A DNA stretch of 64,000 nucleotides from Nocardioides sp. W7 (lineage in GTDB: Bacteria > Actinomycetota > Actinomycetes > Propionibacteriales > Nocardioidaceae). The number at the start of each line of letters is the position of its first letter. Within the stretch, counting starts at the first letter, position 1. Below are positions 1 to 64,000 of this stretch, one piece after another. Made by a program: the position numbers and the translations under genes. The notes below the pieces were generated by a model. That model was not told the origin of the DNA. It searched no databases and was given only the letters and a program-made list of their open reading frames with translations. The stretch lies in assembly GCF_022919075.1 (NCBI RefSeq), contig NZ_CP095078.1, forward strand, positions 1,116,001 through 1,180,000, read 5' to 3'.

Positions 1-2013
1 GTGACCAAGGTCGTCGTGACCGTGGCCGTGCTGCTCGGCATGGTCTCGCTGTCGCAGTGGATCTGGAACCCCTCCGAGCCCCGCACCGTGGAGATGCTGT
101 GGGGCAACCGGACCTCCTTCGAGCTGTTCGGGGTGACGATCCGCTACCACGAGCTGCTCTGCCTGGTCGCGGCCGCGGCGCTGGCGATCGGCCTGCGGCT
201 GCTGTTCACCCGCAGCCGGGTCGGGGTGACGATGCGGGCGGTCGTCGACGACCCCGACCTGCTCCGGCTCAACGGCTACAACCCCGACCGGGTCGCGATG
301 GCGTCCTGGGCGGTCGGTGCCGCGCTGGCCGCGCTCGCCGGGGTGCTGGTGACCCCGGTGGCGGGCGGGTCGTTGGAGGCCAACACGCTGACGCTGTTGG
401 TCATCGACACCTTCGCGGCGGCGATGTTCGGCCGTCTCAAGAGCATTCCGCGGACCTTCGTCGGCGCGCTGTTCCTGGGGCTGGCCTCGACGTACGTCCT
501 GGCCTATGCGCCCACCGAGTGGGACTGGGTCGGCAACGTCAAGACCGCGCTGCCGATGATCGTGCTGTTCCTGGTGCTGCTGGTGCTGCCCCAGGACCGG
601 CTGCGCGGTGCGGCGCAGCGCACCCGCGAGCGGGCCCGGGTGCCCAGCGTGCGGTTCGCGGCCGGGTGGGCGGTGGCCTTCGTCGTGATCATGTTCGTGA
701 TCACCAAGATCGCGAACCCGCTGATGCTGGGACCGTGGGCCGCGGGGCTGGCGTTCTCGATCATCGCGTTGTCGCTGGTGCCGCTGACCGGGTACGCCGG
801 CGAGATCAACCTCGCCCCGCTGTCCTTCGGCTCGATCGCGGTGATCGTGGCCTACCACGTCGGCGTGTCCGGCACCGGCATGGACGCCCGCCTGTCCTGG
901 ACGGGGGTGATCGCCGGAGTGCTGGCCGCGGCGCTGGTGGGCGGCCTGGTCGCGTTGCCGGCCCTGCGCCTGCGCGGGCTCTACCTCGCGTTGTCGACGA
1001 TGGCGTTCGGCGGCCTGGTCTCGGCGCTGGTGCTGAGCGAGGTGACTCCGCGCGACTGGCCGATCTGGGGTGAGAACACGATCTTCCCGGCGGCGGTGAT
1101 CACCCTGCCGCCGGTGGACCTGGGCCCGTTCGACCTGAGCGAGGACGCGACGTACCTGGTCGCGCTCTCGGTCGTCTTCGCGGTGCTCGGCGTGGCGGTG
1201 ATCGCGCTGCGCAACAGCGGCTACGGACGTCGCTTGGCGGCGATGAAGGACAGCCCCGCGGCGGCGGCGATGCTCGGGCAGTCGCTGGTGCGGCTCAAGC
1301 TCAGCGTCTTCATGCTCTCGGCGGCGATAGCCGGCCTCGGCTCGATCCTGATGGTGATGGCGGTCGGCTCGGTGGCCCCCGACAACTTCCTGATCACCGC
1401 CAGCCTGGCGCTGGTGATGCTGACCGTCGTCGGTGGTGTCAGCTACGTCAGTGGCGCCCTGTTCGGCGGGTTCATGATCGGCATGGGCTTCTCGCTCATC
1501 AACGGCACCTTCGGCAACCTCGCCGCCGACAGCGACATGTACTCCGGCCTCTTCGGCTCGCTGAGCCACGTCTTCGCGATCGCGATCGCGCTGACCGGCC
1601 TCGGCGTCAACCGCAACCCCAGCGGCATCGTCAACGACATCTGCGAGTCCTACCGGCCGCTGCGGAACGCCCCACCCGTGCTGTACGCCGGGATCGGGGC
1701 CGGGCTGGCACTGCTGGCCCTGAACTGGGTCGAGGTCATCGGCGACTGGACCTTCGCCCTCGGCATCTTCTTCGTCGTGGTGCTGCTGCCCGTGCTCGGC
1801 CGGGTCTGGATGCCCGAGCAGGTCCTCACCGAGTCCGAGCTCGCCGAGCGCCGGGCCCGGGCGGCCGAGGTGCCACCCGAGCTCCGGGCCCTCGATGCGC
1901 CACTGACGCCCGAGGAGCGTTACGACCTCGACACCTACCTCGGGCTGCCCGCCCGGGCGCTGCCCGCCCTGGACGAGAACCCGCACGACGCACCGGAGGT
2001 GGCCCGTGTCTAG
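1..2013 (+). CDS. Fused LivH-LivM ABC transporter permease (5' partial)
   Basis: Inner-membrane permease of a branched-chain amino acid-type (HAAT) ABC importer. The first ~215 residues match the C-terminal half of LivH (the segment RSRVGVTMRAVVDDPDLLRL is typical). After a charged linker near residue 205 a complete LivM-like permease begins, with many hydrophobic segments and the LTGYAGEINLAPLSFG motif near residues 262-277. The two permeases are therefore one polypeptide. The window starts inside the gene: the first hydrophobic helices of LivH are missing, so the GTG at base 1 is only the first in-frame codon. It overlaps livG by 8 bp. The substrate cannot be told from sequence, since Liv-type importers also carry amides, aromatics and other acids. 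Confidence 0.9.
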   Translation: MTKVVVTVAVLLGMVSLSQWIWNPSEPRTVEMLWGNRTSFELFGVTIRYHELLCLVAAAALAIGLRLLFTRSRVGVTMRAVVDDPDLLRLNGYNPDRVAMASWAVGAALAALAGVLVTPVAGGSLEANTLTLLVIDTFAAAMFGRLKSIPRTFVGALFLGLASTYVLAYAPTEWDWVGNVKTALPMIVLFLVLLVLPQDRLRGAAQRTRERARVPSVRFAAGWAVAFVVIMFVITKIANPLMLGPWAAGLAFSIIALSLVPLTGYAGEINLAPLSFGSIAVIVAYHVGVSGTGMDARLSWTGVIAGVLAAALVGGLVALPALRLRGLYLALSTMAFGGLVSALVLSEVTPRDWPIWGENTIFPAAVITLPPVDLGPFDLSEDATYLVALSVVFAVLGVAVIALRNSGYGRRLAAMKDSPAAAAMLGQSLVRLKLSVFMLSAAIAGLGSILMVMAVGSVAPDNFLITASLALVMLTVVGGVSYVSGALFGGFMIGMGFSLINGTFGNLAADSDMYSGLFGSLSHVFAIAIALTGLGVNRNPSGIVNDICESYRPLRNAPPVLYAGIGAGLALLALNWVEVIGDWTFALGIFFVVVLLPVLGRVWMPEQVLTESELAERRARAAEVPPELRALDAPLTPEERYDLDTYLGLPARALPALDENPHDAPEVARV

Positions 2014-2779
2014 CCCGACGACCAGCACCCCCCTGCTGGAGACCCGCGGCATCACCGTCCGCTTCGGCGGCAACACGGCCGTCGACGACGTGAGCCTGAG
2101 CGTCGAGCCCGGTTGCGTGACCGGGCTGATCGGCCCCAACGGCGCCGGCAAGACGACGCTGTTCAACACCGTCACCGGCATGCAGCGCCCGACGTCGGGG
2201 CGGGTGATCCTGGACGGCGTCGACATCACCGGTCGCCCGGTCGCGAAGCGGGCCTCGCTCGGCATCGCGCGGACCTTCCAGCGACTCGAGCTGTTCTTGT
2301 CGCTGAGCGTGCGCGACAACGTCCGGGTCGCCGGCGACATCGTCCGCTCCGGACGCCGCTGGCGCGGGGGCGGGATCGGCGGCGGGTACGACGTCGAGGC
2401 CGAGACCGACCGGCTCCTCGAGCTCACCGGGCTGACCCCGATCGCCGACATGGAGGTCTCCGCGATCCCGACCGGTCGGGCCCGCGTCGTCGAGGTCGCC
2501 CGGGCGTTGATGACCAATCCCCGGCTGCTGCTCCTCGACGAGCCGGCCTCGGGCCAGACCGAGCACGAGACCGAGGAGTTCGCCGAGATGCTGGCCGGAC
2601 TCGCGGCCACCGGCCTCGGGATCTGCCTGGTCGAGCACGACCTGCCGCTGGTGATGAAGCTGTGCAGCACCATCCACGTCCTCGACCAGGGCCGGCTGAT
2701 CGCGTCCGGCACGCCGGCCGAGGTCCAGTCCTCGCCCGAGGTGGTCGCGGCCTACATCGGCGGGGAGGTCCTCACATGA
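2006..2779 (+). CDS. livG: Liv-type ABC transporter ATP-binding protein (LivG)
   Basis: Cytoplasmic ATPase of the importer, 257 aa, the usual LivG length. Walker A is GPNGAGKT at residues 43-50 and Walker B is LLLLDEP. The switch histidine lies in VEHD. The ABC signature segment, normally close to LSYGEQR, reads IPTGRARVVEVARAL here, so the usual Gly-Glu/Gln core is poorly conserved. The GTG start overlaps the end of the permease gene, and the stop overlaps the livF start as ATGA, indicating translational coupling. Confidence 0.93.
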   Translation: MSSPTTSTPLLETRGITVRFGGNTAVDDVSLSVEPGCVTGLIGPNGAGKTTLFNTVTGMQRPTSGRVILDGVDITGRPVAKRASLGIARTFQRLELFLSLSVRDNVRVAGDIVRSGRRWRGGGIGGGYDVEAETDRLLELTGLTPIADMEVSAIPTGRARVVEVARALMTNPRLLLLDEPASGQTEHETEEFAEMLAGLAATGLGICLVEHDLPLVMKLCSTIHVLDQGRLIASGTPAEVQSSPEVVAAYIGGEVLT

Positions 2780-3525
2780 GCTTGAGCATTCACGATCGTC
2801 CGGTCGGACCGATCGAGCCGGAGCCGGTCCCGCCGGTGCTGGAGTTCGTCGGCGTACGCGCGGCGTACGGCCCGATCCAGGTCCTGCACGGCGTCGACCT
2901 CACCGTCCACCCCGGTCAGGTGGTGGCGCTGCTGGGCCCCAACGGCGGCGGCAAGACCACGACCGTCAAGGTCGCGGCCGGGTTGTTGCCGATCACCGGG
3001 GGCGAGCTTCGCTACGCCGGGCAGAAGGTCAACGGGGTCAGCGCCGAGACCGCGGCCGGGATGGGGGTGTGCCTGATCCCCGAGGGACGCGGGGTGTTCG
3101 CGAACCTCAGCGTGCGCGAGAACCTCTGGCTCGCGACCGGGACCGGTGCCTCACGTGAGCAGATCGAGGAGCGGGCCTACTTCCGCTTCCCGATCCTCCA
3201 GGACCGCCGCAACCAGCTGGCCGGGTCGATGTCGGGTGGCGAGCAGCAGATGCTCGCGCTCTCGCGGGCGCTGGCCACCGACCCCGCCGTGCTGCTGCTC
3301 GACGAGCTGTCGATGGGTCTCGCGCCCATGATCGTCAGCCAGATGTACGACACCGTGGCCCAGCTGGTCGAGGAGGGGATCTCCGTGCTCGTCGCCGAGC
3401 AGTTCGCACGGACGGTCCTGCCGATCGCCGACGTGGCCGCGGTGATGCTCCAGGGCCGGATCGCCGCCGTCGGCAGCCCGGCCGAGATCGATGTCGACCT
3501 GTCCACCACCTACCTGGGGGGATGA
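2776..3525 (+). CDS. livF: Liv-type ABC transporter ATP-binding protein (LivF)
   Basis: Second ATPase of the importer, 249 aa. Walker A is GPNGGGKT (residues 54-61), the signature is SGGEQQMLALSRAL, Walker B is LLLDELS, and the switch region is VAEQ as in other LivF proteins. The ATG start lies in an ATGA overlap with livG. The first ~20 residues are a proline/glutamate-rich extension before the ABC domain. The LivF signature is canonical, unlike that of its LivG partner, so one ATP site of the heterodimer may be weaker. Confidence 0.93.
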   Translation: MSLSIHDRPVGPIEPEPVPPVLEFVGVRAAYGPIQVLHGVDLTVHPGQVVALLGPNGGGKTTTVKVAAGLLPITGGELRYAGQKVNGVSAETAAGMGVCLIPEGRGVFANLSVRENLWLATGTGASREQIEERAYFRFPILQDRRNQLAGSMSGGEQQMLALSRALATDPAVLLLDELSMGLAPMIVSQMYDTVAQLVEEGISVLVAEQFARTVLPIADVAAVMLQGRIAAVGSPAEIDVDLSTTYLGG

Positions 3526-3532
3526 CGCCACC

Positions 3533-3949
3533 ATGACCACGAACACCGCCGACCACCAAGCCGACCCCCGAACCGCCGAGGAGACCACCGTGAGTGCCCG
3601 ACCTGGTAAGCGCAGCGAGGCGTTCACCGCCGCGGTGACCGAGAAGAAGCTGAAGACCGGGAGCGCCTCGCGCGACAGCACCGTGCGCGTCGTCGGCCTG
3701 GTCGCGATGATCGTCGGAGTGGTGGGCGCGTTCGTGGCCTACCAGCTCTCGCTGGGCTACGAGGACTCCCGGGACACCGGCTCCGCGCAGATCCTCGCCG
3801 TCGCGTTCCTCGCCCTGTCCGTCCTCGGCGTCGGGTTCTACCTCGCCGGGTCGCTCTCGGCGCTGATGCGACTCTGGCTGCTGCGCCAGGTCGTGGAGTC
3901 GCAGGAGCGGCACGACGAGCTGGTGGCCGCGCTGCGCGAGCAGCGGTAG
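3533..3949 (+). CDS. Hypothetical membrane protein
   Basis: 138 aa, starting 7 nt after livF and probably in the same transcript. A polar N-terminal ~50 residues (rich in Thr, Lys and Glu) precedes two hydrophobic helices around residues 57-76 and 88-113. A short charged C-terminus with possible coiled-coil character ends in an EQR tail. The ATG at 3533 was chosen over an upstream in-frame codon that lies inside livF. No family is recognised. Co-transcription suggests an accessory role to the Liv-type importer, but nothing in the sequence proves it. Confidence 0.7.
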   Translation: MTTNTADHQADPRTAEETTVSARPGKRSEAFTAAVTEKKLKTGSASRDSTVRVVGLVAMIVGVVGAFVAYQLSLGYEDSRDTGSAQILAVAFLALSVLGVGFYLAGSLSALMRLWLLRQVVESQERHDELVAALREQR

Positions 3950-3953
3950 CTCG

Positions 3954-4787
3954 TCACTCCGCGGCGGGCTCGCGGTCGCCCCAGAACACGGGCGTCACCG
4001 CGTGCTCGCCGCTGAGCCCCTTCAGCTCGACCGTCCGGCCCTCCTCCAGCACCAGGTCGGGGTGCTCGTGGAGCGCGGTCGCGACGGTGTCGCTCACCAG
4101 GATCTCGCCGCCCGCGGCCAGGGCTGCGACCCGGGCGGCCAGCGCGACGTGGCGTCCGAAGATGTCACCCTCCCGGTGCACGACGTCACCGTGGTGGATG
4201 CCGATGCGCACCCGCAGGTCGGGCCGGCCGTCGCGGAACCCCCGGTCGAAGGCCCGCTGCACGCTCACCGCGCAGCGGGTCGCCCGCTCGGGATCCGGGA
4301 AGGCGACCATGAAGCCGTCGCCCTGGGTCTTGACCACGTGGCCGTCGTACCTCGCGACGCGGGTGCGGACGGTCCGGTCGTGGCGCGCGAGCAGCCGGAC
4401 CCACTGCCGGTCGCCGAGTCGCTCGTTGAGGGCGGTCGAGCCCTCGATGTCGGAGAACAGCATCGACAGGCTGCCGTCCGGGCCGGCCAGGCGGACCAGG
4501 TCGGGACGCGCCACCTGGGCCCAGCCGGCGAGGTCGTCGATGGAGTTGCGCAGCGCGCCTCCGAGCCCCTTCTCGCGCACCAGCGCCGCCGTCTCCCAGA
4601 CGCCCTTGACCACCTCCCGGCTGGTGGGCACCAGCCGGCGCGGCGGCTTCGTCGGAGGCGTGCGCAGCTGCGCGACCTCCTCGCGCAGCAGTCGATGACG
4701 GCGCCGTGAGACCTGCAGGGCCACGACGAGGAGCACGATCGCGAGACCCTCGAGGGACACCGCGACGACGAGGAGGACGGTGGCCAC
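3954..4787 (-). CDS. Class III adenylate/guanylate cyclase, membrane-anchored
   Basis: A 277-aa protein with one N-terminal transmembrane helix (about residues 2-25), a basic juxtamembrane region and a C-terminal cyclase catalytic domain. Metal-binding aspartates are visible in FSDIEGS and in KTQGDGFM; a GIHHGDV segment and VALAARVAALAAGGEI follow, as in CHD-type nucleotide cyclases. It probably makes cAMP or cGMP. The GTG at 4787 is the only plausible start before the TM helix; further upstream the frame runs into an unrelated MFS remnant. It is convergent with the Liv cluster, with only 4 nt between the stops. Confidence 0.82.
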   Translation of the reverse strand: MATVLLVVAVSLEGLAIVLLVVALQVSRRRHRLLREEVAQLRTPPTKPPRRLVPTSREVVKGVWETAALVREKGLGGALRNSIDDLAGWAQVARPDLVRLAGPDGSLSMLFSDIEGSTALNERLGDRQWVRLLARHDRTVRTRVARYDGHVVKTQGDGFMVAFPDPERATRCAVSVQRAFDRGFRDGRPDLRVRIGIHHGDVVHREGDIFGRHVALAARVAALAAGGEILVSDTVATALHEHPDLVLEEGRTVELKGLSGEHAVTPVFWGDREPAAE

Positions 4788-4839
4788 GAGCGAATGCTGC
4801 CAGACCGGGGCGATGTCGCCGTAGGTCGTGTCGCCAGGC

Positions 4840-4980
4840 TCACCGCGTCCCGGCGGACACCGGAGCCGGGTCGGCGGCGTGCCTGAGCGGGGCCATGCCG
4901 AGGGCCGCGAGCGCGGCGGCCAGCGAGGACGCGGCGACGAGGACCCAGGCGGTCGTGAAGCCGGCCACGGTGGGCGCGCC
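4840..4980 (-). pseudogene. MFS transporter remnant (C-terminal end only)
   Basis: Only the last ~45 codons survive. The frame encodes a final hydrophobic transmembrane helix (AWVLVAASSLAAALAALG) and a short cytoplasmic tail ending at a TGA at 4840-4842, as at the end of drug-efflux MFS transporters. At ~4980 the homology stops and is replaced, on the other strand, by the middle of an HxlR regulator. The longer open frame on this strand beyond 4980 is antisense to that HxlR fragment. Reading: a deletion removed the 5' parts of both divergent genes. Confidence 0.6.
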
Positions 4981-5289
4981 GGCGTCAGCGAGGCGGTCGC
5001 GGCGCAGCGGCTGCGGGACCTGGTCGAGGCCGGGGTGCTCGCCAAGGAGCCCTACCGCGAGGCCGGCCAACGCACCCGCCACGAGTACGTCCTGACCGCC
5101 AGCGGCGAGGCGCTGGTCCCCGCCGTCCTCGCCCTGATGGCGTGGGGCGACCGGCACCTGCCAACGCCTAGCCACGTCGGTCTCTCGCACGCCCGCTGCG
5201 GGGAGGCGGTGTCGGTGGCGCCGCGCTGTGCCGCCGGGCACGAGGTCGCCGAGGACGAGCTCGTCGTCACCGACACCCGACGCACCTAG
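4981..5289 (+). pseudogene. HxlR-family regulator remnant (C-terminal two thirds)
   Basis: The frame carries the second half of an HxlR winged helix (VAAQRLRDLVEAGVL), the wing (HEYVLTASGEAL), a MAWGDRHL helix and a C-terminal tail ending TDTRRT. The first ~35-45 residues of the family, with the conserved N-terminal Cys and first helices, are absent. In-frame sequence upstream reads through the MFS remnant in antisense. It is unlikely to yield a functional DNA-binding protein. HxlR genes commonly sit divergent to an MFS efflux gene, which explains the paired fragments. Confidence 0.65.
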
Positions 5290-5301
5290 AACTTGTTCTA
5301 G
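5286..5301. promoter_or_regulatory. KstR-like palindromic operator
   Basis: A perfect inverted repeat, CTAGAAC-TT-GTTCTAG. The inner 14 bp fit the TnnAACnnGTTnnA consensus known for KstR, the TetR-type repressor of cholesterol/steroid catabolism in actinobacteria. It begins right at the end of the HxlR remnant and ends 20 nt before the start of the SnoaL-like gene, a suitable place for a repressor. Confidence 0.6.
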
Positions 5302-5321
5302 AAATCTGCTCTGATGTGCGC

Positions 5322-5837
5322 GTGAGCACCACGGGACAGTTCAGCGCAGCGGAGATCGAGGAGGCGTACGCCGTCTTCCACGGCCACGTCCAGGGCTTCA
5401 CCGAGTCCGGTGACTGGGACGGGTTCGCCGACCTGTTCACCGAGGATGCGACGTACTTCGAGCACGTCTACGGCACCTTCCGCGGCCGCGACGAGATCCG
5501 GGCCTGGGCGACCGCGACGATGACGTCCTTCCCGGGCGGGGTGATGACCGGCTTCCCGCTCGCCTGGTCGGTGGTGGACGAGTCGACGTCGCGGCTGATC
5601 TGCGAGGTCCGCAACCTGATGCCCGACCCCGGCGACGGCTCGGTGCACGAGGAGTCGAACCTGACGATCGTCACCTACGCCGGCGACGGGATGTTCAGCC
5701 GCGAGGAGGACATCTACAACCCGATGCGCTTCATGAGGATGACGATGCGCTGGGCCGCCGTCGCGGAGCAGCACGGCCGGCTCTCGGACGAGGGTCGCGC
5801 CTACGTGGCCAAGTTCGGTTCACCTGCCGGTCACTGA
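5322..5837 (+). CDS. SnoaL/NTF2-like (ketosteroid-isomerase-fold) protein
   Basis: 171 aa from the GTG at 5322; an alternative GTG lies at 5316. It has the pattern of the NTF2/SnoaL superfamily: an N-terminal helix (EEAYAVFHGHVQGF), WDGFADLFTEDATYFEHVYG, then a GRDEIRAWATATM helix and the β-strands of the cone-shaped fold. Members act as isomerases, cyclases or dehydratases, or merely bind ligands. The KstR-like palindrome directly upstream suggests a role in steroid or related polycyclic catabolism. Substrate and catalytic residues cannot be assigned from sequence alone. Confidence 0.75.
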   Translation: MSTTGQFSAAEIEEAYAVFHGHVQGFTESGDWDGFADLFTEDATYFEHVYGTFRGRDEIRAWATATMTSFPGGVMTGFPLAWSVVDESTSRLICEVRNLMPDPGDGSVHEESNLTIVTYAGDGMFSREEDIYNPMRFMRMTMRWAAVAEQHGRLSDEGRAYVAKFGSPAGH

Positions 5838-5857
5838 CCCCTGGCACCCTGCGCCGG

Positions 5858-6295
5858 GTGCGGCGTACGACGGTGCTGGTCCTCGGCTGGGTGCTGACCC
5901 TGGCGGGGGTGGTGCTCTTCCCTCTGCCGGGCCCGGGGCTGCTGCTGCTCGCCGCCGGTCTCGCCCTGCTCGCCGAGCACCACCCGTGGGCCGAGAAGTA
6001 TGTCGACCGGGTCAGGGTGCGTGCGCTGCGCGGGGCCGCCGCCGGCGTACGGACGTCGTGGCGGACCTTCTGGACGGTGCTCGTGACCGCCCTGCTCGGC
6101 GCCTCCGGGCTGCTCTGGCTGTGGGCGCCGGCCCAGCCGTCGTGGTGGGTGCTGCCGGCCTGGACCTGGCTGCCGGGCGGGGTGTGGAGCGGGGTCGGGC
6201 AGATCGTGTCGGGCCTCGTGGCGCTGCTCGTGGTGGGGTACGCCTGGCGGCGCTCGCGCGACGACCCGCCGGCGGCGACGAGCACGACGGGGTAG
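5858..6295 (+). CDS. PGPGW-type transmembrane protein (first paralogue)
   Basis: 145 aa, GTG start. It carries the PGPG signature (LPGPGLLLLAAGLALLAEHH) of the small actinobacterial PGPGW/TIGR02611-type membrane family, with an N-terminal hydrophobic hairpin (residues 4-41) and a C-terminal pair of helices around a WLPGG motif. Function unknown. It is followed 66 nt later by a clear paralogue in the same orientation. Confidence 0.75.
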   Translation: MRRTTVLVLGWVLTLAGVVLFPLPGPGLLLLAAGLALLAEHHPWAEKYVDRVRVRALRGAAAGVRTSWRTFWTVLVTALLGASGLLWLWAPAQPSWWVLPAWTWLPGGVWSGVGQIVSGLVALLVVGYAWRRSRDDPPAATSTTG

Positions 6296-6361
6296 ATCGG
6301 GGGGATCCCGGATGCCGTGCTTGTGCGGATCTGGGAGGCTTTCGCCCATGAGGGCGAGGAC

Positions 6362-6853
6362 ATGAAGGGCGCAGCCCGCAGGGTGGCCATCGAGGTCGGT
6401 GGCTGGGCGCTCGTGCTCGCCGGCGTGGCCGCGCTGATCCTGCCGGGCCCCGGGCTGCTGATGATCTTCGCCGGCGTCGCCGTCCTCTCCCAGCAGTACG
6501 AATGGGCCGAGAGGCGCCTCAACCCGATCAAGTACCGCGCGCTGAAGGGCGCCGCCGAGAGCGTCGAGACCTGGCTCCGGATCGGCTTCTCCTCGCTGGT
6601 CGCGCTCGGCCTGCTGGCCTGCGGCGTGCTCTGGAGCTGGAGCCCGGCGGTCCCCGGCTGGTGGCCGATCGCGGAGCACTGGTGGCTGCCCGGCGGACTG
6701 GCCACCGGCATCACCCAGATCGCCTCGGCCATCGTCGCGTTCATCCTGCTCGGCTGGAGCTACCGCCGCTTCCACGGCAACCCCGAGGCCGTCGCGGACC
6801 TCGAGCAGGACATCGTCGATGCCGACGACAAGCTCAAGAGCCTGCGCGACTGA
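6362..6853 (+). CDS. PGPGW-type transmembrane protein (second paralogue)
   Basis: 163 aa. It shares the order of segments with the preceding gene: LPGPGLLMIFAGVAVLSQQ, WAER, a K/R-rich amphipathic stretch, two hydrophobic helices with WWLPGG between them, and a polar tail, here longer and acidic (ADLEQDIVDADDKLK). The ATG at 6362 follows a GAGGACATG context and was preferred to an upstream in-frame start at 6317. Tandem duplication of an unknown-function membrane protein is the simplest reading. Confidence 0.75.
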   Translation: MKGAARRVAIEVGGWALVLAGVAALILPGPGLLMIFAGVAVLSQQYEWAERRLNPIKYRALKGAAESVETWLRIGFSSLVALGLLACGVLWSWSPAVPGWWPIAEHWWLPGGLATGITQIASAIVAFILLGWSYRRFHGNPEAVADLEQDIVDADDKLKSLRD

Positions 6854-6859
6854 GCCGGC

Positions 6860-7426
6860 TCAACCCGCAGTGGGCGTGGCCGACTCCAACAGCTCGGCCA
6901 GCTCCTCGATGACCTCGTCCAGCGGGTCGGCCGTGCCGGCGGCGCGGGACAGCCCGATCGCCCCCTCCACGGCGGCGACCACGGTGCGGGCCAGGCGGGG
7001 CGCCCGGGCGGGCTCGACGCCGGCGTCGGCGAGCGAGCCGGCCAGCACCCGCTGCCAGACCTCGAAGACCTCGCGCGCGACCTCGTGGTGCCGCGGGTCG
7101 GTCGAGGTCGCGGCCGCCAGGACGGCGCAACCCGAGCGGTAGCCGCTCTGCTCGAGGGTGGTGCGCCAGGTGTCGGCGAAGACCTGCAGCACGCCCCGCG
7201 GCCCGGTCTCGGTCGCCTGCTCGACGATCCGGGTGACGTAGGAGCCGACGTACCGGACCGCCTCGTCGACGAGCTCGGCCTTGCCGCCGGGGAAGTGGTG
7301 GTACGTCGAGCCGAGCGGCACGCCCTCCTGCTCGGCCAGGTCGCGCAGGCTCATCGCCTCGATGCCGCCGGTCCCGATCATCCGCGCGGCGCCGGCGACC
7401 ATCCGGCGGCGGGTGTCCCTCGTCAT
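6860..7426 (-). CDS. TetR/AcrR-family transcriptional regulator
   Basis: 188 aa. The N-terminal TetR helix-turn-helix is clear: a GGIEAMSLRDLAEQEGVPLGS helix pair followed by TYHHFPGGKAELVDEAV (residues ~20-56). The ligand domain resembles LmrA/YxaF-type regulators (GCAVLAAAT segment). It is transcribed divergently from an α/β hydrolase 50 bp away, which it probably represses together with itself. Confidence 0.88.
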   Translation of the reverse strand: MTRDTRRRMVAGAARMIGTGGIEAMSLRDLAEQEGVPLGSTYHHFPGGKAELVDEAVRYVGSYVTRIVEQATETGPRGVLQVFADTWRTTLEQSGYRSGCAVLAAATSTDPRHHEVAREVFEVWQRVLAGSLADAGVEPARAPRLARTVVAAVEGAIGLSRAAGTADPLDEVIEELAELLESATPTAG

Positions 7427-7476
7427 GGCGTTAAGTCTATTGCCCGCACTATGACGACTGTCCTAGAGTCGGGCCC
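7427..7476. promoter_or_regulatory. Divergent pair of leaderless promoters
   Basis: The 50-bp gap holds two -10-like hexamers, each exactly 7 nt from a start codon: TAGACT on the minus strand (7434-7439) before the TetR ATG at 7426, and TAGAGT on the plus strand (7464-7469) before the hydrolase ATG at 7477. A possible -35 for the plus promoter is TTGCCC near 7440. Neither gene has a visible Shine-Dalgarno sequence, so both mRNAs are probably leaderless. Confidence 0.55.
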
Positions 7477-8346
7477 ATGACCATCTATGACACTCGTAAT
7501 AAACCGGTGCGTGAGGCGGCCGTGGTGCTCGCCGACGACGGCCGCGAGCTGCGCGCGACCTGGTTCCGTCCCACGGGCGAGCCGCGCGGGGCGGTCGTCG
7601 TGGTCCCGGCCATGGCGACGCCCGCGGCGTACTACGGCGCGTTCGCCGAGTGGCTCGCGGAGTCCGGCTTCCTGGCGCTGACCTTCGACTACCGGGGGAC
7701 CGCCTCGGTGGCGGAGCTGAGGGCCGAGACCGGCGACCTGCTGCGCTGGGCCGGCGACGCCGCGAGCGCGCTCGAGGCGCTGCTCGAGGAGGTGCCGGAC
7801 GGCGTGCCGGTCACCTGGCTGGGCCACAGCCTCGGCGGCCAGGTGCTGCCGTTCGCCCGGCACGACCTCGTCGCCCGGGTGCTGCTCGTCGCGTCCGGAT
7901 CCGGCTACTGGCGGCACAACGTCGGCACCGTCCGGCTGATCGCGCCGCTGCTGTGGCGGGTCGTCGTGCCGATCAGCACCCGGCTGGCCGGCTACTACCC
8001 CGGTCGCCGGCTGCGGATGATCGGTGACCTGCCGACCGGCGTGGTCCGGCAGTGGGGCCGCTGGTGCCTCACCCCGGACTACCTGGCCGTCGACGTGCCC
8101 GACGCCGCTGCGCGGTACGGCGAGGTCTCCGTCCCCGTCAGCACCCTGCACTTCACCGACGACGAGCTGCTGTCCGAGGCGAGCATGCAGGCGCTCGAGG
8201 CGCTCTACACCGGCACGGCGGTCGAGTCGCAGCGACTCGCGCCCGCGGACCTCGGCGTACCCCGGATCGGGCACCACGGCTTCTTCCGCCGCTCGTTCCG
8301 CGACGCGTGGGAGCAGCACGTGCTGCCGCGGCTCGCCAGGCGCTGA
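7477..8346 (+). CDS. α/β-hydrolase (serine hydrolase)
   Basis: 289 aa. The nucleophile elbow is GHSLGG with Ser118; an oxyanion-type VVVPAMATP strand-turn lies near residues 41-49; a DYRGTASV turn follows strand 4. The catalytic Asp is likely in TDDELLSE and the His in GHHGFFRR near the C-terminus. No signal peptide, so cytoplasmic. Substrate unknown; relatives are esterases or lipid-ester hydrolases. The gene is controlled from the shared TetR promoter region. Confidence 0.85.
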   Translation: MTIYDTRNKPVREAAVVLADDGRELRATWFRPTGEPRGAVVVVPAMATPAAYYGAFAEWLAESGFLALTFDYRGTASVAELRAETGDLLRWAGDAASALEALLEEVPDGVPVTWLGHSLGGQVLPFARHDLVARVLLVASGSGYWRHNVGTVRLIAPLLWRVVVPISTRLAGYYPGRRLRMIGDLPTGVVRQWGRWCLTPDYLAVDVPDAAARYGEVSVPVSTLHFTDDELLSEASMQALEALYTGTAVESQRLAPADLGVPRIGHHGFFRRSFRDAWEQHVLPRLARR

Positions 8347-8372
8347 GCCGGCGCGGCGATCCCGGCGCTCAG
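8343..8372. terminator. Convergent hairpin between hydrolase and cupin genes
   Basis: CTGAGC at 8343-8348 pairs with GCTCAG at 8367-8372, with further GC pairing (CCGG/CCGG) inside. The stop codons of both convergent genes (8344-8346 and 8369-8371) fall in the arms. It may serve as a two-way terminator; it has no U-tract. Confidence 0.4.
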
Positions 8373-8857
8373 TCCGCGACCGAGGCCGGTGCGCCGTCGG
8401 GGAACAGCGTCGCGAGGTAGATGACCACCGGCTCGGTGCCGCGGTTGGCGGCGTGGTGCACCTCGTTCGGCTGCTCGACGATCCACTGGCCGGTCCGGAC
8501 CTGCCCCGTCTGGCCGGCCTTGATGGTGCGCACGAAGGTGGCGTCCTCGGCGTCGCCCCGCATCACCCGCACCCGCCCGGTCTCGACGGTGTAGGTGAGG
8601 GTCCCGTTGGCGATCCGGGCGATCTGGGTGCCGGGGTGGTGGTGCGAGGCCAGCTTCGCGCCGGGCATCACGGTGACCCGGGTCAGGCCGAGGGTCCGGT
8701 CGGCGGCGCCGCGGACCTGGGTGGTGGCGGCGAGCGGCTCACGGGCGACGCTCACGGGAGCGGGCGCGTCGGCGGCGCCCACGGAGTAGCCGAGGCCGGC
8801 GCCGGACGCCAGCAGGGTCAGGGTGAGGGCGGGCAGCACGAGCAGACGTCGGTTCAT
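8369..8857 (-). CDS. Exported cupin-domain protein
   Basis: 162 aa with an N-terminal signal peptide (MNRRLLVLPALTLTLLASGA, residues 1-20), then a single cupin barrel. Metal-binding motif 1 appears as ASHHHPGTQIARIANG and motif 2 as EQPNEVHHAANRG. The ATG at 8857 gives the signal peptide; the open frame upstream is only antisense to recC. It is probably secreted or anchored outside. Cupins of this type have no predictable substrate. Confidence 0.8.
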   Translation of the reverse strand: MNRRLLVLPALTLTLLASGAGLGYSVGAADAPAPVSVAREPLAATTQVRGAADRTLGLTRVTVMPGAKLASHHHPGTQIARIANGTLTYTVETGRVRVMRGDAEDATFVRTIKAGQTGQVRTGQWIVEQPNEVHHAANRGTEPVVIYLATLFPDGAPASVAD

Positions 8858-8995
8858 GGGCCGACCGTAGGGCCGCGGTCGCGCGGGCCGCAGGCGATCG
8901 GGTGAGGCTTCACCCGGGGCCGACGACGCACCGGCCCCGCAGCACTCGTCCCTCGGGTCGCTCGGCTGTCGGAGCCGCGTGCGATGCTGCCGCCC

Positions 8996-11900
8996 GTGAG
9001 CCTGCACCTGCACCGCGCCGAGCGCACCGACGTGCTCGCGGACGCCCTGGGTGACCTGCTCGCGACTCCGCTCGACGACCCGTTCGCCCGCGAGCTGGTG
9101 CTGGTTCCGGCCCGCGGCGTCGAGCGCTGGCTCAGTCAGCGGCTCTCCCACCGCCTCGGCCGCGGCGAGCGCCTCGACGGGGTCTGCGCGGGCGTCGACT
9201 TCCGCTCGCCTCGGTCGCTGGTCGCGGAGCTCACCGATACCGTGGACGAGGACCCCTGGGCGCCCGACGCGCTCGCCTGGCCGCTGCTCGAGGTGATCGA
9301 CGCGAGCCTCGACGAGCCGTGGGCGCACACCCTCGCGCTTCACCTCGGCCACCTCGACACCGGCGACGAGGCGGAGTTCCGCCGCGGTCGGCGCTACGCC
9401 GTCGCGCGGCGGGTGGCCGGGCTGTTCGCGTCGTACGCCTCCCAGCGCCCGCAGCTGCTCGTCGACTGGCTGCGGGGATCGCCCTCCGACGGCACGGGCG
9501 GTGAGCTCGACGCCGACCTCGCCTGGCAGCCGCCACTGTGGCGCGCGCTGGTCGAGCGGATCGACGCGCCAGCCCCGCACGAGCGCCACGACGCCACCCT
9601 CGCCCGCCTCGCCGCGGGCCCGGTCGACCTGCCCTCCCGACTGTCCCTCTTCGGGCACACCCGGATGCCCCGCACGGAGATCGAGCTGCTGCGGGCGCTC
9701 GCCGACCACCACGACCTGCACCTGTGGCTGCCCCACCCCAGCGCGGCGTCGTGGCTGGGCCTGGCGGGCGCCGGCGGGCCGGTGCCGCGCCGCGAGGACC
9801 TGACCCACCGCCGGGTCGGTCACCCCCTGCTGGCGACGCTGGGCCGCGACGTGCGCGAGCTGCAGCGCGGACTCGGTGACGGCGTCGCCGCGAGCGACGT
9901 CCATCACCGCGGGCCCGAGCCACCCGCGACGATGCTCGGCTGGCTGCAGTCCGACCTGCGGGCCGACGCCGCGCGCCCCCAGGGTCGGCGCCTCGACCCT
10001 GCGGACCGCACCGTGCAGGTGCACAGCTGCCACGGCACCGCTCGGCAGGTCGACGTGCTCCGCGAGGTCCTGCTCGGCCTGCTCGACGACGATCCCACCC
10101 TCGAGCCGCGCGACATCTTGGTGATGTGTCCCGACATCGAGACCTACGCCCCGCTGATCACCGCCGGGTTCGGGCTCGCCGACGTCGTCGAGGGCGGTCA
10201 CCCGGCCCACCGGCTCCGGGTCCGGCTCGCCGACCGGGCGCTGACCCAGACCAACCCGCTGCTCGGGGTCGCCGCCGAACTGCTCGACCTCGCCGGCGGG
10301 CGCGCCACCGCGAGCCGGGTGCTCGACCTGGCCCAGCGCCAGCCGGTGCGCAAGCGGTTCGCGTTCACCGACGACGACCTCGACGCGATCACGTCCTGGA
10401 CGCGCGAGTCGGGCGTCCGCTGGGGCTTCGACCCGGAGCACCGGGCGCCGTTCGGGCTCGACTTCATCCAGAACACCTGGCAGTTCGGCCTGGACCGGGT
10501 GCTGGCGGGCGTCGCCCTGTCCGACGACTCCCGGGCCTGGCTCGGCACCACGCTCCCGCTCGACGACGTCGGCAGCAACCGGGTCGAGCTGACCGGGCGC
10601 TTCGCCGAGTACGTCGACCGGCTCGTCGTCGCGACCGACGCGCTCACCGGGGCCCGGCCGCTCGGCGACTGGCTGGCCGCGCTGGCCGAGGGGGTGAGCG
10701 CGCTGACCCGGGTCGACTCAGCCGAGGCGTGGCAGACCGGACAGGTCCAGCGCGAGCTCGCCGCGGTGCTCGCGGATGCGGCCGACCGGGAGGGCACCCT
10801 GATGAGGCTGACCGACGTCCGTGCGCTGCTCGGCAGCCATCTCGCGGGCCGGCCCACCCGGGCCAACTTCCGCACCGGCACGCTGACCGTCTGCACCATG
10901 GTGCCGATGCGGTCGGTGCCGCACCGCGTGGTCTGCCTGCTCGGGCTCGACGACGGGATCTTCCCGCGGCTCGGCCTGGTCGACGGCGACGACGTGCTGG
11001 CCCGCGACCCGGTCACCGGCGAGCGCGACGTCCGCTCCGAGGACCGCCAGCTGCTGCTCGACGCGATCGGCGCGGCCGCCGAGCGGCTGGTCGTCACCTA
11101 CACCGGCGCCAACGAGCACAGCGGCCGTCCGCGGCCCCCCGCCGTACCTCTCGGTGAGTTGCTCGACGCTCTCGATCGCACCACCGAGGACCCGGTCCGC
11201 GACCGGATCGTGGTCGAGCACCCCCTGCAGCCCTTCGACGCGAGCAACGTGACGCCGGGCGCCCTGGGAGTGCCCACGCCCTTCACGTTCGACCCGTCGA
11301 TGCTCGTGGCGGCCCGCACGCTGACCGGCGCCCGCCCGCCCGCCCCGGAGTTCCTGGACCGACCGCTGGCGCCTCCCGGTCACGACGACGTGCCGCTCGC
11401 CGATCTGGTCCAGTTCTTCAAGGACCCGGTCAAGGGCTTCTTCCGCGCGCTCGACGTCACCCTGCCGTGGGACGCCGACGGGCTCTCCGACGCGATGCCG
11501 GTCGAGATCGACGCGCTCGAGACCTGGGGCGTGGGCGACCGGATGCTCGCCGACATGCTCCGCGGCATCCACCCCGACCAGGCGCTCGCGGCCGAGTGGC
11601 GCCGCGGGTCACTGCCGCCCGGCCGGCTCGGCTGGCGCAAGGCGAGCGAGGTCCGTGAGGCCGCCATGCAGCTCGCCATCCACGCGCTCACCCACCGCCA
11701 GGTGCCGCCGAGGGCCCACGACGTCGCCGTGGTCCTGCCCGACGGGCGGCGGGTCACCGGCACGGTCTCCCCGGTGTACGCCGACCGGCTGGTCGCGGTC
11801 GGCTACTCCCGCCTCGACGGCAAGCACCTGCTGGAGTCCTGGATCCGGCTGCTGGCGCTGGCCGCCCACCACGACGACCACAACTGGACCGCCCTCACCA

Positions 11901-12298
11901 TCGGCCGCGCGCCCCGTGGCTCGCAGCCGGCCCAGCGGCTGCTCGGCCCAGCGGTGGAGGAGCCGCTCGGGCTGCTCGCCGACCTGGTGGCGATCTACGA
12001 CGCCGGCCGGCGCGAGCCGCTGCCGCTGCCGCTGAAGTCGTCGTTCGCCTGGGCGAGCGCGCGGCTGATGGGCGACGACCCCCGCGACGCGGCCCGACGA
12101 CGGTGGAAGTCGGCACGGTTCCCCGCCGAGGACGCCGAGCCCGCCCACGTCCGGGTCTGGGGGGCCAACGCGCCGTTCGAGACGCTGCTCGGTCCGGTGC
12201 CCCCGGGCGAGGAGGTCGAGGGCGAGGACACCCGCTTCGGCGCGCTCTCGGCCCGGCTCTGGGTGCCCCTGCTGCGCAGCGAGAGGGCGATCACCTGA
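8996..12298 (+). CDS. recC: Exodeoxyribonuclease V subunit gamma (RecC)
   Basis: About 1,100 aa. RecC subunit of the RecBCD helicase-nuclease that resects double-strand breaks; RecC scaffolds the complex and recognises Chi. It has the N-terminal LHLHRAERTD, the VQVHSCHGTARQVDVLRE segment of the inactive helicase core, and VCLLGLDDGIFPR. The GTG at 8996 fits the family N-terminus better than the ATG at 8984. It heads a recC-recB-recD operon; the stop overlaps the recB start (TGATG). Confidence 0.95.
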   Translation: MSLHLHRAERTDVLADALGDLLATPLDDPFARELVLVPARGVERWLSQRLSHRLGRGERLDGVCAGVDFRSPRSLVAELTDTVDEDPWAPDALAWPLLEVIDASLDEPWAHTLALHLGHLDTGDEAEFRRGRRYAVARRVAGLFASYASQRPQLLVDWLRGSPSDGTGGELDADLAWQPPLWRALVERIDAPAPHERHDATLARLAAGPVDLPSRLSLFGHTRMPRTEIELLRALADHHDLHLWLPHPSAASWLGLAGAGGPVPRREDLTHRRVGHPLLATLGRDVRELQRGLGDGVAASDVHHRGPEPPATMLGWLQSDLRADAARPQGRRLDPADRTVQVHSCHGTARQVDVLREVLLGLLDDDPTLEPRDILVMCPDIETYAPLITAGFGLADVVEGGHPAHRLRVRLADRALTQTNPLLGVAAELLDLAGGRATASRVLDLAQRQPVRKRFAFTDDDLDAITSWTRESGVRWGFDPEHRAPFGLDFIQNTWQFGLDRVLAGVALSDDSRAWLGTTLPLDDVGSNRVELTGRFAEYVDRLVVATDALTGARPLGDWLAALAEGVSALTRVDSAEAWQTGQVQRELAAVLADAADREGTLMRLTDVRALLGSHLAGRPTRANFRTGTLTVCTMVPMRSVPHRVVCLLGLDDGIFPRLGLVDGDDVLARDPVTGERDVRSEDRQLLLDAIGAAAERLVVTYTGANEHSGRPRPPAVPLGELLDALDRTTEDPVRDRIVVEHPLQPFDASNVTPGALGVPTPFTFDPSMLVAARTLTGARPPAPEFLDRPLAPPGHDDVPLADLVQFFKDPVKGFFRALDVTLPWDADGLSDAMPVEIDALETWGVGDRMLADMLRGIHPDQALAAEWRRGSLPPGRLGWRKASEVREAAMQLAIHALTHRQVPPRAHDVAVVLPDGRRVTGTVSPVYADRLVAVGYSRLDGKHLLESWIRLLALAAHHDDHNWTALTIGRAPRGSQPAQRLLGPAVEEPLGLLADLVAIYDAGRREPLPLPLKSSFAWASARLMGDDPRDAARRRWKSARFPAEDAEPAHVRVWGANAPFETLLGPVPPGEEVEGEDTRFGALSARLWVPLLRSERAIT

Positions 12299-15200
12299 TG
12301 GAGCCCTTCGACCTGCTCGGCCCGCTTCCGTCGGGCCCGACCACCACCGTCCTGGAGGCGAGCGCCGGCACCGGCAAGACCTACACGCTGGCCGCGCTGG
12401 TGACCCGGTACGTCGCGGAGGGCCGCGCGACGCTCGACGAGATGCTGCTGATCACCTTCGGCCGCGCCGCCAGCCAGGAGCTGCGCGAGCGGGTCCGCGA
12501 CCAGCTGCTCGTCGCGGCCGAGGCGCTGGCCGACCCCGACGTCCTCGGCGACGACGCCGACGAGCTGCTCCGCCACCTGGTCACGGGCAGCGTCGAGGAG
12601 CTCTCCGCCCGCCGCGACCGGCTGCGCGACGCCCTCGCGGGCTTCGACGCCGCCACCATCGCGACCACCCACCAGTTCTGCCAGCTGGTGCTGCGCTCGC
12701 TGGGCGTCGCGGGCGACACCGACGCGGGGGTCACCCTCGTCGAGAGCCTCGACGAGCTGGTGACCGAGGTCGTCGACGACCTCTACCTCCAGCGGTTCGG
12801 CAACGAGCAGGAGAAGCCGGCGGTGAGCCGCGCTGAGGCGCTGCTGCTCGCCCGCGAGGTCGTGGCCAACCCGCGCGCCGTGCTCACCCCGCTCGACCCG
12901 CCGGCCGGCTCGACCGCGGCCGTGCGCTACGCCTTCGCCGCCGACGTGCTCGCCGAGCTGGAGCGCCGCAAGCGCCGGCTCGGCGTGCTCGGCTTCGACG
13001 ACCTGCTCGGCCGACTCGCGGTGGCGTTGGAGGGCGAGGACGCGCCGGCCCGGGTGCGGATGCGGCAGCGCTGGCGGATCGTGATGGTCGACGAGTTCCA
13101 GGACACCGATCCGGTGCAGTGGGACGTCATCGAGCGCGCGTTCGTCGGCCACACCACCGTGGTGCTGATCGGCGACCCCAAGCAGGCCATCTACGCCTTC
13201 CGCGGTGGCGACATCTCGACGTACCTCCGCGCCGCCGGGCAGGCCGACCACCACCGCACCCTCGCGACGAACTGGCGGAGCGATCGACCGCTCGTCGAGC
13301 GGCTCCAGAAGGTCCTGCAGGGGGCGGCGCTCGGCCACCCCGACATCGTCGTCCGGCCCGTCGAGGCCCAGCGGTCGGGTCAGCGGCTCGCCGGCGCGCC
13401 CGTCGACGACCCGTTCCGGCTGCGGGTGGTCACCCGGGAGAAGTTCGGCCTCCAGGGCACCCGGACGATCGCCATGGACGAGCTGCGCCCCTTCGTCGCC
13501 GCCGACCTCGCCGCCGACGTCAAGCGTCTGCTCGCGTCCGGGGCGTCGTACGACGGCCGGCCGCTGGTCGCCAGCGACATCGCCGTGATCGTCGAGGCCC
13601 ACAAGGACGCCCGGGTCTGCCGTGACGCGCTGGCCGAGGCGGGCGTCCCCGCGGTCTACACCGGCGACAGCGACGTCTTCGCCTCCCAGGCGGCTGCCGA
13701 CTGGCTGTGCCTGCTGGAGGCGTTCGAGCAGCCGCACCGCAGCGGGCTGGTGCGGGCGGCGGCGTCCACGATGTTCTTCGGGAAGTCCGCGGCCGACCTG
13801 GCCGCGGGTGGCGACCGGCTCACCGACCAGGTCGCCGACACGCTGCGGCAGTGGGCCGACCACGTGCGGGAGCGGGGCATCGCCGTGGTCCTCGAGGCCG
13901 CACTGGTCGCCGGCCTGGCCGAGCGGGTGCTGACCTGGCGCGGCGGCGAGCGGCACATGACCGACCTCGCCCACGTGGGTCAGCTGCTCCACGAGACCGC
14001 CCACCGCGACCGGCTCGGCCTGCCCGCCCTGCTCGACTGGCTGCGCACCCAGTGCGACGAGCGGGGTGGCGCCGGCGAGCGCAACCGGCGACTCGACAGC
14101 GACGCCGCGGCCGTCCAGATCATGACCGTCTGGGTCAGCAAGGGCCTGCAGTACCCCCTCGTCTACCTGCCCTTCGCGTTCAACCGCTACCTCCCGCAGC
14201 GCGAGGTGGTGCTCTACCACCACGACGACGAGCGCCGCCTCGACATCGGCGGCAAGAGCCAGCCGGGCTTCCGCACGATCGAGGCCCGGGGCCGGGCCGA
14301 GATGGCCGGCGACGACATCCGGCTCACCTACGTCGCGCTCACCCGGGCCCAGTCGCAGGTCGTCGCCTGGTGGGCGCCCTCGTGGGACGAGCCGAACGGC
14401 GGCCTGTCCCGGCTGCTGCGCGGTCGTGGCCCGGGTCAGGCCGAGGTGCCCGACCGGTGCGAGGACAAGGTCGAGGACGTCGCCGCGCTGACCCAGCTCC
14501 GACGCTGGGAGTCGGTCGGTGGCCCGAGCATCGAGCAGGCGCTGCTCGTGGCCGCCGAGGAGACACCGCCGGGGTCGCCGCCGACCGCGCTGGGGGTGCG
14601 TCGCTTCGACCGGAGCATCGACCTGGCGTGGCGGCGGACGTCGTACTCCGGCCTGATCCGGGCCGCCGAGGAGCTGCGCGGCGTCACCTCCGAGCCCGAG
14701 GTCGGAGTCCTCGACGACGAGGCGGACGGGCCGCTGCCCGTCGCCCCGACCCCGACTCCCGGGGAGACCGTGGGAGGACTCGTCTCCCCGATGGCCGACC
14801 TGCCCGCCGGCGCGACGTTCGGCTCGCTCGTCCACGGCGTGCTGGAGCACGCCGACCCGCACGCTCCCGACCTGGTCGCCGAGCTCGCGGCCCGGGTCCG
14901 CGAGCAACTGGCCTGGTGGCCGGTCGAGGCGGGCGTCGACGACCTCGCGTCGGGGCTGGTGCCGCTGCACCGCACGCCGCTCGGCCCGCTGGCACCGGGG
15001 CTGACGCTGGGCGACGTCGGGCTGGGCGACCGACTCCGCGAGCTCGACTTCGAGATCCCCCTCGCGGGCGGCGACCACGCCACCGGTCCGCGGGTCGTCC
15101 TCGCCGACATCGGCGCCCTGCTCCGCCGCCACCTCCCGGCCGGTGACCCGCTGCTGCCGTACTCCGACCGGCTCACCGGCCCGGGTCTGGCCGAGGAGTC

Positions 15201-15609
15201 GCTCCGGGGCTACCTCACCGGATCGATCGACGTGGTGCTCCGGGTGCCCGGCGAGGACGGTTCCCGCTACCTCGTCGTCGACTACAAGACCAACCGCCTG
15301 GGCACGCCTGACGCGCCGCTCACCTCCGACGACTACCGCCGCGACCAGCTCACGGCCGCGATGCTGCACTCCGACTACCCCCTGCAGGCGCTGCTCTACA
15401 CCGTCGTCGTGCACCGCTACCTGCGCTGGCGGCAGCCGGGCTACGACCCGGCGATCCACCTCGGCGGGGTGCTCTACCTCTACGTCCGGGGCATGTGCGG
15501 GCCCGAGACCCCGCTCGACGACGGCCACCCGGCCGGCGTCTTCAGCTGGACCCCGCCCCCGTCCCTGGTCACCGCGTTGTCCGACCTCCTCGACGGGGTG
15601 ACGTCATGA
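12298..15609 (+). CDS. recB: Exodeoxyribonuclease V subunit beta (RecB)
   Basis: 1,103 aa, UvrD-type 3'-5' helicase plus nuclease. Walker A is ASAGTGKTYTL (residues ~21-31), Walker B region is VMVDEFQDTDP, motif III is IGDPKQAIYAFRGGD, and motif VI is LTYVALTRAQ. The C-terminal nuclease carries VVDYKTN, the Asp/Lys signature of RecB-family nucleases. The ATG overlaps the recC stop by one base, and the end forms an ATGA overlap with recD. Confidence 0.95.
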   Translation: MEPFDLLGPLPSGPTTTVLEASAGTGKTYTLAALVTRYVAEGRATLDEMLLITFGRAASQELRERVRDQLLVAAEALADPDVLGDDADELLRHLVTGSVEELSARRDRLRDALAGFDAATIATTHQFCQLVLRSLGVAGDTDAGVTLVESLDELVTEVVDDLYLQRFGNEQEKPAVSRAEALLLAREVVANPRAVLTPLDPPAGSTAAVRYAFAADVLAELERRKRRLGVLGFDDLLGRLAVALEGEDAPARVRMRQRWRIVMVDEFQDTDPVQWDVIERAFVGHTTVVLIGDPKQAIYAFRGGDISTYLRAAGQADHHRTLATNWRSDRPLVERLQKVLQGAALGHPDIVVRPVEAQRSGQRLAGAPVDDPFRLRVVTREKFGLQGTRTIAMDELRPFVAADLAADVKRLLASGASYDGRPLVASDIAVIVEAHKDARVCRDALAEAGVPAVYTGDSDVFASQAAADWLCLLEAFEQPHRSGLVRAAASTMFFGKSAADLAAGGDRLTDQVADTLRQWADHVRERGIAVVLEAALVAGLAERVLTWRGGERHMTDLAHVGQLLHETAHRDRLGLPALLDWLRTQCDERGGAGERNRRLDSDAAAVQIMTVWVSKGLQYPLVYLPFAFNRYLPQREVVLYHHDDERRLDIGGKSQPGFRTIEARGRAEMAGDDIRLTYVALTRAQSQVVAWWAPSWDEPNGGLSRLLRGRGPGQAEVPDRCEDKVEDVAALTQLRRWESVGGPSIEQALLVAAEETPPGSPPTALGVRRFDRSIDLAWRRTSYSGLIRAAEELRGVTSEPEVGVLDDEADGPLPVAPTPTPGETVGGLVSPMADLPAGATFGSLVHGVLEHADPHAPDLVAELAARVREQLAWWPVEAGVDDLASGLVPLHRTPLGPLAPGLTLGDVGLGDRLRELDFEIPLAGGDHATGPRVVLADIGALLRRHLPAGDPLLPYSDRLTGPGLAEESLRGYLTGSIDVVLRVPGEDGSRYLVVDYKTNRLGTPDAPLTSDDYRRDQLTAAMLHSDYPLQALLYTVVVHRYLRWRQPGYDPAIHLGGVLYLYVRGMCGPETPLDDGHPAGVFSWTPPPSLVTALSDLLDGVTS

Positions 15610-17369
15610 CGACCGCCTACGACGACCCGCGCGACCATCGCCTCGCGCTGACGGCGAAGGAGCCGCTGGCGGAGTTCAACCGGGCCGGGGTGCTGGAGGC
15701 GGCCGACGTGCACGTGGCGGTCCGCGTCTGCGACCTCGCGGGCGAGGCCGAGCCGAGGGTGGCTCTCGCGGTCGCGCTGGCCGTGCGCGCCGTGCGTGGC
15801 GGGTCGGTCTGTGTCGACCTGACGACGGTCGCCGCCGACTCGCTCGCTCCCGACCTGCCCTGGCCCGACCTGGACGAGTGGCGGGCCGCCCTGGCCGCGA
15901 GCCCGCTCACGCGCGAGCCCGAGGTCCTCCGGCTGCTGGACGACCGGCTGCTCTACCTCGACCGCTACTGGCGCGAGGAGGAGCAGGTCTGCGACGACCT
16001 GCTGGCCCGGCCGGCGCCGGTGCCGATGTCCGAGGAGGCCGCGCAGGCTCTCGAGGTGGCGCTCGACCGGGTCTTCCCGGCCGAGGGGTACGACGAACAG
16101 CGGGCCGCGGCCCGCATCGCGCTGCAGCAGAGCACCACGGTCCTGACCGGTGGCCCGGGCACCGGCAAGACGACGACGGTCGCGGCGCTGCTCGCGCTGC
16201 TGGCCGAGCAGGCCCGCACCCAGCACCGGCCGCTGCCGCGGATCGCCCTCGCGGCGCCCACGGGCAAGGCGGCCGCCCGGCTCCAGCAGGCCGTCGTCGA
16301 GGAGGTCGCCAAGTTGCCCGGGTCCGACCAGGACGCCCTGCACGGCCTGCAGGCGGTCACCCTGCACCGGCTGCTCGGCAGCCGACCGGACACCGCCGCC
16401 CGCTTCCGCCACCACCGCGACAACCGGCTGCCGCACGACGTGATCGTGGTCGACGAGACCTCGATGGTGTCCCTGACGATGATGGCCCGGCTGCTGGAGG
16501 CGGTCCGGCCCGACACCCGGCTGATCCTGGTCGGGGACCCCGACCAGCTGACGTCGGTGGAGGCCGGGGCGGTGCTCGCCGACCTCGTCGAGGGCCTCGG
16601 CGAGCGCAGCGACGTCCAGGTCGCGGGACTGCGCACCTCGCACCGCTTCGGGGAGACGATCCGGACGCTCGCCGAGGCGGTCCGGGCCGATGACCCCGAC
16701 CTCGTGGTCGAGCTGCTCCGTGCAGGCGGCGACCACGTCGAGCTGGTCGACGACGCCGACCCGGCTCCCCGGCTGCGGGAGCTGCTGGTGCCGCACGCGG
16801 TGCGGCTGCTGCGCGCCGCCGAGGCCGGCGAGGTCGGCGGTGCGCTGCGGATCCTCGACGAGCAGCGGTTGCTGTGCGCGCACCGGGAGGGCCCGCACGG
16901 CGTGCAGCACTGGAACCGCCAGGTCGAGCGCTGGCTGGGGGAGGAGACCGGCCAGCCGATCTGGTCGACCTGGTACGCCGGCCGGCCGCTCCTCGTCACC
17001 GCCAACGACTACGGCCTCGGCCTCTACAACGGCGACACCGGCGTCGTCGTACGCCGTGAGGACCGGTCCCTGCGGGCGGCGGTCGCCGGCAGCGTCACCC
17101 AGCACGACCTCGCGACCAGCCGGCTCGCCCAGGTCGAGACCATGCACGCGATGACGATCCACAAGAGCCAGGGCAGCCAGGCCGACGAGGTCGTCATCGT
17201 GCTGCCGCCGCCGGAGAGTCGGCTGCTGACCCGCGAGCTCTTCTACACCGCGCTGACCCGTGCTCGGGACAAGGTCGTCGTCGTGGGATCCGAGGACGAC
17301 GTCCGAGCCGCGGTCGCCCGCCGGGCCCAGCGCGCGTCCGGACTCCAGCACCGGCTCCGGCAGCTCTAG
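15606..17369 (+). CDS. recD: Exodeoxyribonuclease V subunit alpha (RecD)
   Basis: 587 aa, SF1B 5'-3' helicase of RecBCD. Walker A is GGPGTGKTTTV, Walker B is VIVDETSMV, motif III is LVGDPDQLTSVEAGAV, and the C-terminal motif is MTIHKSQGSQADEV followed by FYTALTRARDKV. The N-terminal ~160 residues interact with RecC in known complexes. Last gene of the operon. A short palindrome (CCCGGG-CCT-CCCGGG near 17378) follows the stop. Confidence 0.95.
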   Translation: MTTAYDDPRDHRLALTAKEPLAEFNRAGVLEAADVHVAVRVCDLAGEAEPRVALAVALAVRAVRGGSVCVDLTTVAADSLAPDLPWPDLDEWRAALAASPLTREPEVLRLLDDRLLYLDRYWREEEQVCDDLLARPAPVPMSEEAAQALEVALDRVFPAEGYDEQRAAARIALQQSTTVLTGGPGTGKTTTVAALLALLAEQARTQHRPLPRIALAAPTGKAAARLQQAVVEEVAKLPGSDQDALHGLQAVTLHRLLGSRPDTAARFRHHRDNRLPHDVIVVDETSMVSLTMMARLLEAVRPDTRLILVGDPDQLTSVEAGAVLADLVEGLGERSDVQVAGLRTSHRFGETIRTLAEAVRADDPDLVVELLRAGGDHVELVDDADPAPRLRELLVPHAVRLLRAAEAGEVGGALRILDEQRLLCAHREGPHGVQHWNRQVERWLGEETGQPIWSTWYAGRPLLVTANDYGLGLYNGDTGVVVRREDRSLRAAVAGSVTQHDLATSRLAQVETMHAMTIHKSQGSQADEVVIVLPPPESRLLTRELFYTALTRARDKVVVVGSEDDVRAAVARRAQRASGLQHRLRQL

Positions 17370-17433
17370 CGATGCCCGGGCCTCCCGGGTCCGCACCCTG
17401 ACACGCGGAAACCGCGCCGCAACGTGGGCCGGT

Positions 17434-17439
17434 TAGGGT
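17434..17439 (+). promoter_or_regulatory. -10 element, leaderless promoter of the ACT gene
   Basis: TAGGGT followed by 6 nt and then the GTG start at 17446; no Shine-Dalgarno sequence is present in between. The spacing matches leaderless actinobacterial transcripts. Confidence 0.45.
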
Positions 17440-17445
17440 CGTGAC

Positions 17446-18051
17446 GTGCCATTCCTGCTGCGCGTCGAGCTGCCCGACGTCCCTGGGTCCCTGGGCCAGG
17501 TCGCGAGCCGGATCGGTGAGGCCGGGGGCGACATCGAGGCGATCGAGATCGTCGAGAAGCGCCACGACGGCACGGCCGTCGACGATGTGCTCCTGGAGAT
17601 CGCGCCCGGCTCGATGCCCGACTCGATCGTCTCCGCGTGCAACGCGATCGAGGGTGTCCGGGTCGTGTGGATCAGCCGCTACGCCGCCGGCGGCAACCTC
17701 TTCCTCGACCTGGAGGCGGTCGAGGAGCTGACCGCCAACCCGCCCGAGGCGCTGGACCGGCTGATCGACCTGCTGCCGATCACCTTCCGCGCCGACTGGG
17801 CCGCGCGGGTCAGCGAGAAGGCCGGAGTCGTCTACGCGACCGAGGCCGCTCCGGCCGCCCTGACGTGGGTGTCGATGGGCCGGGCCGCCCGGCTCGACAC
17901 CGACGACGACAACGTGCACTGCGGCGCGCGGCTCAACCACCACGAGGTGGTCATCATCGGCCGCCGGGGCGGCCCGGAGTTCCTGGACTCCGAGCTCGCC
18001 CGGCTCGGCCACCTGGTGGCGCTGGCGATGTCGATCGCCCGCGCCGGCTGA
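17446..18051 (+). CDS. ACT-domain amino-acid-binding protein
   Basis: 201 aa. The N-terminal ~75 residues show the ACT βαββαβ pattern: LLRVELPDVPGSLGQVASRIGE, then a DIEAIEIVEKR strand and a VDDVLLEI strand. The C-terminal half (from about residue 90) is a less defined domain with a WVSMGRAARL segment and no known catalytic signature. Probably an amino-acid-sensing regulatory protein. It stands alone, convergent with the nitroreductase gene downstream. Confidence 0.75.
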   Translation: MPFLLRVELPDVPGSLGQVASRIGEAGGDIEAIEIVEKRHDGTAVDDVLLEIAPGSMPDSIVSACNAIEGVRVVWISRYAAGGNLFLDLEAVEELTANPPEALDRLIDLLPITFRADWAARVSEKAGVVYATEAAPAALTWVSMGRAARLDTDDDNVHCGARLNHHEVVIIGRRGGPEFLDSELARLGHLVALAMSIARAG

Positions 18052-18060
18052 CCCCGACCC

Positions 18061-18113
18061 GCCGAGTCAGCACGAATGGTGGGCCGAGTCAGCACCAGTA
18101 GTGCTGACTCGGC
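18061..18113. terminator. Hairpin with a repeated 13-mer between convergent genes
   Basis: The 13-mer GCCGAGTCAGCAC occurs at 18061-18073 and again at 18083-18095; after CAGTA its perfect inverse follows at 18101-18113. The last two form a strong 13-bp stem with a 5-nt loop in the gap between two convergent genes, so a bidirectional terminator is likely. The extra direct copy is unusual. Confidence 0.6.
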
Positions 18114-18115
18114 GA

Positions 18116-18559
18116 TCAGACCCGCTCGAGCAGGAAGACCGGGATCTCGCGGTCGGTCTTCTCCTGATACTCGCCGTACGTCGCCCAGGTGGCCACGGCG
18201 TAGTCCCACCACTCGGCCCGCTCGTCGCCCTCCAGCACCCGGGCGGCGTAGGTGTGCTTCTCGGCGCCGTCCTGGAGGTCGACCTCGGGGTGGGCGATGA
18301 AGTTGTAGTACCAGGTCGGGTTCTTCGGCGAGCCGCCCAGCGAGGCGATGGCGACGTACTTGCCGTCCTTCTCGACCCGCATGACGGGGTTTTTGCGGAG
18401 CTTGCCGGACTTGGCGCCTCGGGAGGTGATGACCACGATCGGCCACTCGGGGTTGCCGCGCAGGATGTTGCCGCGCTGCCCGCCGGAGGACTCGAACTCC
18501 TCGACCTGGTCGCGGACCCACTGCTCGGGACTGGGCTCGTACTCGCCTTCAAGTGTCAT
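18116..18559 (-). CDS. F420-dependent (DDN-like) nitroreductase-family protein
   Basis: 147 aa, typical of the nitroreductase-family deazaflavin-dependent oxidoreductases of actinobacteria. Diagnostic segments are VVITSRGAKSGKLRKNPVMR (cofactor phosphate/glutamate binding), VAIASLGGSPKNPTWYYN and the C-terminal YQEKTDREIPVFLLERV. The enzyme would use reduced F420 to reduce quinones or other substrates in the cytoplasm or at the membrane. The ATG at 18559 is the natural family start; the longer open frame above it is antisense to menB. Confidence 0.88.
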   Translation of the reverse strand: MTLEGEYEPSPEQWVRDQVEEFESSGGQRGNILRGNPEWPIVVITSRGAKSGKLRKNPVMRVEKDGKYVAIASLGGSPKNPTWYYNFIAHPEVDLQDGAEKHTYAARVLEGDERAEWWDYAVATWATYGEYQEKTDREIPVFLLERV

Positions 18560-18590
18560 ACCTCTCCAATGCCCGGCCCGGGGCGCGCCA

Positions 18591-18652
18591 TTCCCCAGCG
18601 GAACCCACCGATACCGTCTGCTTCCCCGGCGGAACCCACCGATACCGTCTGC
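18591..18652 (+). repeat. 31-bp tandem duplication upstream of menB, containing a leaderless promoter
   Basis: Two adjacent 31-bp units (18591-18621 and 18622-18652) differ at one base (A/G at unit position 7). Each contains GATACCGT. In the second unit TACCGT (18643-18648) sits 7 nt before the menB ATG, the spacing of a leaderless -10 box. The first unit repeats the same hexamer 31 bp upstream. Confidence 0.7.
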
Positions 18653-18655
18653 GCC

Positions 18656-19591
18656 ATGAGCGCTATCGACGGGGTGTCGGAGATCTTCGACGCCGAGGCC
18701 TGGGACGTCGTCCCCGGCTTCGAGGAGCTGACCGACCTGACCTACCACCGGGCGAAGGAGCACGGCACCGTCCGGATCGCCTTCGACCGGCCCGACGTCC
18801 TCAACGCCTTCCGGCCGAAGACCGTCGACGAGCTGCTCTGGGTGCTCGAGCACGCGCGGACCTCCAGCGACGTCGGCTGCGTGATCCTCACCGGCAACGG
18901 TCCGAGTGCGAAGAGCGGCAAGTGGGCGTTCTGCACCGGCGGCGACCAGCGGATCCGCGGTCGCGCGGGCTACCAGTACGAGGAGGGTCACCACGCGCAG
19001 TCGGGCGAGGCGCCGAACCCGATCGACAAGGCGAAGCTGGGCCGGCTGCACATCCTGGAGGTGCAGCGGCTGATCCGGTTCATGCCGAAGGTCGTCATCT
19101 GCGTGGTCCCGGGCTGGACGGCCGGCGGCGGGCACAGCCTGCACGTCGTGTGCGACCTGACCCTGGCCAGCACCGAGGAGGCCCGGTTCAAGCAGACCGA
19201 CGCCGACGTCGGGTCCTTCGACGGCGGCTTCGGGTCGGCGTACCTCGCCCGCCAGGTCGGCCAGAAGATCGCCCGCGAGATCTTCTTCCTCGGCCAGGAG
19301 TACTCCGCCGAGGACGGCGTCCGGATGGGCACCGTCAACCGGGCGGTCCCGCACGCCGAGCTGGAGGCGACCGCGCTGGAGTGGGGCCGGCTGGTCAACG
19401 GCAAGTCCCCGACCGCCCAGCGGATGCTGAAGTACTCCTTCAACGCCATCGACGACGGCCTGATCGGCCAGCAGATCTTCGCCGGCGAGACCACCCGGCT
19501 GGCCTACATGACCGACGAGGCGGCCGAGGGCCGCGACCAGTTCCTCGAGAAGCGCGAGCCCGACTGGTCGCCGTTCCCCTGGTACTACTAG
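18656..19591 (+). CDS. menB: 1,4-dihydroxy-2-naphthoyl-CoA synthase (MenB)
   Basis: 311 aa, crotonase fold; cyclises o-succinylbenzoyl-CoA in menaquinone synthesis. Family features: YHRAKEHGTVRIAFDRPDVL, the oxyanion-hole CTGGDQRIRGR, VVPGWTAGGGHSLHVVCDL, and DADVGSFDGGFGS with the conserved Asp, ending in the MenB-type WSPFPWYY. No RBS is visible; the start fits the leaderless promoter. The TAG stop is part of the CTAG target copied by the following insertion sequence, so the protein is still complete. Confidence 0.95.
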   Translation: MSAIDGVSEIFDAEAWDVVPGFEELTDLTYHRAKEHGTVRIAFDRPDVLNAFRPKTVDELLWVLEHARTSSDVGCVILTGNGPSAKSGKWAFCTGGDQRIRGRAGYQYEEGHHAQSGEAPNPIDKAKLGRLHILEVQRLIRFMPKVVICVVPGWTAGGGHSLHVVCDLTLASTEEARFKQTDADVGSFDGGFGSAYLARQVGQKIAREIFFLGQEYSAEDGVRMGTVNRAVPHAELEATALEWGRLVNGKSPTAQRMLKYSFNAIDDGLIGQQIFAGETTRLAYMTDEAAEGRDQFLEKREPDWSPFPWYY

Positions 19592-20722
19592 ATGTGATGA
19601 CCAGGCACGTTGGTCGAGAAGGTGTGACGACACGGTCTGATGTCGTGGATGGGTGAAGGCCTCCCGGTGTGGAGTGGAGCTGTCTAAGGAACCGCTTCAC
19701 ATCCAGGAGGCCTTCGTGTCACACGCTACCCACTCCAACGCTGCTCTGACCCCTCGTGCCCGGCTTCGGCTGGCGCGTCTCATCGTCGATTCCGGGTGGC
19801 CGATCGCCCGCGCGGCAGAGCGTTACGACGTCTCGTGGCGCACCGCGAAGAGGTGGGCTGATCGCTACGCCGCCGAAGGTCCGGACGCGATGGGCGATCG
19901 GTCCTCCGTGCCGCGTCACCAGCCGAACAAGACCCCGGTACGGGGGTCCGCAAGATCGTGCACCTGCGGTGGAAGCACCGCCTGGGCCCGGTCGAGATCG
20001 GCGCCAGGCTCAATATGCCAGCCTCGACCGTGCACGCGGTGCTGGTTCGGTGCCGTCTGAATCGGTTGACTCACATCGACCGGGCCACGGGCGAACCGAT
20101 CCGCCGCTACGAGCACCCGCACCCGGGCTCGATGATCCACGTCGATGTAAAGAAGCTCGGCAACGTCCCCGACGGCGGCGGGCACCGGTTCCTGGGCCGG
20201 GTCCAGGGCAACAAGAGCCGCGCCGCGACCGCCCGGCGCACCGGCGTGAAGAACAAGCACCACAAGGCCAAGATCGGCACCGCCTTCGTCCACACCGTCA
20301 TCGACGACTACTCCCGGGTGGCCTACGCCGAGATCCACGACGACGCGAAGAAGGAGACCGCGACCCTGGTGCTGCGCAACGCGGTGGCCTGGTTCGCCGC
20401 CCGCGGCGTGGTCGTCGAGCGGGTTCTGTCCGACAACGGGTCGGCCTACAAGTCCCACTTCTGGCGCGACGTGTGCGCTGAGCTCGGCATCGTGCACAAG
20501 CGGACCCGGGCCTACCGGCCCCAGACCAACGGCAAGATCGAGCGGTTCCACCGCACTCTGGCCGAGGGCTGGGCCTTCAAGAAGTTCTACAACTCCGAAT
20601 CAGCCCGCCGGGCCGCTCTGCCAGCATGGCTCCACGAGTACAACCACCACCGGCCCCACTCCGCCATCGGCAAGGCCTCACCCATCACCCGGTTGACCAA
20701 CCTGGCTGGGCATCACAACTAG
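19588..20722 (+). mobile_element. IS481-family insertion sequence with CTAG target duplication
   Basis: The element spans 19592-20718 (1,127 bp) and is flanked by CTAG at 19588-19591 and 20719-20722, the 4-bp target typical of IS481-family elements. Terminal inverted repeats match at most of the first 23 positions: TGTGATGACCAGGCACGTTG on the left, TGTGATGCCCAGCCAGGTTG on the right (reverse complement). The left copy of CTAG supplies the menB stop and the right copy the transposase stop. Well-preserved ends suggest a recent insertion. Confidence 0.88.
19716..20722 (+). pseudogene. IS481-family transposase, frameshifted
   Basis: The first part, from the GTG at 19716 (RBS AGGAGG upstream), encodes the helix-turn-helix (PIARAAERYDVSWRTAKRWA). 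At the GGGGG run 19942-19946 the frame is lost; a -1 shift restores VRKIVHLRWKHRLG and the DDE integrase domain, with Asp in HVDVKKLG, Asp in LSDNGSAY and Glu in GKIERFHRTL, spaced as in a DDE enzyme. IS481 transposases are normally one frame, so a single G was probably lost. Slippage on the G-run could still make some active enzyme. Confidence 0.8.
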
Positions 20723-20837
20723 ATCAAGCTATGTGCCCAGGTCAGAGGCCTATGGGGTGTCAATGTGTGGCAGAGATGTGCGAGGCAAGTCCGTCGGCCA
20801 GCCGTCACCCTCGGGACGACACCGTGAGAGACGAGGC

Positions 20838-22004
20838 TCATGGTTCGGTCGGACTGTCCGGCACGCGCTTGTGGGCGCTGACGTACGGCGCGAGTTCGAG
20901 CGCGAGATGAAGGGTGAGGCGGCCGCCTCCGGTCGCGAGATCGATACCCGTAGCCCGTTCGATCGCGTCCAGGCGGTGATAGACGGTCTGGCGGTGGAGG
21001 CCAAGGCGGGTTGCCGTCCGGACGACGTTGGCCGCCTCCTCGAGGTAGACGTGAGCCGTCTCGACGAGCGACTCCGGGCTCATCTCGAGGAACTTGCGGA
21101 CCGACACCGGCATCAGGGCCCGTGCGAGGTCTGCGTCGCGAGCGATCCCGAGCAGGGTCAACGGCCCGAGCTGCTCCCATGAGGTCACGTGGTCGCCACT
21201 CTCGCGGGCGACCCGCAGCGCCACCAGCGCGCCGGACCGCGCGTCAGCAAGGTCGTCCAAGGTCGGGACGAGCGGACCGATGCCGATGAGCGTTGTCCGA
21301 TCCAGCTCGGGCACCCGCCGGGACAGACCCAGCGCGGTGAGCACCTCCCGAAGTGTCATCGGGGGGTCCAGGATCCCGTCACGGACGATCGCCGCGCAGA
21401 GTCCCCCGGACTCGCGGACCCACAACATCCCGCCACGGCTGGGCCTGCTGGCGAGCTGGGTCGCCAGATCCGCACGCTCGACCAGAGCGACCACGACGGA
21501 CTCGTCCACGCGCAGCCCGGCAGCACCGGCGAGCTCGACCGCGGCCGGTCCGGCCACGCTGGGTCCGCCTTCGACGACCTCTCGGTAGACAGCGTCCCGG
21601 CGCGCTTGACGTCGTTCGGCCAGGCTCAGCAGTGCGCCGGCCTCCTCGGCGATCGGCGCTGCCTCGGGCCAACGGGCCTCGTCGATCGCGCCGTCGGCGT
21701 CGAGCACCCAGAAGAACCCCTGCAGTCGTCCCAGGTGACGGACCGGCACGCAGACCCGAGACACGATGCCGCGGGTCTGGTCGGCCGGCGTCCGGAGTGG
21801 CCCCTCGGCGTCGAGAATCCCGTGCGCGTAGAACCAGTCCCTGACTTCCTGGCTCGAGCCTCGCTCGAGGATGGACCGCTGTCGGACGACGTCGACGTCG
21901 CGTTGGTCCGAGAACCCGAGCAGCCGGAGATCCGGGTCCTCGAGGATGCACGACGCGCCCATCAACCCGGCCAAGTCCTCGACCAGGTCGTCCAACGCAG
22001 CCAT
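20838..22004 (-). CDS. PucR/CdaR-family regulator, probable activator of proline utilisation
   Basis: 388 aa from the ATG at 22004 (an upstream GTG at 22022 would add 6 residues). The C-terminal PucR HTH is clear: VYLEEAANVVRTATRLGLHR followed by QTVYHRLDAIERATG, with a LHLALELAPY end. The N-terminal half is a GAF-like sensor region. It is divergent from the proline dehydrogenase gene with 81 bp between starts, the arrangement of PruC-type activators that respond to proline or P5C. The gap contains a GACA-AA-TGTC palindrome close to its start. Confidence 0.82.
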   Translation of the reverse strand: MAALDDLVEDLAGLMGASCILEDPDLRLLGFSDQRDVDVVRQRSILERGSSQEVRDWFYAHGILDAEGPLRTPADQTRGIVSRVCVPVRHLGRLQGFFWVLDADGAIDEARWPEAAPIAEEAGALLSLAERRQARRDAVYREVVEGGPSVAGPAAVELAGAAGLRVDESVVVALVERADLATQLASRPSRGGMLWVRESGGLCAAIVRDGILDPPMTLREVLTALGLSRRVPELDRTTLIGIGPLVPTLDDLADARSGALVALRVARESGDHVTSWEQLGPLTLLGIARDADLARALMPVSVRKFLEMSPESLVETAHVYLEEAANVVRTATRLGLHRQTVYHRLDAIERATGIDLATGGGRLTLHLALELAPYVSAHKRVPDSPTEP

Positions 22005-22073
22005 TGGACAAATGTCGCACAAGATCGAGGAACATTCGACTGTTCGTCCATCCTCGGTGGACCGGAACCTCCC

Positions 22074-22079
22074 TACGTT
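22074..22079 (+). promoter_or_regulatory. -10 element, leaderless promoter of the proline catabolic operon
   Basis: TACGTT lies 6 nt before the ATG at 22086, with no Shine-Dalgarno sequence between them. Confidence 0.4.
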
Positions 22080-22085
22080 TGCTCC

Positions 22086-23012
22086 ATGCTCAGTTCAGCT
22101 CTCCTCCGTGCCTCTCGCAGCACGCGGACCCGCCGCATCGTTGAAGGCGTCCCCCTCACACGTAAGGTGGTGGACCGGTTCATCGCGGGCGAACACACCG
22201 CAGACGCCGTACGCGCGACTCTGGACCTGGCAAGGTCTCACCGTTCGGTGACCATCGACTTCCTCGGCGAGGACGTGTACGACGCCGTGGGTGCTCACCG
22301 CACCCGCGAGGCCTATCTCGCACTCGTCGGCGCCCTGGTGCAGGCCGGGGCCGGCCGCGGCACTGACCTGTCGCTCAAGCTGTCCGCACTCGGACTGAGC
22401 ATTCCGCGTGACGGAGATGCGATCGCCACGGAGCACGCCCACGCGATCTGCGCGACGGCCGAGGGCCACGGCTTCACCGTGACGCTGGACATGGAGGACC
22501 ACACGACGGTCGACGCCACGTTGATGGTGGGGGCCAAACTGCGCACCGAGTTCGAGTTCGTCGGGAACGTCCTCCAGTCGAACCTCCGTCGCACTCATGG
22601 AGACATCGAGCAGCTTCGCGACTCGCGGGCCCGCCTGCGCATCGTGAAGGGCGCCTACCGCGAGCCCGAGTCGGTCGCGCACCAGAGCAAGGCTGACGTC
22701 GACAGCGCCTACCTCCGCGACATCTCGGCCCTGATGGCCTCGACCTGCTACCCGATGGTCGCGACCCACGACCCAGGGATGCTCGGGCATGCCGTTGTGG
22801 CAGCACGGTCGTCGGGCAAGGACGACAGGTCCTGGGAGACCCAGATGCTGTACGGCATCCGGACCGACCTCCAGGGCGAGACGATCGACGCCGGGCGACA
22901 GGTAAGGGTCTACATCCCGTTCGGCACCGACTGGTACGGCTACTTCATGCGGCGGCTCGCAGAGCGCCCGGCGAACGTCGCCTTCTTCCTGCGCGCCCTG
23001 ACGTCCTCCTGA
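22086..23012 (+). CDS. Proline dehydrogenase (monofunctional)
   Basis: 308 aa, FAD-dependent TIM barrel oxidising L-proline to P5C. Family segments include SLKLSALGL (barrel strand with catalytic Lys), TLDMEDHTTVDATL, RLRIVKGAYREP, MVATHDPGML and the C-terminal VYIPFGTDWYGYFMRRLAERP with the paired arginines that bind the substrate carboxylate. First gene of a three-gene proline-to-2-oxoglutarate operon. Confidence 0.93.
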   Translation: MLSSALLRASRSTRTRRIVEGVPLTRKVVDRFIAGEHTADAVRATLDLARSHRSVTIDFLGEDVYDAVGAHRTREAYLALVGALVQAGAGRGTDLSLKLSALGLSIPRDGDAIATEHAHAICATAEGHGFTVTLDMEDHTTVDATLMVGAKLRTEFEFVGNVLQSNLRRTHGDIEQLRDSRARLRIVKGAYREPESVAHQSKADVDSAYLRDISALMASTCYPMVATHDPGMLGHAVVAARSSGKDDRSWETQMLYGIRTDLQGETIDAGRQVRVYIPFGTDWYGYFMRRLAERPANVAFFLRALTSS

Positions 23013-23075
23013 CGCAGCCCGCGCACATCACACCTCCCTCCGCTCGACCCTGCTGAATGACGAAGGAACCCTGAG

Positions 23076-24743
<1,668 letters not shown>

Positions 24744-24746
24744 CCG

Positions 24747-26033
24747 ATGACGCTCACAGCCGTGGACCCGACCCGCACCTCCGTCGACGGTGCCGACCCG
24801 CTGCGCGATGCGCGCACGCAGTTGGCCGACGCCGTCGCGCTACTCGGTCACAGCAGGGGCATCTACGACATGCTGGCGACCGCCCGCAGGGAGCTGACCG
24901 TGTCGGTCCCGTTGCGACGCGACGACGGCACCGTCGAGCTCCTGGTCGGGCACCGGGTCCAGCACAACATGTCACGCGGACCGACCAAGGGCGGGTTGCG
25001 CTACAGCCCGGACGTCACGCTCGACGAGGTGCGCGCGCTGGCGATGTGGATGTCCTGGAAGTGCGCACTGGTCGACATTCCGTACGGCGGCGCGAAGGGC
25101 GGGGTCTGCTTCGACCCGCGCTCCTACTCCCGCGGCGAGATCCAGCGGGTGACGCGTCGCTACACGAGCGAGATCATGCCGATCCTCGGGCCGACGACCG
25201 ACATCCCCGCGCCTGACATCGGAACCGACGACCAGGTGATGGCCTGGATGATGGACACCTACTCGGTCAATCGAGGTCACACCGCCCTCGGCGTCGTCAC
25301 CGGCAAGCCGCTGACGCTCGGAGGCTCTCTGGGGCGGGCCAGTGCGACCTCGGCCGGTGTCGTCCACGTCGCACTCGCCGCGATGGATCACATCGGCCTG
25401 CGCCAGAAGCGGGCGACCGCGGCCATCCAGGGTTTCGGCAAGGTCGGTCGCGACGCCGCAGTCCTCCTCGAGCGCGCGGGCGTGCGGGTCGTGGCGGTGA
25501 GCGACCAGTACGCGGCGGTCCGGAACGAGGACGGACTGAACATCGAGGCGTTGGTGCGCCACGTCGACTCCACGGGTCAGGTCGGCGGCTTCGACGGAGG
25601 AGACACCTGCCTTGACCGCGACGACCTGCTGTACGACGCCGTCGACCTGCTTGTCCCGGCGGCCGTCGAGGGCGTGCTCAACGCCGGGAACGCCCACCGG
25701 GTCCAGGCTCGACTGGTCGTCGAGGGCGCGAACGGACCAACGACCCCCGATGCCGACGAGATCCTCGAGAACGCCGGCTGCCTCGTGGTCCCCGACATCC
25801 TCGCCAACGCCGGTGGAGTGATCGTCTCGTACTTCGAATGGGTCCAAGCCAACCAGGCGTACTGGTGGAGCGAGAAGGAGGTCGAGGCGCGACTGCGCGA
25901 CCGCATGCAGGCCGCGTGGGAGCGCGTGATCGAGACGGCTCGCCAGCGCGACGTCTCGATGCGTCGAGCCGCGACCGCGATCGCCGTCGACGCCGTGGCA
26001 TCGGCGCACCTCGCCCGAGGGCTCTACCCGTGA
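24747..26033 (+). CDS. Glutamate dehydrogenase (Glu/Leu/Phe/Val family)
   Basis: 428 aa, 3 nt after the P5C dehydrogenase. It has the catalytic-lysine segment MSWKCALVDIPYGGAKGGV, the PAPDIGTDDQVMAWMMDTYS motif, the Rossmann turn IQGFGKVGRDAA and NAGGVIVSYFEWVQ, all as in NAD(P)-dependent glutamate dehydrogenases. In this operon it would deaminate glutamate made from proline to 2-oxoglutarate, completing the route into the TCA cycle. Confidence 0.93.
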   Translation: MTLTAVDPTRTSVDGADPLRDARTQLADAVALLGHSRGIYDMLATARRELTVSVPLRRDDGTVELLVGHRVQHNMSRGPTKGGLRYSPDVTLDEVRALAMWMSWKCALVDIPYGGAKGGVCFDPRSYSRGEIQRVTRRYTSEIMPILGPTTDIPAPDIGTDDQVMAWMMDTYSVNRGHTALGVVTGKPLTLGGSLGRASATSAGVVHVALAAMDHIGLRQKRATAAIQGFGKVGRDAAVLLERAGVRVVAVSDQYAAVRNEDGLNIEALVRHVDSTGQVGGFDGGDTCLDRDDLLYDAVDLLVPAAVEGVLNAGNAHRVQARLVVEGANGPTTPDADEILENAGCLVVPDILANAGGVIVSYFEWVQANQAYWWSEKEVEARLRDRMQAAWERVIETARQRDVSMRRAATAIAVDAVASAHLARGLYP

Positions 26034-26132
26034 CCGACGACCTGGCATCTGCGCCGCGGCCCCGACAGGACTGCCGCGGCTGGATCGGGCCCACCACGCG
26101 CGCCGTCCAGGCGATCTGACCGTGACCGGGCT

Positions 26133-26681
26133 CTACGTAGCCTCTGCGGGCGCCGCCGCCCAGACGAGGGTGGCGGACCCTCCCGTCGTCGCCCACTGCA
26201 GGCTCTCGGGCTCTTGGGCATGAAGCGAGTCTCCCTCTCCGAGATGCCAGGCCTCGCCGTCCACGACGACGTCGACCTTGCCGGACAGGACGAACGCCAC
26301 GACCGAGCTCTGCGCGATCTCGAGCGGACAGTCGCCCGACTCGCCTGGATCGGATGTCTGGAACGCGACCTGCATCTGGAGAGCCGAGCTGCTCACCAGA
26401 GCCGTGCCCCGGCCGGTCTCGAGACGGCCGCGCTCGACCGTCGACGTGGTCTCTGCCGCCAGGAACTCGCCGATCGTCAGCTCGAGCGCGTGTGCGATGC
26501 GGGAGAGCACCGGCAAGGATGCGGCACTGGAACCGCTCTCGACCGCGCTGAGGTACGAGGTCGAGACCTCTGCCCGACGTGCCGCCTCGGACAGGGTCAG
26601 CCCAAGCTCCAGTCGACGTTCTCGCAGACGCGCCCCCATCGTCGTCACCAGTGACGTCGGGTCCTGAGTCCGGCGGGCCAT
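26133..26681 (-). CDS. XRE-family regulator with C-terminal cupin domain (first)
   Basis: 182 aa. N-terminal XRE HTH (ERRLELGLTLSEAARRAEVS, TSYLSAVESGSSAASL, residues ~18-55) joined to a cupin barrel (FVLSGKVDVVVDGEAWHLGE). This architecture is typical of regulators sensing small metabolites. The ATG at 26681 precedes the HTH directly; the longer frame upstream overlaps the next gene. It lies 4 nt downstream of a paralogue and forms an operon with it, divergent from the ABM-hyu operon. Confidence 0.88.
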   Translation of the reverse strand: MARRTQDPTSLVTTMGARLRERRLELGLTLSEAARRAEVSTSYLSAVESGSSAASLPVLSRIAHALELTIGEFLAAETTSTVERGRLETGRGTALVSSSALQMQVAFQTSDPGESGDCPLEIAQSSVVAFVLSGKVDVVVDGEAWHLGEGDSLHAQEPESLQWATTGGSATLVWAAAPAEAT

Positions 26682-26685
26682 CGAC

Positions 26686-27246
26686 TCAGACGATCGCCGG
26701 GCTGACGAACCAGAGGATCTCTGCTGGGCCATTCGAGGTGATCTCCATCGAGTAGGGGGTCTGGGACGTGAAGTGCACCGATTCTCCGGCGCCGAGGTCT
26801 TCGGTCTCGCCGTTGAAGGTGAACTGCACCGATCCCGAGAGCACGAGTGCGAATCGCTCACCGACGTTCCTGAACTTCACCGGTGGCTCTTCGCTCGGGT
26901 ACGCGCGGTGAACCAGTGCCGTGAGTGACGTGCCGGGGCCGTGGCTGCTGAGGATCGTGTACTCCTCGGCGGCGTTGGGTGACATCCGCAGCTTGTTGAG
27001 GTCCCCTGCCCGCGAGACGCGGACCTTGGGTCCCGATACGACCGGGAAGAACTGGGTGAGGTCGGCACCCACGGTCATGGCGATCGTGGACAGCGCGCTC
27101 AACGACGGGAGGGTGGTCCCGCTTTCGACCTGCGAGATGTACGCGCCGCTGTAGCCGGTCTCCTGTGCGAGCTGCTTGACGTTCATCCCAGCCGCCAGCC
27201 GGTGCCGACGGATGACCTGTCCCAGGTTTGCGATCGAACGGTCCAT
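26686..27246 (-). CDS. XRE-family regulator with C-terminal cupin domain (second)
   Basis: 186 aa. XRE HTH at residues ~12-52 (RHRLAAGMNVKQLAQETGYS, GAYISQVESGTTLPSL) and a cupin domain at the C-terminus (FALVLSGSVQFTFNGETEDL, AGESVHFTSQTPYSMEITS). First gene of the regulator pair; its ATG is 91 bp from the GTG of the divergent catabolic operon. Likely senses a substrate or intermediate of that operon. Confidence 0.88.
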   Translation of the reverse strand: MDRSIANLGQVIRRHRLAAGMNVKQLAQETGYSGAYISQVESGTTLPSLSALSTIAMTVGADLTQFFPVVSGPKVRVSRAGDLNKLRMSPNAAEEYTILSSHGPGTSLTALVHRAYPSEEPPVKFRNVGERFALVLSGSVQFTFNGETEDLGAGESVHFTSQTPYSMEITSNGPAEILWFVSPAIV

Positions 27247-27336
27247 AACAAAACCCTAGCGCAGGGCGAATCTCTTGACGGGTCGATATTGCCCTGTTCT
27301 ACTTACAAAACTAACTCATGACGAACGAGAGATAAC
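27247..27336. promoter_or_regulatory. Divergent control region with an inverted repeat
   Basis: CAGGGC at 27262-27267 and GCCCTG at 27291-27296 form an inverted repeat flanking TTGACG (27275-27280), a good -35 for the plus strand, with TACTTA (27300-27305) as a possible -10 at long (19-nt) spacing. On the minus strand TAGGGT (27253-27258) lies 6 nt from the regulator ATG, a leaderless arrangement. The repeat is a candidate operator for one of the XRE-cupin proteins. Confidence 0.45.
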
Positions 27337-27669
27337 GTGACGGTGATCAGAAGCATCCTCCGCCTACGGCCCCGGCCCGACGGCGCGCCCCAGGTTCTCG
27401 ACTTCTACGAGAGGCGCGAGATCCTCGCCCGAGCACTCAGCGAGGGCGGGTGCGCCGGTGCCGAGCTGCACCTGCGGCTGCCTGACCGAGACGAGGTCGT
27501 CGTGAGTGCGTTGTGGAAGTCCGTCGCCGACTACGAGTCCTGGACGAAGTCGACCGGGCGCGCGACCGAGGTCGGAGACCTCGAGGAGCTTCTCGCGCCC
27601 GAGTCGCTCCCGCTCGAGAGCGGCGACCTCTACGAGGTCGTCGCCTGCCTGCCCGAGGAGGACGCATGA
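27337..27669 (+). CDS. ABM-like dimeric α/β-barrel protein
   Basis: 110 aa, GTG start after a GAGAGA-rich RBS. The pattern of strands and helices (IRSILRLRPRPDGAPQVLDFYERR, GCAGAELHLRLPDRDEVVVSALW, ADYESWTKS) fits the antibiotic-biosynthesis-monooxygenase/dimeric ferredoxin-like fold. Often cofactor-free oxygenases or small-molecule binding proteins; no specific activity can be assigned. It overlaps hyuA by ATGA and is the first gene of the operon. Confidence 0.65.
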   Translation: MTVIRSILRLRPRPDGAPQVLDFYERREILARALSEGGCAGAELHLRLPDRDEVVVSALWKSVADYESWTKSTGRATEVGDLEELLAPESLPLESGDLYEVVACLPEEDA

Positions 27670-29699
27670 CCAGGGATCTGAGAGTCGGCGTCGACATCGG
27701 CGGCACGTTCACCGACATCGTCGTCATGGACCCCGCCGCCGGCACGACCTCGACGTACAAGGTCCTGAGCACACCCGAGGACCCGAGCCTCGGCATGTTG
27801 CAGGGCATCGACGAGCTCGGCATCGCGCAACGGATCGAGTATCTCGTCCACGGCACCACGGCCGGACTGAACGCTCTCCTCTCCCGGTCCGGTGAGCGAA
27901 CCGCGCTGATCACCACCACCGGGTTCCACGACGTGCTTCGCCTCCGACGCGCCGGCAACGACAACATCTGGAGTCTCCGGGCCAAGAACGTCACGTCGGT
28001 CGTGGCCGACAAGGACGTTCGCACCGTGCGCGAGCGGGTGCGCTTCGACGGCACCGTCGAGACCCCGCTGGACGCCGACGACGTTCGGCAAGCTGCACAG
28101 TGGCTGCATGCCGAGGAGATCTCGACGGTCGCTGTCTGCCTCCTCCACGCGCACCGGAATCCGGCCCACGAGGTCGAACTCCGGGACCGGCTCCTCGAGC
28201 TGCTCCCGGACCTCTCCGTCGTCCTGTCCCACGAGGTCTCCCCAGAGCAAGGTGAGTACGAGCGGACCTCGACCACGGTCGCGACCGCGTACGTCGCGCG
28301 CACGGTCGACAGATACCTGACGAACCTCGTCGCCCAGCTGCGGGAACGCGGCTGCACGGCGCCCCTCCAGGTCATGCGGTCCAGCGGCGGCGTCTGCTCG
28401 GCCGAGCTCGTGGCACGGCAGCCCATCCAGACGATCCTGAGCGGCCCAGCCGGCGGAGTGGTCGCCGCCGAGACGCTCGCGCGTGGCCTCGGACGGCCCA
28501 ACCTGATCGCCATCGACATGGGCGGCACGTCCTCCGACGTGAGCCTGGTCGTCGACGGTGCGATGACCCTCAACAACGAAGGTGAGATCGCCGACCACGT
28601 CATGCGGATGCCGGTCGTCGAGCTCCACACGATCGGTGCGGGCGGCGGTTCGATCGCGCGCGCCGAGGCGGGCGGACTTCGCGTCGGTCCGAAGAGCGCC
28701 GGGGCAGACCCGGGTCCTGCTTGCTACGGGCTCGGCGGGAAGGAACCGACCGTCACGGACGCCCAGGTCCTCCTGGGTCGCCTGGACCCGGACTGGTTCC
28801 TCGGCGGACGGATGACCCTGGACGTGGTCGCCGCCGAACGAGCGATGGCAACGGTGGGCGATGAGCTCGGTCTGGACGCCGTTGAGACTGCGGAAGGCAT
28901 CCTGGCGGTCGCGAACGCCAAGATGGCCAACGCCATCCGGACCCTCACCCTGCGCCGTGGGGTCGACCCGCGTGACTTCACTCTGGTCGCTTTCGGTGGC
29001 GCGGGTCCGCTCCACAGCGTCGCCCTCGCCGAGGAGCTCGGTATCGAGGAGATCGTGATCCCGTACGCCATGGGCGTGCTCTCCGCCTGGGGCATGCTGC
29101 ACGCGGATGTGCGGCACGACGTCTCGCTCCCGCTGACTGGTCGACTCGGCGACGCCGATGCGCGCGCGGCCATGGCCAGCGCGCTCGAGCAGCTCCGCGG
29201 TCGCGGTCGTGTGCTGCTGGAACAGGAGGGCGTTGCGTCGGGTGACCGGCACTACGCGGCCAGCGTCGACATGCGCTACGTCGGGCAGGAGCACGCGATC
29301 AACGTCGCGCTCGATGACCTGGCGGACGGCGACGAGGACCTTGCGGCTGCCTTCCATGAGACCTACGGCCGGCACTTCGGTCACGCCATGCCCGAGTCCC
29401 CGCTCGAGCTGGTCAACGCACGGCTCTCAGCCACCGGCAGGGTCGGGGCGACGCTCGCCGACCGCGACGAGGCCCTCGCCGAGAAGTCGGATGAGACCAC
29501 TCGTCGGGTTCGGGTCGCCGGCCAGGACTGGGACGCACGGATCGTCCGTCGCGACACGATCGGCGGCGACTCCCAGATCCCGGGTCCCCTCGTGGTCCAG
29601 GAGGACGGCTCGACGACGCTCGTACCGGACGGCTGGTCCGTCCGTCGCGGCAGCTTCGGCGCCCTGATCATCACCCAGCAGAAGGAGCTCCTGTCGTGA
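27666..29699 (+). CDS. hyuA: Hydantoinase/oxoprolinase subunit A (HyuA)
   Basis: 677 aa. ATPase subunit of the ATP-dependent hydantoinase/5-oxoprolinase/acetone-carboxylase-like family. The ASKHA-fold phosphate-binding motifs are visible: GVDIGGTFTDIVVMD at residues ~8-22 and IAIDMGGTSSDVSLV mid-protein, plus GGGSIAR and AFGGAGPLHS. It forms ATGA/GTGA overlaps with both neighbours. Cyclic amides such as 5-oxoproline, hydantoins or N-methylhydantoin are the usual substrates; the context with proline/glutamate genes makes 5-oxoproline or a related compound attractive. Confidence 0.9.
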   Translation: MTRDLRVGVDIGGTFTDIVVMDPAAGTTSTYKVLSTPEDPSLGMLQGIDELGIAQRIEYLVHGTTAGLNALLSRSGERTALITTTGFHDVLRLRRAGNDNIWSLRAKNVTSVVADKDVRTVRERVRFDGTVETPLDADDVRQAAQWLHAEEISTVAVCLLHAHRNPAHEVELRDRLLELLPDLSVVLSHEVSPEQGEYERTSTTVATAYVARTVDRYLTNLVAQLRERGCTAPLQVMRSSGGVCSAELVARQPIQTILSGPAGGVVAAETLARGLGRPNLIAIDMGGTSSDVSLVVDGAMTLNNEGEIADHVMRMPVVELHTIGAGGGSIARAEAGGLRVGPKSAGADPGPACYGLGGKEPTVTDAQVLLGRLDPDWFLGGRMTLDVVAAERAMATVGDELGLDAVETAEGILAVANAKMANAIRTLTLRRGVDPRDFTLVAFGGAGPLHSVALAEELGIEEIVIPYAMGVLSAWGMLHADVRHDVSLPLTGRLGDADARAAMASALEQLRGRGRVLLEQEGVASGDRHYAASVDMRYVGQEHAINVALDDLADGDEDLAAAFHETYGRHFGHAMPESPLELVNARLSATGRVGATLADRDEALAEKSDETTRRVRVAGQDWDARIVRRDTIGGDSQIPGPLVVQEDGSTTLVPDGWSVRRGSFGALIITQQKELLS

Positions 29700-31279
29700 C
29701 CTCTGACGTGATCACCACGGAGATCGTGCGCAACCTCTTCCAGTCCGCTGCCGAGGACATGCACGCCGCGCTCGTCCGCTCGGCGTACCAACCGCTCCTC
29801 TACGAGAACCAGGACGCGGCCGTTGCACTCCTCGACGCAAACGCCGACGTACTCGGGCAGTCCAGCGGCCTGCCACTGTTCCTGGGCAACCTCGACGAAG
29901 CCGTCAAGGAGTCCCTGCGACAGCGAGGCGGGACCGACTGGCTCGCCGAAGGCGACGTCGTCTGCCTCAACGATCCCTACATCCAGGGCACGCACGTCAA
30001 CGACGTGACGATCTTCGCCCCGGTCCATCTGGACGGTGAGATCGCCGGCTACGTCGCTGCCCGCGGCGACGTCACCGACCTGGGCGGGCGTGATCCGGGC
30101 GGCGGTACGGAGACCACCGAGGTCTACCAGGAAGGCCTGCGGCTGGGGCCCGTCAAGATCGCGACCGCCGCCGGGACCGTCCACGACATCATGGACATCA
30201 TCCGGCGCAACAGCCGCAGCCGTGATCTCGTCGTCGGCGACATGAACGCCATGATCGCGGCGTGCCGGATCGGGCAGCGGCGGATGCTCGAGATCCTCGC
30301 CCGCTTCGGCCGTCCGACCGTCGAGGAGTGCCGCGACGAGATCTTCCGCCAGAGCGTCGCCGCCGACCTCACCACCGTGAGTGACATCCCGGACGGTGTC
30401 TACTTCGGCGAAGGGCTGATGGACAACGACGGCATCGTCCTCGACGCGCCGGTGCCGGTCAGTATCCGCATCGAGGTCCTCGGCGAGCGAATGACCGTCG
30501 ACCTCACGCGCAGCCCGGAGGCCGCTCTCGGGCCGGTGAACTGTGGCCGAGCGCAGACGGTTGCCGCCGTCCGGGTCGCGTTCAAGATGCTGTTCAGTTC
30601 AGAGCGGTCCTTCGACGGCGGTTGCTTCCAGAACCTCGAGGTCCTCACCCGACCCGGCACCGTCCACCACGCGGTCGAGCCGGCGGCCTGCGGCTGGTAC
30701 TACACCTCGCTCGGGATGTTGATCGACCTCTTCGTGAGTGCGTTCGCGGAGGTGATGCCCGAGCAGGTGACCGCCGCCCAGTTCGGTGACTCGATGATCT
30801 CCTACTTCGCCGGACCGGGGGAGACCGCCGCGGACCCGTCGTACCTCTGCGTCGAGGCGCACGCGGGCGGCTGGGGTGCGTCGTCGTCCGCGGACGGAGC
30901 GGACGGCTTGATCAACGTCATCAACGGCAGCTTCCGGAACACGCCGGTCGAGGCCATCGAGGCCCGGTACCCACTCACCGTCACCGAGTACGGCGTCCGT
31001 GCCGGATCCGGTGGCGCGGGACGCACGTCTGGTGGCTCCGGGATCGTCCGGCGGTACCGGGTCGACGCCCCGACCCAGCTGTACCTGTGGATGGACCGGT
31101 CCCGGACCCCGGCCTGGGGACTGCAGGGCGGCGGCACCGGGCTTCCTCCTCGTGTCGAGATCACCGGCAGCGTGAACCGCGACGACCTGCTCAAGACCAA
31201 CGGCCTGCCGCTGGTGGCGGGTGACACGGTCAGCATCTTCACCGGCGGTGGGGGTGGCTTCGGTGTCGCCGAGCAGTGA
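29696..31279 (+). CDS. hyuB: Hydantoinase/oxoprolinase subunit B (HyuB)
   Basis: 527 aa, the partner subunit. Typical features are the N-terminal FQSAAEDMHAALVRSAYQPL, NDPYIQGTHVNDVTIFAPV, RGDVTDLGGRDPG and a Gly-rich C-terminus (RAGSGGAGRTSGGSGIVRRY). HyuB carries the amidase half of the reaction. Translationally coupled to hyuA (GTG in a 4-bp overlap) and overlapping the start of the ABC ATPase gene. Confidence 0.9.
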   Translation: MTSDVITTEIVRNLFQSAAEDMHAALVRSAYQPLLYENQDAAVALLDANADVLGQSSGLPLFLGNLDEAVKESLRQRGGTDWLAEGDVVCLNDPYIQGTHVNDVTIFAPVHLDGEIAGYVAARGDVTDLGGRDPGGGTETTEVYQEGLRLGPVKIATAAGTVHDIMDIIRRNSRSRDLVVGDMNAMIAACRIGQRRMLEILARFGRPTVEECRDEIFRQSVAADLTTVSDIPDGVYFGEGLMDNDGIVLDAPVPVSIRIEVLGERMTVDLTRSPEAALGPVNCGRAQTVAAVRVAFKMLFSSERSFDGGCFQNLEVLTRPGTVHHAVEPAACGWYYTSLGMLIDLFVSAFAEVMPEQVTAAQFGDSMISYFAGPGETAADPSYLCVEAHAGGWGASSSADGADGLINVINGSFRNTPVEAIEARYPLTVTEYGVRAGSGGAGRTSGGSGIVRRYRVDAPTQLYLWMDRSRTPAWGLQGGGTGLPPRVEITGSVNRDDLLKTNGLPLVAGDTVSIFTGGGGGFGVAEQ

Positions 31280-32810
31280 CGTTCTCGTGGCTCCCGGAGG
31301 CGGCGCGCAGCCACTGATCGAGCTGCGCCAGGTCTCGAAGCACTTTGGCGGTGCTCGTGCGCTCTCGGAGATCGACCTGACCATCACCAGGGGCGAGGTC
31401 CACTGCCTCGTGGGGGAGAACGGGGCGGGGAAGTCGACGCTGGGCAAGGTCGTCGCGGGCGTTCATCGGGCAGACGAGGGAACCCTCGTCCTGGCTGGCG
31501 CCGAGGTCGACTTCAGGTCCCCACGTGAGTCGATCGCCGCTGGTATCGCATTCATCGCCCAGGAGCTCAGCATCGTTCCGGATCGCTCCGTGCTCGAGAA
31601 CGTCTTCCTGGGGCGCACCGGATTCGCGTTCGGGATGGTGAAGCGGCGTCAGCTGCTCGACGAGTACGCCGTCCTCTCGGCGAAGACGGGGTTCGCCGTC
31701 GATCCGCTCGTACGCGCCGGGTCCCTGCGCCTCGCCGAGCAGCAGAAGGTCGAGATCATGCGGGCGCTCGCTCGCGACGCGGAGCTGATCATCATGGACG
31801 AGCCCACCGCTTCCTTGGCGGGAGCGGAGGCCGACCAGCTGCTCCGCATCATCACGGACCTGCGGGACGAAGGGCGCACCGTCGTCTTCGTCACCCACTT
31901 CCTCGTCGACGCGCTGGCCGTGGCCGACCGCGTGACGGTGCTCAAGGACGGCCGCCTCGTCCGAACGTCCCCGGCCAGGGGGGAGACGCCCGACAGCCTG
32001 ATCGAGTCGATGCTCGGGCGGAGCCTGGGATCGATGTTCCCTGCCCGCAAGGAGACCGCGGACCTCGAGACCGTCCTCCGGGTCGAGAACCTGAGCCGGA
32101 CCGGCGAGTTCCAGGACGTGAGCCTGCAGCTGAACCGCGGCGAGATCGTCGGCATCGCCGGTCTCGTCGGCGCGGGCCGCACCGAGCTCCTCGAGACCAT
32201 GGTCGGACTCCGCCGAGCCGACCGGGGTTCGGTCACGGTCGGTGAGACCACCCAGGCGTTCCGGTCGCCGCGCCAGGCCCAGCAGTCCGGCCTGGTGCTG
32301 GTCCCGGAGAGCCGGAAGGACCACGGACTCGTCCTCGGCCGCACGGTCCGTGAGAACGTCACCCTTCCCCACCTCGGCTCCGTCAGCCGGATGTCCCTGG
32401 TGTCGAGGTCGAGACAGACCGCCGCCGTCCAGCGGATGCTTCCGCAGGTCGGTCTCGACGCGACCCGGATCGACTCGCCGGTCGGGCAGCTTTCGGGCGG
32501 GAACCAGCAGAAGGTCATGTTCGCCCGGTGGCTGCTCACCAATCCGAACGTCCTGCTCGCAGACGAGCCGACTCGCGGTGTCGACGTCGGCGCGCGAGCA
32601 GGCCTGTACGAGCTGCTTCGCGGCATAGCCGACGACGGTGCCGCGGTCCTGTTCGTGTCGTCGGACAACGAGGAAGTCGTCGGCCTGGCGGACCGGGTGC
32701 TGGTGATGCGGGGTGGCCGGATCGTCGGTGAGCTGACGGGGGCCGACATCAACGAAGAGAACGTCCTGCACCTGATGTTCCGGGAAGACACACGAGAGGA
32801 ATCGGCGTGA
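31263..32810 (+). CDS. Sugar-type ABC transporter, double ATP-binding protein (RbsA/MglA-like)
   Basis: 515 aa with two ABC domains, as in ribose/galactose importers. Domain 1 has Walker A GENGAGKST and Walker B IIMDEPTASL; its signature region is RLAEQQKVEIMRAL. Domain 2 has a degenerate Walker A (GLVGAGRTEL) and a canonical signature LSGGNQQKVMFARWL, the usual asymmetry of the family. The GTG at 31263 overlaps hyuB by 17 nt; an upstream GTG at 31221 is possible. It energises import of the operon's substrate. Confidence 0.92.
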   Translation: MSPSSDVLVAPGGGAQPLIELRQVSKHFGGARALSEIDLTITRGEVHCLVGENGAGKSTLGKVVAGVHRADEGTLVLAGAEVDFRSPRESIAAGIAFIAQELSIVPDRSVLENVFLGRTGFAFGMVKRRQLLDEYAVLSAKTGFAVDPLVRAGSLRLAEQQKVEIMRALARDAELIIMDEPTASLAGAEADQLLRIITDLRDEGRTVVFVTHFLVDALAVADRVTVLKDGRLVRTSPARGETPDSLIESMLGRSLGSMFPARKETADLETVLRVENLSRTGEFQDVSLQLNRGEIVGIAGLVGAGRTELLETMVGLRRADRGSVTVGETTQAFRSPRQAQQSGLVLVPESRKDHGLVLGRTVRENVTLPHLGSVSRMSLVSRSRQTAAVQRMLPQVGLDATRIDSPVGQLSGGNQQKVMFARWLLTNPNVLLADEPTRGVDVGARAGLYELLRGIADDGAAVLFVSSDNEEVVGLADRVLVMRGGRIVGELTGADINEENVLHLMFREDTREESA

Positions 32811-33811
32811 TGAGCAGTCAGGTCGCACCAGAGGTCCCCAAGAGCCGCACCACCGTCGCGGGGCTCGGCCGCGCTGGATCCAACCTCAAGCTGGTGCGCG
32901 ACTACGGAGTCGTCGCGAGCGCGGTCGGGTTGTTCATCGTCCTCGCGCTGGTGTCCGAGCCGTTTCGGACCACGACGAACCAGCTGAACATCCTCGACCA
33001 GTGGTCGACCATCGGCATCATCGCGTGCGGGTCCACGATCTGCATCGTCGCCGGAGGCTTCGATCTCTCGGTGGACGCCGTGTTCGCACTTTCGGGGGTC
33101 ATCTCTGCCTGGGTCGCGATCAACGCCGAAAACCCGCAGCTCGGTCTGCTGGTCGGGGTGGCCAGCGGCCTGGTCCTCGGCGTGTTCAACGGGATCCTGG
33201 TGACGATCGGACGGATCAACCCGTTCGTGGCGACGATCGCCTCGTCCGTGGTCTTCCTCGGGATCGCGCAGCTCATCACCAGGGGCTCGGTCCTCGCCGT
33301 GGCCGATCCCGCCTTCTCCAAGATCGGTCTGCGTCGCTTCGGCGACCTCACCCTGCCGGCAATCGCGTTCGTGGTCTTCGCCGTCCTCTCCGCGATCGTG
33401 CTCTCCCGGACCGTGGTCGGGCGACGGATCTATGCGGTCGGCGGCAACTACGAGGCCGCCCGCTACTCCGGCGTCGCTGTCAACCGCGTTCAGATCTTCG
33501 CCTACGCCGTATCGGGGCTCTCCGCGGGCGTCGCCGGAGTTCTGGCCGCCAGTCGCAACTCGTCCGCATCCGCGGACATCAGGACCGATCTGGCCTTCCA
33601 GGCCATCACGGCCGTCGTCATCGGCGGCGTCAGCATCTACGGCGGGGAGGGGACGATCCCGCGCGCTCTGGTCGGCGTCCTGATCCTGGCGCTGATCGGA
33701 AACGGCTTCAACCTCCTCGCGGTCGATCCCGCCTACCAGCAGGTCCTTCTCGGAAGCATCATCGTCCTGGCCGTCTCGGTCGACGCCTGGTCGAGAAGAA
33801 CGCAGAAGTAG
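32810..33811 (+). CDS. ABC transporter permease (RbsC-like)
   Basis: 333 aa from the ATG at 32810, which shares one base with the stop of the ATPase gene; a GTG 3 nt upstream is also possible. About nine hydrophobic helices, with IVAGGFDLSVDAVFALSG and the signature ITAVVIGGVSIYGGEGTIPR of BPD_transp_2-type sugar permeases. Probably works as a homodimer with the double ATPase and the lipoprotein receptor downstream. Confidence 0.92.
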   Translation: MSSQVAPEVPKSRTTVAGLGRAGSNLKLVRDYGVVASAVGLFIVLALVSEPFRTTTNQLNILDQWSTIGIIACGSTICIVAGGFDLSVDAVFALSGVISAWVAINAENPQLGLLVGVASGLVLGVFNGILVTIGRINPFVATIASSVVFLGIAQLITRGSVLAVADPAFSKIGLRRFGDLTLPAIAFVVFAVLSAIVLSRTVVGRRIYAVGGNYEAARYSGVAVNRVQIFAYAVSGLSAGVAGVLAASRNSSASADIRTDLAFQAITAVVIGGVSIYGGEGTIPRALVGVLILALIGNGFNLLAVDPAYQQVLLGSIIVLAVSVDAWSRRTQK

Positions 33812-33889
33812 CACCCCCACTCTCGGATCGCTCGTCGAGCTTCGGCGCAGCGACTACCTCGCACGCCTCAGGGAAAGCGATCAACAGAC

Positions 33890-34915
33890 ATGAACCCCAA
33901 ACTTCTGGCAACCACTACCGCTGGTCTGCTCTGCCTCGCCGGTGGGCTCGCCGCATGCGGCTCGGACCCCAGTTCGAGCGGGTCTGGAGCAGCAGGCGCT
34001 GACGGCGTCGGCGTCTTCCTCTCGACCTCCGCGAACTCCTACGAGCAGGCGCAGGCCGCCGGAGTCAAGAAGGCTGCCCAGGACCTCGGCGCCGGCGACG
34101 TCCAGGTCTTCGACGCCAGCTTCGACTCGACGGCCCAGATCGGGCAGGTCCAGGACGCGGTTACGTCCGGTCGCTTCAAGTCGTTCGTCATTGAGCCGGT
34201 CGACGGCGCCGCCATTGCCGGGCCCCTCGCACGTGCAGCGGCGGCCGGCATCGAGGTCGTCTGCGTCACGTCCGCCTGTGGTCCCGACGCGACGAAGATC
34301 GACCTTCAGGTCGAGGGGCAGGGCGGCGTCGTCGCTAGCGACTACGGACAAGTCGCGGAGGCTATGGCCGGGCACGCGGTGGAGGCCTGCGAAGGGGTCG
34401 ACCCGTGTCGGGTCTTCTTCCTCAACGGCGACAGCACGTTCCCGAGCGACCGCGCCGCCAAGGACAGCTTCGCCGGAGTGATGGAGAAGGCGCCAAGCAA
34501 CGTCGAGTTCGTCGGGACCCAGGACGGCAAGTACGACACGGTGACGGGCCGTAGCGTCATGCAGAGCGAGCTCCAGCGCAACCCCGACCTGGACGTGCTG
34601 GTCTCCTTCGCCGATCAGCAGACCCTCGGCGCGGCCCAGGCCATCGACGCGGCCTCGAAGTCAGAGCAGGTCAAGATCATCTCCTTCGGCGGCAGCGAGC
34701 AGGCGGTGGCAGCCGTCAAGAACGGCGCATGGCTCGGGTCGATGCTGACGCTGCCGTTCTCGATCGGTGAGACCGGCGCGACGATCGCCATCCAGCTCGC
34801 GCAGGGCAAGACCCCGGACGAGACGGTCGTCGATGCCAGCACCCTGGCGCCCGTCGACGGTGCGTACCTCATCAAGGACAACGCCGCCGACTTCACTGCC
34901 CAATGGACGTCCTGA
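33890..34915 (+). CDS. Substrate-binding lipoprotein of the sugar-type ABC transporter
   Basis: 341 aa. Lipoprotein signal peptide with lipobox LAAC at residues 20-23, then a Ser/Gly linker and a periplasmic-binding-protein type I fold (FLSTSANSYEQAQAAGVKKA, VIEPVDGAAIAGPL, VLVSFADQQTLGAAQAI). Although related to sugar-binding proteins, its genetic partners (HyuAB, M24 peptidase) point to an amino-acid-derived or nucleoside-like ligand. 78 nt separate it from the permease gene. Confidence 0.92.
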   Translation: MNPKLLATTTAGLLCLAGGLAACGSDPSSSGSGAAGADGVGVFLSTSANSYEQAQAAGVKKAAQDLGAGDVQVFDASFDSTAQIGQVQDAVTSGRFKSFVIEPVDGAAIAGPLARAAAAGIEVVCVTSACGPDATKIDLQVEGQGGVVASDYGQVAEAMAGHAVEACEGVDPCRVFFLNGDSTFPSDRAAKDSFAGVMEKAPSNVEFVGTQDGKYDTVTGRSVMQSELQRNPDLDVLVSFADQQTLGAAQAIDAASKSEQVKIISFGGSEQAVAAVKNGAWLGSMLTLPFSIGETGATIAIQLAQGKTPDETVVDASTLAPVDGAYLIKDNAADFTAQWTS

Positions 34916-36069
34916 GTCGGCGTTGGGCGACCAGCCGGGGCGCCGCGCCCCTCGCCGGGGCCCACGCCGTTGCGCCGGGCAGCACTCCTCTCGACGTCAG
35001 GCGGGCACGCCTGGAATCCCAGCTGGAGGCGTCAGGGATCGGCGCAGCGCTGGTCTCGCCCGGCAGCGATCTCAGGTACCTGTTGGGTGAGTCGCACTCG
35101 TCGTTCGAGCGCCTGACCGTCCTGGTGATCCAGCCGGGCTCCACTCCCGTGCTCATCGTGCCAACAGTCGAGTCGTCGGCCTGGGAGTCGGTAGCCACCA
35201 GACTGAGCATCGAGCTGACTCCGTGGTCTGACGGCCAGGACGTGCACGCTATCGTCGCGGAACACCTCCCCCGCAGAGGTCGGGTCAGCGTCTCCGGCTC
35301 GCTACCCGCGTCGCACCTGCTGCAGTTGATGGGTGCCTGCGACGGCAGCACTTTTGCCGTGGATGACGCGGTACGACGCCTCCGGAGGGTTAAAGACGAT
35401 GGGGAGATCGAGCAGCTGCGTGTGGCGGCGCGCGCCGTCGACTCGGTGCACGCCAGGCTCCCCGAGCTCCTGGTGCCGAGACGGACCGAGGCCGAGGTCG
35501 CGTCCGACGTCCACGACCTCATGGACGCCGCGGGGTTCGAGGAGGTCACGTTCGTCGCCGTCGCGTCGGGGGAGAACGGGGCGAACCCGCACCACGCCGC
35601 AACGGCTCGCGCCCTGCGTTCTGATGACCTCGTCTTCGTCGACATCAGCGGCCGACTGGGGACCGGGTACTTCGCCGACTGCACACGCACCTATGCCTTG
35701 CGTCCGCCGTCCCCGGCAGCGCGACGTCTCTTCCAAGCGCTCAGCGAGTCCTTCGATGCTGCCATCGCGATGGTGCGCCCAGGCGTAACGGCCCACGAGG
35801 TCGACCGAGCGGCGAGGACCGTGCTCGAACGTCACGACCTCGCCCGGTTCTTCCTCCACCGCACCGGCCACGGGATCGGCTTGGACGTGCACGAGAGCCC
35901 CAACATCGTGAGTGGCAACCACGACGTGCTGGCTCCAGGCATGACCTTCAGCATTGAGCCGGGCATCTACCGTCCGGACCTCGGTACGCGTATCGAGGAC
36001 ATCGTGGTGGTCACGGAGCACGGCTGCGAGCAGCTCAACCGACAGTCTCGAGACCTGTGGGTCGACTAG
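34903..36069 (+). CDS. M24-family metallopeptidase (Xaa-Pro dipeptidase-like)
   Basis: 388 aa with a creatinase-like N-terminal domain (about residues 30-160) and a pita-bread catalytic domain. All five metal ligands can be identified: Asp in VFVDISG, Asp in ADCTRTY, His in HRTGHGIG, Glu in FSIEPGIY and Glu in TRIEDIV. That supports a true metallopeptidase (prolidase/aminopeptidase P) rather than metal-free creatinase. It overlaps the binding-protein gene by 13 nt and ends the operon. Released proline could feed the neighbouring proline genes. Confidence 0.9.
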   Translation: MDVLSRRWATSRGAAPLAGAHAVAPGSTPLDVRRARLESQLEASGIGAALVSPGSDLRYLLGESHSSFERLTVLVIQPGSTPVLIVPTVESSAWESVATRLSIELTPWSDGQDVHAIVAEHLPRRGRVSVSGSLPASHLLQLMGACDGSTFAVDDAVRRLRRVKDDGEIEQLRVAARAVDSVHARLPELLVPRRTEAEVASDVHDLMDAAGFEEVTFVAVASGENGANPHHAATARALRSDDLVFVDISGRLGTGYFADCTRTYALRPPSPAARRLFQALSESFDAAIAMVRPGVTAHEVDRAARTVLERHDLARFFLHRTGHGIGLDVHESPNIVSGNHDVLAPGMTFSIEPGIYRPDLGTRIEDIVVVTEHGCEQLNRQSRDLWVD

Positions 36070-36595
36070 GGGTGGCCTCCCGGCTGCACGGAGTCCCCAC
36101 TGCTGTGGGAGAGGACGCATAGCCGGCTCGTGAGAGGCTCCGCGCATCCCCGGTGAAACCAGTTTCTCGTCGGGTGCCAGGCGGGGGCTCCGAACGGACC
36201 GCGGCCGCGCATAGTCCGCAAGATTCCGGTCCGGCCCGACAAACAGCGACGACAGCCGACACCTCCGCGCGACTGCCGGTCAGAGGTTCCAACTCGACCG
36301 GCGCTTCCAACGATTGCCGGGACTCGCCCAATCGTTCTGCGTTGACCTGTGCGATGGCGCGTTGCTCAGCTGGAAGGGCGGGTGCGGCCTCAGGTGCGCA
36401 CACACTCCGCCAGGATTTCAGGACGATCGACTCGCCGAGTCGCCCCGAGGCTGGACCGCGGCGCGGTCGTGATCCCAACTCGTCATTCCTCACGCGACCC
36501 ATTGCGGGGGTGTGACGCGCCTGGGCTGGCGGGGCTACAGGGTCGACCGAAGGCGCCCGTTCAATGCCTGGGCTTTTTAGTGTTTACCCAGTTGC
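36070..36595. other. 526-bp gap at the edge of the accessory island
   Basis: A small hairpin, CCCAC-TGCT-GTGGG, lies at ~36097-36110 just after the M24 gene and may be a terminator. The short open frames on both strands give low-complexity Arg/Ser-rich proteins with no recognisable domain and no good RBS. An inverted repeat CTGGG/CCCAG (36568-36591) lies just beyond the stop of the ImmA gene. No gene is called. Confidence 0.5.
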
Positions 36596-37595
36596 CTAGC
36601 GGCACCCGCTGCACAAGCCGTCTTCGAGGTCGGGGGCTTTGCAGAAGCAACTGTTGCACGTCCCTTGCACGTCGTCGCGGCGTTGGCAGTCGCAGTCGCC
36701 GAAGCGGGGACAGAACTGGTGACGGCACGTGTCACACGGCCAGCCGACCGCCGTGCCGGCGAAGCCGCAGCGGCAAAGCTTCCCGAGTCGAGGTGCGGCG
36801 GACTTCTCTGGTGAGGCCTGGCCTCCGTGGAGCTTATCCACGCCCCAAAGGTCGGAGGTGCTGAACACGGCGTAGACACGCTTCTCGGTGGCTACCGCGC
36901 TCACGTAGAAGTCCTGTCGTCGTTTCCACTCGTCAGACCAGTGGGTCTTCCTTGTCATCGTGTCGCCCGGCTTGAGGGTGAGCAGCGGATGGTCGAGGGG
37001 CACGTCCCCGTGCTTCCAGGGGTACACCTTCAGTGAGTCGCCGCGAAGAGCAGAGTGGATGACGCGCGCGTGGGCACGGTCGATGATGACGACCGCCCCG
37101 GAGGGGAGCCTGTTCGACAAGGCAATGGCGCAGGCCGGGCCGCTCGCGGCCGACCGCGCGACTAGCGTCTTGAGGTCTTCGCCGGTGATCGGGCCGGTGC
37201 CGACGAGGTCGTCGAGCATGTCTTGGGGTACGACGAGGTCTGCTGCGATCTCTTCGCAGAGGCGCTCGACTTCGGCGTCCGGGTCGTTACGGTCGGCGAG
37301 CCAGTTGAAGGGCGTCGTCGTCGCGTTCGACCAGAATGTGTCCGACCTCGTGAAGGAGGGTGAAGTTCTCCCTTTTCGAGCCGGGGGTCGGCGAGTACAT
37401 GACGGTGTTGTGTTCGGCGAAGGACAGTCCGTCGCATAGGCCACCGGCGCCCCGCTGCGAGATGAGCGCCGGTTCGGCGACCACGGTGTAGCCGAGGCTC
37501 TCGATGCCAGTGATGGGGTGGTTCGCGACGGCGGCACGTTGCGCCGGCTCGATGGCCTCGATGAGGCGACGCGCGTGGTCGCGGCGGGTGCTCAC
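36596..37595 (-). pseudogene. ImmA/IrrE-family metallopeptidase with Cys-rich tail, frameshifted
   Basis: The GTG at 37595 overlaps the XRE stop (GTGA). Frame 1 carries the zinc motif HEVGH (in LLHEVGHILVERDDDA) and stops at 37287. Removing one base from the CCC run (GGG on the plus strand, 37310-37312) restores FNWLADRNDPDAEVERLCEE and the third-ligand region EEIAADLVVPQDM, giving a ~332-aa protein. Its C-terminus (last ~60 residues) is packed with cysteines in CxC and CxxC pairs, suggesting two or more zinc-binding knuckles. ImmA/IrrE proteases usually cleave a partner XRE repressor, here probably the preceding gene product. As read, the protease is split after the active-site helix. Confidence 0.75.
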
Positions 37596-38293
37596 GCCGG
37601 GTCCAAGAAACTGGGCAGGTTCTTGAAGTGCTCAAGGATCGCCAGGAGTGTTTGAGGTGTCGCAGAGGTGGCGTTGCGTTTGCCGGCGGTGGCAAGCAGT
37701 CGCTTGGAATGTTCAGCGAGTCGTTCGACGGGGACGTTGCTTTCCCGGGACCACTGGTCGAGGAACGCGGCGATGATCTCGTCGTCAAAAAGGACGTCGA
37801 GGGTCTGCGCTCGCTGTGTGTTGGTCGTCAGGATCGAGTCGGCGGCGACGTTGAGGACTTCGGCGACTGCGTTGATGGTTGCTGGTGGTGGATTGAGCTT
37901 GTCGCGTTCCCAGGAGAAGACATTGTTCGTGGTGACGTCCCAGCCTCGTTGGCTCAGTCGCTGTGCAAGTTCGCCGACGGTGAGGCCTGCTGACTTCCGT
38001 ATGGCAGCGAGCTGGCGACCGTTGATGAGAACTGCTGGGTCTTCGACGAGGCCGAGCATCTGAGCGATCGGGTCGTCGACTCGCACTGGTGTCGGGCTGG
38101 TTTGGTCCGTCTCGGCGTCGAGTTCGGCAAGTGCTTCTGGAAGTCCAGGTGCCCATTCGGCGATGCCGGCGATCAAGTCACGTTCGTCGTTGGTGAGGTC
38201 GGCGGACGTCGGGCGCCCGGCCACTGTGTCCAGCAGTGCTTCGACGAACGGGTCGGTCGCGGGCGACGTCTTCTCGGTGTTCGGGTCATTCAT
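37592..38293 (-). CDS. XRE-family DNA-binding protein, partner of the ImmA/IrrE protease
   Basis: 233 aa. An acidic N-terminal ~85 residues precedes a helix-turn-helix at about residues 93-150 (RQLAAIRKSAGLTVGELAQR, NNVFSWERDKLNPPPATINA). A helical C-terminal domain follows. Starts with an ATG overlapping the sigma-factor gene by 8 nt and ends in a 4-nt overlap with the protease gene. XRE-ImmA pairs act as repressor/anti-repressor or as antitoxin-like switches on mobile elements. It could control the whole operon in response to damage or phage entry. Confidence 0.82.
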   Translation of the reverse strand: MNDPNTEKTSPATDPFVEALLDTVAGRPTSADLTNDERDLIAGIAEWAPGLPEALAELDAETDQTSPTPVRVDDPIAQMLGLVEDPAVLINGRQLAAIRKSAGLTVGELAQRLSQRGWDVTTNNVFSWERDKLNPPPATINAVAEVLNVAADSILTTNTQRAQTLDVLFDDEIIAAFLDQWSRESNVPVERLAEHSKRLLATAGKRNATSATPQTLLAILEHFKNLPSFLDPA

Positions 38294-38861
38294 CCTTCGT
38301 CACCTCCTCATGACACTTCTTGATGATGGTCTTGAGCTGGTCGCCGACTCCCTGACCGGTGATGCCGAGCTCCTCGCCGATCTGCTTGTTCGTCTTTCCG
38401 TTCAGGAAGTGCCGGACGATCGTGACCTGCCGGTCGGTCAGCTTCTCGACAGCGCTGTTCAGTTTCCCCTGCCGTCGACGCGCGAGGTCCTCGGCAGCGG
38501 CGTAGTCCCCGAGCGGGTCCTGGTCGATGATGCGAGGTTCCTCGGGATCACCGGGAGGGAAGCGCTCCCGGGTCTTCTTCTCGGCGCGCACCAGGTCGAC
38601 GCACCGGTTCAGCACCGCCTTGCGGAGGTAGCCGCGCCAGCCCTCGCCCCGGTCGGTGAGCTTCTGCTCCTCGACCAGCTCGAGAAGGTGGGCGAACAGC
38701 AGGCCGATCGCCTCGGCGGCCAGGTCGGGCCGCTTGCCGTCAAAGAATCGGTTCGCAACCTTGCGCAGCCACTCGTGGTGCTGCCGGTACTGGGCGGCGA
38801 CGTCGGATGGGGTGCAGACGCGCGCATTCTCACCGGGGTCGTCGGCCAGCGCGTCGGTCAC
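38286..38861 (-). CDS. Sigma-70-like (ECF-type) factor in the ubiquitin-like operon
   Basis: 191 aa. A region-2-like segment (YRQHHEWLRKVANRFF, GWRGYLRKAVLNRCVDLVRA, residues ~25-93) and a region-4-like HTH (LTDRQVTIVRHFLNGKTNKQ, IGEELGITGQGVGDQLKTI, residues ~141-180). The linker is short, as in ECF sigma factors. Its GTG overlaps the E1-like gene by 4 nt, and its own end overlaps the XRE gene. No anti-sigma gene is visible. It may direct RNA polymerase to this operon or to island promoters. Confidence 0.75.
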   Translation of the reverse strand: MTDALADDPGENARVCTPSDVAAQYRQHHEWLRKVANRFFDGKRPDLAAEAIGLLFAHLLELVEEQKLTDRGEGWRGYLRKAVLNRCVDLVRAEKKTRERFPPGDPEEPRIIDQDPLGDYAAAEDLARRRQGKLNSAVEKLTDRQVTIVRHFLNGKTNKQIGEELGITGQGVGDQLKTIIKKCHEEVTKDE

Positions 38862-40555
38862 GCTTCAAGTATCGGCGATGCGCCCGACAGGACGGGTGAG
38901 TTTTCGGCTCGATCGGCAGAGGAATCCGCCGCACGTCCCACCTCGGTCGCCGGGAGGTCGCCGTACATCGTCCGGTACCAGCGTCGGCGTACGCCGGAGT
39001 GGCAGATGCACGTGCCGGTGGCGTCGGCGTGCGGCCGGCGCACGATCCCGGCTGGCAAGCCAGCGACGTCAAGGTCGACCCGCCGGTCAACAGTGGGAAG
39101 GTTGAGCATGTGCTTCACCAGCTCGGCGGCGATCAGGGTACCGGCGAACCAGGACACCTGTGGCGACGCAACCGCGATGACGTCGCTGTAACCGTTCGCC
39201 GCGTCGGCACCTGCGTCGCCGCCCTGGGGTCGCATCTCGGCCTCGGCGTACGCCTGACGGATCAGGTCGCTGAGCGGGGCGCTGACCAGAGCGTCACGTC
39301 GCTGCGCGGGTACGCGGCCGGCGGCGATCGCCACGTCGACGTCGGAGGCCGCCAAGACTGCTCCGTCCTGGAGGAGAGCGAGCACCCGCGGGATCGGGAT
39401 ACCGGTGACCTGGGAGTAGACGCCGGCTTGGGTCAGTGGCGGGTCGGCGCGGACGAAGTCGCAGAACGGGCAGGCGAACCCGTCGGCGAACCGCTCCCAC
39501 TGCACGTGAAGCTCAGTGCCCGACACCCCGGCAGACAAGGTCGCCTTGCTGAGCACGTCGGCGACGTCAAGCCGCCCGCTGAGAGTGTCGACGCTCGAGA
39601 TCACGACGCCGTGCCAGCCGGGTTCGTTCTTGGTGGTGTTCCAGGTCGCGACGTCGGTATCGCGAGCCTCGGCGGTCAGCCCAAGTTGCTGGAGGCGCTC
39701 GACCATCCCGGTGGATTTCTTGCCGGTCTCGCCTCCCAGCAGGGCCGGGTAACGGTACGGGTTTCGGTCGGGGTCGAAGACGTCCTTGTCGACAGCGGTC
39801 ACCTCCAGCGCTGCGGCCAACGCGGCCGCGGCCGCCGACCCGTTCAGCATTGGTGAGCACGCCGTTGCGAGCACGGCCATCGCGCTGGTGCCGACCGAAC
39901 CGACGCCGAGGAACGCGGTTCGCGCGATCTCGCACTCGGCCGCCGGGTTTGTGACCGTGAGGTCGCTGGCGTCGACCAGGCGCAGACGGTGGTCGATCAA
40001 GTTGGTCTCGATCGTCCCGATCACCTCCACGCCCGGGAAGCCCAGGTCGGCGAGGACCTTGATGAGGACCTGGCTGACCGCCAGGCTCCCTGCGGCATGA
40101 AGCCCGAGGCCGTGGACGGTGCCGGTCTCCATGACGACGGGGTGGTCGGCGAGCACGACGTTCCAGTCGCCGCCGCCGACGTAGACGTCGCAGACGGGCT
40201 CGGCGACGCCGAAACCAACCGTGATCTGTCGGGTGGCGGGCAGGTCGGTGACCGGGCGCACCGGCGTCAGCTTGTCGAGCAGGTCAGCCCACGATGCCGC
40301 CTGCCACCAGTTGTTCGGCAGGCGACGACCATCTCCGGCCGGGTCGTTGACGACGACGCCCGGCACCAGGCGGGCGATCATCGTCACGAACGCGGCGACA
40401 GCGACGCGCGCAGCATCGTCGGCGTCCGCTGCGACGGCGACGGCGACTTCGGTCTCGTCGAGCCGGCGAAGAACCTGGGTCGCCGGCTCCTGCGCTCCGC
40501 CGACGGTCTGGCTCCCGAGAAGCCGCAGACGTGGGTCCTCGACCGAGGAGTTCAC
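38858..40555 (-). CDS. E1-like ThiF-family adenylyltransferase of a bacterial ubiquitin-like system
   Basis: 565 aa. The ThiF/E1 domain begins at about residue 212: GVGSVG nucleotide loop (217-222), VDKDVFDPDRNPYRY with Asp256/Asp258, Asn265 and Arg268, and Lys279/Lys280 in a GKKSTGM segment. CPFC (362-365) and CIC (516-518) look like a split zinc site. No cysteine lies between residues 366 and 515, so a separate thioester Cys is not obvious. The N-terminal ~200 residues form an extra domain. It would adenylate the C-terminus of the UBL encoded upstream. GTG start, 4-nt overlaps on both sides. Confidence 0.88.
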   Translation of the reverse strand: MNSSVEDPRLRLLGSQTVGGAQEPATQVLRRLDETEVAVAVAADADDAARVAVAAFVTMIARLVPGVVVNDPAGDGRRLPNNWWQAASWADLLDKLTPVRPVTDLPATRQITVGFGVAEPVCDVYVGGGDWNVVLADHPVVMETGTVHGLGLHAAGSLAVSQVLIKVLADLGFPGVEVIGTIETNLIDHRLRLVDASDLTVTNPAAECEIARTAFLGVGSVGTSAMAVLATACSPMLNGSAAAAALAAALEVTAVDKDVFDPDRNPYRYPALLGGETGKKSTGMVERLQQLGLTAEARDTDVATWNTTKNEPGWHGVVISSVDTLSGRLDVADVLSKATLSAGVSGTELHVQWERFADGFACPFCDFVRADPPLTQAGVYSQVTGIPIPRVLALLQDGAVLAASDVDVAIAAGRVPAQRRDALVSAPLSDLIRQAYAEAEMRPQGGDAGADAANGYSDVIAVASPQVSWFAGTLIAAELVKHMLNLPTVDRRVDLDVAGLPAGIVRRPHADATGTCICHSGVRRRWYRTMYGDLPATEVGRAADSSADRAENSPVLSGASPILEA

Positions 40556-41064
40556 GACGACTCCTCCGCGGCGATCCAGCGGTCGCGGTCCGGTCCGGCC
40601 TTCAGTTCGACCCAGTACCCGTCGTGGAAGAGGTAGACGGCGCAGGCGTCTAGGCCGCGCCGCAGGCCCAGCCCGAAGAACGGAACGACGATCGAGATGC
40701 CGCCCTCGAAGGAAATGACCGGGTTGGCGTCGTCAGCGGCAGAGTGGAACGCATCACCGGGGTGGCTGTGGATGCGTGCCACGTACAGGTCGTCGGGGCC
40801 CAGCGCGAGGGCGAGGTCCATCTGACCTTCGCGGGGAACCTCGACGTTGACGTGGCCGTAGGTGTCGCGGTGCGCGTTCTGCCGTGGTACGACCAGCTCG
40901 AGGCCGGTGCCCTTCTTCATCATCGCGGTGCCTTCGAGGCCGAACGTTCCGCGGTCCTCGAAGAAGGTGCGCGCGTCCTGGAGCACCTTCGAGGTCAGCA
41001 CCAGTGGCGCCTCCGGGGCCGGGGGCGTCGTTGCGGGCGTGGAGGAGGTGTGGTGGTTACGCAT
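40552..41064 (-). CDS. JAB/JAMM metallopeptidase (deubiquitinase-like)
   Basis: 170 aa. The JAMM zinc signature is IHSHPGDAFHSAADD with His99, His101, Ser108 and Asp111 (or Asp112); Glu44 in FGLEGTAMM is the likely catalytic base. The motif spacing is one residue shorter than the common HxHPx6SxxD. A ~20-residue Pro/Thr-rich N-terminus precedes the domain. Expected to trim the UBL precursor and/or remove UBL from targets. It overlaps the E2-like gene by 8 nt and the E1-like gene by 4 nt. Confidence 0.87.
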   Translation of the reverse strand: MRNHHTSSTPATTPPAPEAPLVLTSKVLQDARTFFEDRGTFGLEGTAMMKKGTGLELVVPRQNAHRDTYGHVNVEVPREGQMDLALALGPDDLYVARIHSHPGDAFHSAADDANPVISFEGGISIVVPFFGLGLRRGLDACAVYLFHDGYWVELKAGPDRDRWIAAEESS

Positions 41065-41476
41065 GGATGCCTGTCTTCCGGAGCAGGGATTCGATCAGGG
41101 AGTCGAGTCGCATGCTGAAGCGGTGGGAGTCCCAGCGCTCGGTGAAGTGGCTCTCGTGGGCGTAGTAGCCGCGGGTGCCGCTGACGCACACGAACGGAAC
41201 GCCGAGGCTGGGGTGGATGCCGAGGCCGAAGCCGGGAATCCACTGCTCCACCGCCAGGATCTCGCTGGCGTCGTCGACCAGGGTCGCGTCGAACGGCTCG
41301 GAGTCGTAGCGGGAACCGTCCAGCAGCAGGTTCCACGTGCCGTCGTGACGTGTCAGGGTCATCGCGATGTTCGACCCGTCCCGGTGGAGGTCGCCGGCCA
41401 GGTCGCCCAGCTTCAGGCAGGCCCGGCCGACCTCCGCGTCGAGGAGGTCGGCCAGGACCGCCGGGTGAAGAGCCAC
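41057..41476 (-). CDS. E2-like ubiquitin-conjugating protein
   Basis: 139 aa. The second half reads like the active-site region of an E2/UBC fold: IHPSLGVPFVCVSG gives HPS (residues 88-90, in place of the usual HPN) followed seven residues later by Cys97, then a WDSHRF segment and a final amphipathic helix (RLDSLIESLLRK) like the E2 'W-p...ll..i..ll' end. The first half offers the antiparallel strands (IAMTLTRHDGTWNLLLDG). Cys97 is the probable thioester site. GTG start 6 nt after the UBL stop. Confidence 0.72.
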   Translation of the reverse strand: MALHPAVLADLLDAEVGRACLKLGDLAGDLHRDGSNIAMTLTRHDGTWNLLLDGSRYDSEPFDATLVDDASEILAVEQWIPGFGLGIHPSLGVPFVCVSGTRGYYAHESHFTERWDSHRFSMRLDSLIESLLRKTGIHA

Positions 41477-41482
41477 TGCCTG

Positions 41483-41821
41483 CTACTTGGTGTGGGTGAT
41501 GCCGGCGCCGTCGACCTGGGGCTTGCGGTTTATCAGCACCAGGACGTCGCCCTCGACGATGCGGAGGTCGCCGAAGGTCGCCGACGGGTCGAGCTCGTTG
41601 TCGGAGACCCGGGGCAGGCTCAGCGAGTAGTCGCCGGCGGTCAGCCAGCCTTTGTTGACGAACAGCTTGACCTCCTTGTCGGTGACCTCACCGACAGTGT
41701 CGGACGGCTTGACCGTCACCTTGTCGCTGTGGCCAGCCAGGGACCGGATGGTCACCTTGAAGGGGTGGTCGTCGCCGTGGCCCGGCTTGGACGTCGTGTC
41801 GCTCTCGGAGTGAGTGCTCAC
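41483..41821 (-). CDS. Ubiquitin-like β-grasp protein
   Basis: 112 aa. A disordered His/Ser/Thr-rich N-terminal ~18 residues is followed by a single β-grasp domain (residues ~20-99): FKVTIRSLAG, VTVKPSDTVGEV, a helix (DKEVKLFVNKG), then YSLSL, DLRIVEGDVLVLINR. The C-terminus reads QVDGAGITHTK, so the only glycines suitable for activation (GAG, 105-107) are covered by a 5-residue tail. First gene of the operon, GTG start with a good RBS (AAAGGAG, 8 nt upstream). Bil-type systems often have a tandem UBL; this one has a single domain. Confidence 0.8.
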   Translation of the reverse strand: MSTHSESDTTSKPGHGDDHPFKVTIRSLAGHSDKVTVKPSDTVGEVTDKEVKLFVNKGWLTAGDYSLSLPRVSDNELDPSATFGDLRIVEGDVLVLINRKPQVDGAGITHTK

Positions 41822-42313
41822 TGTGGGCTCCTTTCTGTTTGTGCCCGCTCTGCCTGATAGACGTCGTCGCGGGGGTCCGTGAAAGCCTGCTGCCGGAAAG
41901 AACTCAGCGACATGCTCGTTTGCGGCGTCTCTGGGTGACCTCGGACGATCGGGTTACCCGGCACCCCAGGACCCGTCGAACGTTGCAGTCCGTAGGACAG
42001 GTTCGGCAGACGCGCCGGTCGGCACCCGATGGCCAGCCTCCAGCGGCACTGCGAGCCCTGAAGATTCCGACTAGCGTCATTCTGAAGCCGCAAAGGGCTA
42101 CAGGGTTGGACGGGCAGAGATGTGGCAAAAGTGTGGCAGGACGCCCAGCCGCGACCGTTCGTGCTCGACGACAGCCAACGTGTTCTTGCAGGTCAGGCTC
42201 GCAGTGCAGTCCAGGATCAACGACAGTCGCTCAGCGTGCCGCGCGTCCCCTGGTGCTACTGAGTTTGCGCGCTTGCGCAGGTCAGACGGGGTGTAGGGGC
42301 CAGGAGTCCGCGT
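41822..42313. other. 492-bp gap upstream of the ubiquitin-like operon
   Basis: Contains the RBS of the UBL gene and presumably the operon promoter; no strong -35/-10 pair stands out. The tandem motif TGTGGCA (42120-42137, ATGTGGCAAAAGTGTGGCA) resembles sequence often found beside actinobacterial tyrosine integrases. The 12-mer GGGCTACAGGGT at 42095-42106 also occurs at 36532-36543 at the other side of the island. The long plus-strand open frame here encodes an Arg-rich shadow, not a gene. Confidence 0.45.
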
Positions 42314-42525
42314 TCAGTCCGCAAAGAGCCCGCAAGAACTCGGACGTCGGGCCGTGTCCTCCGCGCTTGCGACGCGCGGGGTCCGATCCTCGGCCGTGGG
42401 CCAGGTTGGCTGTAGTTCGTCAACGTGGTCGCCGCGGACGAGTGCCCCCAGCTCGCGCTGCACGGTGACGACGTCGCAGCCGGCGGCGATCAGGCCGGAG
42501 GCGCAGAAGTGACGCAAGTCGGGGA
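42314..42525 (-). pseudogene. Tyrosine-recombinase (phage integrase) C-terminal remnant
   Basis: The frame contains LPDLRHFCASGLIAAGCDVV and TVQRELG, the box II region of actinobacterial integrases. After a frameshift the next frame reads GHSSAATTLTNYSQ with the catalytic Tyr, and after a second shift the first frame resumes with WPTAEDRTPR and ends CGLFAD. At least two indels plus loss of the N-terminal part make it non-functional. It marks the island as once mobile. Confidence 0.78.
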
Positions 42526-42594
42526 GTCTGGCTGACCTCCGGGTCGAGCGCCAGCGCCCGTCGATGTCGTTGTCGTACCGAGGGCCGGCGGGTC

Positions 42595-42611
42595 TCACCC
42601 CAATTGGGTGA
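42595..42611. promoter_or_regulatory. Palindrome TCACCC-CAATT-GGGTGA
   Basis: Inverted repeat with 6-bp arms, located about 90 bp upstream of the secreted-protein gene and just outside the integrase remnant. Operator-like; the cognate regulator is unknown. Confidence 0.3.
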
Positions 42612-42700
42612 ACACCGGGCTCCGACAGGGACCGTGATCGGATCGCTCACATACTGGGCGACCAGCCTCTCGGGCCGCGTTCCAGTTCCGGAGGTTCTCC

Positions 42701-43919
42701 GTGCCGTTGCCACTCCGCTTCCGCACCCTGTTCGTCGTCCCGCTCGCAACCGTCGCCCTGGCGCTCGCCGGCACCCCGTCGGTCGCGGCGGCGACCCACG
42801 ACCGTGCGGTCTCCCGTGAGGCGCCGCGGGCCAAGCCGACGAAGGTGCGCGTCACGGTGAAGGCACCGAAGAACGTCCTGTCGGGGAGCCGCATCGCTGT
42901 CGCCGGGCGCGTCACCGAGCGCCCGGGCGGTGCCGGGGTCGCGACGAAGGTGGTCATCGAGTCGATGCGCTTCCCGGGAGGCTCGACCAGTTGGCAGCGG
43001 GTCGGCACCACCCGGAGCAAGCCCGACGGCACGTACCGGCTCAAGAGGCGGCTGATCTCGTCGCTCTACCTGCGGGCCCGCGCGCTACCCACGCGGCGTA
43101 CCGCCGGGGCTCCGTCCGGCCGGGTGATGGCCTGCACGCGAGCGGATCAGGGTCATCGCCGGCACCCCTCGCACGGTCGAACCCGGCGCGAAGATCTCCG
43201 TGCGGGGCACGACGACACCCAACCTCGCCGGCGACTTCCTCAGCCTCCAGGAGTACGACGCCGACCGTGACGAATGGCTGATCGTCAACACCGCACGGGT
43301 CAACAGGCAGGGCCGGTACCTGCTCGAGGGCGTGCCCCAGGTGTCCGGCGCCGCCGTGCTCCTGCGGATCAAGTACGGCTGGCAGCTGCGCACCCAAGCC
43401 TTCGTCGACCGCTACGTGTCCGCGGGCGACTTCCAGGTGTACGGCTGGCACCACCTCGACGACCTCGCCGTCGTGGCCAGCTCCAACGACCACCATGGCG
43501 GGGGCGGCGAGCCCGGGTGGAAGATCGGCGGCGTCGACTACCCGCACACCGTCGACCTCCTGGACCTGAGCGAACCCCATCGGCCGAGCTGGCTCGAGTG
43601 GCGGCTGGACCAGCGGTGCACCGAGTTCGACGGGTTCGCCGGCGTGGCCGACACATCGTCCGTCGCGTCGACCCTGAGCGTCGGCTCCGGCACCTCCGGG
43701 ATCTGGAGCGGCATCGCGATGCCCGGAGCCCCCGCGACTCGTGTCACCGTCGGGCTGGCCGGCGTTCAGACGCTGCGGCTCGGTGAGACTTCCGCGCCGG
43801 CCAGCGCGTTCGCGCTCTTCGGGGCAGCGCGGGTGAAGTGCGCCTTCCCCCGGTCAGGTCGCCCCGACGCGATGCTGGGCTCGGTGTTCCGGGCATTGTT
43901 GTCCAGGCGGTCGGGGTAG
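42701..43919 (+). pseudogene. Secreted protein with NPCBM-like C-terminus, frameshifted
   Basis: Begins at a GTG after a GGAGG RBS. The signal peptide covers about residues 1-30 (cleavage near VAAA). A β-rich domain follows (VRVTVKAPKNVLSGSRIAVA, GRVTERPGG). At about 43128-43143 the frame shifts by +1; the next frame continues with the same style of domain (VIAGTPRTVEPGAKISVRG) and a C-terminal region (WLEWRLDQRCTEFDGFAGV ... RVKCAF) like NPCBM/galactose-binding-type domains. The two halves overlap as open frames but only together form a sensible ~400-aa protein. Pseudogene or base-call error. Confidence 0.6.
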
Positions 43920-43958
43920 AGCTCGATCTGCACCTGAGTTCCCTGAGCCATCTCCGGC

Positions 43959-43986
43959 TTGACGCATGCCGATATCGGCATATGAT
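43959..43986 (+). promoter_or_regulatory. Promoter with embedded 16-bp palindrome (ArsR autoregulation)
   Basis: TTGACG (43959-43964), a 16-nt spacer and TATGAT (43981-43986). The perfect palindrome ATGCCGATATCGGCAT (43966-43981) fills the spacer and touches the -10. The ArsR ATG follows 6 nt after the -10, so the message is probably leaderless. An ideal operator for repression by the downstream ArsR protein. Confidence 0.7.
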
Positions 43987-43992
43987 CGCGCT

Positions 43993-44334
43993 ATGGCACG
44001 GGCAGCGACGACGTCGGACGTCTTCAACGCGATCGCCGAGCCGCAGCGTCGGGAGATCCTGGTACTGCTGCGGGCGGGTGAGCGGCCGGTGACCGAGCTG
44101 GCCCAGGAGCTGGGGATGACCCAGCCGGGAGCGTCCAAACACCTGCGGGTGCTCCGGGAGGTCGGGCTGGTGCGGGACCGCAAGGCGGGCAAGCAGCGCC
44201 TGTACGGCCTCGACGCCAACGGGCTGCGACCGGTCCACGAGTGGGCCGGCGGCTTCGAGCGGTTCTGGAAGGAGAGCTTCGACCGGCTGGACGCGTACGT
44301 GCAGGACCTGAAGCAGACGAAGGCAGAGGAGTAG
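43993..44334 (+). CDS. ArsR/SdpR-family winged-helix regulator
   Basis: 113 aa. The winged helix is clear: FNAIAEPQRREILVLLRAGE, VTELAQELGMTQPGASKHLR, and VLREVGLVRDRKAGKQRLYG. No metal-binding cysteines are seen, so it belongs to the SdpR-like group that regulates SRPBCC proteins. First gene of an operon with an AHSA1-type protein and a DHFR-like protein, a common actinobacterial trio. Confidence 0.9.
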   Translation: MARAATTSDVFNAIAEPQRREILVLLRAGERPVTELAQELGMTQPGASKHLRVLREVGLVRDRKAGKQRLYGLDANGLRPVHEWAGGFERFWKESFDRLDAYVQDLKQTKAEE

Positions 44335-44337
44335 CTG

Positions 44338-44844
44338 ATGAGCGCGACGGGACGAGAAGCGCAGGCGCAGTCCGCGGCGGCCGACCGCGAGGTCGTGATC
44401 ACGCGGGTCGTCGACGCCCCACGGGAGCTGGTGTTCGAGGCGTTCACCGAGGTGCGGCACCTGGCGCGGTGGTGGGGCCCGGAGGGGTTCACCACCACCA
44501 CGCGGGTGTTCGAGTTCCGGGTCGGCGGCGAGTGGGACTTCGTGATGCACGGACCGGACGGGACGGACTACCAGGAGTGGATCACCTGGTCCGAGCTCAC
44601 CCCGCCGGAGAGGATCGCACTGCTCCACGGCGAGTCCCGAGACGACCCCAACGCCTTCGAGACGGTGTTGACGTTCGCGCCCGACGGCGCGGCGACCCGG
44701 ATCGAGATGCGCACGGTGTTCCCCACCCAGGAGCTGCGCGACGAGGCGGTCGAGAAGTACCACGCGATCGAGGGCGGCCAGCAGACCCTGAGCAACCTGG
44801 CGGCGTACGTCTGCGAGATCGCTCGGTCGGGGGCGGAGGGCTGA
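44338..44844 (+). CDS. SRPBCC (AHSA1/CalC-type) protein
   Basis: 168 aa. Typical START/SRPBCC landmarks: DREVVITRVVDAPRELVFEA, FTEVRHLARWWGPEGFTTTT, RVGGEWDFVMHGPDG and a long C-terminal helix (YHAIEGGQQTLSNLAAYVCE). These proteins bind hydrophobic ligands in a helix-grip pocket. It lies 3 nt after arsR and overlaps the next gene (TGATG). Confidence 0.88.
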   Translation: MSATGREAQAQSAAADREVVITRVVDAPRELVFEAFTEVRHLARWWGPEGFTTTTRVFEFRVGGEWDFVMHGPDGTDYQEWITWSELTPPERIALLHGESRDDPNAFETVLTFAPDGAATRIEMRTVFPTQELRDEAVEKYHAIEGGQQTLSNLAAYVCEIARSGAEG

Positions 44845-45464
44845 TGGCCGGAAAGGTGTTCTTCAGCGTGTCGATGTCGCTGGACGGCTACATCGCGCCC
44901 GAGTCTCTCGGGGACCTGATGGGGCAGCAGTGGATGGAGCTGCAGCAGTGGATCTTCCCGCAGCGGTACTTCCGGGAGCGCCTGAAGCTCGGCGAGGGCG
45001 GCGAGGAGGGTCCCGACAACGACATCGTGCGCGAGACGTTCGAGCGCACCGGCGCGAGCGTGATGGGCAAGCGCATGTTCGACGCCGGCGAGCCGGCGTG
45101 GCCGGAGGAGGCGCCGTTCCACACGCCGGTCTTCGTCGTGACGCACGAGAAGCGTGACGCCTGGGAGCGGCCGGGCGGGACCACCTTCCACTTCGTCAAC
45201 GACGGCATCGAGACCGCGCTCGACCAGGCCCGCGAGGCCGCCGGCGACCGGGACGTCCGCATCGCAGGCGGCGGCGCGACGATCGTGGAGTACCTGAACG
45301 CCGGTCTGGTCGACGAGTTCTCGATCGCGCTGTCGCCCGTGCTGTTCGGCTCCGGGATCCGCCTGTTCGAGGGCGTGGACGCGGGTCGCGTGGCCCTGGA
45401 GCAGGTGCGCGCGGAGCCGACGCAGCGGGTGACCCACCTGACCTACGCCGTCCGGGAGCGGTAG
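44844..45464 (+). CDS. Dihydrofolate-reductase-family (RibD C-terminal-like) protein
   Basis: 206 aa. N-terminus KVFFSVSMSLDGYIAPE, then VMGKRMFDAG, VFVVTHEKRD, and the NADPH-binding RIAGGGATIVEYLNAGLVDE followed by ALSPVLFGSGIRLF. It matches the stand-alone RibD_C/YyaP-type reductases of unknown substrate. It has an insertion (residues ~25-60) around WMELQQWIFPQRYF. Third gene of the arsR operon. Confidence 0.88.
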   Translation: MAGKVFFSVSMSLDGYIAPESLGDLMGQQWMELQQWIFPQRYFRERLKLGEGGEEGPDNDIVRETFERTGASVMGKRMFDAGEPAWPEEAPFHTPVFVVTHEKRDAWERPGGTTFHFVNDGIETALDQAREAAGDRDVRIAGGGATIVEYLNAGLVDEFSIALSPVLFGSGIRLFEGVDAGRVALEQVRAEPTQRVTHLTYAVRER

Positions 45465-45501
45465 CTCTCTCGACCTCGGTGCTCCCCGACGCGTCGCTCA
45501 C

Positions 45502-45507
45502 TAGGCT
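45502..45507 (+). promoter_or_regulatory. -10 element, leaderless promoter of the methyltransferase gene
   Basis: TAGGCT lies 7 nt before the ATG at 45515; no Shine-Dalgarno sequence is visible. It supports the shorter start over the in-frame codon at 45479. Confidence 0.45.
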
Positions 45508-45514
45508 CGGCGGC

Positions 45515-46141
45515 ATGTCGAGCTCCTGGGAGAGGATCGCCCGCGCCCAAGCCGGCGAGGACTACGCGACGACGTACGCCGAACGGTTCGCGCGGCTGGC
45601 CGCCGCCGGGCACGACGTGCACGGCGAGGCCGCCCTCGTGACCCGGCTGGTCGCGCCGCCGGCCCGGGTGCTGGACGCGGGCTGCGGGACCGGCCGGATC
45701 GCCGTACATCTCGATGAGCTGGGGTACGACGTCGTCGGGGTCGACGTGGACGCCTCGATGCTGGCCGTCGCCCGCCGGGCGGCGCCCGGCCTGCGCTGGG
45801 AGGAGGCTGACCTGGCGTCGTTCGACCTGGGCGAGACGTTCGAGCTGGTGCTGCTCGCCGGCAACATCGTCCCGCTGCTGGAGCCGGGGACCCTGGACGC
45901 CGTCGCCGCGCGGCTCGCGGCGCACGTGAGCGCCGGCGGCCGGGTCGTCTGCGGCTTCGGCCTCGACGCCGCCCACCTGCCGGGCGACTGCCCGGTGACG
46001 CCGCTGGCCGACGTCGACGCGGCGATGGCGGCGGCGGGCCTGGTCGCGGCCGAGCCGTTCGCGACCTGGGACGGTGACCCGTACGACGGCGGCGGGTACG
46101 TCGTGACCGTGCACGAGCGGCGCGAGAGGATCGGGGCATGA
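45515..46141 (+). CDS. Class I SAM-dependent methyltransferase
   Basis: 208 aa. Rossmann-like fold with motif I VLDAGCGTGRIAVHL (residues ~55-69), the acidic end of strand 2 VVGVDVDASML, and motif post-I WEEADLASFDLG, then LVLLAGNIVPLLE. No specificity signature. It overlaps the downstream sirtuin gene by 4 nt (ATGA). Confidence 0.88.
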   Translation: MSSSWERIARAQAGEDYATTYAERFARLAAAGHDVHGEAALVTRLVAPPARVLDAGCGTGRIAVHLDELGYDVVGVDVDASMLAVARRAAPGLRWEEADLASFDLGETFELVLLAGNIVPLLEPGTLDAVAARLAAHVSAGGRVVCGFGLDAAHLPGDCPVTPLADVDAAMAAAGLVAAEPFATWDGDPYDGGGYVVTVHERRERIGA

Positions 46142-46824
46142 GGGTCGTGGTGCTGACCGGTGCCGGGATCTCCGCGGAGAGCGGGGTCCCCACCTTCCGC
46201 GACGCCGACGGGCTCTGGGAGGGCCATCGGGTCGAGGACGTCGCGACCCCGGAGGGCTTCGACCTCAAGCCCTCGCTCGTGCACGCCTTCTACGACGCCC
46301 GCCGCGCGGCGCTCGCCGACGTCGAGCCCAACCCCGCCCACGACGCGCTGGCGCGGCTGGAGGAGACCCTCGGCGACGACCTGCTGGTCGTCACCCAGAA
46401 CATCGACGACCTGCACGAGCGGTCCGGCTCGCAGCGGGTGCTGCACATGCACGGCGAGCTGCTCTCCGCCCTGTGCCGCGGCTGCCGGAGCCGCTCGCCG
46501 TGGACCGACCCGCTCGCCGACCTCCCGCCCTGCCCCCGCTGCGGCGTGACCGAGCTGCGGCCCGACGTGGTCTGGTTCGGCGAGATCCCCTACGAGATGG
46601 ACCGGATCTACGCCGCCCTGGAGCGCTGCGACCTGTTCGTCTCGGTCGGCACCTCGGGCGCGGTCTACCCCGCGGCCGGCTTCGTCCAGGCGGCGGCGTC
46701 GTACGGCGCGCGCACCCTCGAGCTGAACCTGCTCCCCTCCGAGGGCAGCCACCTCTTCGACGAGACCCGGCACGGCCCGGCGTCCCGGTTGGTGCCGGCC
46801 TGGGTGGACGCGTTGGTGGGGTAG
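46138..46824 (+). CDS. cobB: NAD-dependent protein deacylase (sirtuin, CobB-like)
   Basis: 228 aa. Sirtuin motifs in order: VVLTGAGISAESGVPTFRDA, TQNIDDLHERSG with the conserved Gln/Asn/Asp, catalytic His in LHMHGEL, a zinc site CRGC...CPRC, VVWFGEIPYEMDR and SVGTSGAVYPAAGF. The class III-type Tyr/Arg pair lies near DARRAALADVEPN. Acts on acylated lysines of metabolic enzymes, e.g. acyl-CoA synthetases. Confidence 0.93.
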   Translation: MRVVVLTGAGISAESGVPTFRDADGLWEGHRVEDVATPEGFDLKPSLVHAFYDARRAALADVEPNPAHDALARLEETLGDDLLVVTQNIDDLHERSGSQRVLHMHGELLSALCRGCRSRSPWTDPLADLPPCPRCGVTELRPDVVWFGEIPYEMDRIYAALERCDLFVSVGTSGAVYPAAGFVQAAASYGARTLELNLLPSEGSHLFDETRHGPASRLVPAWVDALVG

Positions 46825-46898
46825 TCCGTCACACGGGCGGGGCTAAGACCGCCTGAGCCTGCCCCGCTCTTGACCCCCACTGTGTGACGGACTACCCC
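46818..46898. terminator. Long inverted repeat spanning both stop codons of convergent genes
   Basis: GGGGTAGTCCGTCACAC at 46818-46834 is perfectly repeated in inverse at 46882-46898 (17-bp arms). A second pair, GCGGGGC (46837-46843) and GCCCCGC (46861-46867), sits inside. The TAG stops of the sirtuin (46822-46824) and of the TetR gene (46892-46894) lie in the arms. A symmetrical terminator is likely. Confidence 0.6.
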
Positions 46899-47647
46899 GC
46901 CAGCCGGTCCCGGATCAGCCCCTCCAGCCGAGCTACGTCGTCCTGGAGGCCGATCACCGGGGCGAAGCCGCGGACCACGTCGATGAACATCTCGCCGCTG
47001 GCGATGATGCGCGGGTCCAGGTGGCCGAACACCTCGAGCGCAACCACGCCGTACAGCCGCGTCCAACCCTGCATGTAGACCCAGAGCAGGCCGCGGTCCT
47101 CGGGGGCGAGCCCCTCCACCTCGGCCGGGATCAGCGGGTCGAGCACCGCATCGCGGACGGTGGGTGGCAGGTCCTCGAGAGACGGGACGGGATGCCGGTT
47201 CTGCTGCCAGAGTGCGCGCATCTGGTCGGTGAACAGGTGGCCCGACGACGACAGCGTCAGCATCTCCCGGCGGGTGCAGGAGGAGTCGGCGACCGGGTTG
47301 GCGAAGACCAGGCCGAACTCGCGGGGCTGGGTGAGCGCCCATCGGCGGAATGCGGTCACCGAGACCACGAGCCGGCCGGCGAGATCGTCCTCGGGCAGCT
47401 CGTCGGCGGCTGCCGCGAACGTGGCGGTCGCCGCCTTGTCGATCTCGAAGGCGACCAGGTCCACGAGCTCCTGGTAGCTCGCGACATAGCGGTACAGCGC
47501 CGGCGCGGTCATCCCCATCCGGCTCGCCACCCCACGCAGGGACAGGTCGGCGCCGTCGGAGAGCAGGGCCCGTGAGGCCCGCACGATCTCGTCGTACGTC
47601 GCCTCGCGCTGGCGCTCGCGCCTCGTCGGCTCCCGCAACGTCCCCAC
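46892..47647 (-). CDS. TetR-family regulator of the MMPL exporter
   Basis: 251 aa. TetR HTH at about residues 18-60 (IVRASRALLSDGADLSLRGV, ASRMGMTAPALYRYVASYQE), with a C-terminal domain of the WHG type (FRRWALTQPREFGLVFANPV). Divergent from the MMPL gene with a 110-bp intergenic region containing repeated GTTTAC motifs. Probably represses the exporter. Confidence 0.9.
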   Translation of the reverse strand: MGTLREPTRRERQREATYDEIVRASRALLSDGADLSLRGVASRMGMTAPALYRYVASYQELVDLVAFEIDKAATATFAAAADELPEDDLAGRLVVSVTAFRRWALTQPREFGLVFANPVADSSCTRREMLTLSSSGHLFTDQMRALWQQNRHPVPSLEDLPPTVRDAVLDPLIPAEVEGLAPEDRGLLWVYMQGWTRLYGVVALEVFGHLDPRIIASGEMFIDVVRGFAPVIGLQDDVARLEGLIRDRLAG

Positions 47648-47675
47648 CCGTGACCGCTCCCGTCTGCGCGAACCG

Positions 47676-47709
47676 TTGACGCGAATAGTTTACCCCGTTT
47701 ACGGTTTAC
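47676..47709 (+). promoter_or_regulatory. MMPL promoter with three GTTTAC repeats
   Basis: TTGACG at 47676-47681 is a good -35. GTTTAC occurs at 47688, 47697 and 47704, and TACGGT (47700-47705) at 18-nt spacing could be the -10. The repeats overlap the core promoter and are the likely TetR operator. Confidence 0.5.
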
Positions 47710-47757
47710 ATCCTTCACTCTACTTACCCATGTTCACCAGGTCGCGAGGAGACCGTC

Positions 47758-49938
47758 ATGATCGAACGCTGGGGGGCCTTCGTCGGCCGTCGGGCACTGA
47801 CCGTGCTGCTCGCCGGACTGGCGGTCGCCCTGGCCGCCGGCGTGTTCGGGATCGGCGTCTTCGACCATCTCTCGCAGGGCGGCTTCGACGACAGGAGAAG
47901 CGAGAGCTCGCGCGAGCTCCGAGTCGAGCAGGACACGTTCGGCAACCGGTCGCTCGACGTGATCGCGATCTACTCCAGCGAGGAGCTCACCGCCGACCAG
48001 CCCGAGTTCCGCGCGGCCGTCGCGGCCGTCGTCGATGCGATCCCCGCGGATCTCATCTCCGCGGTGGTCCCGTACTACGACAGCGACCGGCCCGACCTGG
48101 TCAGCGCCGACGGACACGCCGCGCAGGTGCAGATCTCGCTGGCCGGGGAGTCGGAGGACGACTTCACCCGCGCCTACGAGGAGATCAGCCCAGGCCTGGT
48201 GGCAGCGGGTCTGGAGACCGACCTGGCGGGCACCTACGCGGTCTTCACCGACGTCAACGAGATCACCTCCGACGACCTCAAGCGCGCCGAGCTGATCTCG
48301 ATGCCGCTGGTGCTGCTGCTCGCCCTGCTGATCTTCGGCAGCCTGGTCGCGGCCTCGATGCCGGTCCTGGTCGGCGTCGTGGCGATGCTCGGGGCGCTGG
48401 CGGTGGTGCGGGTGCTGACGATGGTCACCGACGTCTCGGTCTTCGCGGTCAACGTGATCTCCCTGCTCGGCATCGGCCTGGCGATCGACTACGCGCTGTT
48501 CGTGGTCAGCCGGTTCCGCGAGGAGCTGGCGCTCGTCCCGCCGGACCATCCGGACGCCGCGGCCATCGCCGTACGACGCACCATGGCGACCGCCGGCCGG
48601 ACCGTGCTCTTCTCCGGTCTGACCGTGGCGGCGGCGATGTCGAGCCTGCTGATCTTCCCGCAGGCCTTCCTCAAGAGCATGGGGTACGGCGGGATCGCGG
48701 CGGTCCTGGTCGCGATGGTCGCGGCGCTGACCGTGCTGCCGGCGACGTTGCGGCTGCTGGGTCGCCGGGTGGACGCCGGCCGGCTGCCCTGGCGCCGGCA
48801 CCGGGCCGTGGCGGTCGACGACGGGCACGGCCGGTGGGCGCGGCTGGCCCGGGCGGTGATGCGCCGGCCGGTCGTCGTGATCGTGGTGACCGTCGTCGGC
48901 CTGCTGGTCGTCGCCTCGCCCTTCCTCGGCGCGCGCTGGGGCAGCGTCGACCACCGGGTGCTGCCCGACGATGCGCCGGCGCACGTGGCGATCGACAAGC
49001 TGAACGCGGAGTTCGGGCCCGAGTCCTCGGCCGCGTCGCTGCTCCTGCAGGGCGTGCCCGAGCAGCAGGTGGCGTCGTACACCCGCGCGGTCGAGCAGGT
49101 CGAGGGCGTCACGGCCGTGGTCCCGGTCGCGCAGGCGGACGGCGCGACCCTGCTCCGCGCCGTCTGGGAGGGCAACAGCCAGACCGAGGGGTCCCAGGCG
49201 GTCGTTCACGACCTGCGGGACATCGAGCCCGAGGTCGGCACCGTGCTCGTCGGAGGTCAGACCGCGGCGACCGTCGACCTGATCGACTCCGTCGGCGCGC
49301 ACCTGCCGTGGATGGGACTCATCGTGCTCGTCGTGATGCTGGTGCTGCTGTTCCTGGCCTTCGGGTCGGTGGTGCTGCCGGTCAAGGCGGTGCTGATGAA
49401 CCTGTTCTCGGTCGCCGCCTGCTTCGGCGTCGTGACCTGGATCTTCAGCGAAGGCCACCTGGCCGACCTGCTGGGGTTCACGCCCCAGGGCTTCCTCGAC
49501 GTGACGAACCCGATCCTGATGCTGGCGATCCTGTTCGGGCTCTCGATGGACTACGAGGTGTTCCTGCTCTCGCGGGTGCGCGAGCAGTGGGACCGGACCC
49601 ACGACAACGACCTCGCGGTTGCGACGGGCCTGCAGAAGACGGGGCGGATCATCACCAGCGCGGCCCTGCTGCTGGGCGTGGTGATCGGTGCCTTCGGCAC
49701 CAGCGGGATCGTGTTCATGAAGATGCTCGGCATCGGCATGCTGGTGGCCCTGCTCATCGACGCGACAGTCGTCCGGGCCCTGCTGGTGCCGGCGACGATG
49801 AAGCTGCTCGGGGACTGGAACTGGTACGCCCCCGGTCCGCTCCGCCGCTGGTGGGAGCGGTACGGCTTCCGGGAGAGCGACGAGGCCCCCGGACAGATCG
49901 GAGAGATCGACCCCGGGCGGGAGCACTCCGCGGTCTGA
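47758..49938 (+). CDS. MMPL/RND-family membrane exporter
   Basis: 726 aa, good RBS (CGAGGAG). Two MMPL repeats, each with one N-terminal helix, a soluble porter-like domain and five clustered helices. Landmarks are the NVISLLGIGLAIDYALFVVS, RFREEL segment in repeat 1 and MLAILFGLSMDYEVFLLSRV, REQW in repeat 2, with the Asp-Tyr pair used for proton relay. Likely exports lipids, pigments or drugs; the linked TetR gene suggests induction by a substrate. Confidence 0.92.
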   Translation: MIERWGAFVGRRALTVLLAGLAVALAAGVFGIGVFDHLSQGGFDDRRSESSRELRVEQDTFGNRSLDVIAIYSSEELTADQPEFRAAVAAVVDAIPADLISAVVPYYDSDRPDLVSADGHAAQVQISLAGESEDDFTRAYEEISPGLVAAGLETDLAGTYAVFTDVNEITSDDLKRAELISMPLVLLLALLIFGSLVAASMPVLVGVVAMLGALAVVRVLTMVTDVSVFAVNVISLLGIGLAIDYALFVVSRFREELALVPPDHPDAAAIAVRRTMATAGRTVLFSGLTVAAAMSSLLIFPQAFLKSMGYGGIAAVLVAMVAALTVLPATLRLLGRRVDAGRLPWRRHRAVAVDDGHGRWARLARAVMRRPVVVIVVTVVGLLVVASPFLGARWGSVDHRVLPDDAPAHVAIDKLNAEFGPESSAASLLLQGVPEQQVASYTRAVEQVEGVTAVVPVAQADGATLLRAVWEGNSQTEGSQAVVHDLRDIEPEVGTVLVGGQTAATVDLIDSVGAHLPWMGLIVLVVMLVLLFLAFGSVVLPVKAVLMNLFSVAACFGVVTWIFSEGHLADLLGFTPQGFLDVTNPILMLAILFGLSMDYEVFLLSRVREQWDRTHDNDLAVATGLQKTGRIITSAALLLGVVIGAFGTSGIVFMKMLGIGMLVALLIDATVVRALLVPATMKLLGDWNWYAPGPLRRWWERYGFRESDEAPGQIGEIDPGREHSAV

Positions 49939-50102
49939 GCTGCTCCATGCCGGCGACGAGCCGACCACGAGCCGACCACGAGACGACGAGCCGCTCAGCC
50001 GTGACCTCGGCCTCACTGCCTGAGTGCCCGCCGGGCGTGTCGCCCGGGGGGTGGGCGGCATGTGCTGTGATGCGATGCCGACCCCCCTCCCGAGGAGATC
50101 TC
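49939..50102. other. Intergenic region with short 11-bp tandem repeat
   Basis: CGAGCCGACCA is present twice in tandem (49957-49967 and 49968-49978), followed by related CGAGACGACGAGCCG. No gene is seen. A weak RBS (GAGGAGA) precedes the lipoprotein start. Confidence 0.4.
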
Positions 50103-50837
50103 ATGAAGACCCTGACCCTGGCCGCCGCCGTGCTCGGCGCCGCAACCCTGCTGACCGGCTGCGGTGGCGACGACGACAGCGGGAACGGCGGTGGGTCCAA
50201 GAGCTCGAGCTCCTTCACCGACCAGTCCGGCGCGGAGATCGCCGAGGCGGCCAAGGACGCCATGGCCGGTCTGGAGTCGGTGCGGGTCAGCGGCTCCATC
50301 AGCAGCGACGGCGAGGAGATCGCGCTCGACCTCGCGGTCAGCACGGCCGGCGAGTGCGCGGGCTCGGTCTCCGTCGGCGGGGCGTCGGCCGAGCTGCTCG
50401 GCGCCGACGGCACGGCCTGGTTCAAGCCGAGCGACGAGTTCTGGCTCGCCCAGGGCGGCGAGCAGGCCCAGACGATCATCGACCTCGTCGCCGGCCGGTG
50501 GGTCGTGATGCCGGCGGGCGACGAGGGCTTCGGCGAGTTCTGCGACCTCGACAGCCTGCTCGAGGAGCTCGTCGACAACGACGAGGAGAACACCTACGAG
50601 AAGGGCGACGTCTCCGAGATCGACGGCACCGAGGCGATCGCGATCACCAACACCGACGGGGAGGACGGTCCCTCGGTCGGTCACGTCCAGGTCGAGGGTG
50701 ACCACTACCTGCTGAAGATGGAGCGCACCGAGGGCGACGACCAGGGGGCGATCACGTTCTCCGACTTCGACGCCGAGGTGCCCGTCGAGGCGCCCGCCGC
50801 GGAGGACACCGTCGACCTCGACGAGCTCGGCAGCTGA
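50103..50837 (+). CDS. Lipoprotein, LppX/LprG-like
   Basis: 244 aa. Lipobox LTGC at residues 17-20, then a Gly/Ser/Asp-rich linker. The mature part (LESVRVSGSISSDGEEIALD, a Cys-containing loop, WFKPSDEFW) resembles actinobacterial LolA/LppX-like lipoproteins that carry lipids between membranes, though similarity is judged by pattern only. Very acidic C-terminus. It follows the MMPL exporter in the same orientation; MMPL proteins and LppX/LprG-like lipoproteins work together in mycobacteria. Confidence 0.75.
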   Translation: MKTLTLAAAVLGAATLLTGCGGDDDSGNGGGSKSSSSFTDQSGAEIAEAAKDAMAGLESVRVSGSISSDGEEIALDLAVSTAGECAGSVSVGGASAELLGADGTAWFKPSDEFWLAQGGEQAQTIIDLVAGRWVVMPAGDEGFGEFCDLDSLLEELVDNDEENTYEKGDVSEIDGTEAIAITNTDGEDGPSVGHVQVEGDHYLLKMERTEGDDQGAITFSDFDAEVPVEAPAAEDTVDLDELGS

Positions 50838-50847
50838 CCGGTCCCGG

Positions 50848-51753
50848 TCAGGGCCGCAGCACGTAGCGGCCCCGCGCCCCGCCCTTCGCGACCAGACGCT
50901 GCGCCTCCGCGGCCTCGGCCAGCGGGAGCTCGCCCGCGACGCGGGTCGGGAGCTCCCCGGCCGCGGCCCGGGCGAGCAGGTCGGCGGTACGACGTCCGTC
51001 CGGCACGACCTCGACGGCGAGCACCCGCACCCCGCGCTCGGGCGCGGGCGGGGCGGAGGGCTGGACGCCGACGAACGTGCCGCCGTCGCGGACCAGGTCG
51101 AGGCCGGCCTCCTGCAGGACGGCGCCGTCGGCGACCGCATCCCAGCCGCGCTGGGTGCTCGTCGTGAAGTCGGCCCCGAGCCCGCGCACGAACTCCTCGT
51201 CCCCCGCGCGGGCCAACCCGGTGATCCGCCAGCCGCGCTCGGCCGCCAGCGGGACGACGTACCCACCGACGGCGCCGGCCGCTCCGGTCACCAGCAGCGA
51301 ACGGCCCCCGCCGTCGCCGAGCAGGTCGACCAGCTGTGCTGCCGTCAGCGCGTTCAGGGCGAGGGTGGACGCCGCCACCAGGTCCAGGCCCTCCGGGACC
51401 ACGGCGAGGTCGGCTGCCGGTACGACGAGCTGCTCGGCGTAGGTGCCGAAGTCGCGGTCGAAGCCGCCCACCAGGCCGGCGACCCGGTCCCCCACGGCCA
51501 GGCCGGCGTCCGGCCCGACGGCGACGACGGTGCCGGCGAAGTCCCAGCCGAGACCGGTGTGGGCGGGCTGGTCGATCAGTCCCAGGCCGTGGAAGAAGCC
51601 GGCACTGACCCCGAGGTCGACCGGGTTGACCGGCGCCGCGGCGACGGCCACCCGGACCTGCCCGGGACCTGGCTCGACCACCGGCACGTCGATCAGCTCG
51701 ATGGAGTCGGGACCGCCCGGGGTGCGGACGACGGCTGCGCGGAACGTGCTCAT
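50848..51753 (-). CDS. NADPH-dependent quinone oxidoreductase (zinc-free MDR family)
   Basis: 301 aa. MDR fold with N-terminal GroES-like domain (AAVVRTPGGPDSIELIDVPV, NPVDLGVSAGFF, LGWDFAGTVVAVG) and Rossmann turn VTGAAGAVGGYV. No zinc-binding Cys/His set, so a quinone-reductase-type enzyme. The ATG at 51753 has a strong AGGAGAG RBS. Divergent from an HxlR regulator. Confidence 0.9.
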   Translation of the reverse strand: MSTFRAAVVRTPGGPDSIELIDVPVVEPGPGQVRVAVAAAPVNPVDLGVSAGFFHGLGLIDQPAHTGLGWDFAGTVVAVGPDAGLAVGDRVAGLVGGFDRDFGTYAEQLVVPAADLAVVPEGLDLVAASTLALNALTAAQLVDLLGDGGGRSLLVTGAAGAVGGYVVPLAAERGWRITGLARAGDEEFVRGLGADFTTSTQRGWDAVADGAVLQEAGLDLVRDGGTFVGVQPSAPPAPERGVRVLAVEVVPDGRRTADLLARAAAGELPTRVAGELPLAEAAEAQRLVAKGGARGRYVLRP

Positions 51754-51817
51754 GGTGCTCTCCTCTTGTCGGATGGTGTTGTCATGCACCACGATGGAGG
51801 GGTAACTCTCCGTTGGT

Positions 51818-51844
51818 AAGTAGGCACCTTGAAGTGCGTAACTT
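51818..51844. promoter_or_regulatory. Imperfect inverted repeat between oxidoreductase and HxlR genes
   Basis: AAGT...CAC at 51818-51827 and GTG...ACTT at 51834-51844 are inverse to each other around CTTGAA. The site lies in the divergent promoter region, where an HxlR dimer would bind. Confidence 0.35.
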
Positions 51845-51869
51845 GCCCGAACGTGCCTGGGAGGGCCTC

Positions 51870-52274
51870 GTGCCGACGATGACCGCAGCGCAGCGCCGCG
51901 AGCAGGAGAAGGTCACCTACGACGCCTTCCTGCGCGAGTGTCCGAGCCGGCAGCTGCTCGACCGGCTCTCCGACAAGTGGGTGGCCCTGGTCCTGGCGGC
52001 CCTCGCCGAGGGAGGCAGCATGCGCTACTCCGAGCTCGCCCGACGCCTCGCGGGCGTGAGCCAGAAGATGCTCACCCAGACCCTGCGCGCGCTAGAGCGC
52101 GACGGGCTGGTGACCCGCACGGTCACGCCGACCGTGCCCGTCACCGTCGAGTACGACCTCACCCCGCTCGGCGCCTCGCTCCACGCCGTCGTGCGTCACC
52201 TGAAGGGCTGGGCCGAGGCGCACATGGACGACGTCCGCACCGCGCGTGAGGAGTACGACGCCCGCTCGGCCTGA
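51870..52274 (+). CDS. HxlR-family redox-type regulator
   Basis: 134 aa from the GTG at 51870 (GGAGGG RBS 5 nt upstream; an ATG at 51879 is the alternative). HxlR features: conserved Cys in ECPSRQLLDRLSDKW, the winged helix (MRYSELARRLAGVSQKMLTQ, TLRALERDGLVTR), and VEYDLTPLGASLHAVV. The lone N-terminal cysteine is used for aldehyde or quinone sensing in relatives, which suits the divergent quinone reductase gene. Confidence 0.88.
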   Translation: MPTMTAAQRREQEKVTYDAFLRECPSRQLLDRLSDKWVALVLAALAEGGSMRYSELARRLAGVSQKMLTQTLRALERDGLVTRTVTPTVPVTVEYDLTPLGASLHAVVRHLKGWAEAHMDDVRTAREEYDARSA

Positions 52275-52294
52275 GCACCCTCGACGTGCCCACG

Positions 52295-52311
52295 CCGGCG
52301 AGGCCCGCCGG
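52295..52311. terminator. Hairpin CCGGCG-AGGCC-CGCCGG
   Basis: 6-bp perfect GC stem between the HxlR gene and the convergent eCIS-like operon. No U-tract. Confidence 0.4.
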
Positions 52312-52312
52312 G

Positions 52313-52798
52313 TCAGGTGATCCCGGACTCCTCGCCCCGGACGATCAGCTCGGCGAACAGGTCGAGCCGCGCACCGCCGACGCACACCGCTTCGAGGTAG
52401 TCGCCGAAGTGCACCTGCTCGTAGTCCAGCACCGCCACCACCTGGGTGAGCACGGCCGCGGGCAGCTCGCCGGCCGTGTCGAGCACCATCGCGTAGCGGT
52501 GGTGGACCGAGCCGTCGTCGTCGACCTCGGTGTGGCCGAGCACCAGGTGCGGGGACAGCAGGGCGCCCGCGAGCCGGGCGTCGTCGACGACGGGGGCCGT
52601 GAAGGGATAGGTCACGTCGACCAGCAGCATCCGCTCGTCCTGGCCGCGCGCGCTCACGAGCCGCAGGAGGGTCGGCCGGGGGAGGTCGGGGGTGTCGCCG
52701 CTGAACCCGGCGAGCAGCTCGTCCTCCTCGCCGGAGTCGACGACGTGGACGCCGAGGCCGGTCAGGAAGGCGGCCAGGTCCGGCAGGCCCCAGCTCAT
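52313..52798 (-). CDS. Conserved-looking hypothetical protein of the eCIS-like module
   Basis: 161 aa, ATG start in an ATGA overlap with the DUF4157 gene. Acidic, no TM helix or signal peptide. β-rich pattern (RMLLVDVTYPFTAPVV, HHRYAMVLDTAGELP) with a C-terminal helix (LEAVCVGGARLDLFAELIVR). No family recognised. Coupling to the DUF4157 gene suggests a chaperone, immunity or loading role, but this is inference from position. Confidence 0.7.
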   Translation of the reverse strand: MSWGLPDLAAFLTGLGVHVVDSGEEDELLAGFSGDTPDLPRPTLLRLVSARGQDERMLLVDVTYPFTAPVVDDARLAGALLSPHLVLGHTEVDDDGSVHHRYAMVLDTAGELPAAVLTQVVAVLDYEQVHFGDYLEAVCVGGARLDLFAELIVRGEESGIT

Positions 52799-55377
52799 AC
52801 GGCCGGCAGCCCGTCGCGGTTGCGCAGGGCGTCGATCCAGGCCTTCCACAGGGCCTTGCCGTCGCCCTTGTTCAACGCCATCCGCAGCGGCGTCATGCCC
52901 GAGGCCATCACCTGACCCATCACCGTCTCCTGTCGGTAGACCTTGGCCGCCGTCATGGCCAGGTCGGCCTGGCTCGCGGGTCCGGCCTGGCTGGCCGGCT
53001 CCGGCAGGTTGTTGGCCTCGACGATCGAGCCGGTGAGGTGCGTGATCAGCTCGTCGTACCGTTTGCGCTTCTTGATCGTCGAGGAGTCCCAGTTCCGCGC
53101 GTCGGCGAGCTTCTGTTTGCCGACCCGCCACAGGGTGGCCAGCGCCTTGAAGCCGCCGCCCGCGGCCTTGAGACCCACCCCGGCGGCGGCGCCGACTCCC
53201 GAGAGCATCGCGATGTCGCCGGCGATCCCGGGCAGGGCCGCGGCGATGTTGAGCGCGTTGCGCTTGATCCGCTTGCCGGTGATGGCCTGCAGCTGGCGGG
53301 TCATCGTGTACTCCTTCGCCGCGGCGACCTTCGACATGTCGGCACCGGCCTGGGAGATTGCGAAGGTGTCGAGGATGATTTTGGCGATGCCCGTGGCCGA
53401 GCGGTTCCCTCCGAAGAAGGTCGCGTTCTCCTCGAGGTCGCGCGCACCGATCAGCACGATCTTCGCGGCCCGCTTGTCCTCGCGCATCTGCGCCCACCCC
53501 TGGTAGGCGATGCCGAGACCGATGCCGTTGACCAGGATGTCGAGGACCCCGATCGCGATGCCGAGACCGGGGACGGCATTGAGCATGGCGGAACTGACGC
53601 TGCTGACCTGGCTCATCACCGTGTTGATGGCCTCGATGGTCGACTTGCCGGCCTCGACCACGGACCGAAGCGCGGCCACGGCGGCGGCGGACGGGTCGCC
53701 GGACTCCAGCCCGTCGGCGGCCTTCACGGCCGCGGCGATCGTCTTGACCATCGTGTAGCCCGCCTTGATGGACGAGAGGATGCCGGCGATCGAGGCCAGG
53801 AAGTCGGCGGCCTTGGCGGTCTCCTCCGGGGCGGCGCCGACCGTCTCGGTCCCGCCTTCCTTCTTCGCGAGGTCGGTCTCGGGCCCACTCGCCTCCCCGG
53901 TGACCTTCGGCGGGGCCTCGACCTTCGGCGGGGCCTCCACCTCCTGCCCGTCCCCGCCCTGGGCGGTCTTCGTGGCGTTGGCGAACGCGCTGGCGGTGCC
54001 GGCGGCCGCGGTGGTCACGTTGAAGGCGGCGGCGACGGCATCCTCGGTCTTGTCGAAGCCCTTGCGCCACTTCTGGACGGCCGTGCCGCCCTCGACCAGG
54101 AACGCGAAGCCCGCGATGCCGGCCCCGCCGTAGGTCAGGTTGGCCTGCTGGGCGTCGTCGCCCAGGGTCGAGCGCTTGCCCCCGTCGGCCTTGTTGAGGC
54201 CGGCGAGGTAGCTGTTGGTCGCGTCGACGTGATTCGTGGTCGCGGCGCTCTCGGCCGCGAGGCCGCCGAGCTCGCTGACACTCTCGAAGCCGGAGCTCAC
54301 CTCGTCCGTCGTGCGGTCGGTCGCTGCGGGGATGTTCCCCTGCGTCCAGGCGGCGAGGGTGGTGGGCACCCGCGGACGCCGGGGGAGCGGTGGCGGCGCG
54401 ACGGTGCCCGTGCCCGTCGGCGCGGGCGACGCTGCCGGTGCCGGGGGACTCGCGGTGGCAGTGCCCGCGCGGCCCGGAGCGGGCCGCGGCAACGAGGCCA
54501 TTTGCGGCGGGGCGGCGTTGCCCGTGCTCGCAGGCGCCACCGGTGCCGGGGGACTCGCGGTGGCAGTGCCCGCGCGGCCCGGAGCGGGCCGCGGCAACAA
54601 GGCCATTTGCGGCGGGGCGGCGCGGAGGGCGCCGGGTGGGAGGGGTGGGGGTCCGGGGTGTCGCAGTGGCGGGGGTCCCGGGGGCAGCGGTGCTTGCAGG
54701 GGTGCGGGTCCTGCGGGGAGCGGCGGCTGGGCGGCGCGGAGGGTGCCGGGTGGGAGGGGTGGGGGTCCGGGGTGTCGCAGTGGCGGGGGTCCCGGGGGCA
54801 GCGGCGCCTGCAGGGGTGCCGCCCCGTGGGCGCGACGGACCGTGCGGTGTGCTGCGCCGCCGTCCTGCCGGGTGTGGGCCAGCTCGTGGGCGAGCAGGTG
54901 CTGGCCCGGCCGGCTGTCGAGGGCTGGCGTGCCGGAGCCGAGGAAGATGTCCTTGCCGACGGTGAACGCCTTCGCCCCGAGCTGTGAGCTCAGGGCCGCG
55001 GCCGACGGTCCCGTGTGCAGGCGTACGCCGCTGAAGTTCGCACCACCGAAGGCGCTCTCCATCGAGCGGCGCACCGGTTCGGGGAGCGCGGAGCCGCTGC
55101 TGCCCCGGATGGCGGCGGCGGTGCCGGCGTCGACCGCTCCGCCCGCCGCCCCCATGGCACCCGAGGCGCGCCCGAGGCCCGAGCCGTCGTCGGCACCGCC
55201 GAGGGCACCCTCGTCGGCGAGCCGACGCAGCACCTGCTCCGCGGTGCGCTCGGCGGCCTGCTCGTACTGGTCGTTCGCGGCACCCACCTCGAGCGCGGGC
55301 GCAGCCGGGGCAGGCGGCGCCGGCGCCACCACATCGCGCGCCGGCGCGGCCTCCGGTTCGGCGGCGGTCCGGCTCAC
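52795..55377 (-). CDS. DUF4157 (eCIS core domain) protein, probable injected effector
   Basis: 860 aa, GTG start. The DUF4157 domain spans about residues 100-175: MESAFGGANFSGVRLHTG, AKAFTVGKDIFLGSG and LLAHELAHTRQ with a HELAH zinc-protease-like motif (164-168). A Pro-rich repetitive region follows (~185-345), then a long Ala-rich helical part with a glycine-rich hydrophobic segment (LGIAIGVLDILVNGIGLGIA). DUF4157 proteins are characteristic cargo or accessory proteins of extracellular contractile injection systems. No known toxin domain is recognised in the C-terminal ~500 residues. Confidence 0.82.
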   Translation of the reverse strand: MSRTAAEPEAAPARDVVAPAPPAPAAPALEVGAANDQYEQAAERTAEQVLRRLADEGALGGADDGSGLGRASGAMGAAGGAVDAGTAAAIRGSSGSALPEPVRRSMESAFGGANFSGVRLHTGPSAAALSSQLGAKAFTVGKDIFLGSGTPALDSRPGQHLLAHELAHTRQDGGAAHRTVRRAHGAAPLQAPLPPGPPPLRHPGPPPLPPGTLRAAQPPLPAGPAPLQAPLPPGPPPLRHPGPPPLPPGALRAAPPQMALLPRPAPGRAGTATASPPAPVAPASTGNAAPPQMASLPRPAPGRAGTATASPPAPAASPAPTGTGTVAPPPLPRRPRVPTTLAAWTQGNIPAATDRTTDEVSSGFESVSELGGLAAESAATTNHVDATNSYLAGLNKADGGKRSTLGDDAQQANLTYGGAGIAGFAFLVEGGTAVQKWRKGFDKTEDAVAAAFNVTTAAAGTASAFANATKTAQGGDGQEVEAPPKVEAPPKVTGEASGPETDLAKKEGGTETVGAAPEETAKAADFLASIAGILSSIKAGYTMVKTIAAAVKAADGLESGDPSAAAVAALRSVVEAGKSTIEAINTVMSQVSSVSSAMLNAVPGLGIAIGVLDILVNGIGLGIAYQGWAQMREDKRAAKIVLIGARDLEENATFFGGNRSATGIAKIILDTFAISQAGADMSKVAAAKEYTMTRQLQAITGKRIKRNALNIAAALPGIAGDIAMLSGVGAAAGVGLKAAGGGFKALATLWRVGKQKLADARNWDSSTIKKRKRYDELITHLTGSIVEANNLPEPASQAGPASQADLAMTAAKVYRQETVMGQVMASGMTPLRMALNKGDGKALWKAWIDALRNRDGLPAV
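54435..54622. repeat. 83-bp direct repeat inside the DUF4157 gene
   Basis: Copies at 54435-54517 and 54540-54622 (period 105 bp) differ by one base seen by eye. They encode the Pro-rich unit containing PPQMA.LPRPAPGRAGTATA. The period is a multiple of three, so the frame is kept. Confidence 0.75.
54617..54819. repeat. ~89-bp direct repeat inside the DUF4157 gene
   Basis: Copies at 54617-54705 and 54731-54819 (period 114 bp, in frame) with a few differences. They encode LQAPLPPGPPPLRHPGPPPL and its second copy. Together with the neighbouring 83-bp repeat they make up a variable-length proline linker. Confidence 0.72.
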
Positions 55378-55405
55378 GTTCGTCCACCCCGCTCGGTCGT
55401 GGGTG

Positions 55406-57271
55406 TCATCCGGAGGTGCTCGCCATCGCGAGGTCGAACCAGTCGCCGTACTTGTCCCGGGTGATCCGCAGCGAGGACTTCTGGAGCTCGCGGGCGGTGC
55501 CCTGCACCAGGTGGGCCATCCCCACGGAGCCGCCGTCGCGGGCCGCCAGGAACGCGGCGTCCACGACCGCGTTGCGGATGGACGCCCCGGACATCTCGAA
55601 CCGGCTCACCAGCCACTCGACATCGACGTCGTCGGCCAGGGGCATGCCGGCGGCGAGGTTGCGGCGCCACAGCTCCTGACGCTCGGACTCACCGGGCAGC
55701 TGGAAGTCGAGCCGGACGTGCACCCGGCGGATGAACGCCTCGTCGATGTTCTTCTCGAAGTTGGTCGCCAGGATCACGATGCCGTCGTACCGCTCGAGCC
55801 GCTGGAGCAGGTAGCTGGTGCCGACGTTGGCGTAGCGGTCGTGGGAGTCGGTGACCTCGGTGCGCTTGCCGAACATGGCGTCGGCCTCGTCGAAGAACAG
55901 CACCGTCCCGCCGATGGAGGCGGCGTCGAAGAGGTTGTCGAGGTTCTTCTCGGTCTCGCCGATGTACTTGCTGACCACGGCCGACAGGTCGAGGCGGTAC
56001 ATGTCGAGCCCCAGCTCGCCGGCGACCACCTCGGCGCCCATCGTCTTGCCCGTCCCGGACTTGCCGGAGAAGAGCGCGACCAGCCCGCGCGACGGCGACG
56101 GGGAGATGCCCCACTCGCCGTACACGGTCGACGAGGAGCGGTAACGGTCGACCAGGTCGACCAGTCGCTGCTTGCGATTCGGCGGCAGCACCAGATCGTC
56201 CCATCCGGCCCGCGGCACGATCCGGGTGGCCACGGCGTCGATCCGGGCGTCGGTGAGCCGTCGGTACGCCGCCTCGGAGTCGCCGCCGGTCAGGCCGAGG
56301 GCCTGGCCCATCCGGTCGAGCTGCTCCGCGGTCAGGGCGTGCGGACGGTCGGCCTCGCCCGCGACGGCCACCCACTCGGTCTGCGAGATCTGCGGCGGCT
56401 CGGGCGCGAACTCGCGCCAGTCGCGGCGGGGCAGGTCGTCGAGTGCCACGGGCGTGGACGTCGATATCGCCCACCGCAGGTGCGTGGTGTCCTCGATGCA
56501 GCGCCGGCCGTCGGCGCTCAGTGGCTCGGTGGACTCGAGGAGGACGGCCGCCCCGGCCAGGGTGGCCTCGCGCACGACCGCGGACCAGCCGTCCGGGTGG
56601 GTCGGGGGCGGGGTGACCAGCAGCCGGACCGCAGCCGTCTTCTCCGCCGCGCGGTGACGGCGGCGGGCCCGGTCGGGACCGACCACGAGCACGGTGTCGT
56701 GGCCGTCCGCCCAGGCCGGTGCCGACGTGGAGACGACCGGCACCAGCTCCGCCCCGACGGGCAGCGCCGGGTCGGACCGGGTGTCGCCCCACAGCGCCCA
56801 CAGGAGCCGAGGCGCGAGGGTGATCGCGGTGCGGCCGAAGGCGCCGCGGGCGGTGACGAGGGCCAGCGCCGCGCGGACCAGGCCCGAGGTCGGTCCCGCC
56901 AGGGCCGGGGTGCTGCCGGGCAGCAGATGCGGCAGCATCCAGAGCTCGACCCGGTGCCGGTCGCGGTCCTCGGTCAGGCTGACCAGCAGGCGTTGCAGGC
57001 TCTCGTCGAGCTCGGCCCCGACCAGCACGGCCAGCAGCTCGGTCTCGGCGGTGCCGAGAGCCGCCTGAGCGGCGACGATGCCGAGCGGGATGCCCTCGTC
57101 GATCGCCGCACCCAGCGCGGTCCGGGCCGCCGCCAGCGCCTGATCGCACCGGGCGACGAGCGCGGGCTCGGGGTCCGGCGCCAGCACCGCCAGCGCTCGC
57201 TCCACGGCTGCGATGGCGAGCCCGCGGACGGGGTCCGGCAGCGGCAGCAGGAGTGCGGCAGGCTCGGACAC
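55406..57271 (-). CDS. AAA+ ATPase of the eCIS (Afp15/PVC15-like) type
   Basis: 621 aa, GTG start. The N-terminal ~340 residues form a helical/β domain as in eCIS ATPases. The AAA module has Walker A FSGKSGTGKTMGAEV, Walker B GTVLFFDEADAMFGKR, sensor 1 IVILATNFEKN and the arginine finger region DEAFIRRVHVRLDF. ATPases of this type assist assembly or cargo loading of contractile injection systems. It lies 28 nt upstream of the DUF4157 gene. No sheath, tube or baseplate gene is in the window. Confidence 0.85.
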   Translation of the reverse strand: MSEPAALLLPLPDPVRGLAIAAVERALAVLAPDPEPALVARCDQALAAARTALGAAIDEGIPLGIVAAQAALGTAETELLAVLVGAELDESLQRLLVSLTEDRDRHRVELWMLPHLLPGSTPALAGPTSGLVRAALALVTARGAFGRTAITLAPRLLWALWGDTRSDPALPVGAELVPVVSTSAPAWADGHDTVLVVGPDRARRRHRAAEKTAAVRLLVTPPPTHPDGWSAVVREATLAGAAVLLESTEPLSADGRRCIEDTTHLRWAISTSTPVALDDLPRRDWREFAPEPPQISQTEWVAVAGEADRPHALTAEQLDRMGQALGLTGGDSEAAYRRLTDARIDAVATRIVPRAGWDDLVLPPNRKQRLVDLVDRYRSSSTVYGEWGISPSPSRGLVALFSGKSGTGKTMGAEVVAGELGLDMYRLDLSAVVSKYIGETEKNLDNLFDAASIGGTVLFFDEADAMFGKRTEVTDSHDRYANVGTSYLLQRLERYDGIVILATNFEKNIDEAFIRRVHVRLDFQLPGESERQELWRRNLAAGMPLADDVDVEWLVSRFEMSGASIRNAVVDAAFLAARDGGSVGMAHLVQGTARELQKSSLRITRDKYGDWFDLAMASTSG

Positions 57272-57339
57272 GTCCGAAGTAAAGCACCGGGATTAATTCC
57301 TCGCGCCGGAACCGAGAACTCCGGTCCGACCGGTCGGGA

Positions 57340-59115
57340 TCACGCCAGGAGTGCGCCCGCATGGGCGGGCAGCGTGAGCCTCCCGCCGGCGAGTTCGACC
57401 CCCGCCTCGGTCTCGAAGAGCAACCGGGTGTGACCGAGCTGGAGTGCGGCCTCGGCGTCGCCGAAGTTCACCACCACCGCCAGCTCCCCCCGGTGCATCA
57501 CGAACGTACGACGCTCCTCGTCGGCCTCGCAGCGGGTCCGTCCGAGGGCCGGGTCGGTGAGCTCGCTCCACCCGCGGCGCAGCGCGCCCAGCCGGCGGTA
57601 GACGTCGAGCATCCGGGCGTGCCGACCCTCGTTCGCCTCGGCCCAGTCGAGCTTCGAGCGCTCGAAGCTGGCCGGGTCCTGCGGGTCCGGCACCACGGCC
57701 GGGTCCCAGCCCATCCGCTCGAACTCCGCGATCCGGCCCTCGGCCGTCGCCTTCCCGAGCTCGTGCTCCGGGTGCGAGGTGAAGAACAGGAACGGGGTCG
57801 AGGCCGCCCACTCCTCGCCCTGGAACAGCATCGGCGTGAACGGACCGGCCAGGGTCAGCAACGCCGCGCAGGCCAGCTGGTCGTCGTCGAGGTGGTCGGT
57901 GATCCGGTCGCCGACCGCCCGGTTGCCGATCTGGTCGTGGTTCTGCGCGCAGACGACCAGTCGCCAGCTCGGCATCGCCGCGGTGTCGATCGGCACGCCG
58001 TGGTCGTGGCCGCGGAAGGACGAGAACGTCCCGTCGTGGAAGAAGCCGCGCTCGCACACCTTGGCCAGCGCACCCAGCGGCTCGAAGTCGGCGTAGTAGC
58101 CGTCCGTCTCCCGGGTCAGCGCGACGTGGACGGCGTGGTGGAAGTCGTCGCTCCACTGCGCGTCCAGCCCGTAGCCGCCCGCCTCGCGGGGCGTGATGAG
58201 CGTCGGGTCGTTGAGGTCGGACTCCGCGATCAGCGTCAGCGGACGCCGCTGGTGGGCCGAGAGCGCCGCCACCTCGACCGCCATCTCCTCCAGCAGGTGG
58301 GTCGCGGACTCGTCGGACAGCGCATGCACGGCGTCCAGCCGCAGCCCGTCCACGTGGTAGTCCGACAGCCACATCCGCACGTTGTCGAGGATGTAGCGGC
58401 GCACCTCCGCGGACCCCTCGCCGTCGAGGTTGACCAGGTCGCCCCAGGTGTTGCTGCCGGACTTCAGATAGGGACCGAAGACCGGCAGGTAGTTCCCGGA
58501 CGGGCCGAGGTGGTTGTAGACGACGTCCTGGATCACGCCCAGGCCCGCGGCGTGGCAGCCGTCGACGAAGCGCTGGTAGGCCGTCGGGCCGCCGTACCCC
58601 TCGTGCACGGCCGACCAGAGCACGCCGTCGTAGCCCCAGTTGTGGGTGCCGTTGAAGGCGTTGACCGGCATCAGCTCGACCAGGTCGACACCGAGCTCGC
58701 GGAGGTGGTCGAGCCGGCCGAGCGCCGCGTCGAAGGTGCCCTCGGGCGTGAAGGTGCCGACGTGCAGCTCGTAGACGACCGCCCCCGCGAGCTGGCGCCC
58801 GGTCCAGGCGTCGTCGGTCCAGGCGAAGGCCGCGGGGTCGTGGGTTCGCGAGCGCTGGTGGACGCCCGCCGGTTGGCGCCGCGACCGCGGGTCGGGTCGG
58901 GGCGCGTCCTCGTCGTCGATCAGGTAGCCGTAGTCCACCTCCGAGCGTGGGTCGGGAACGGGTCCCGCGGGGGTCCACCAGTCGTCGTCCCCGCGAGTCA
59001 TCTCGACGATCTCATCGGGCAGCGCTTGTCCTGAGGAGCCGAGGGACGAGGCGTCTCGAAGGGACAGGCGGAGGCGAGCCGGCCGGGGGGCCCAGACGTC
59101 GTACGGACCGCGCAT
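57340..59115 (-). CDS. treZ: Malto-oligosyltrehalose trehalohydrolase (TreZ)
   Basis: 591 aa, GH13. Releases trehalose from maltooligosyl-trehalose. N-terminal β-domain ([15 protein letters not shown]), [20 protein letters not shown], nucleophile Asp in [10 protein letters not shown], acid/base Glu in LIAESDLND, and [11 protein letters not shown]. Residues ~20-32 ([13 protein letters not shown]) are an extra segment not expected in the family, encoded by a repeat-like element. The ATG at 59115 shares a base with the treY stop. Last gene of glgX-treY-treZ. Confidence 0.95.
59020..59067. repeat. Repeat-like 48-bp element inserted in frame in treZ
   Basis: The stretch contains TTCGAGACG and CTCCTCAGGACA on the treZ strand, with TGTCC/GGACA ends inverse to each other. 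This composition resembles the small dispersed intergenic repeats (TTCGAGACG...CTCCTCA) seen in Nocardioides and relatives. Its length keeps the frame and explains the unusual Ser/Gly-rich segment near residue 25 of TreZ. Confidence 0.55.
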
Positions 59116-61463
59116 CAGGACTCCTTCACGAGCAGGGCGACGGGCAGGTCGGCCAGCACCTCGGCCAGCGGGGCCGAGCCGGATCCGGACCACGAGCCGA
59201 GGGCGTCGGTCCAGCGGCCGGGCGGCAGCTCCAGCGTCGTGGCATCCCAGCCGCCCCTCGCGGCGAGCCCGACGGGCAACCGGGTGGCGACGGCCAGCGC
59301 CCCGCCGCGGTCGAACGCGATCACGTGGTCGGCCGCCGGCCCGCTGGCCGCGACCGCGTCGTACGACGTGAACAGCTCCGGCCGGTCGCGTCGCAGCCGC
59401 AGGGAGGTCGCGGTGACGTGCAGCTTGGCCGTGCCGGCGTCGTCGACCGCCGGCGTGGGTGCGGTCCACGCGCCGCTGCCGAGGATCGAGCGGCGCGCCT
59501 CGAAGTCGACCCACCGCCGGTTGTCGGGGTCGACCAGGCTCTGCTCCCACAGCTCGCTGCCCTGGTAGACGTCGGGCACACCGGGGATCGTCAGGGCAAG
59601 CAGCTTGGCCGCGAGCGCGTTCGACCAGCCGGGCAGCACGACCTGCTCGAGCAGACCGTCGACGACCGCGCGCACCTCGTCGGAGTCGAAGGCGGCGTCG
59701 ACCGCGGCGTGCACGGCCTCCTCGTACGACGAGTCCGGCTCGGTCCACGTGGTCCGGTCGCCCGCCTCGCGCATCGCCTTCTCGGCGTACCCGTGCAGCC
59801 GGTCGCGGTCGGCGGGCCAGGCGCCGAGCACCGCCTGCCAGAGCAGCGAGCCGAAGCCCGGGTCGGGCACCGGGACGAGCGAGAGCAGCGACTCCAGCGC
59901 CGACTCCCACGCCTCCGGCAGCTCGGCCAGTGCGGTGATCCGGGCCCGCACGTCCTCGCCGCGCTTGGTGTCGTGGGTCGACAGGGTGGTCATCGCGTGC
60001 GGCCAGTCGCGCTGCCGCTCGGCCAGCTGCTCGTGGAAGCCGGTCACGTCGAGGGCGAAGACGCTGGGGTCACCACCGACCTCGTTGAGCGAGGTGAGGC
60101 GGGAGTAGCGGTAGAACGCGCAGTCCTCCACGCCCTTGGCCATCACCATCCCGCTGGTCTGCTGGAAGCGCTTCGCGGCCGCGAGGTCCGGGTCGTGGAG
60201 CCACGGCTCGAGCTGGTCGAAGGTGACCGCGAGGTCGGGGCGGCGGCGGCGCGCCTCGGTGAAGGCGTGCTCCAGGTGCTCGCGCCCCTCGGGCAGGTAG
60301 GAGCGGTAGACACCGAAGCAGGCGAACAGCTCGGCGACGGCGTCCTCGGCCCGGAAGGCGTGTACGACGGGCAGGTGCCGCCGCAGCTCGCGGACGATCC
60401 GGCGCACCTCGCTGTTGAGGATGCCGTCGGCCACCTCGCGCTTGGTGTCGTGGATCATCTCGGCCCAGTCGACGGGCCCGCCGCGCAGCCGCGCCTCCAG
60501 GTCGTCGAGCGGCTTCTGACCGGCCGGGTCGGTGAGCACCCGGTCGATGTGGGCGAGAGCGTCGTACCCGGTCGTACCGGCGGTCTCCCACGAGGACGGC
60601 AGCCGCTCGCCGGGCTCGAGGATCTTCTCGACCAGCACGTACGCGCCTCCCGTGAGCGACGCCAGGTCGCGCAGGTAGCCGCCGGGGTCGCGCAGCCCGT
60701 CGGGGTGGTCGACGCGCAGCCCGTCGACCAGGCCCTCGTCGAACCAGCGCCGGATCTCGACGTGCGTGTCGTCGAACACCTCCGGCTCCTCGACGCGCAC
60801 GGCGGCCAGGGTGTTGACCGCGAAGAAGCGCCGGTAGTTCAGGCCGTCGTCAGCGAGGTGCCAGCTCACCAGCTGGTAGTGCTGGCGGTCGTGCACCTGC
60901 TGCGGGTCGTCGTGGAGCCCGTCCGCGGTCCCGGGGGCGACCGGGAAGGCCTGGTCCCAGTAGTGCAGCTCCAGACCGTCGGCCCCCTCGACCAGGCTCA
61001 GGTGGTCGATCGGGGCCCGGTCGTCGGCCTGGTCGTCGTCGCCGACGACCGGGAGGCGCAGCCGCTGTCCCGCGGCGTCCCAGTCGATGTCGAACGCCGG
61101 CGCGTGCTCGGCCTGGCGGCCGTGCTTGAGCACGTCCCACCACCACGGGTCCTCGGCCGGGGTCGCGACCCCGACGTGGTTGGGCACGATGTCGACGAGC
61201 ACCCCCATCCCGAGCCGCCGCGCCTCGGCGGAGAGCGCCGCGAGGCCCTCCTCGCCCCCGCGGGCCGGGTCGACCCGGTCGTGGCGGATGACGTCGTACC
61301 CGTGCGTGCTGCCGGGCTCGGCCTCCAGGATCGGGGAGAGGTAGACCCAGTCGGCGCCCAGGTCGTGGAGGTACGGCAGCAGGCGCGCCGCCTCGAACAG
61401 GTCGAGGTCGGCGCTGATCTGCAGCCGGTAGGTGCTGGTCGGGGTACGGCGGGTCGCGGCCAC
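59115..61463 (-). CDS. treY: Malto-oligosyltrehalose synthase (TreY)
   Basis: 782 aa, GH13 intramolecular transglucosylase converting the reducing end of malto-oligosaccharides to a trehalosyl unit. N-terminus [30 protein letters not shown], nucleophile Asp in [15 protein letters not shown], acid/base Glu in [15 protein letters not shown], and [18 protein letters not shown] start 3 nt after the glgX stop. Confidence 0.96.
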
Positions 61464-61466
61464 GGC

Positions 61467-63713
61467 TCAGATCCGCCGCGACTGGGCGGCGACCGACGCG
61501 GCGACGGAAAGGTCGGGTTCGACCACCGGCGCCCGGTGCTCGCGGAGCACGACGAGGCTGCGGTGGCCGAGCTGCAGGACGGCGCCGGCCTCGAAGGTGC
61601 CGTCGTCGTCGGCCGAGCCGGCGGTGTCGATGATGACGTCCCAGGCGTCGGAGTACTCGGCCGGCGGCAGGGTGACCTGGGCGTCCCCGTCGGCGTTGAA
61701 GTAGAGCAGGAAATGGTCGTCGAGGATCGTCTGGCCGCGGGCGTCCTTGCCGGCGATGCCGTGCCCGTTGAGGTACATGCCGATGGCCTGGGCTCCGCCG
61801 GTCCAGTCCTCGTCGACCATCGGCCGGCCGTCGAGGTGCAGCCAGACGATGTCGTCGAGCCGCTCGCCCTCACCGCTGCGCACCTCCTCGCCGGTGAAGA
61901 ACCGCTTGCGGCGGAAGGTCGGGTGCTGGGCGCGCAGCCGGACGATCGCCGCGGTGAACTCGATCAGCGGCCCGTCGGCGTCGTCCCAGTGCACCCAGCT
62001 GAGCTCGGAGTCCTGGGCGTAGGTGTTGTTGTTGCCCTGCTGGGTGCGGCCCAGCTCGTCGCCGTGCAGGATCATCGGCACGCCCTGGCTGAGCAGCAGG
62101 GTGGCCAGCAGGTTGCGCTGCTCGCGGGCCCGGAACGCCTGGATCTCGGGGTCGTCGGTGGGTCCTTCGACCCCGTGGTTCCAGGACCGGTTGTGGCTCT
62201 CGCCGTCGTTGTTGTCCTCGCCGTTCGCCTCGTTGTGCTTCTCGTTGTACGACACCAGGTCGCGCATGGTGAAGCCGTCGTGGGCGGTGACGAAGTTGAT
62301 GCTCGCGAACGGCCGGCGCCCGGAGCGCTCGTAGAGGTCGGAGGAGCCGGAGAGCCGCGAGGCGAACTCGCCCAGGGACGGCTCGCCGCGCCAGAAGTCG
62401 CGGACCGTGTCGCGGTACTTGCCGTTCCACTCGGTCCACTGCGGCGGGAAGCCGCCGACCTGGTAGCCGCCCGGGCCGACGTCCCACGGCTCGGCGATCA
62501 GCTTCACCTGGCTGACCACCGGGTCCTGTTGCACGAGCTCGAAGAACGTCGCCAGCCGGTCGACGTCGTAGAACTCGCGGGCCAGCGCGGAGGCCAGGTC
62601 GAAGCGGAAGCCGTCGACGTGCATCTCGGTCACCCAGTAGCGCAGCGAGTCCATGATCAGCTGCAGCGAGTGCGGGTGCCGCACGTTGAGGGTGTTGCCG
62701 GTGCCGGTGTAGTCCATGTAGTAGCGCTCGTCGTCCTCGACGAGCCGGTAGTAGGCCTCGTTGTCGATGCCCTTGAAGCTCAGGGTCGGACCCAGGTGGT
62801 TGCCCTCCGCGGTGTGGTTGTAGACCACGTCGAGGATCACCTCGATGCCCGCCGCGTGCATCGCCTTGACCATGGCCTTGAACTCCTGGACCTGCTGGCC
62901 CAGACCCTGGCCCGCGCGGGTCGCGGTGCTGTAGTCCTCGTGCGGCGCGAAGAAGCCGAGGGTGTTGTAGCCCCAGTAGTTGCGCAGCCCCTTCTCCAGC
63001 AGCGTGTTGTCCTGGACGAACTGGTGCACCGGCATCAGCTCGATCGCGGTGATCCCGAGCTTCTGCAGGTGCGCGGTGATGGCGGGGTGCGCGAGGCCGG
63101 CGTACGTCCCGCGGATCTCCTCGGGGACGTCGGGGTGCAGCTGGGTCAGCCCCTTGACGTGCGCCTCGTAGATGACCGAGTCGTTGTAGGGGATGTTGAG
63201 GCGGCGGTCGCCCTCCCAGTCGAAGAACGGGTTGATGACGACGCCGTGCGTCATGTGCGGCGCGGAGTCCTCGTCGTTGCGGGAGTCCTCGTCGCCGAAG
63301 GTGTAGGAGAACAGGCTCGGGTGCCAGTCCAGCTCGCCACTGGTCGCCTTGGCGTAGGGGTCCAGCAGCAGCTTGTTGGGATTGCAGCGCAGTCCCTGCT
63401 CGGGGTCCCACGGGCCGTGCACGCGGTAGCCGTAGCGCTGACCCGGCTGCACCTGCGGGAGATAGCAGTGCCAGACGTAGGCGTCGACCTCGGTGAGCTC
63501 CAGGCGGGTCTCGACCCCCTCCGCGTCGAACAGGCACAGCTCGACCCGTTCGGCGACCTCGCTGAAGAGGGCGAAGTTGGTGCCGGCGCCGTCGTACGTC
63601 GCACCCAGGGGGTACGCCTCGCCCGGCCAGATCTGCAGCTCGGTCTCCGGCTCGGCGTCAGTGATGGTCGAGCTAGGGGTTCGATCGTTCAAAACATCAC
63701 CTGCGGCAATCAC
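61467..63713 (-). CDS. glgX: Glycogen debranching enzyme (GlgX)
   Basis: 748 aa from the GTG at 63713 (a TTG at 63692 is possible). Hydrolyses α-1,6 branches of phosphorylase-limited glycogen. CBM48-like N-terminus ([20 protein letters not shown]), [20 protein letters not shown], nucleophile Asp in [13 protein letters not shown], acid/base Glu in [16 protein letters not shown], and [20 protein letters not shown]. First gene of the trehalose-from-glycogen operon: linear dextrins pass on to TreY and TreZ. Confidence 0.95.
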
Positions 63714-63777
63714 GGCGGGGAAGGGGGGACGCCCCGGAGTACCCGAACCGGGACGTCCGCAACTCCGTGCACAGCCC

Positions 63778-64000
63778 TCAGGAGAGCGGTGTGTCGGACA
63801 GCACCTCGCCGTCCGCGGCGTACGCCGTCGCCCTGGCCGCGTCGACCTCCGCCTCCGTGAGCCCGTCGGGCAGCCAGAACATCGCGAAGCCACCGCCGAC
63901 CGCCGCATCGAACGACTCACCCGCGACCTCGACGCTGACCCGGTCGACCTGCGGCGAGACCTGTAGGACGCCGACGCCGTCGCGGGCGGGGGAGTCGAGC
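63778..64000 (-). CDS. Hypothetical protein, C-terminal part (runs off the window)
   Basis: The last ~74 codons before a TGA at 63778-63780. The peptide includes [19 protein letters not shown] and [20 protein letters not shown], then [12 protein letters not shown]. β-strand-rich then one helix; no family recognised. Codon bias matches the genome. The gap of 64 bp before glgX has no clear terminator. Confidence 0.6.

Follow-up and report, generated by a model that had tools for sequence, protein, structure and literature searches.

Ubiquitin-type cascades are taught as a relay in which an adenylate gives an E1 thioester and this in turn gives an E2 thioester. The locus analysed here raises the question of how such a relay could run when the E1 carries an alanine in place of its catalytic cysteine. 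It lies within the window, by which we mean the whole stretch of 64,000 nucleotides from Nocardioides sp. W7 (assembly GCF_022919075.1, contig NZ_CP095078.1, positions 1,116,001 to 1,180,000, forward strand), and all positions given below are those of this stretch. Our preferred answer, which we hold to be reasonably probable on the strength of sequence comparison and structural models, is that this Bil-like operon likely carries out ubiquitin-like conjugation, and that its cysteine-less E1 would adenylate the ubiquitin-like protein (UBL) and pass it straight to Cys97 of the E2, and from there to target amines.

Gene order and extent of the unit

The four coupled open reading frames for UBL, E2, JAB peptidase and E1, which a sequence-only reading had placed at 38858..41821, are present there on the minus strand, with a gap of 6 bases between UBL and E2 and overlaps of 8 bases (E2/JAB), 4 bases (JAB/E1) and 4 bases (E1 and the next gene). 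That reading had stopped short of the end of the cassette, which continues to 36596 with genes for a sigma-like protein, an HTH regulator and an M78 peptidase. The whole unit of seven genes with its upstream region (36596..42084, minus strand) appears transferable; its DNA is 86.1% identical across 5514 bases to the locus L002 of Allobranchiibius, and beyond the unit the two loci share no match longer than 150 bases at E<=1e-10. The order UBL-E2-JAB-E1 is seen also in L002, L004-L007 and L019, while the sequence of L003 begins within the E2, leaving the UBL side outside what is visible. Homologues were found for the E1 (at least 154), the E2 (69) and the UBL (80), and this conservation across homologues and loci excludes chance as the origin of the four-gene pattern.

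Upstream, an ORF of 31 codons (41818..41913, minus strand) has a stop that overlaps the UBL start and a 31-residue counterpart in L002 (26/31 identical); it is possibly a leader peptide or a coupled microprotein. Promoter and terminator scans of the sequence stayed at chance level, and Rfam, tRNA and repeat searches returned nothing informative.

Among relatives the unit is spread sporadically, in a transferable-looking manner, and two of them have IetAS and AbiEii as neighbours. Because the genome searches scored only a handful of candidates in each genome (between 3 and 5 in the samples at phylum, order and class level, at most 9 in the genus and 39 in the family of G592), their tallies may be low. 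Plasmid and phage collections searched with the E1 gave no match, nor did plasmids searched with the whole unit, and the 8 stretches found in viral contigs included no relative. The right flank failed as a marker of the empty site, as only the 43952-45491 block matches relatives.

UBL, E2 and JAB peptidase

The UBL (41483..41821, minus strand) has 112 residues and carries D104-G105, both invariant in the 22 rows of A2, followed by the tail AGITHTK; in relatives the tail after the conserved glycine is variable and in some it is missing. At E<=0.01, Pfam assigns YukD to 15 of 22 UBL members, DUF2604 to 6 and ubiquitin to 3, and the window UBL itself lies below every Pfam cut-off. Single ubiquitin chains were detected in the PDB at E 0.0024 and weaker, the high scores of polyubiquitin stemming from repeated domains, and PADLOC UBL models matched 5 of the 22 members at E<=0.1 (best 0.0026). 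A UBL profile compared with three BilA sequences reached a probability of 3.4%, which is not significant. The UBL is a candidate beta-grasp protein by these weak family matches, and its glycine and tail are seen in the sequence.

The E2 (41057..41476, minus strand; 139 residues) has C97 as its putative nucleophile, and alignment with BilB makes H110 the counterpart of BilB His151. The HPS motif and Cys97 reported earlier are present, with H88 and C97 each conserved in 69 of 70 rows (one gap each) and H110 in 68; P89 (43/70) and S90 (56/70) vary. Structure prediction gives a UBC fold whose best structural match is a solved Bil protein, although four of the five models have a mean pLDDT of 68-75, and in this predicted fold the cysteine and nearby histidine correspond to BilB Cys138 and His151. 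At the positions of Glu144 and His146 in the CEHH motif described for BilB, the window E2 has Gly and Tyr; L019 keeps both of the BilB residues. An E2 profile found no significant match among PDB sequences (best E 0.26, unrelated), and PADLOC recognised the E2 in none of 17 members.

Residues H99, H101, S108 and D111 of the JAB/JAMM metallopeptidase (40552..41064, minus strand; 170 residues) stand where they had been placed before, and the motif alignment adds E44. Homology to BilC is evident from the match to the solved protein 8tyx (E 6.9e-8) and to the PADLOC BilC model (6.6e-9). E1, E2 and JAB each have a solved Bil protein as best match, by structure or by sequence, which bears out the Bil-like identity, and the UBL-E2-JAB-E1 set of Bil is found in one operon. 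Amongst the four window proteins PADLOC matched the JAB alone and NCBIfam none; such PADLOC models say little, as they also miss the UBL and E2 of S. fredii at E<=0.001.

An E1 without the catalytic cysteine

The E1 (38858..40555, minus strand; 565 residues) consists of an inactive and an active adenylation domain and a helical 'CYS' domain, with homology to BilD along its full length. Its best match is a solved Bil protein, and its fold is akin to that of thioester-forming E1s. On comparison with BilD, the counterpart of the catalytic Cys417 is Ala437 (codon 39245..39247, minus strand), and alanine occupies this place in 120 of 121 rows among the matches listed, the window counted; the rows examined were the best 120 of 154 matches. 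This recurrence excludes a sequencing error behind Ala437. The sequence-only reading had rightly named a ThiF/E1 enzyme with G217-V-G-S-V-G and D256, but overlooked the missing cysteine and gave Lys279 for the invariant lysine, which is K280 (121/121 rows, among the matches listed). By sequence comparison the adenylation residues are conserved.

A search for another conserved cysteine in the E1 was unsuccessful: among the matches listed the only near-invariant ones are C362/C365 and C516/C518, at the putative zinc-site columns, and the commonest column elsewhere (S157 in the window) has cysteine in 98 of the 116 rows that are longer than 480 aa and lacks it in the window. A distant Ala-type E1 occurs in L019. 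Branches in the E1 tree are long and the root was placed at the midpoint, and the alanine state can be read in this tree as a loss or as ancestral.

Putative regulatory genes downstream of the E1

The gene following the E1 (38286..38861, minus strand) encodes a sigma-70/ECF-like protein of 191 residues (NCBIfam TIGR02937, 1.1e-15, above cut-off). Homologues lie 3' of the E1 in L002, L003, L004 and L006, and L007 has a sigma-like gene; none was detected in L005 or L019. The next protein (37592..38293, minus strand; 233 residues) is an HTH regulator, with Pfam HTH_31 and HTH_3 above cut-off, for which we propose a CapH-like role. Its match to PADLOC capH is weak (E 0.021), RmrA and HTH_VI scoring better. 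All six loci L002-L007 have HTH homologues, and none was detected among the called genes of L019.

The last gene (36596..37595, minus strand) belongs to a CapP-like peptidase of the M78/IrrE family, PADLOC capP matching both halves. In the window copy the frame is broken near 37301-37310, the frames overlapping, and the counterpart in L002 is an uninterrupted ORF of 332 aa. Pfam Peptidase_M78 stays below cut-off on the first half and rises above it in the L005 homologue. An HTH regulator beside an M78-type peptidase, the arrangement of CapH and CapP, is found here, and the homologues of the two adjoin as well. Since the peptidase gene is broken in frame, regulation may be altered in Nocardioides sp. 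W7.

Proposed mechanism and alternative explanations

With no catalytic cysteine in the E1, the UBL tag would likely be handed directly to the E2. We envisage that the E1 adenylates the UBL without forming an E1 thioester, its helical domain perhaps being retained as a platform for E2 or UBL without a nucleophile, and that C97 of the E2 would take the UBL from the adenylate and attach it to target amines. The JAB peptidase may trim the UBL tail after Gly105 and later remove the tag. After damage, the HTH protein and M78 peptidase might switch the operon on, like CapH and CapP elsewhere, and kinship and neighbours suggest antiphage defence as the purpose.

Ordinary Bil chemistry might nevertheless be preserved if the E1 thioester formed through a cysteine of the putative zinc site (C362/C365 or C516/C518) that is moved as the helical domain closes. 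That these four are the sole near-invariant cysteines of an E1 with a thioester-forming fold speaks for such a route; however, in most Bil E1s of the Cys type these columns are likewise occupied by cysteine, besides the catalytic one, because of which we regard the four residues, by analogy within the family, as putatively structural and the route as improbable. A hydroxyl group of the E1, such as that of T375, or of Y436 next to A437, could instead form an oxyester before the E2. T375-Q376 is invariant in 26 rows of A3 and Y436 is present in 120 of 121 rows among the matches listed, and we count in its favour that the Bub pathway reportedly has a non-thioester intermediate. Yet T375 does not align with Cys417, the Ala-type E1 of L019 has alanine at the T375 position, and the E2 retains a conserved cysteine, so that we consider a hydroxyl nucleophile very unlikely.

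Enzymes of the MoeB/ThiF kind adenylate their UBL with no relay from E1 to E2, and on this precedent conjugation may have been lost, the E1 only adenylating the UBL (like MoeB/MoaD and ThiF/ThiS) and the E2-like protein being an adaptor or acting on another acceptor. The Gly and Tyr in place of BilB Glu144 and His146 would agree with this, but the conservation of C97 (69/70) and H110 (68/70), and an intact JAB motif beside a UBL with a removable tail, which fits conjugation, make it quite unlikely. Independent of these three alternatives, the proposed chemistry could serve the response to DNA damage or stress in general instead of defence against phages. Here the sigma-like, HTH and M78 genes of the operon are suggestive, as is the statement of PMC13373217 that protection against phage has yet to be demonstrated for Bub operons, whose regulation can lie with CapW or CapH+CapP. 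Kinship to Bil, the presence of IetAS and AbiEii as neighbours in two of the relatives and the sporadic, transferable distribution argue against it, and we view a stress role as somewhat unlikely.

Direct transfer to the E2 thus remains our preferred reading, and if it holds, the pathway would skip a step of ordinary ubiquitin cascades. More tentatively, at slightly less than even odds, we propose an actinobacterial Bil-like clade that would run a complete natural cascade without any E1 thioester, in which the E1 would be a pure adenylating platform and the E2 would double as the catalytic-cysteine domain. If this clade conjugates, the E1 thioester would be dispensable, and the clade would offer a testable model for the origin or the shortening of the relay. 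It also broadens the range of Bil-type systems in actinobacteria and brings a regulatory tail of its own, made up of sigma-like, HTH and peptidase genes.

Comparison with known systems

MoeB-MoaD, ThiF-ThiS, UBA4, UBA5 and ATG7 likewise combine E1-like adenylation with the lack of a separate catalytic-cysteine half-domain, whereas the window E1 keeps a helical domain without a conserved cysteine and has a separate E2. According to PMC12355090, a cysteine nevertheless serves in UBA4 (Cys202) and in ATG7 (Cys507). The operon class 6d of Iyer and colleagues (2006; PMC1779556) shares Ub-like, JAB, E1-like and E2-like genes and an absolutely conserved E2 histidine after the cysteine, but it has an extra alpha-helical protein and no classical E2 histidine before the cysteine; in the window E2, C97 is preceded by H88 and followed by H110, and actinobacteria are absent from the 6d list there.

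Bub operons are ubiquitination-like as well, and according to PMC13373217 219 of 544 adjoin CapW or CapH+CapP; no Bub label occurs among the PDB matches listed. CapH/CapP of CBASS and other defence operons resemble the HTH and M78-type pair, although in the window the pair closes the operon, behind the sigma-like gene, and the capH match is weak. The multiubiquitin and related operons of Bradyrhizobium and Rhizobium leguminosarum (L014-L016) have a UBL-type gene, an E2 ('putative metal-binding protein'), a JAB and a ThiF-type E1 in identical order, but two of the three genes at the UBL position are annotated as multiubiquitin and the E1s keep a cysteine beside the site.

The PADLOC BilD model found no match in the Nocardioides sp. 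W7 genome at E<=1e-6; it matched 5 of 246 genomes and also E. coli, one of 14 control genomes, on account of which we treat its weak matches as non-specific. Among the titles and abstracts that the literature searches listed, none dealt with a Bil E1 lacking its cysteine, and absence from print is not claimed beyond them.

The closest system is Bil itself (E1-E2-Ubl, 8tyz/8tz0; BilC, 8tyx/8tyy), of the S. fredii NGR234 kind, for which we take 'type II' to be the label. The single-domain UBL with its N-terminal tail and the extra N-terminal domain of the E1, suggested earlier as marks of a distinct subtype, are both shared with the S. fredii operon, whose E1 shares 95.7% identity with BilD of 8tyz and whose UBL of 98 aa has a polar N-terminal tail, and we therefore rejected that distinction. 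The two systems are alike in gene order, in an E1 that joins a helical domain to two adenylation domains, in the Cys and His of the E2, in the JAMM peptidase and in a short UBL that has a tail at its N-terminus and a C-terminal Gly. They are unlike in that the window UBL has DG and a 7-residue tail, the window E2 has 139 against 205 aa, an insert spanning 27 columns of the alignment and a C-terminal extension being absent from it, and the window operon also holds genes for the sigma, HTH and M78 proteins. What matters among the differences is the change from Cys417 to Ala437, that is, the loss of the catalytic cysteine of the E1.

Organization and occurrence of the operon

The four genes that the sequence-only reading had proposed as a UBL-E2-JAB-E1 cassette are real and correctly placed on the minus strand (UBL 41821-41483, E2 41476-41057, JAB 41064-40552, E1 40555-38858), with overlaps of a few bases at the E2/JAB, JAB/E1 and E1/next gene junctions. 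After E1, the gene run extends to 36596 with sigma-70/ECF-like, HTH and M78-type peptidase genes. DNA comparison showed 86.1% identity across 5514 bases between window 36596-42084 and an Allobranchiibius contig (L002), and outside this segment no window stretch longer than 150 bases matched the 21.7-kb L002 locus at E<=1e-10; a match so confined marks the cassette as a seven-gene transferable unit. A 31-codon ORF, MSLSSFRQQAFTDPRDDVYQAERAQTERSPQ (41818-41913, minus strand), whose stop overlaps the UBL start, has an L002 counterpart at 8646 of the same length, with 26 of 31 residues identical.

The distribution of the cassette is sporadic. At genus level it was found in 1 of 147 genomes, the one that holds the window, and the order, class and phylum samples gave 2/293, 2/394 and 1/396. 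These samples overlap, all include the window's own genome, and were limited to a few scored candidates in each genome. Six loci came from one scan of representative genomes, and the hosts named there and for E1, E2 and UBL homologues are actinobacteria.

An E1 family with alanine at the catalytic position

In the known Bil system, Cys417 of the E1, BilD, is the residue through which the E1~BilA intermediate reportedly arises (PMC11354881). The HMMER alignment placed this residue, within FYQQAICGG, against DLVRQAYAE of the present family, the window residue being A437. Alanine occupies the column in 120 of 121 rows (the window and the 120 matches listed, of at least 154 homologues), the sole exception, P0048, being out of frame at that point, and likewise in all seven inspected Ala-type loci, at identities down to 33% (the distant locus L019). 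Amongst 11 E1s from outside the clade, nine have cysteine at this or the adjoining column, including that of an actinobacterial Bil-like operon (L027, YQEGVCGG); the remaining two are a Deinococcus E1 that could not be aligned with confidence and one lacking the domain. A Deinococcus aetherius plasmid (L013, 2395-5200) carries a four-gene set of similar sizes (104, 145, 179 and 505 aa), whose E1 has no clear cysteine at the BilD position and PICSVV nearby, possibly a second unusual E1. In a tree of 31 rows the Ala-type E1s form a single clade (support 100/99); since branches are long and rooting is by midpoint, the alanine may be read as loss or as ancestral absence.

The near-invariant cysteine columns of the family, C362, C365, C516 and C518, are mostly common to Cys-type E1s too and are therefore taken to be a putative zinc site. 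Among the matches listed, the 116 rows longer than 480 aa share no other cysteine column, and two homologues (P0062, P0067) possess these four cysteines and no others. At the column of window S157, in the inactive adenylation domain, 98 of those 116 rows have cysteine.

C-terminus of the UBL

The window UBL carries Asp-Gly at 104-105 followed by seven residues. Gly105 is kept in 79/81 rows and is the exact C-terminal end in 16 of 80 homologues, while 61 have 3-19 further, hypervariable residues, a few rows being truncated or frame-broken. By a separate count with a simpler pattern, the first tail residue is Ala or Ser in 53/62 tails. TDG is likewise the C-terminus of the distant UBL of L019. 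A conserved glycine with a disposable tail would be the pattern of a processed modifier and fits the adjoining JAB.

Neighbourhood and regulation

We infer an antiphage function for the operon. Eight neighbour proteins picked from relatives were compared with PADLOC models and five matched: IetA and IetS (L019 10003-13924), adjoining the distant UBL-E2-JAB-E1 operon of that locus, AbiEii close to the L003 operon, a type III restriction enzyme fragment at L006 and an NYN nuclease at L007. Close to the L004-L006 operons there are transposases. In the window, an ORF at 42314-42598 (minus strand) with LRHFCASGLIAAGCDVVTVQRELG resembles by eye a tyrosine recombinase C-terminus, with no Pfam match, and an ArsR/AHSA1 block at 43952-45491 is ~89% identical in DNA sequence to that of three congeners (G025, G088, G051), the surrounding sequence being without match.

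As a pair, the HTH protein and the peptidase are similar to CapH/CapP: both halves of the peptidase match PADLOC capP, and the capH match to the HTH is weak (E 0.021). Homologues of both lie downstream of E1 in 6/6 of L002-L007, and the called genes of L019 yielded no homologue of either. PMC13373217 describes activation of CapP by ssDNA and its cleavage of CapH, and places CapW or CapH with CapP beside 219/544 Bub operons. The peptidase gene is split (37287-37595 and 36596-37537, minus strand) by a frame change near 37301-37310, due to either mutation or sequencing error; its L002 counterpart is an uninterrupted 332-aa ORF. Its C-terminal part has many CxxC-like pairs.

A possible relay and its relation to Bil

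Even noncanonical E1s, UBA4 and ATG7 among them, rely on a cysteine (PMC12355090). All 121 E1 rows (the window and the 120 matches listed) have D256, R268, K280 and D323, the residues for adenylation, which supports UBL-AMP formation as the predicted first step of this E1. Its missing nucleophile suggests that C97 of E2 may attack the adenylate directly; by analogy with Bil, E2 would then pass the UBL to target amines, and the JAB would both mature the precursor and take the tag off. Alternatively, a zinc-site cysteine could serve as the E1 nucleophile, or a hydroxyl (T375, Y436), against which stands alanine at the T375 position in L019; or conjugation may have been lost. The Bub pathway reportedly includes a step that does not go through a thioester; in that case a relay of this type would have a precedent and be less surprising.

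The operon makes it testable whether a ubiquitin-like cascade can work without an E1 thioester. It is like Bil in architecture and in its three homologous enzymes, and to this extent the proposal of a Bil-like cassette stands, but the E1 catalytic cysteine, a defining feature of Bil, is absent; because of this we class it as a variant of the Bil kind, Bil-like rather than Bil proper.
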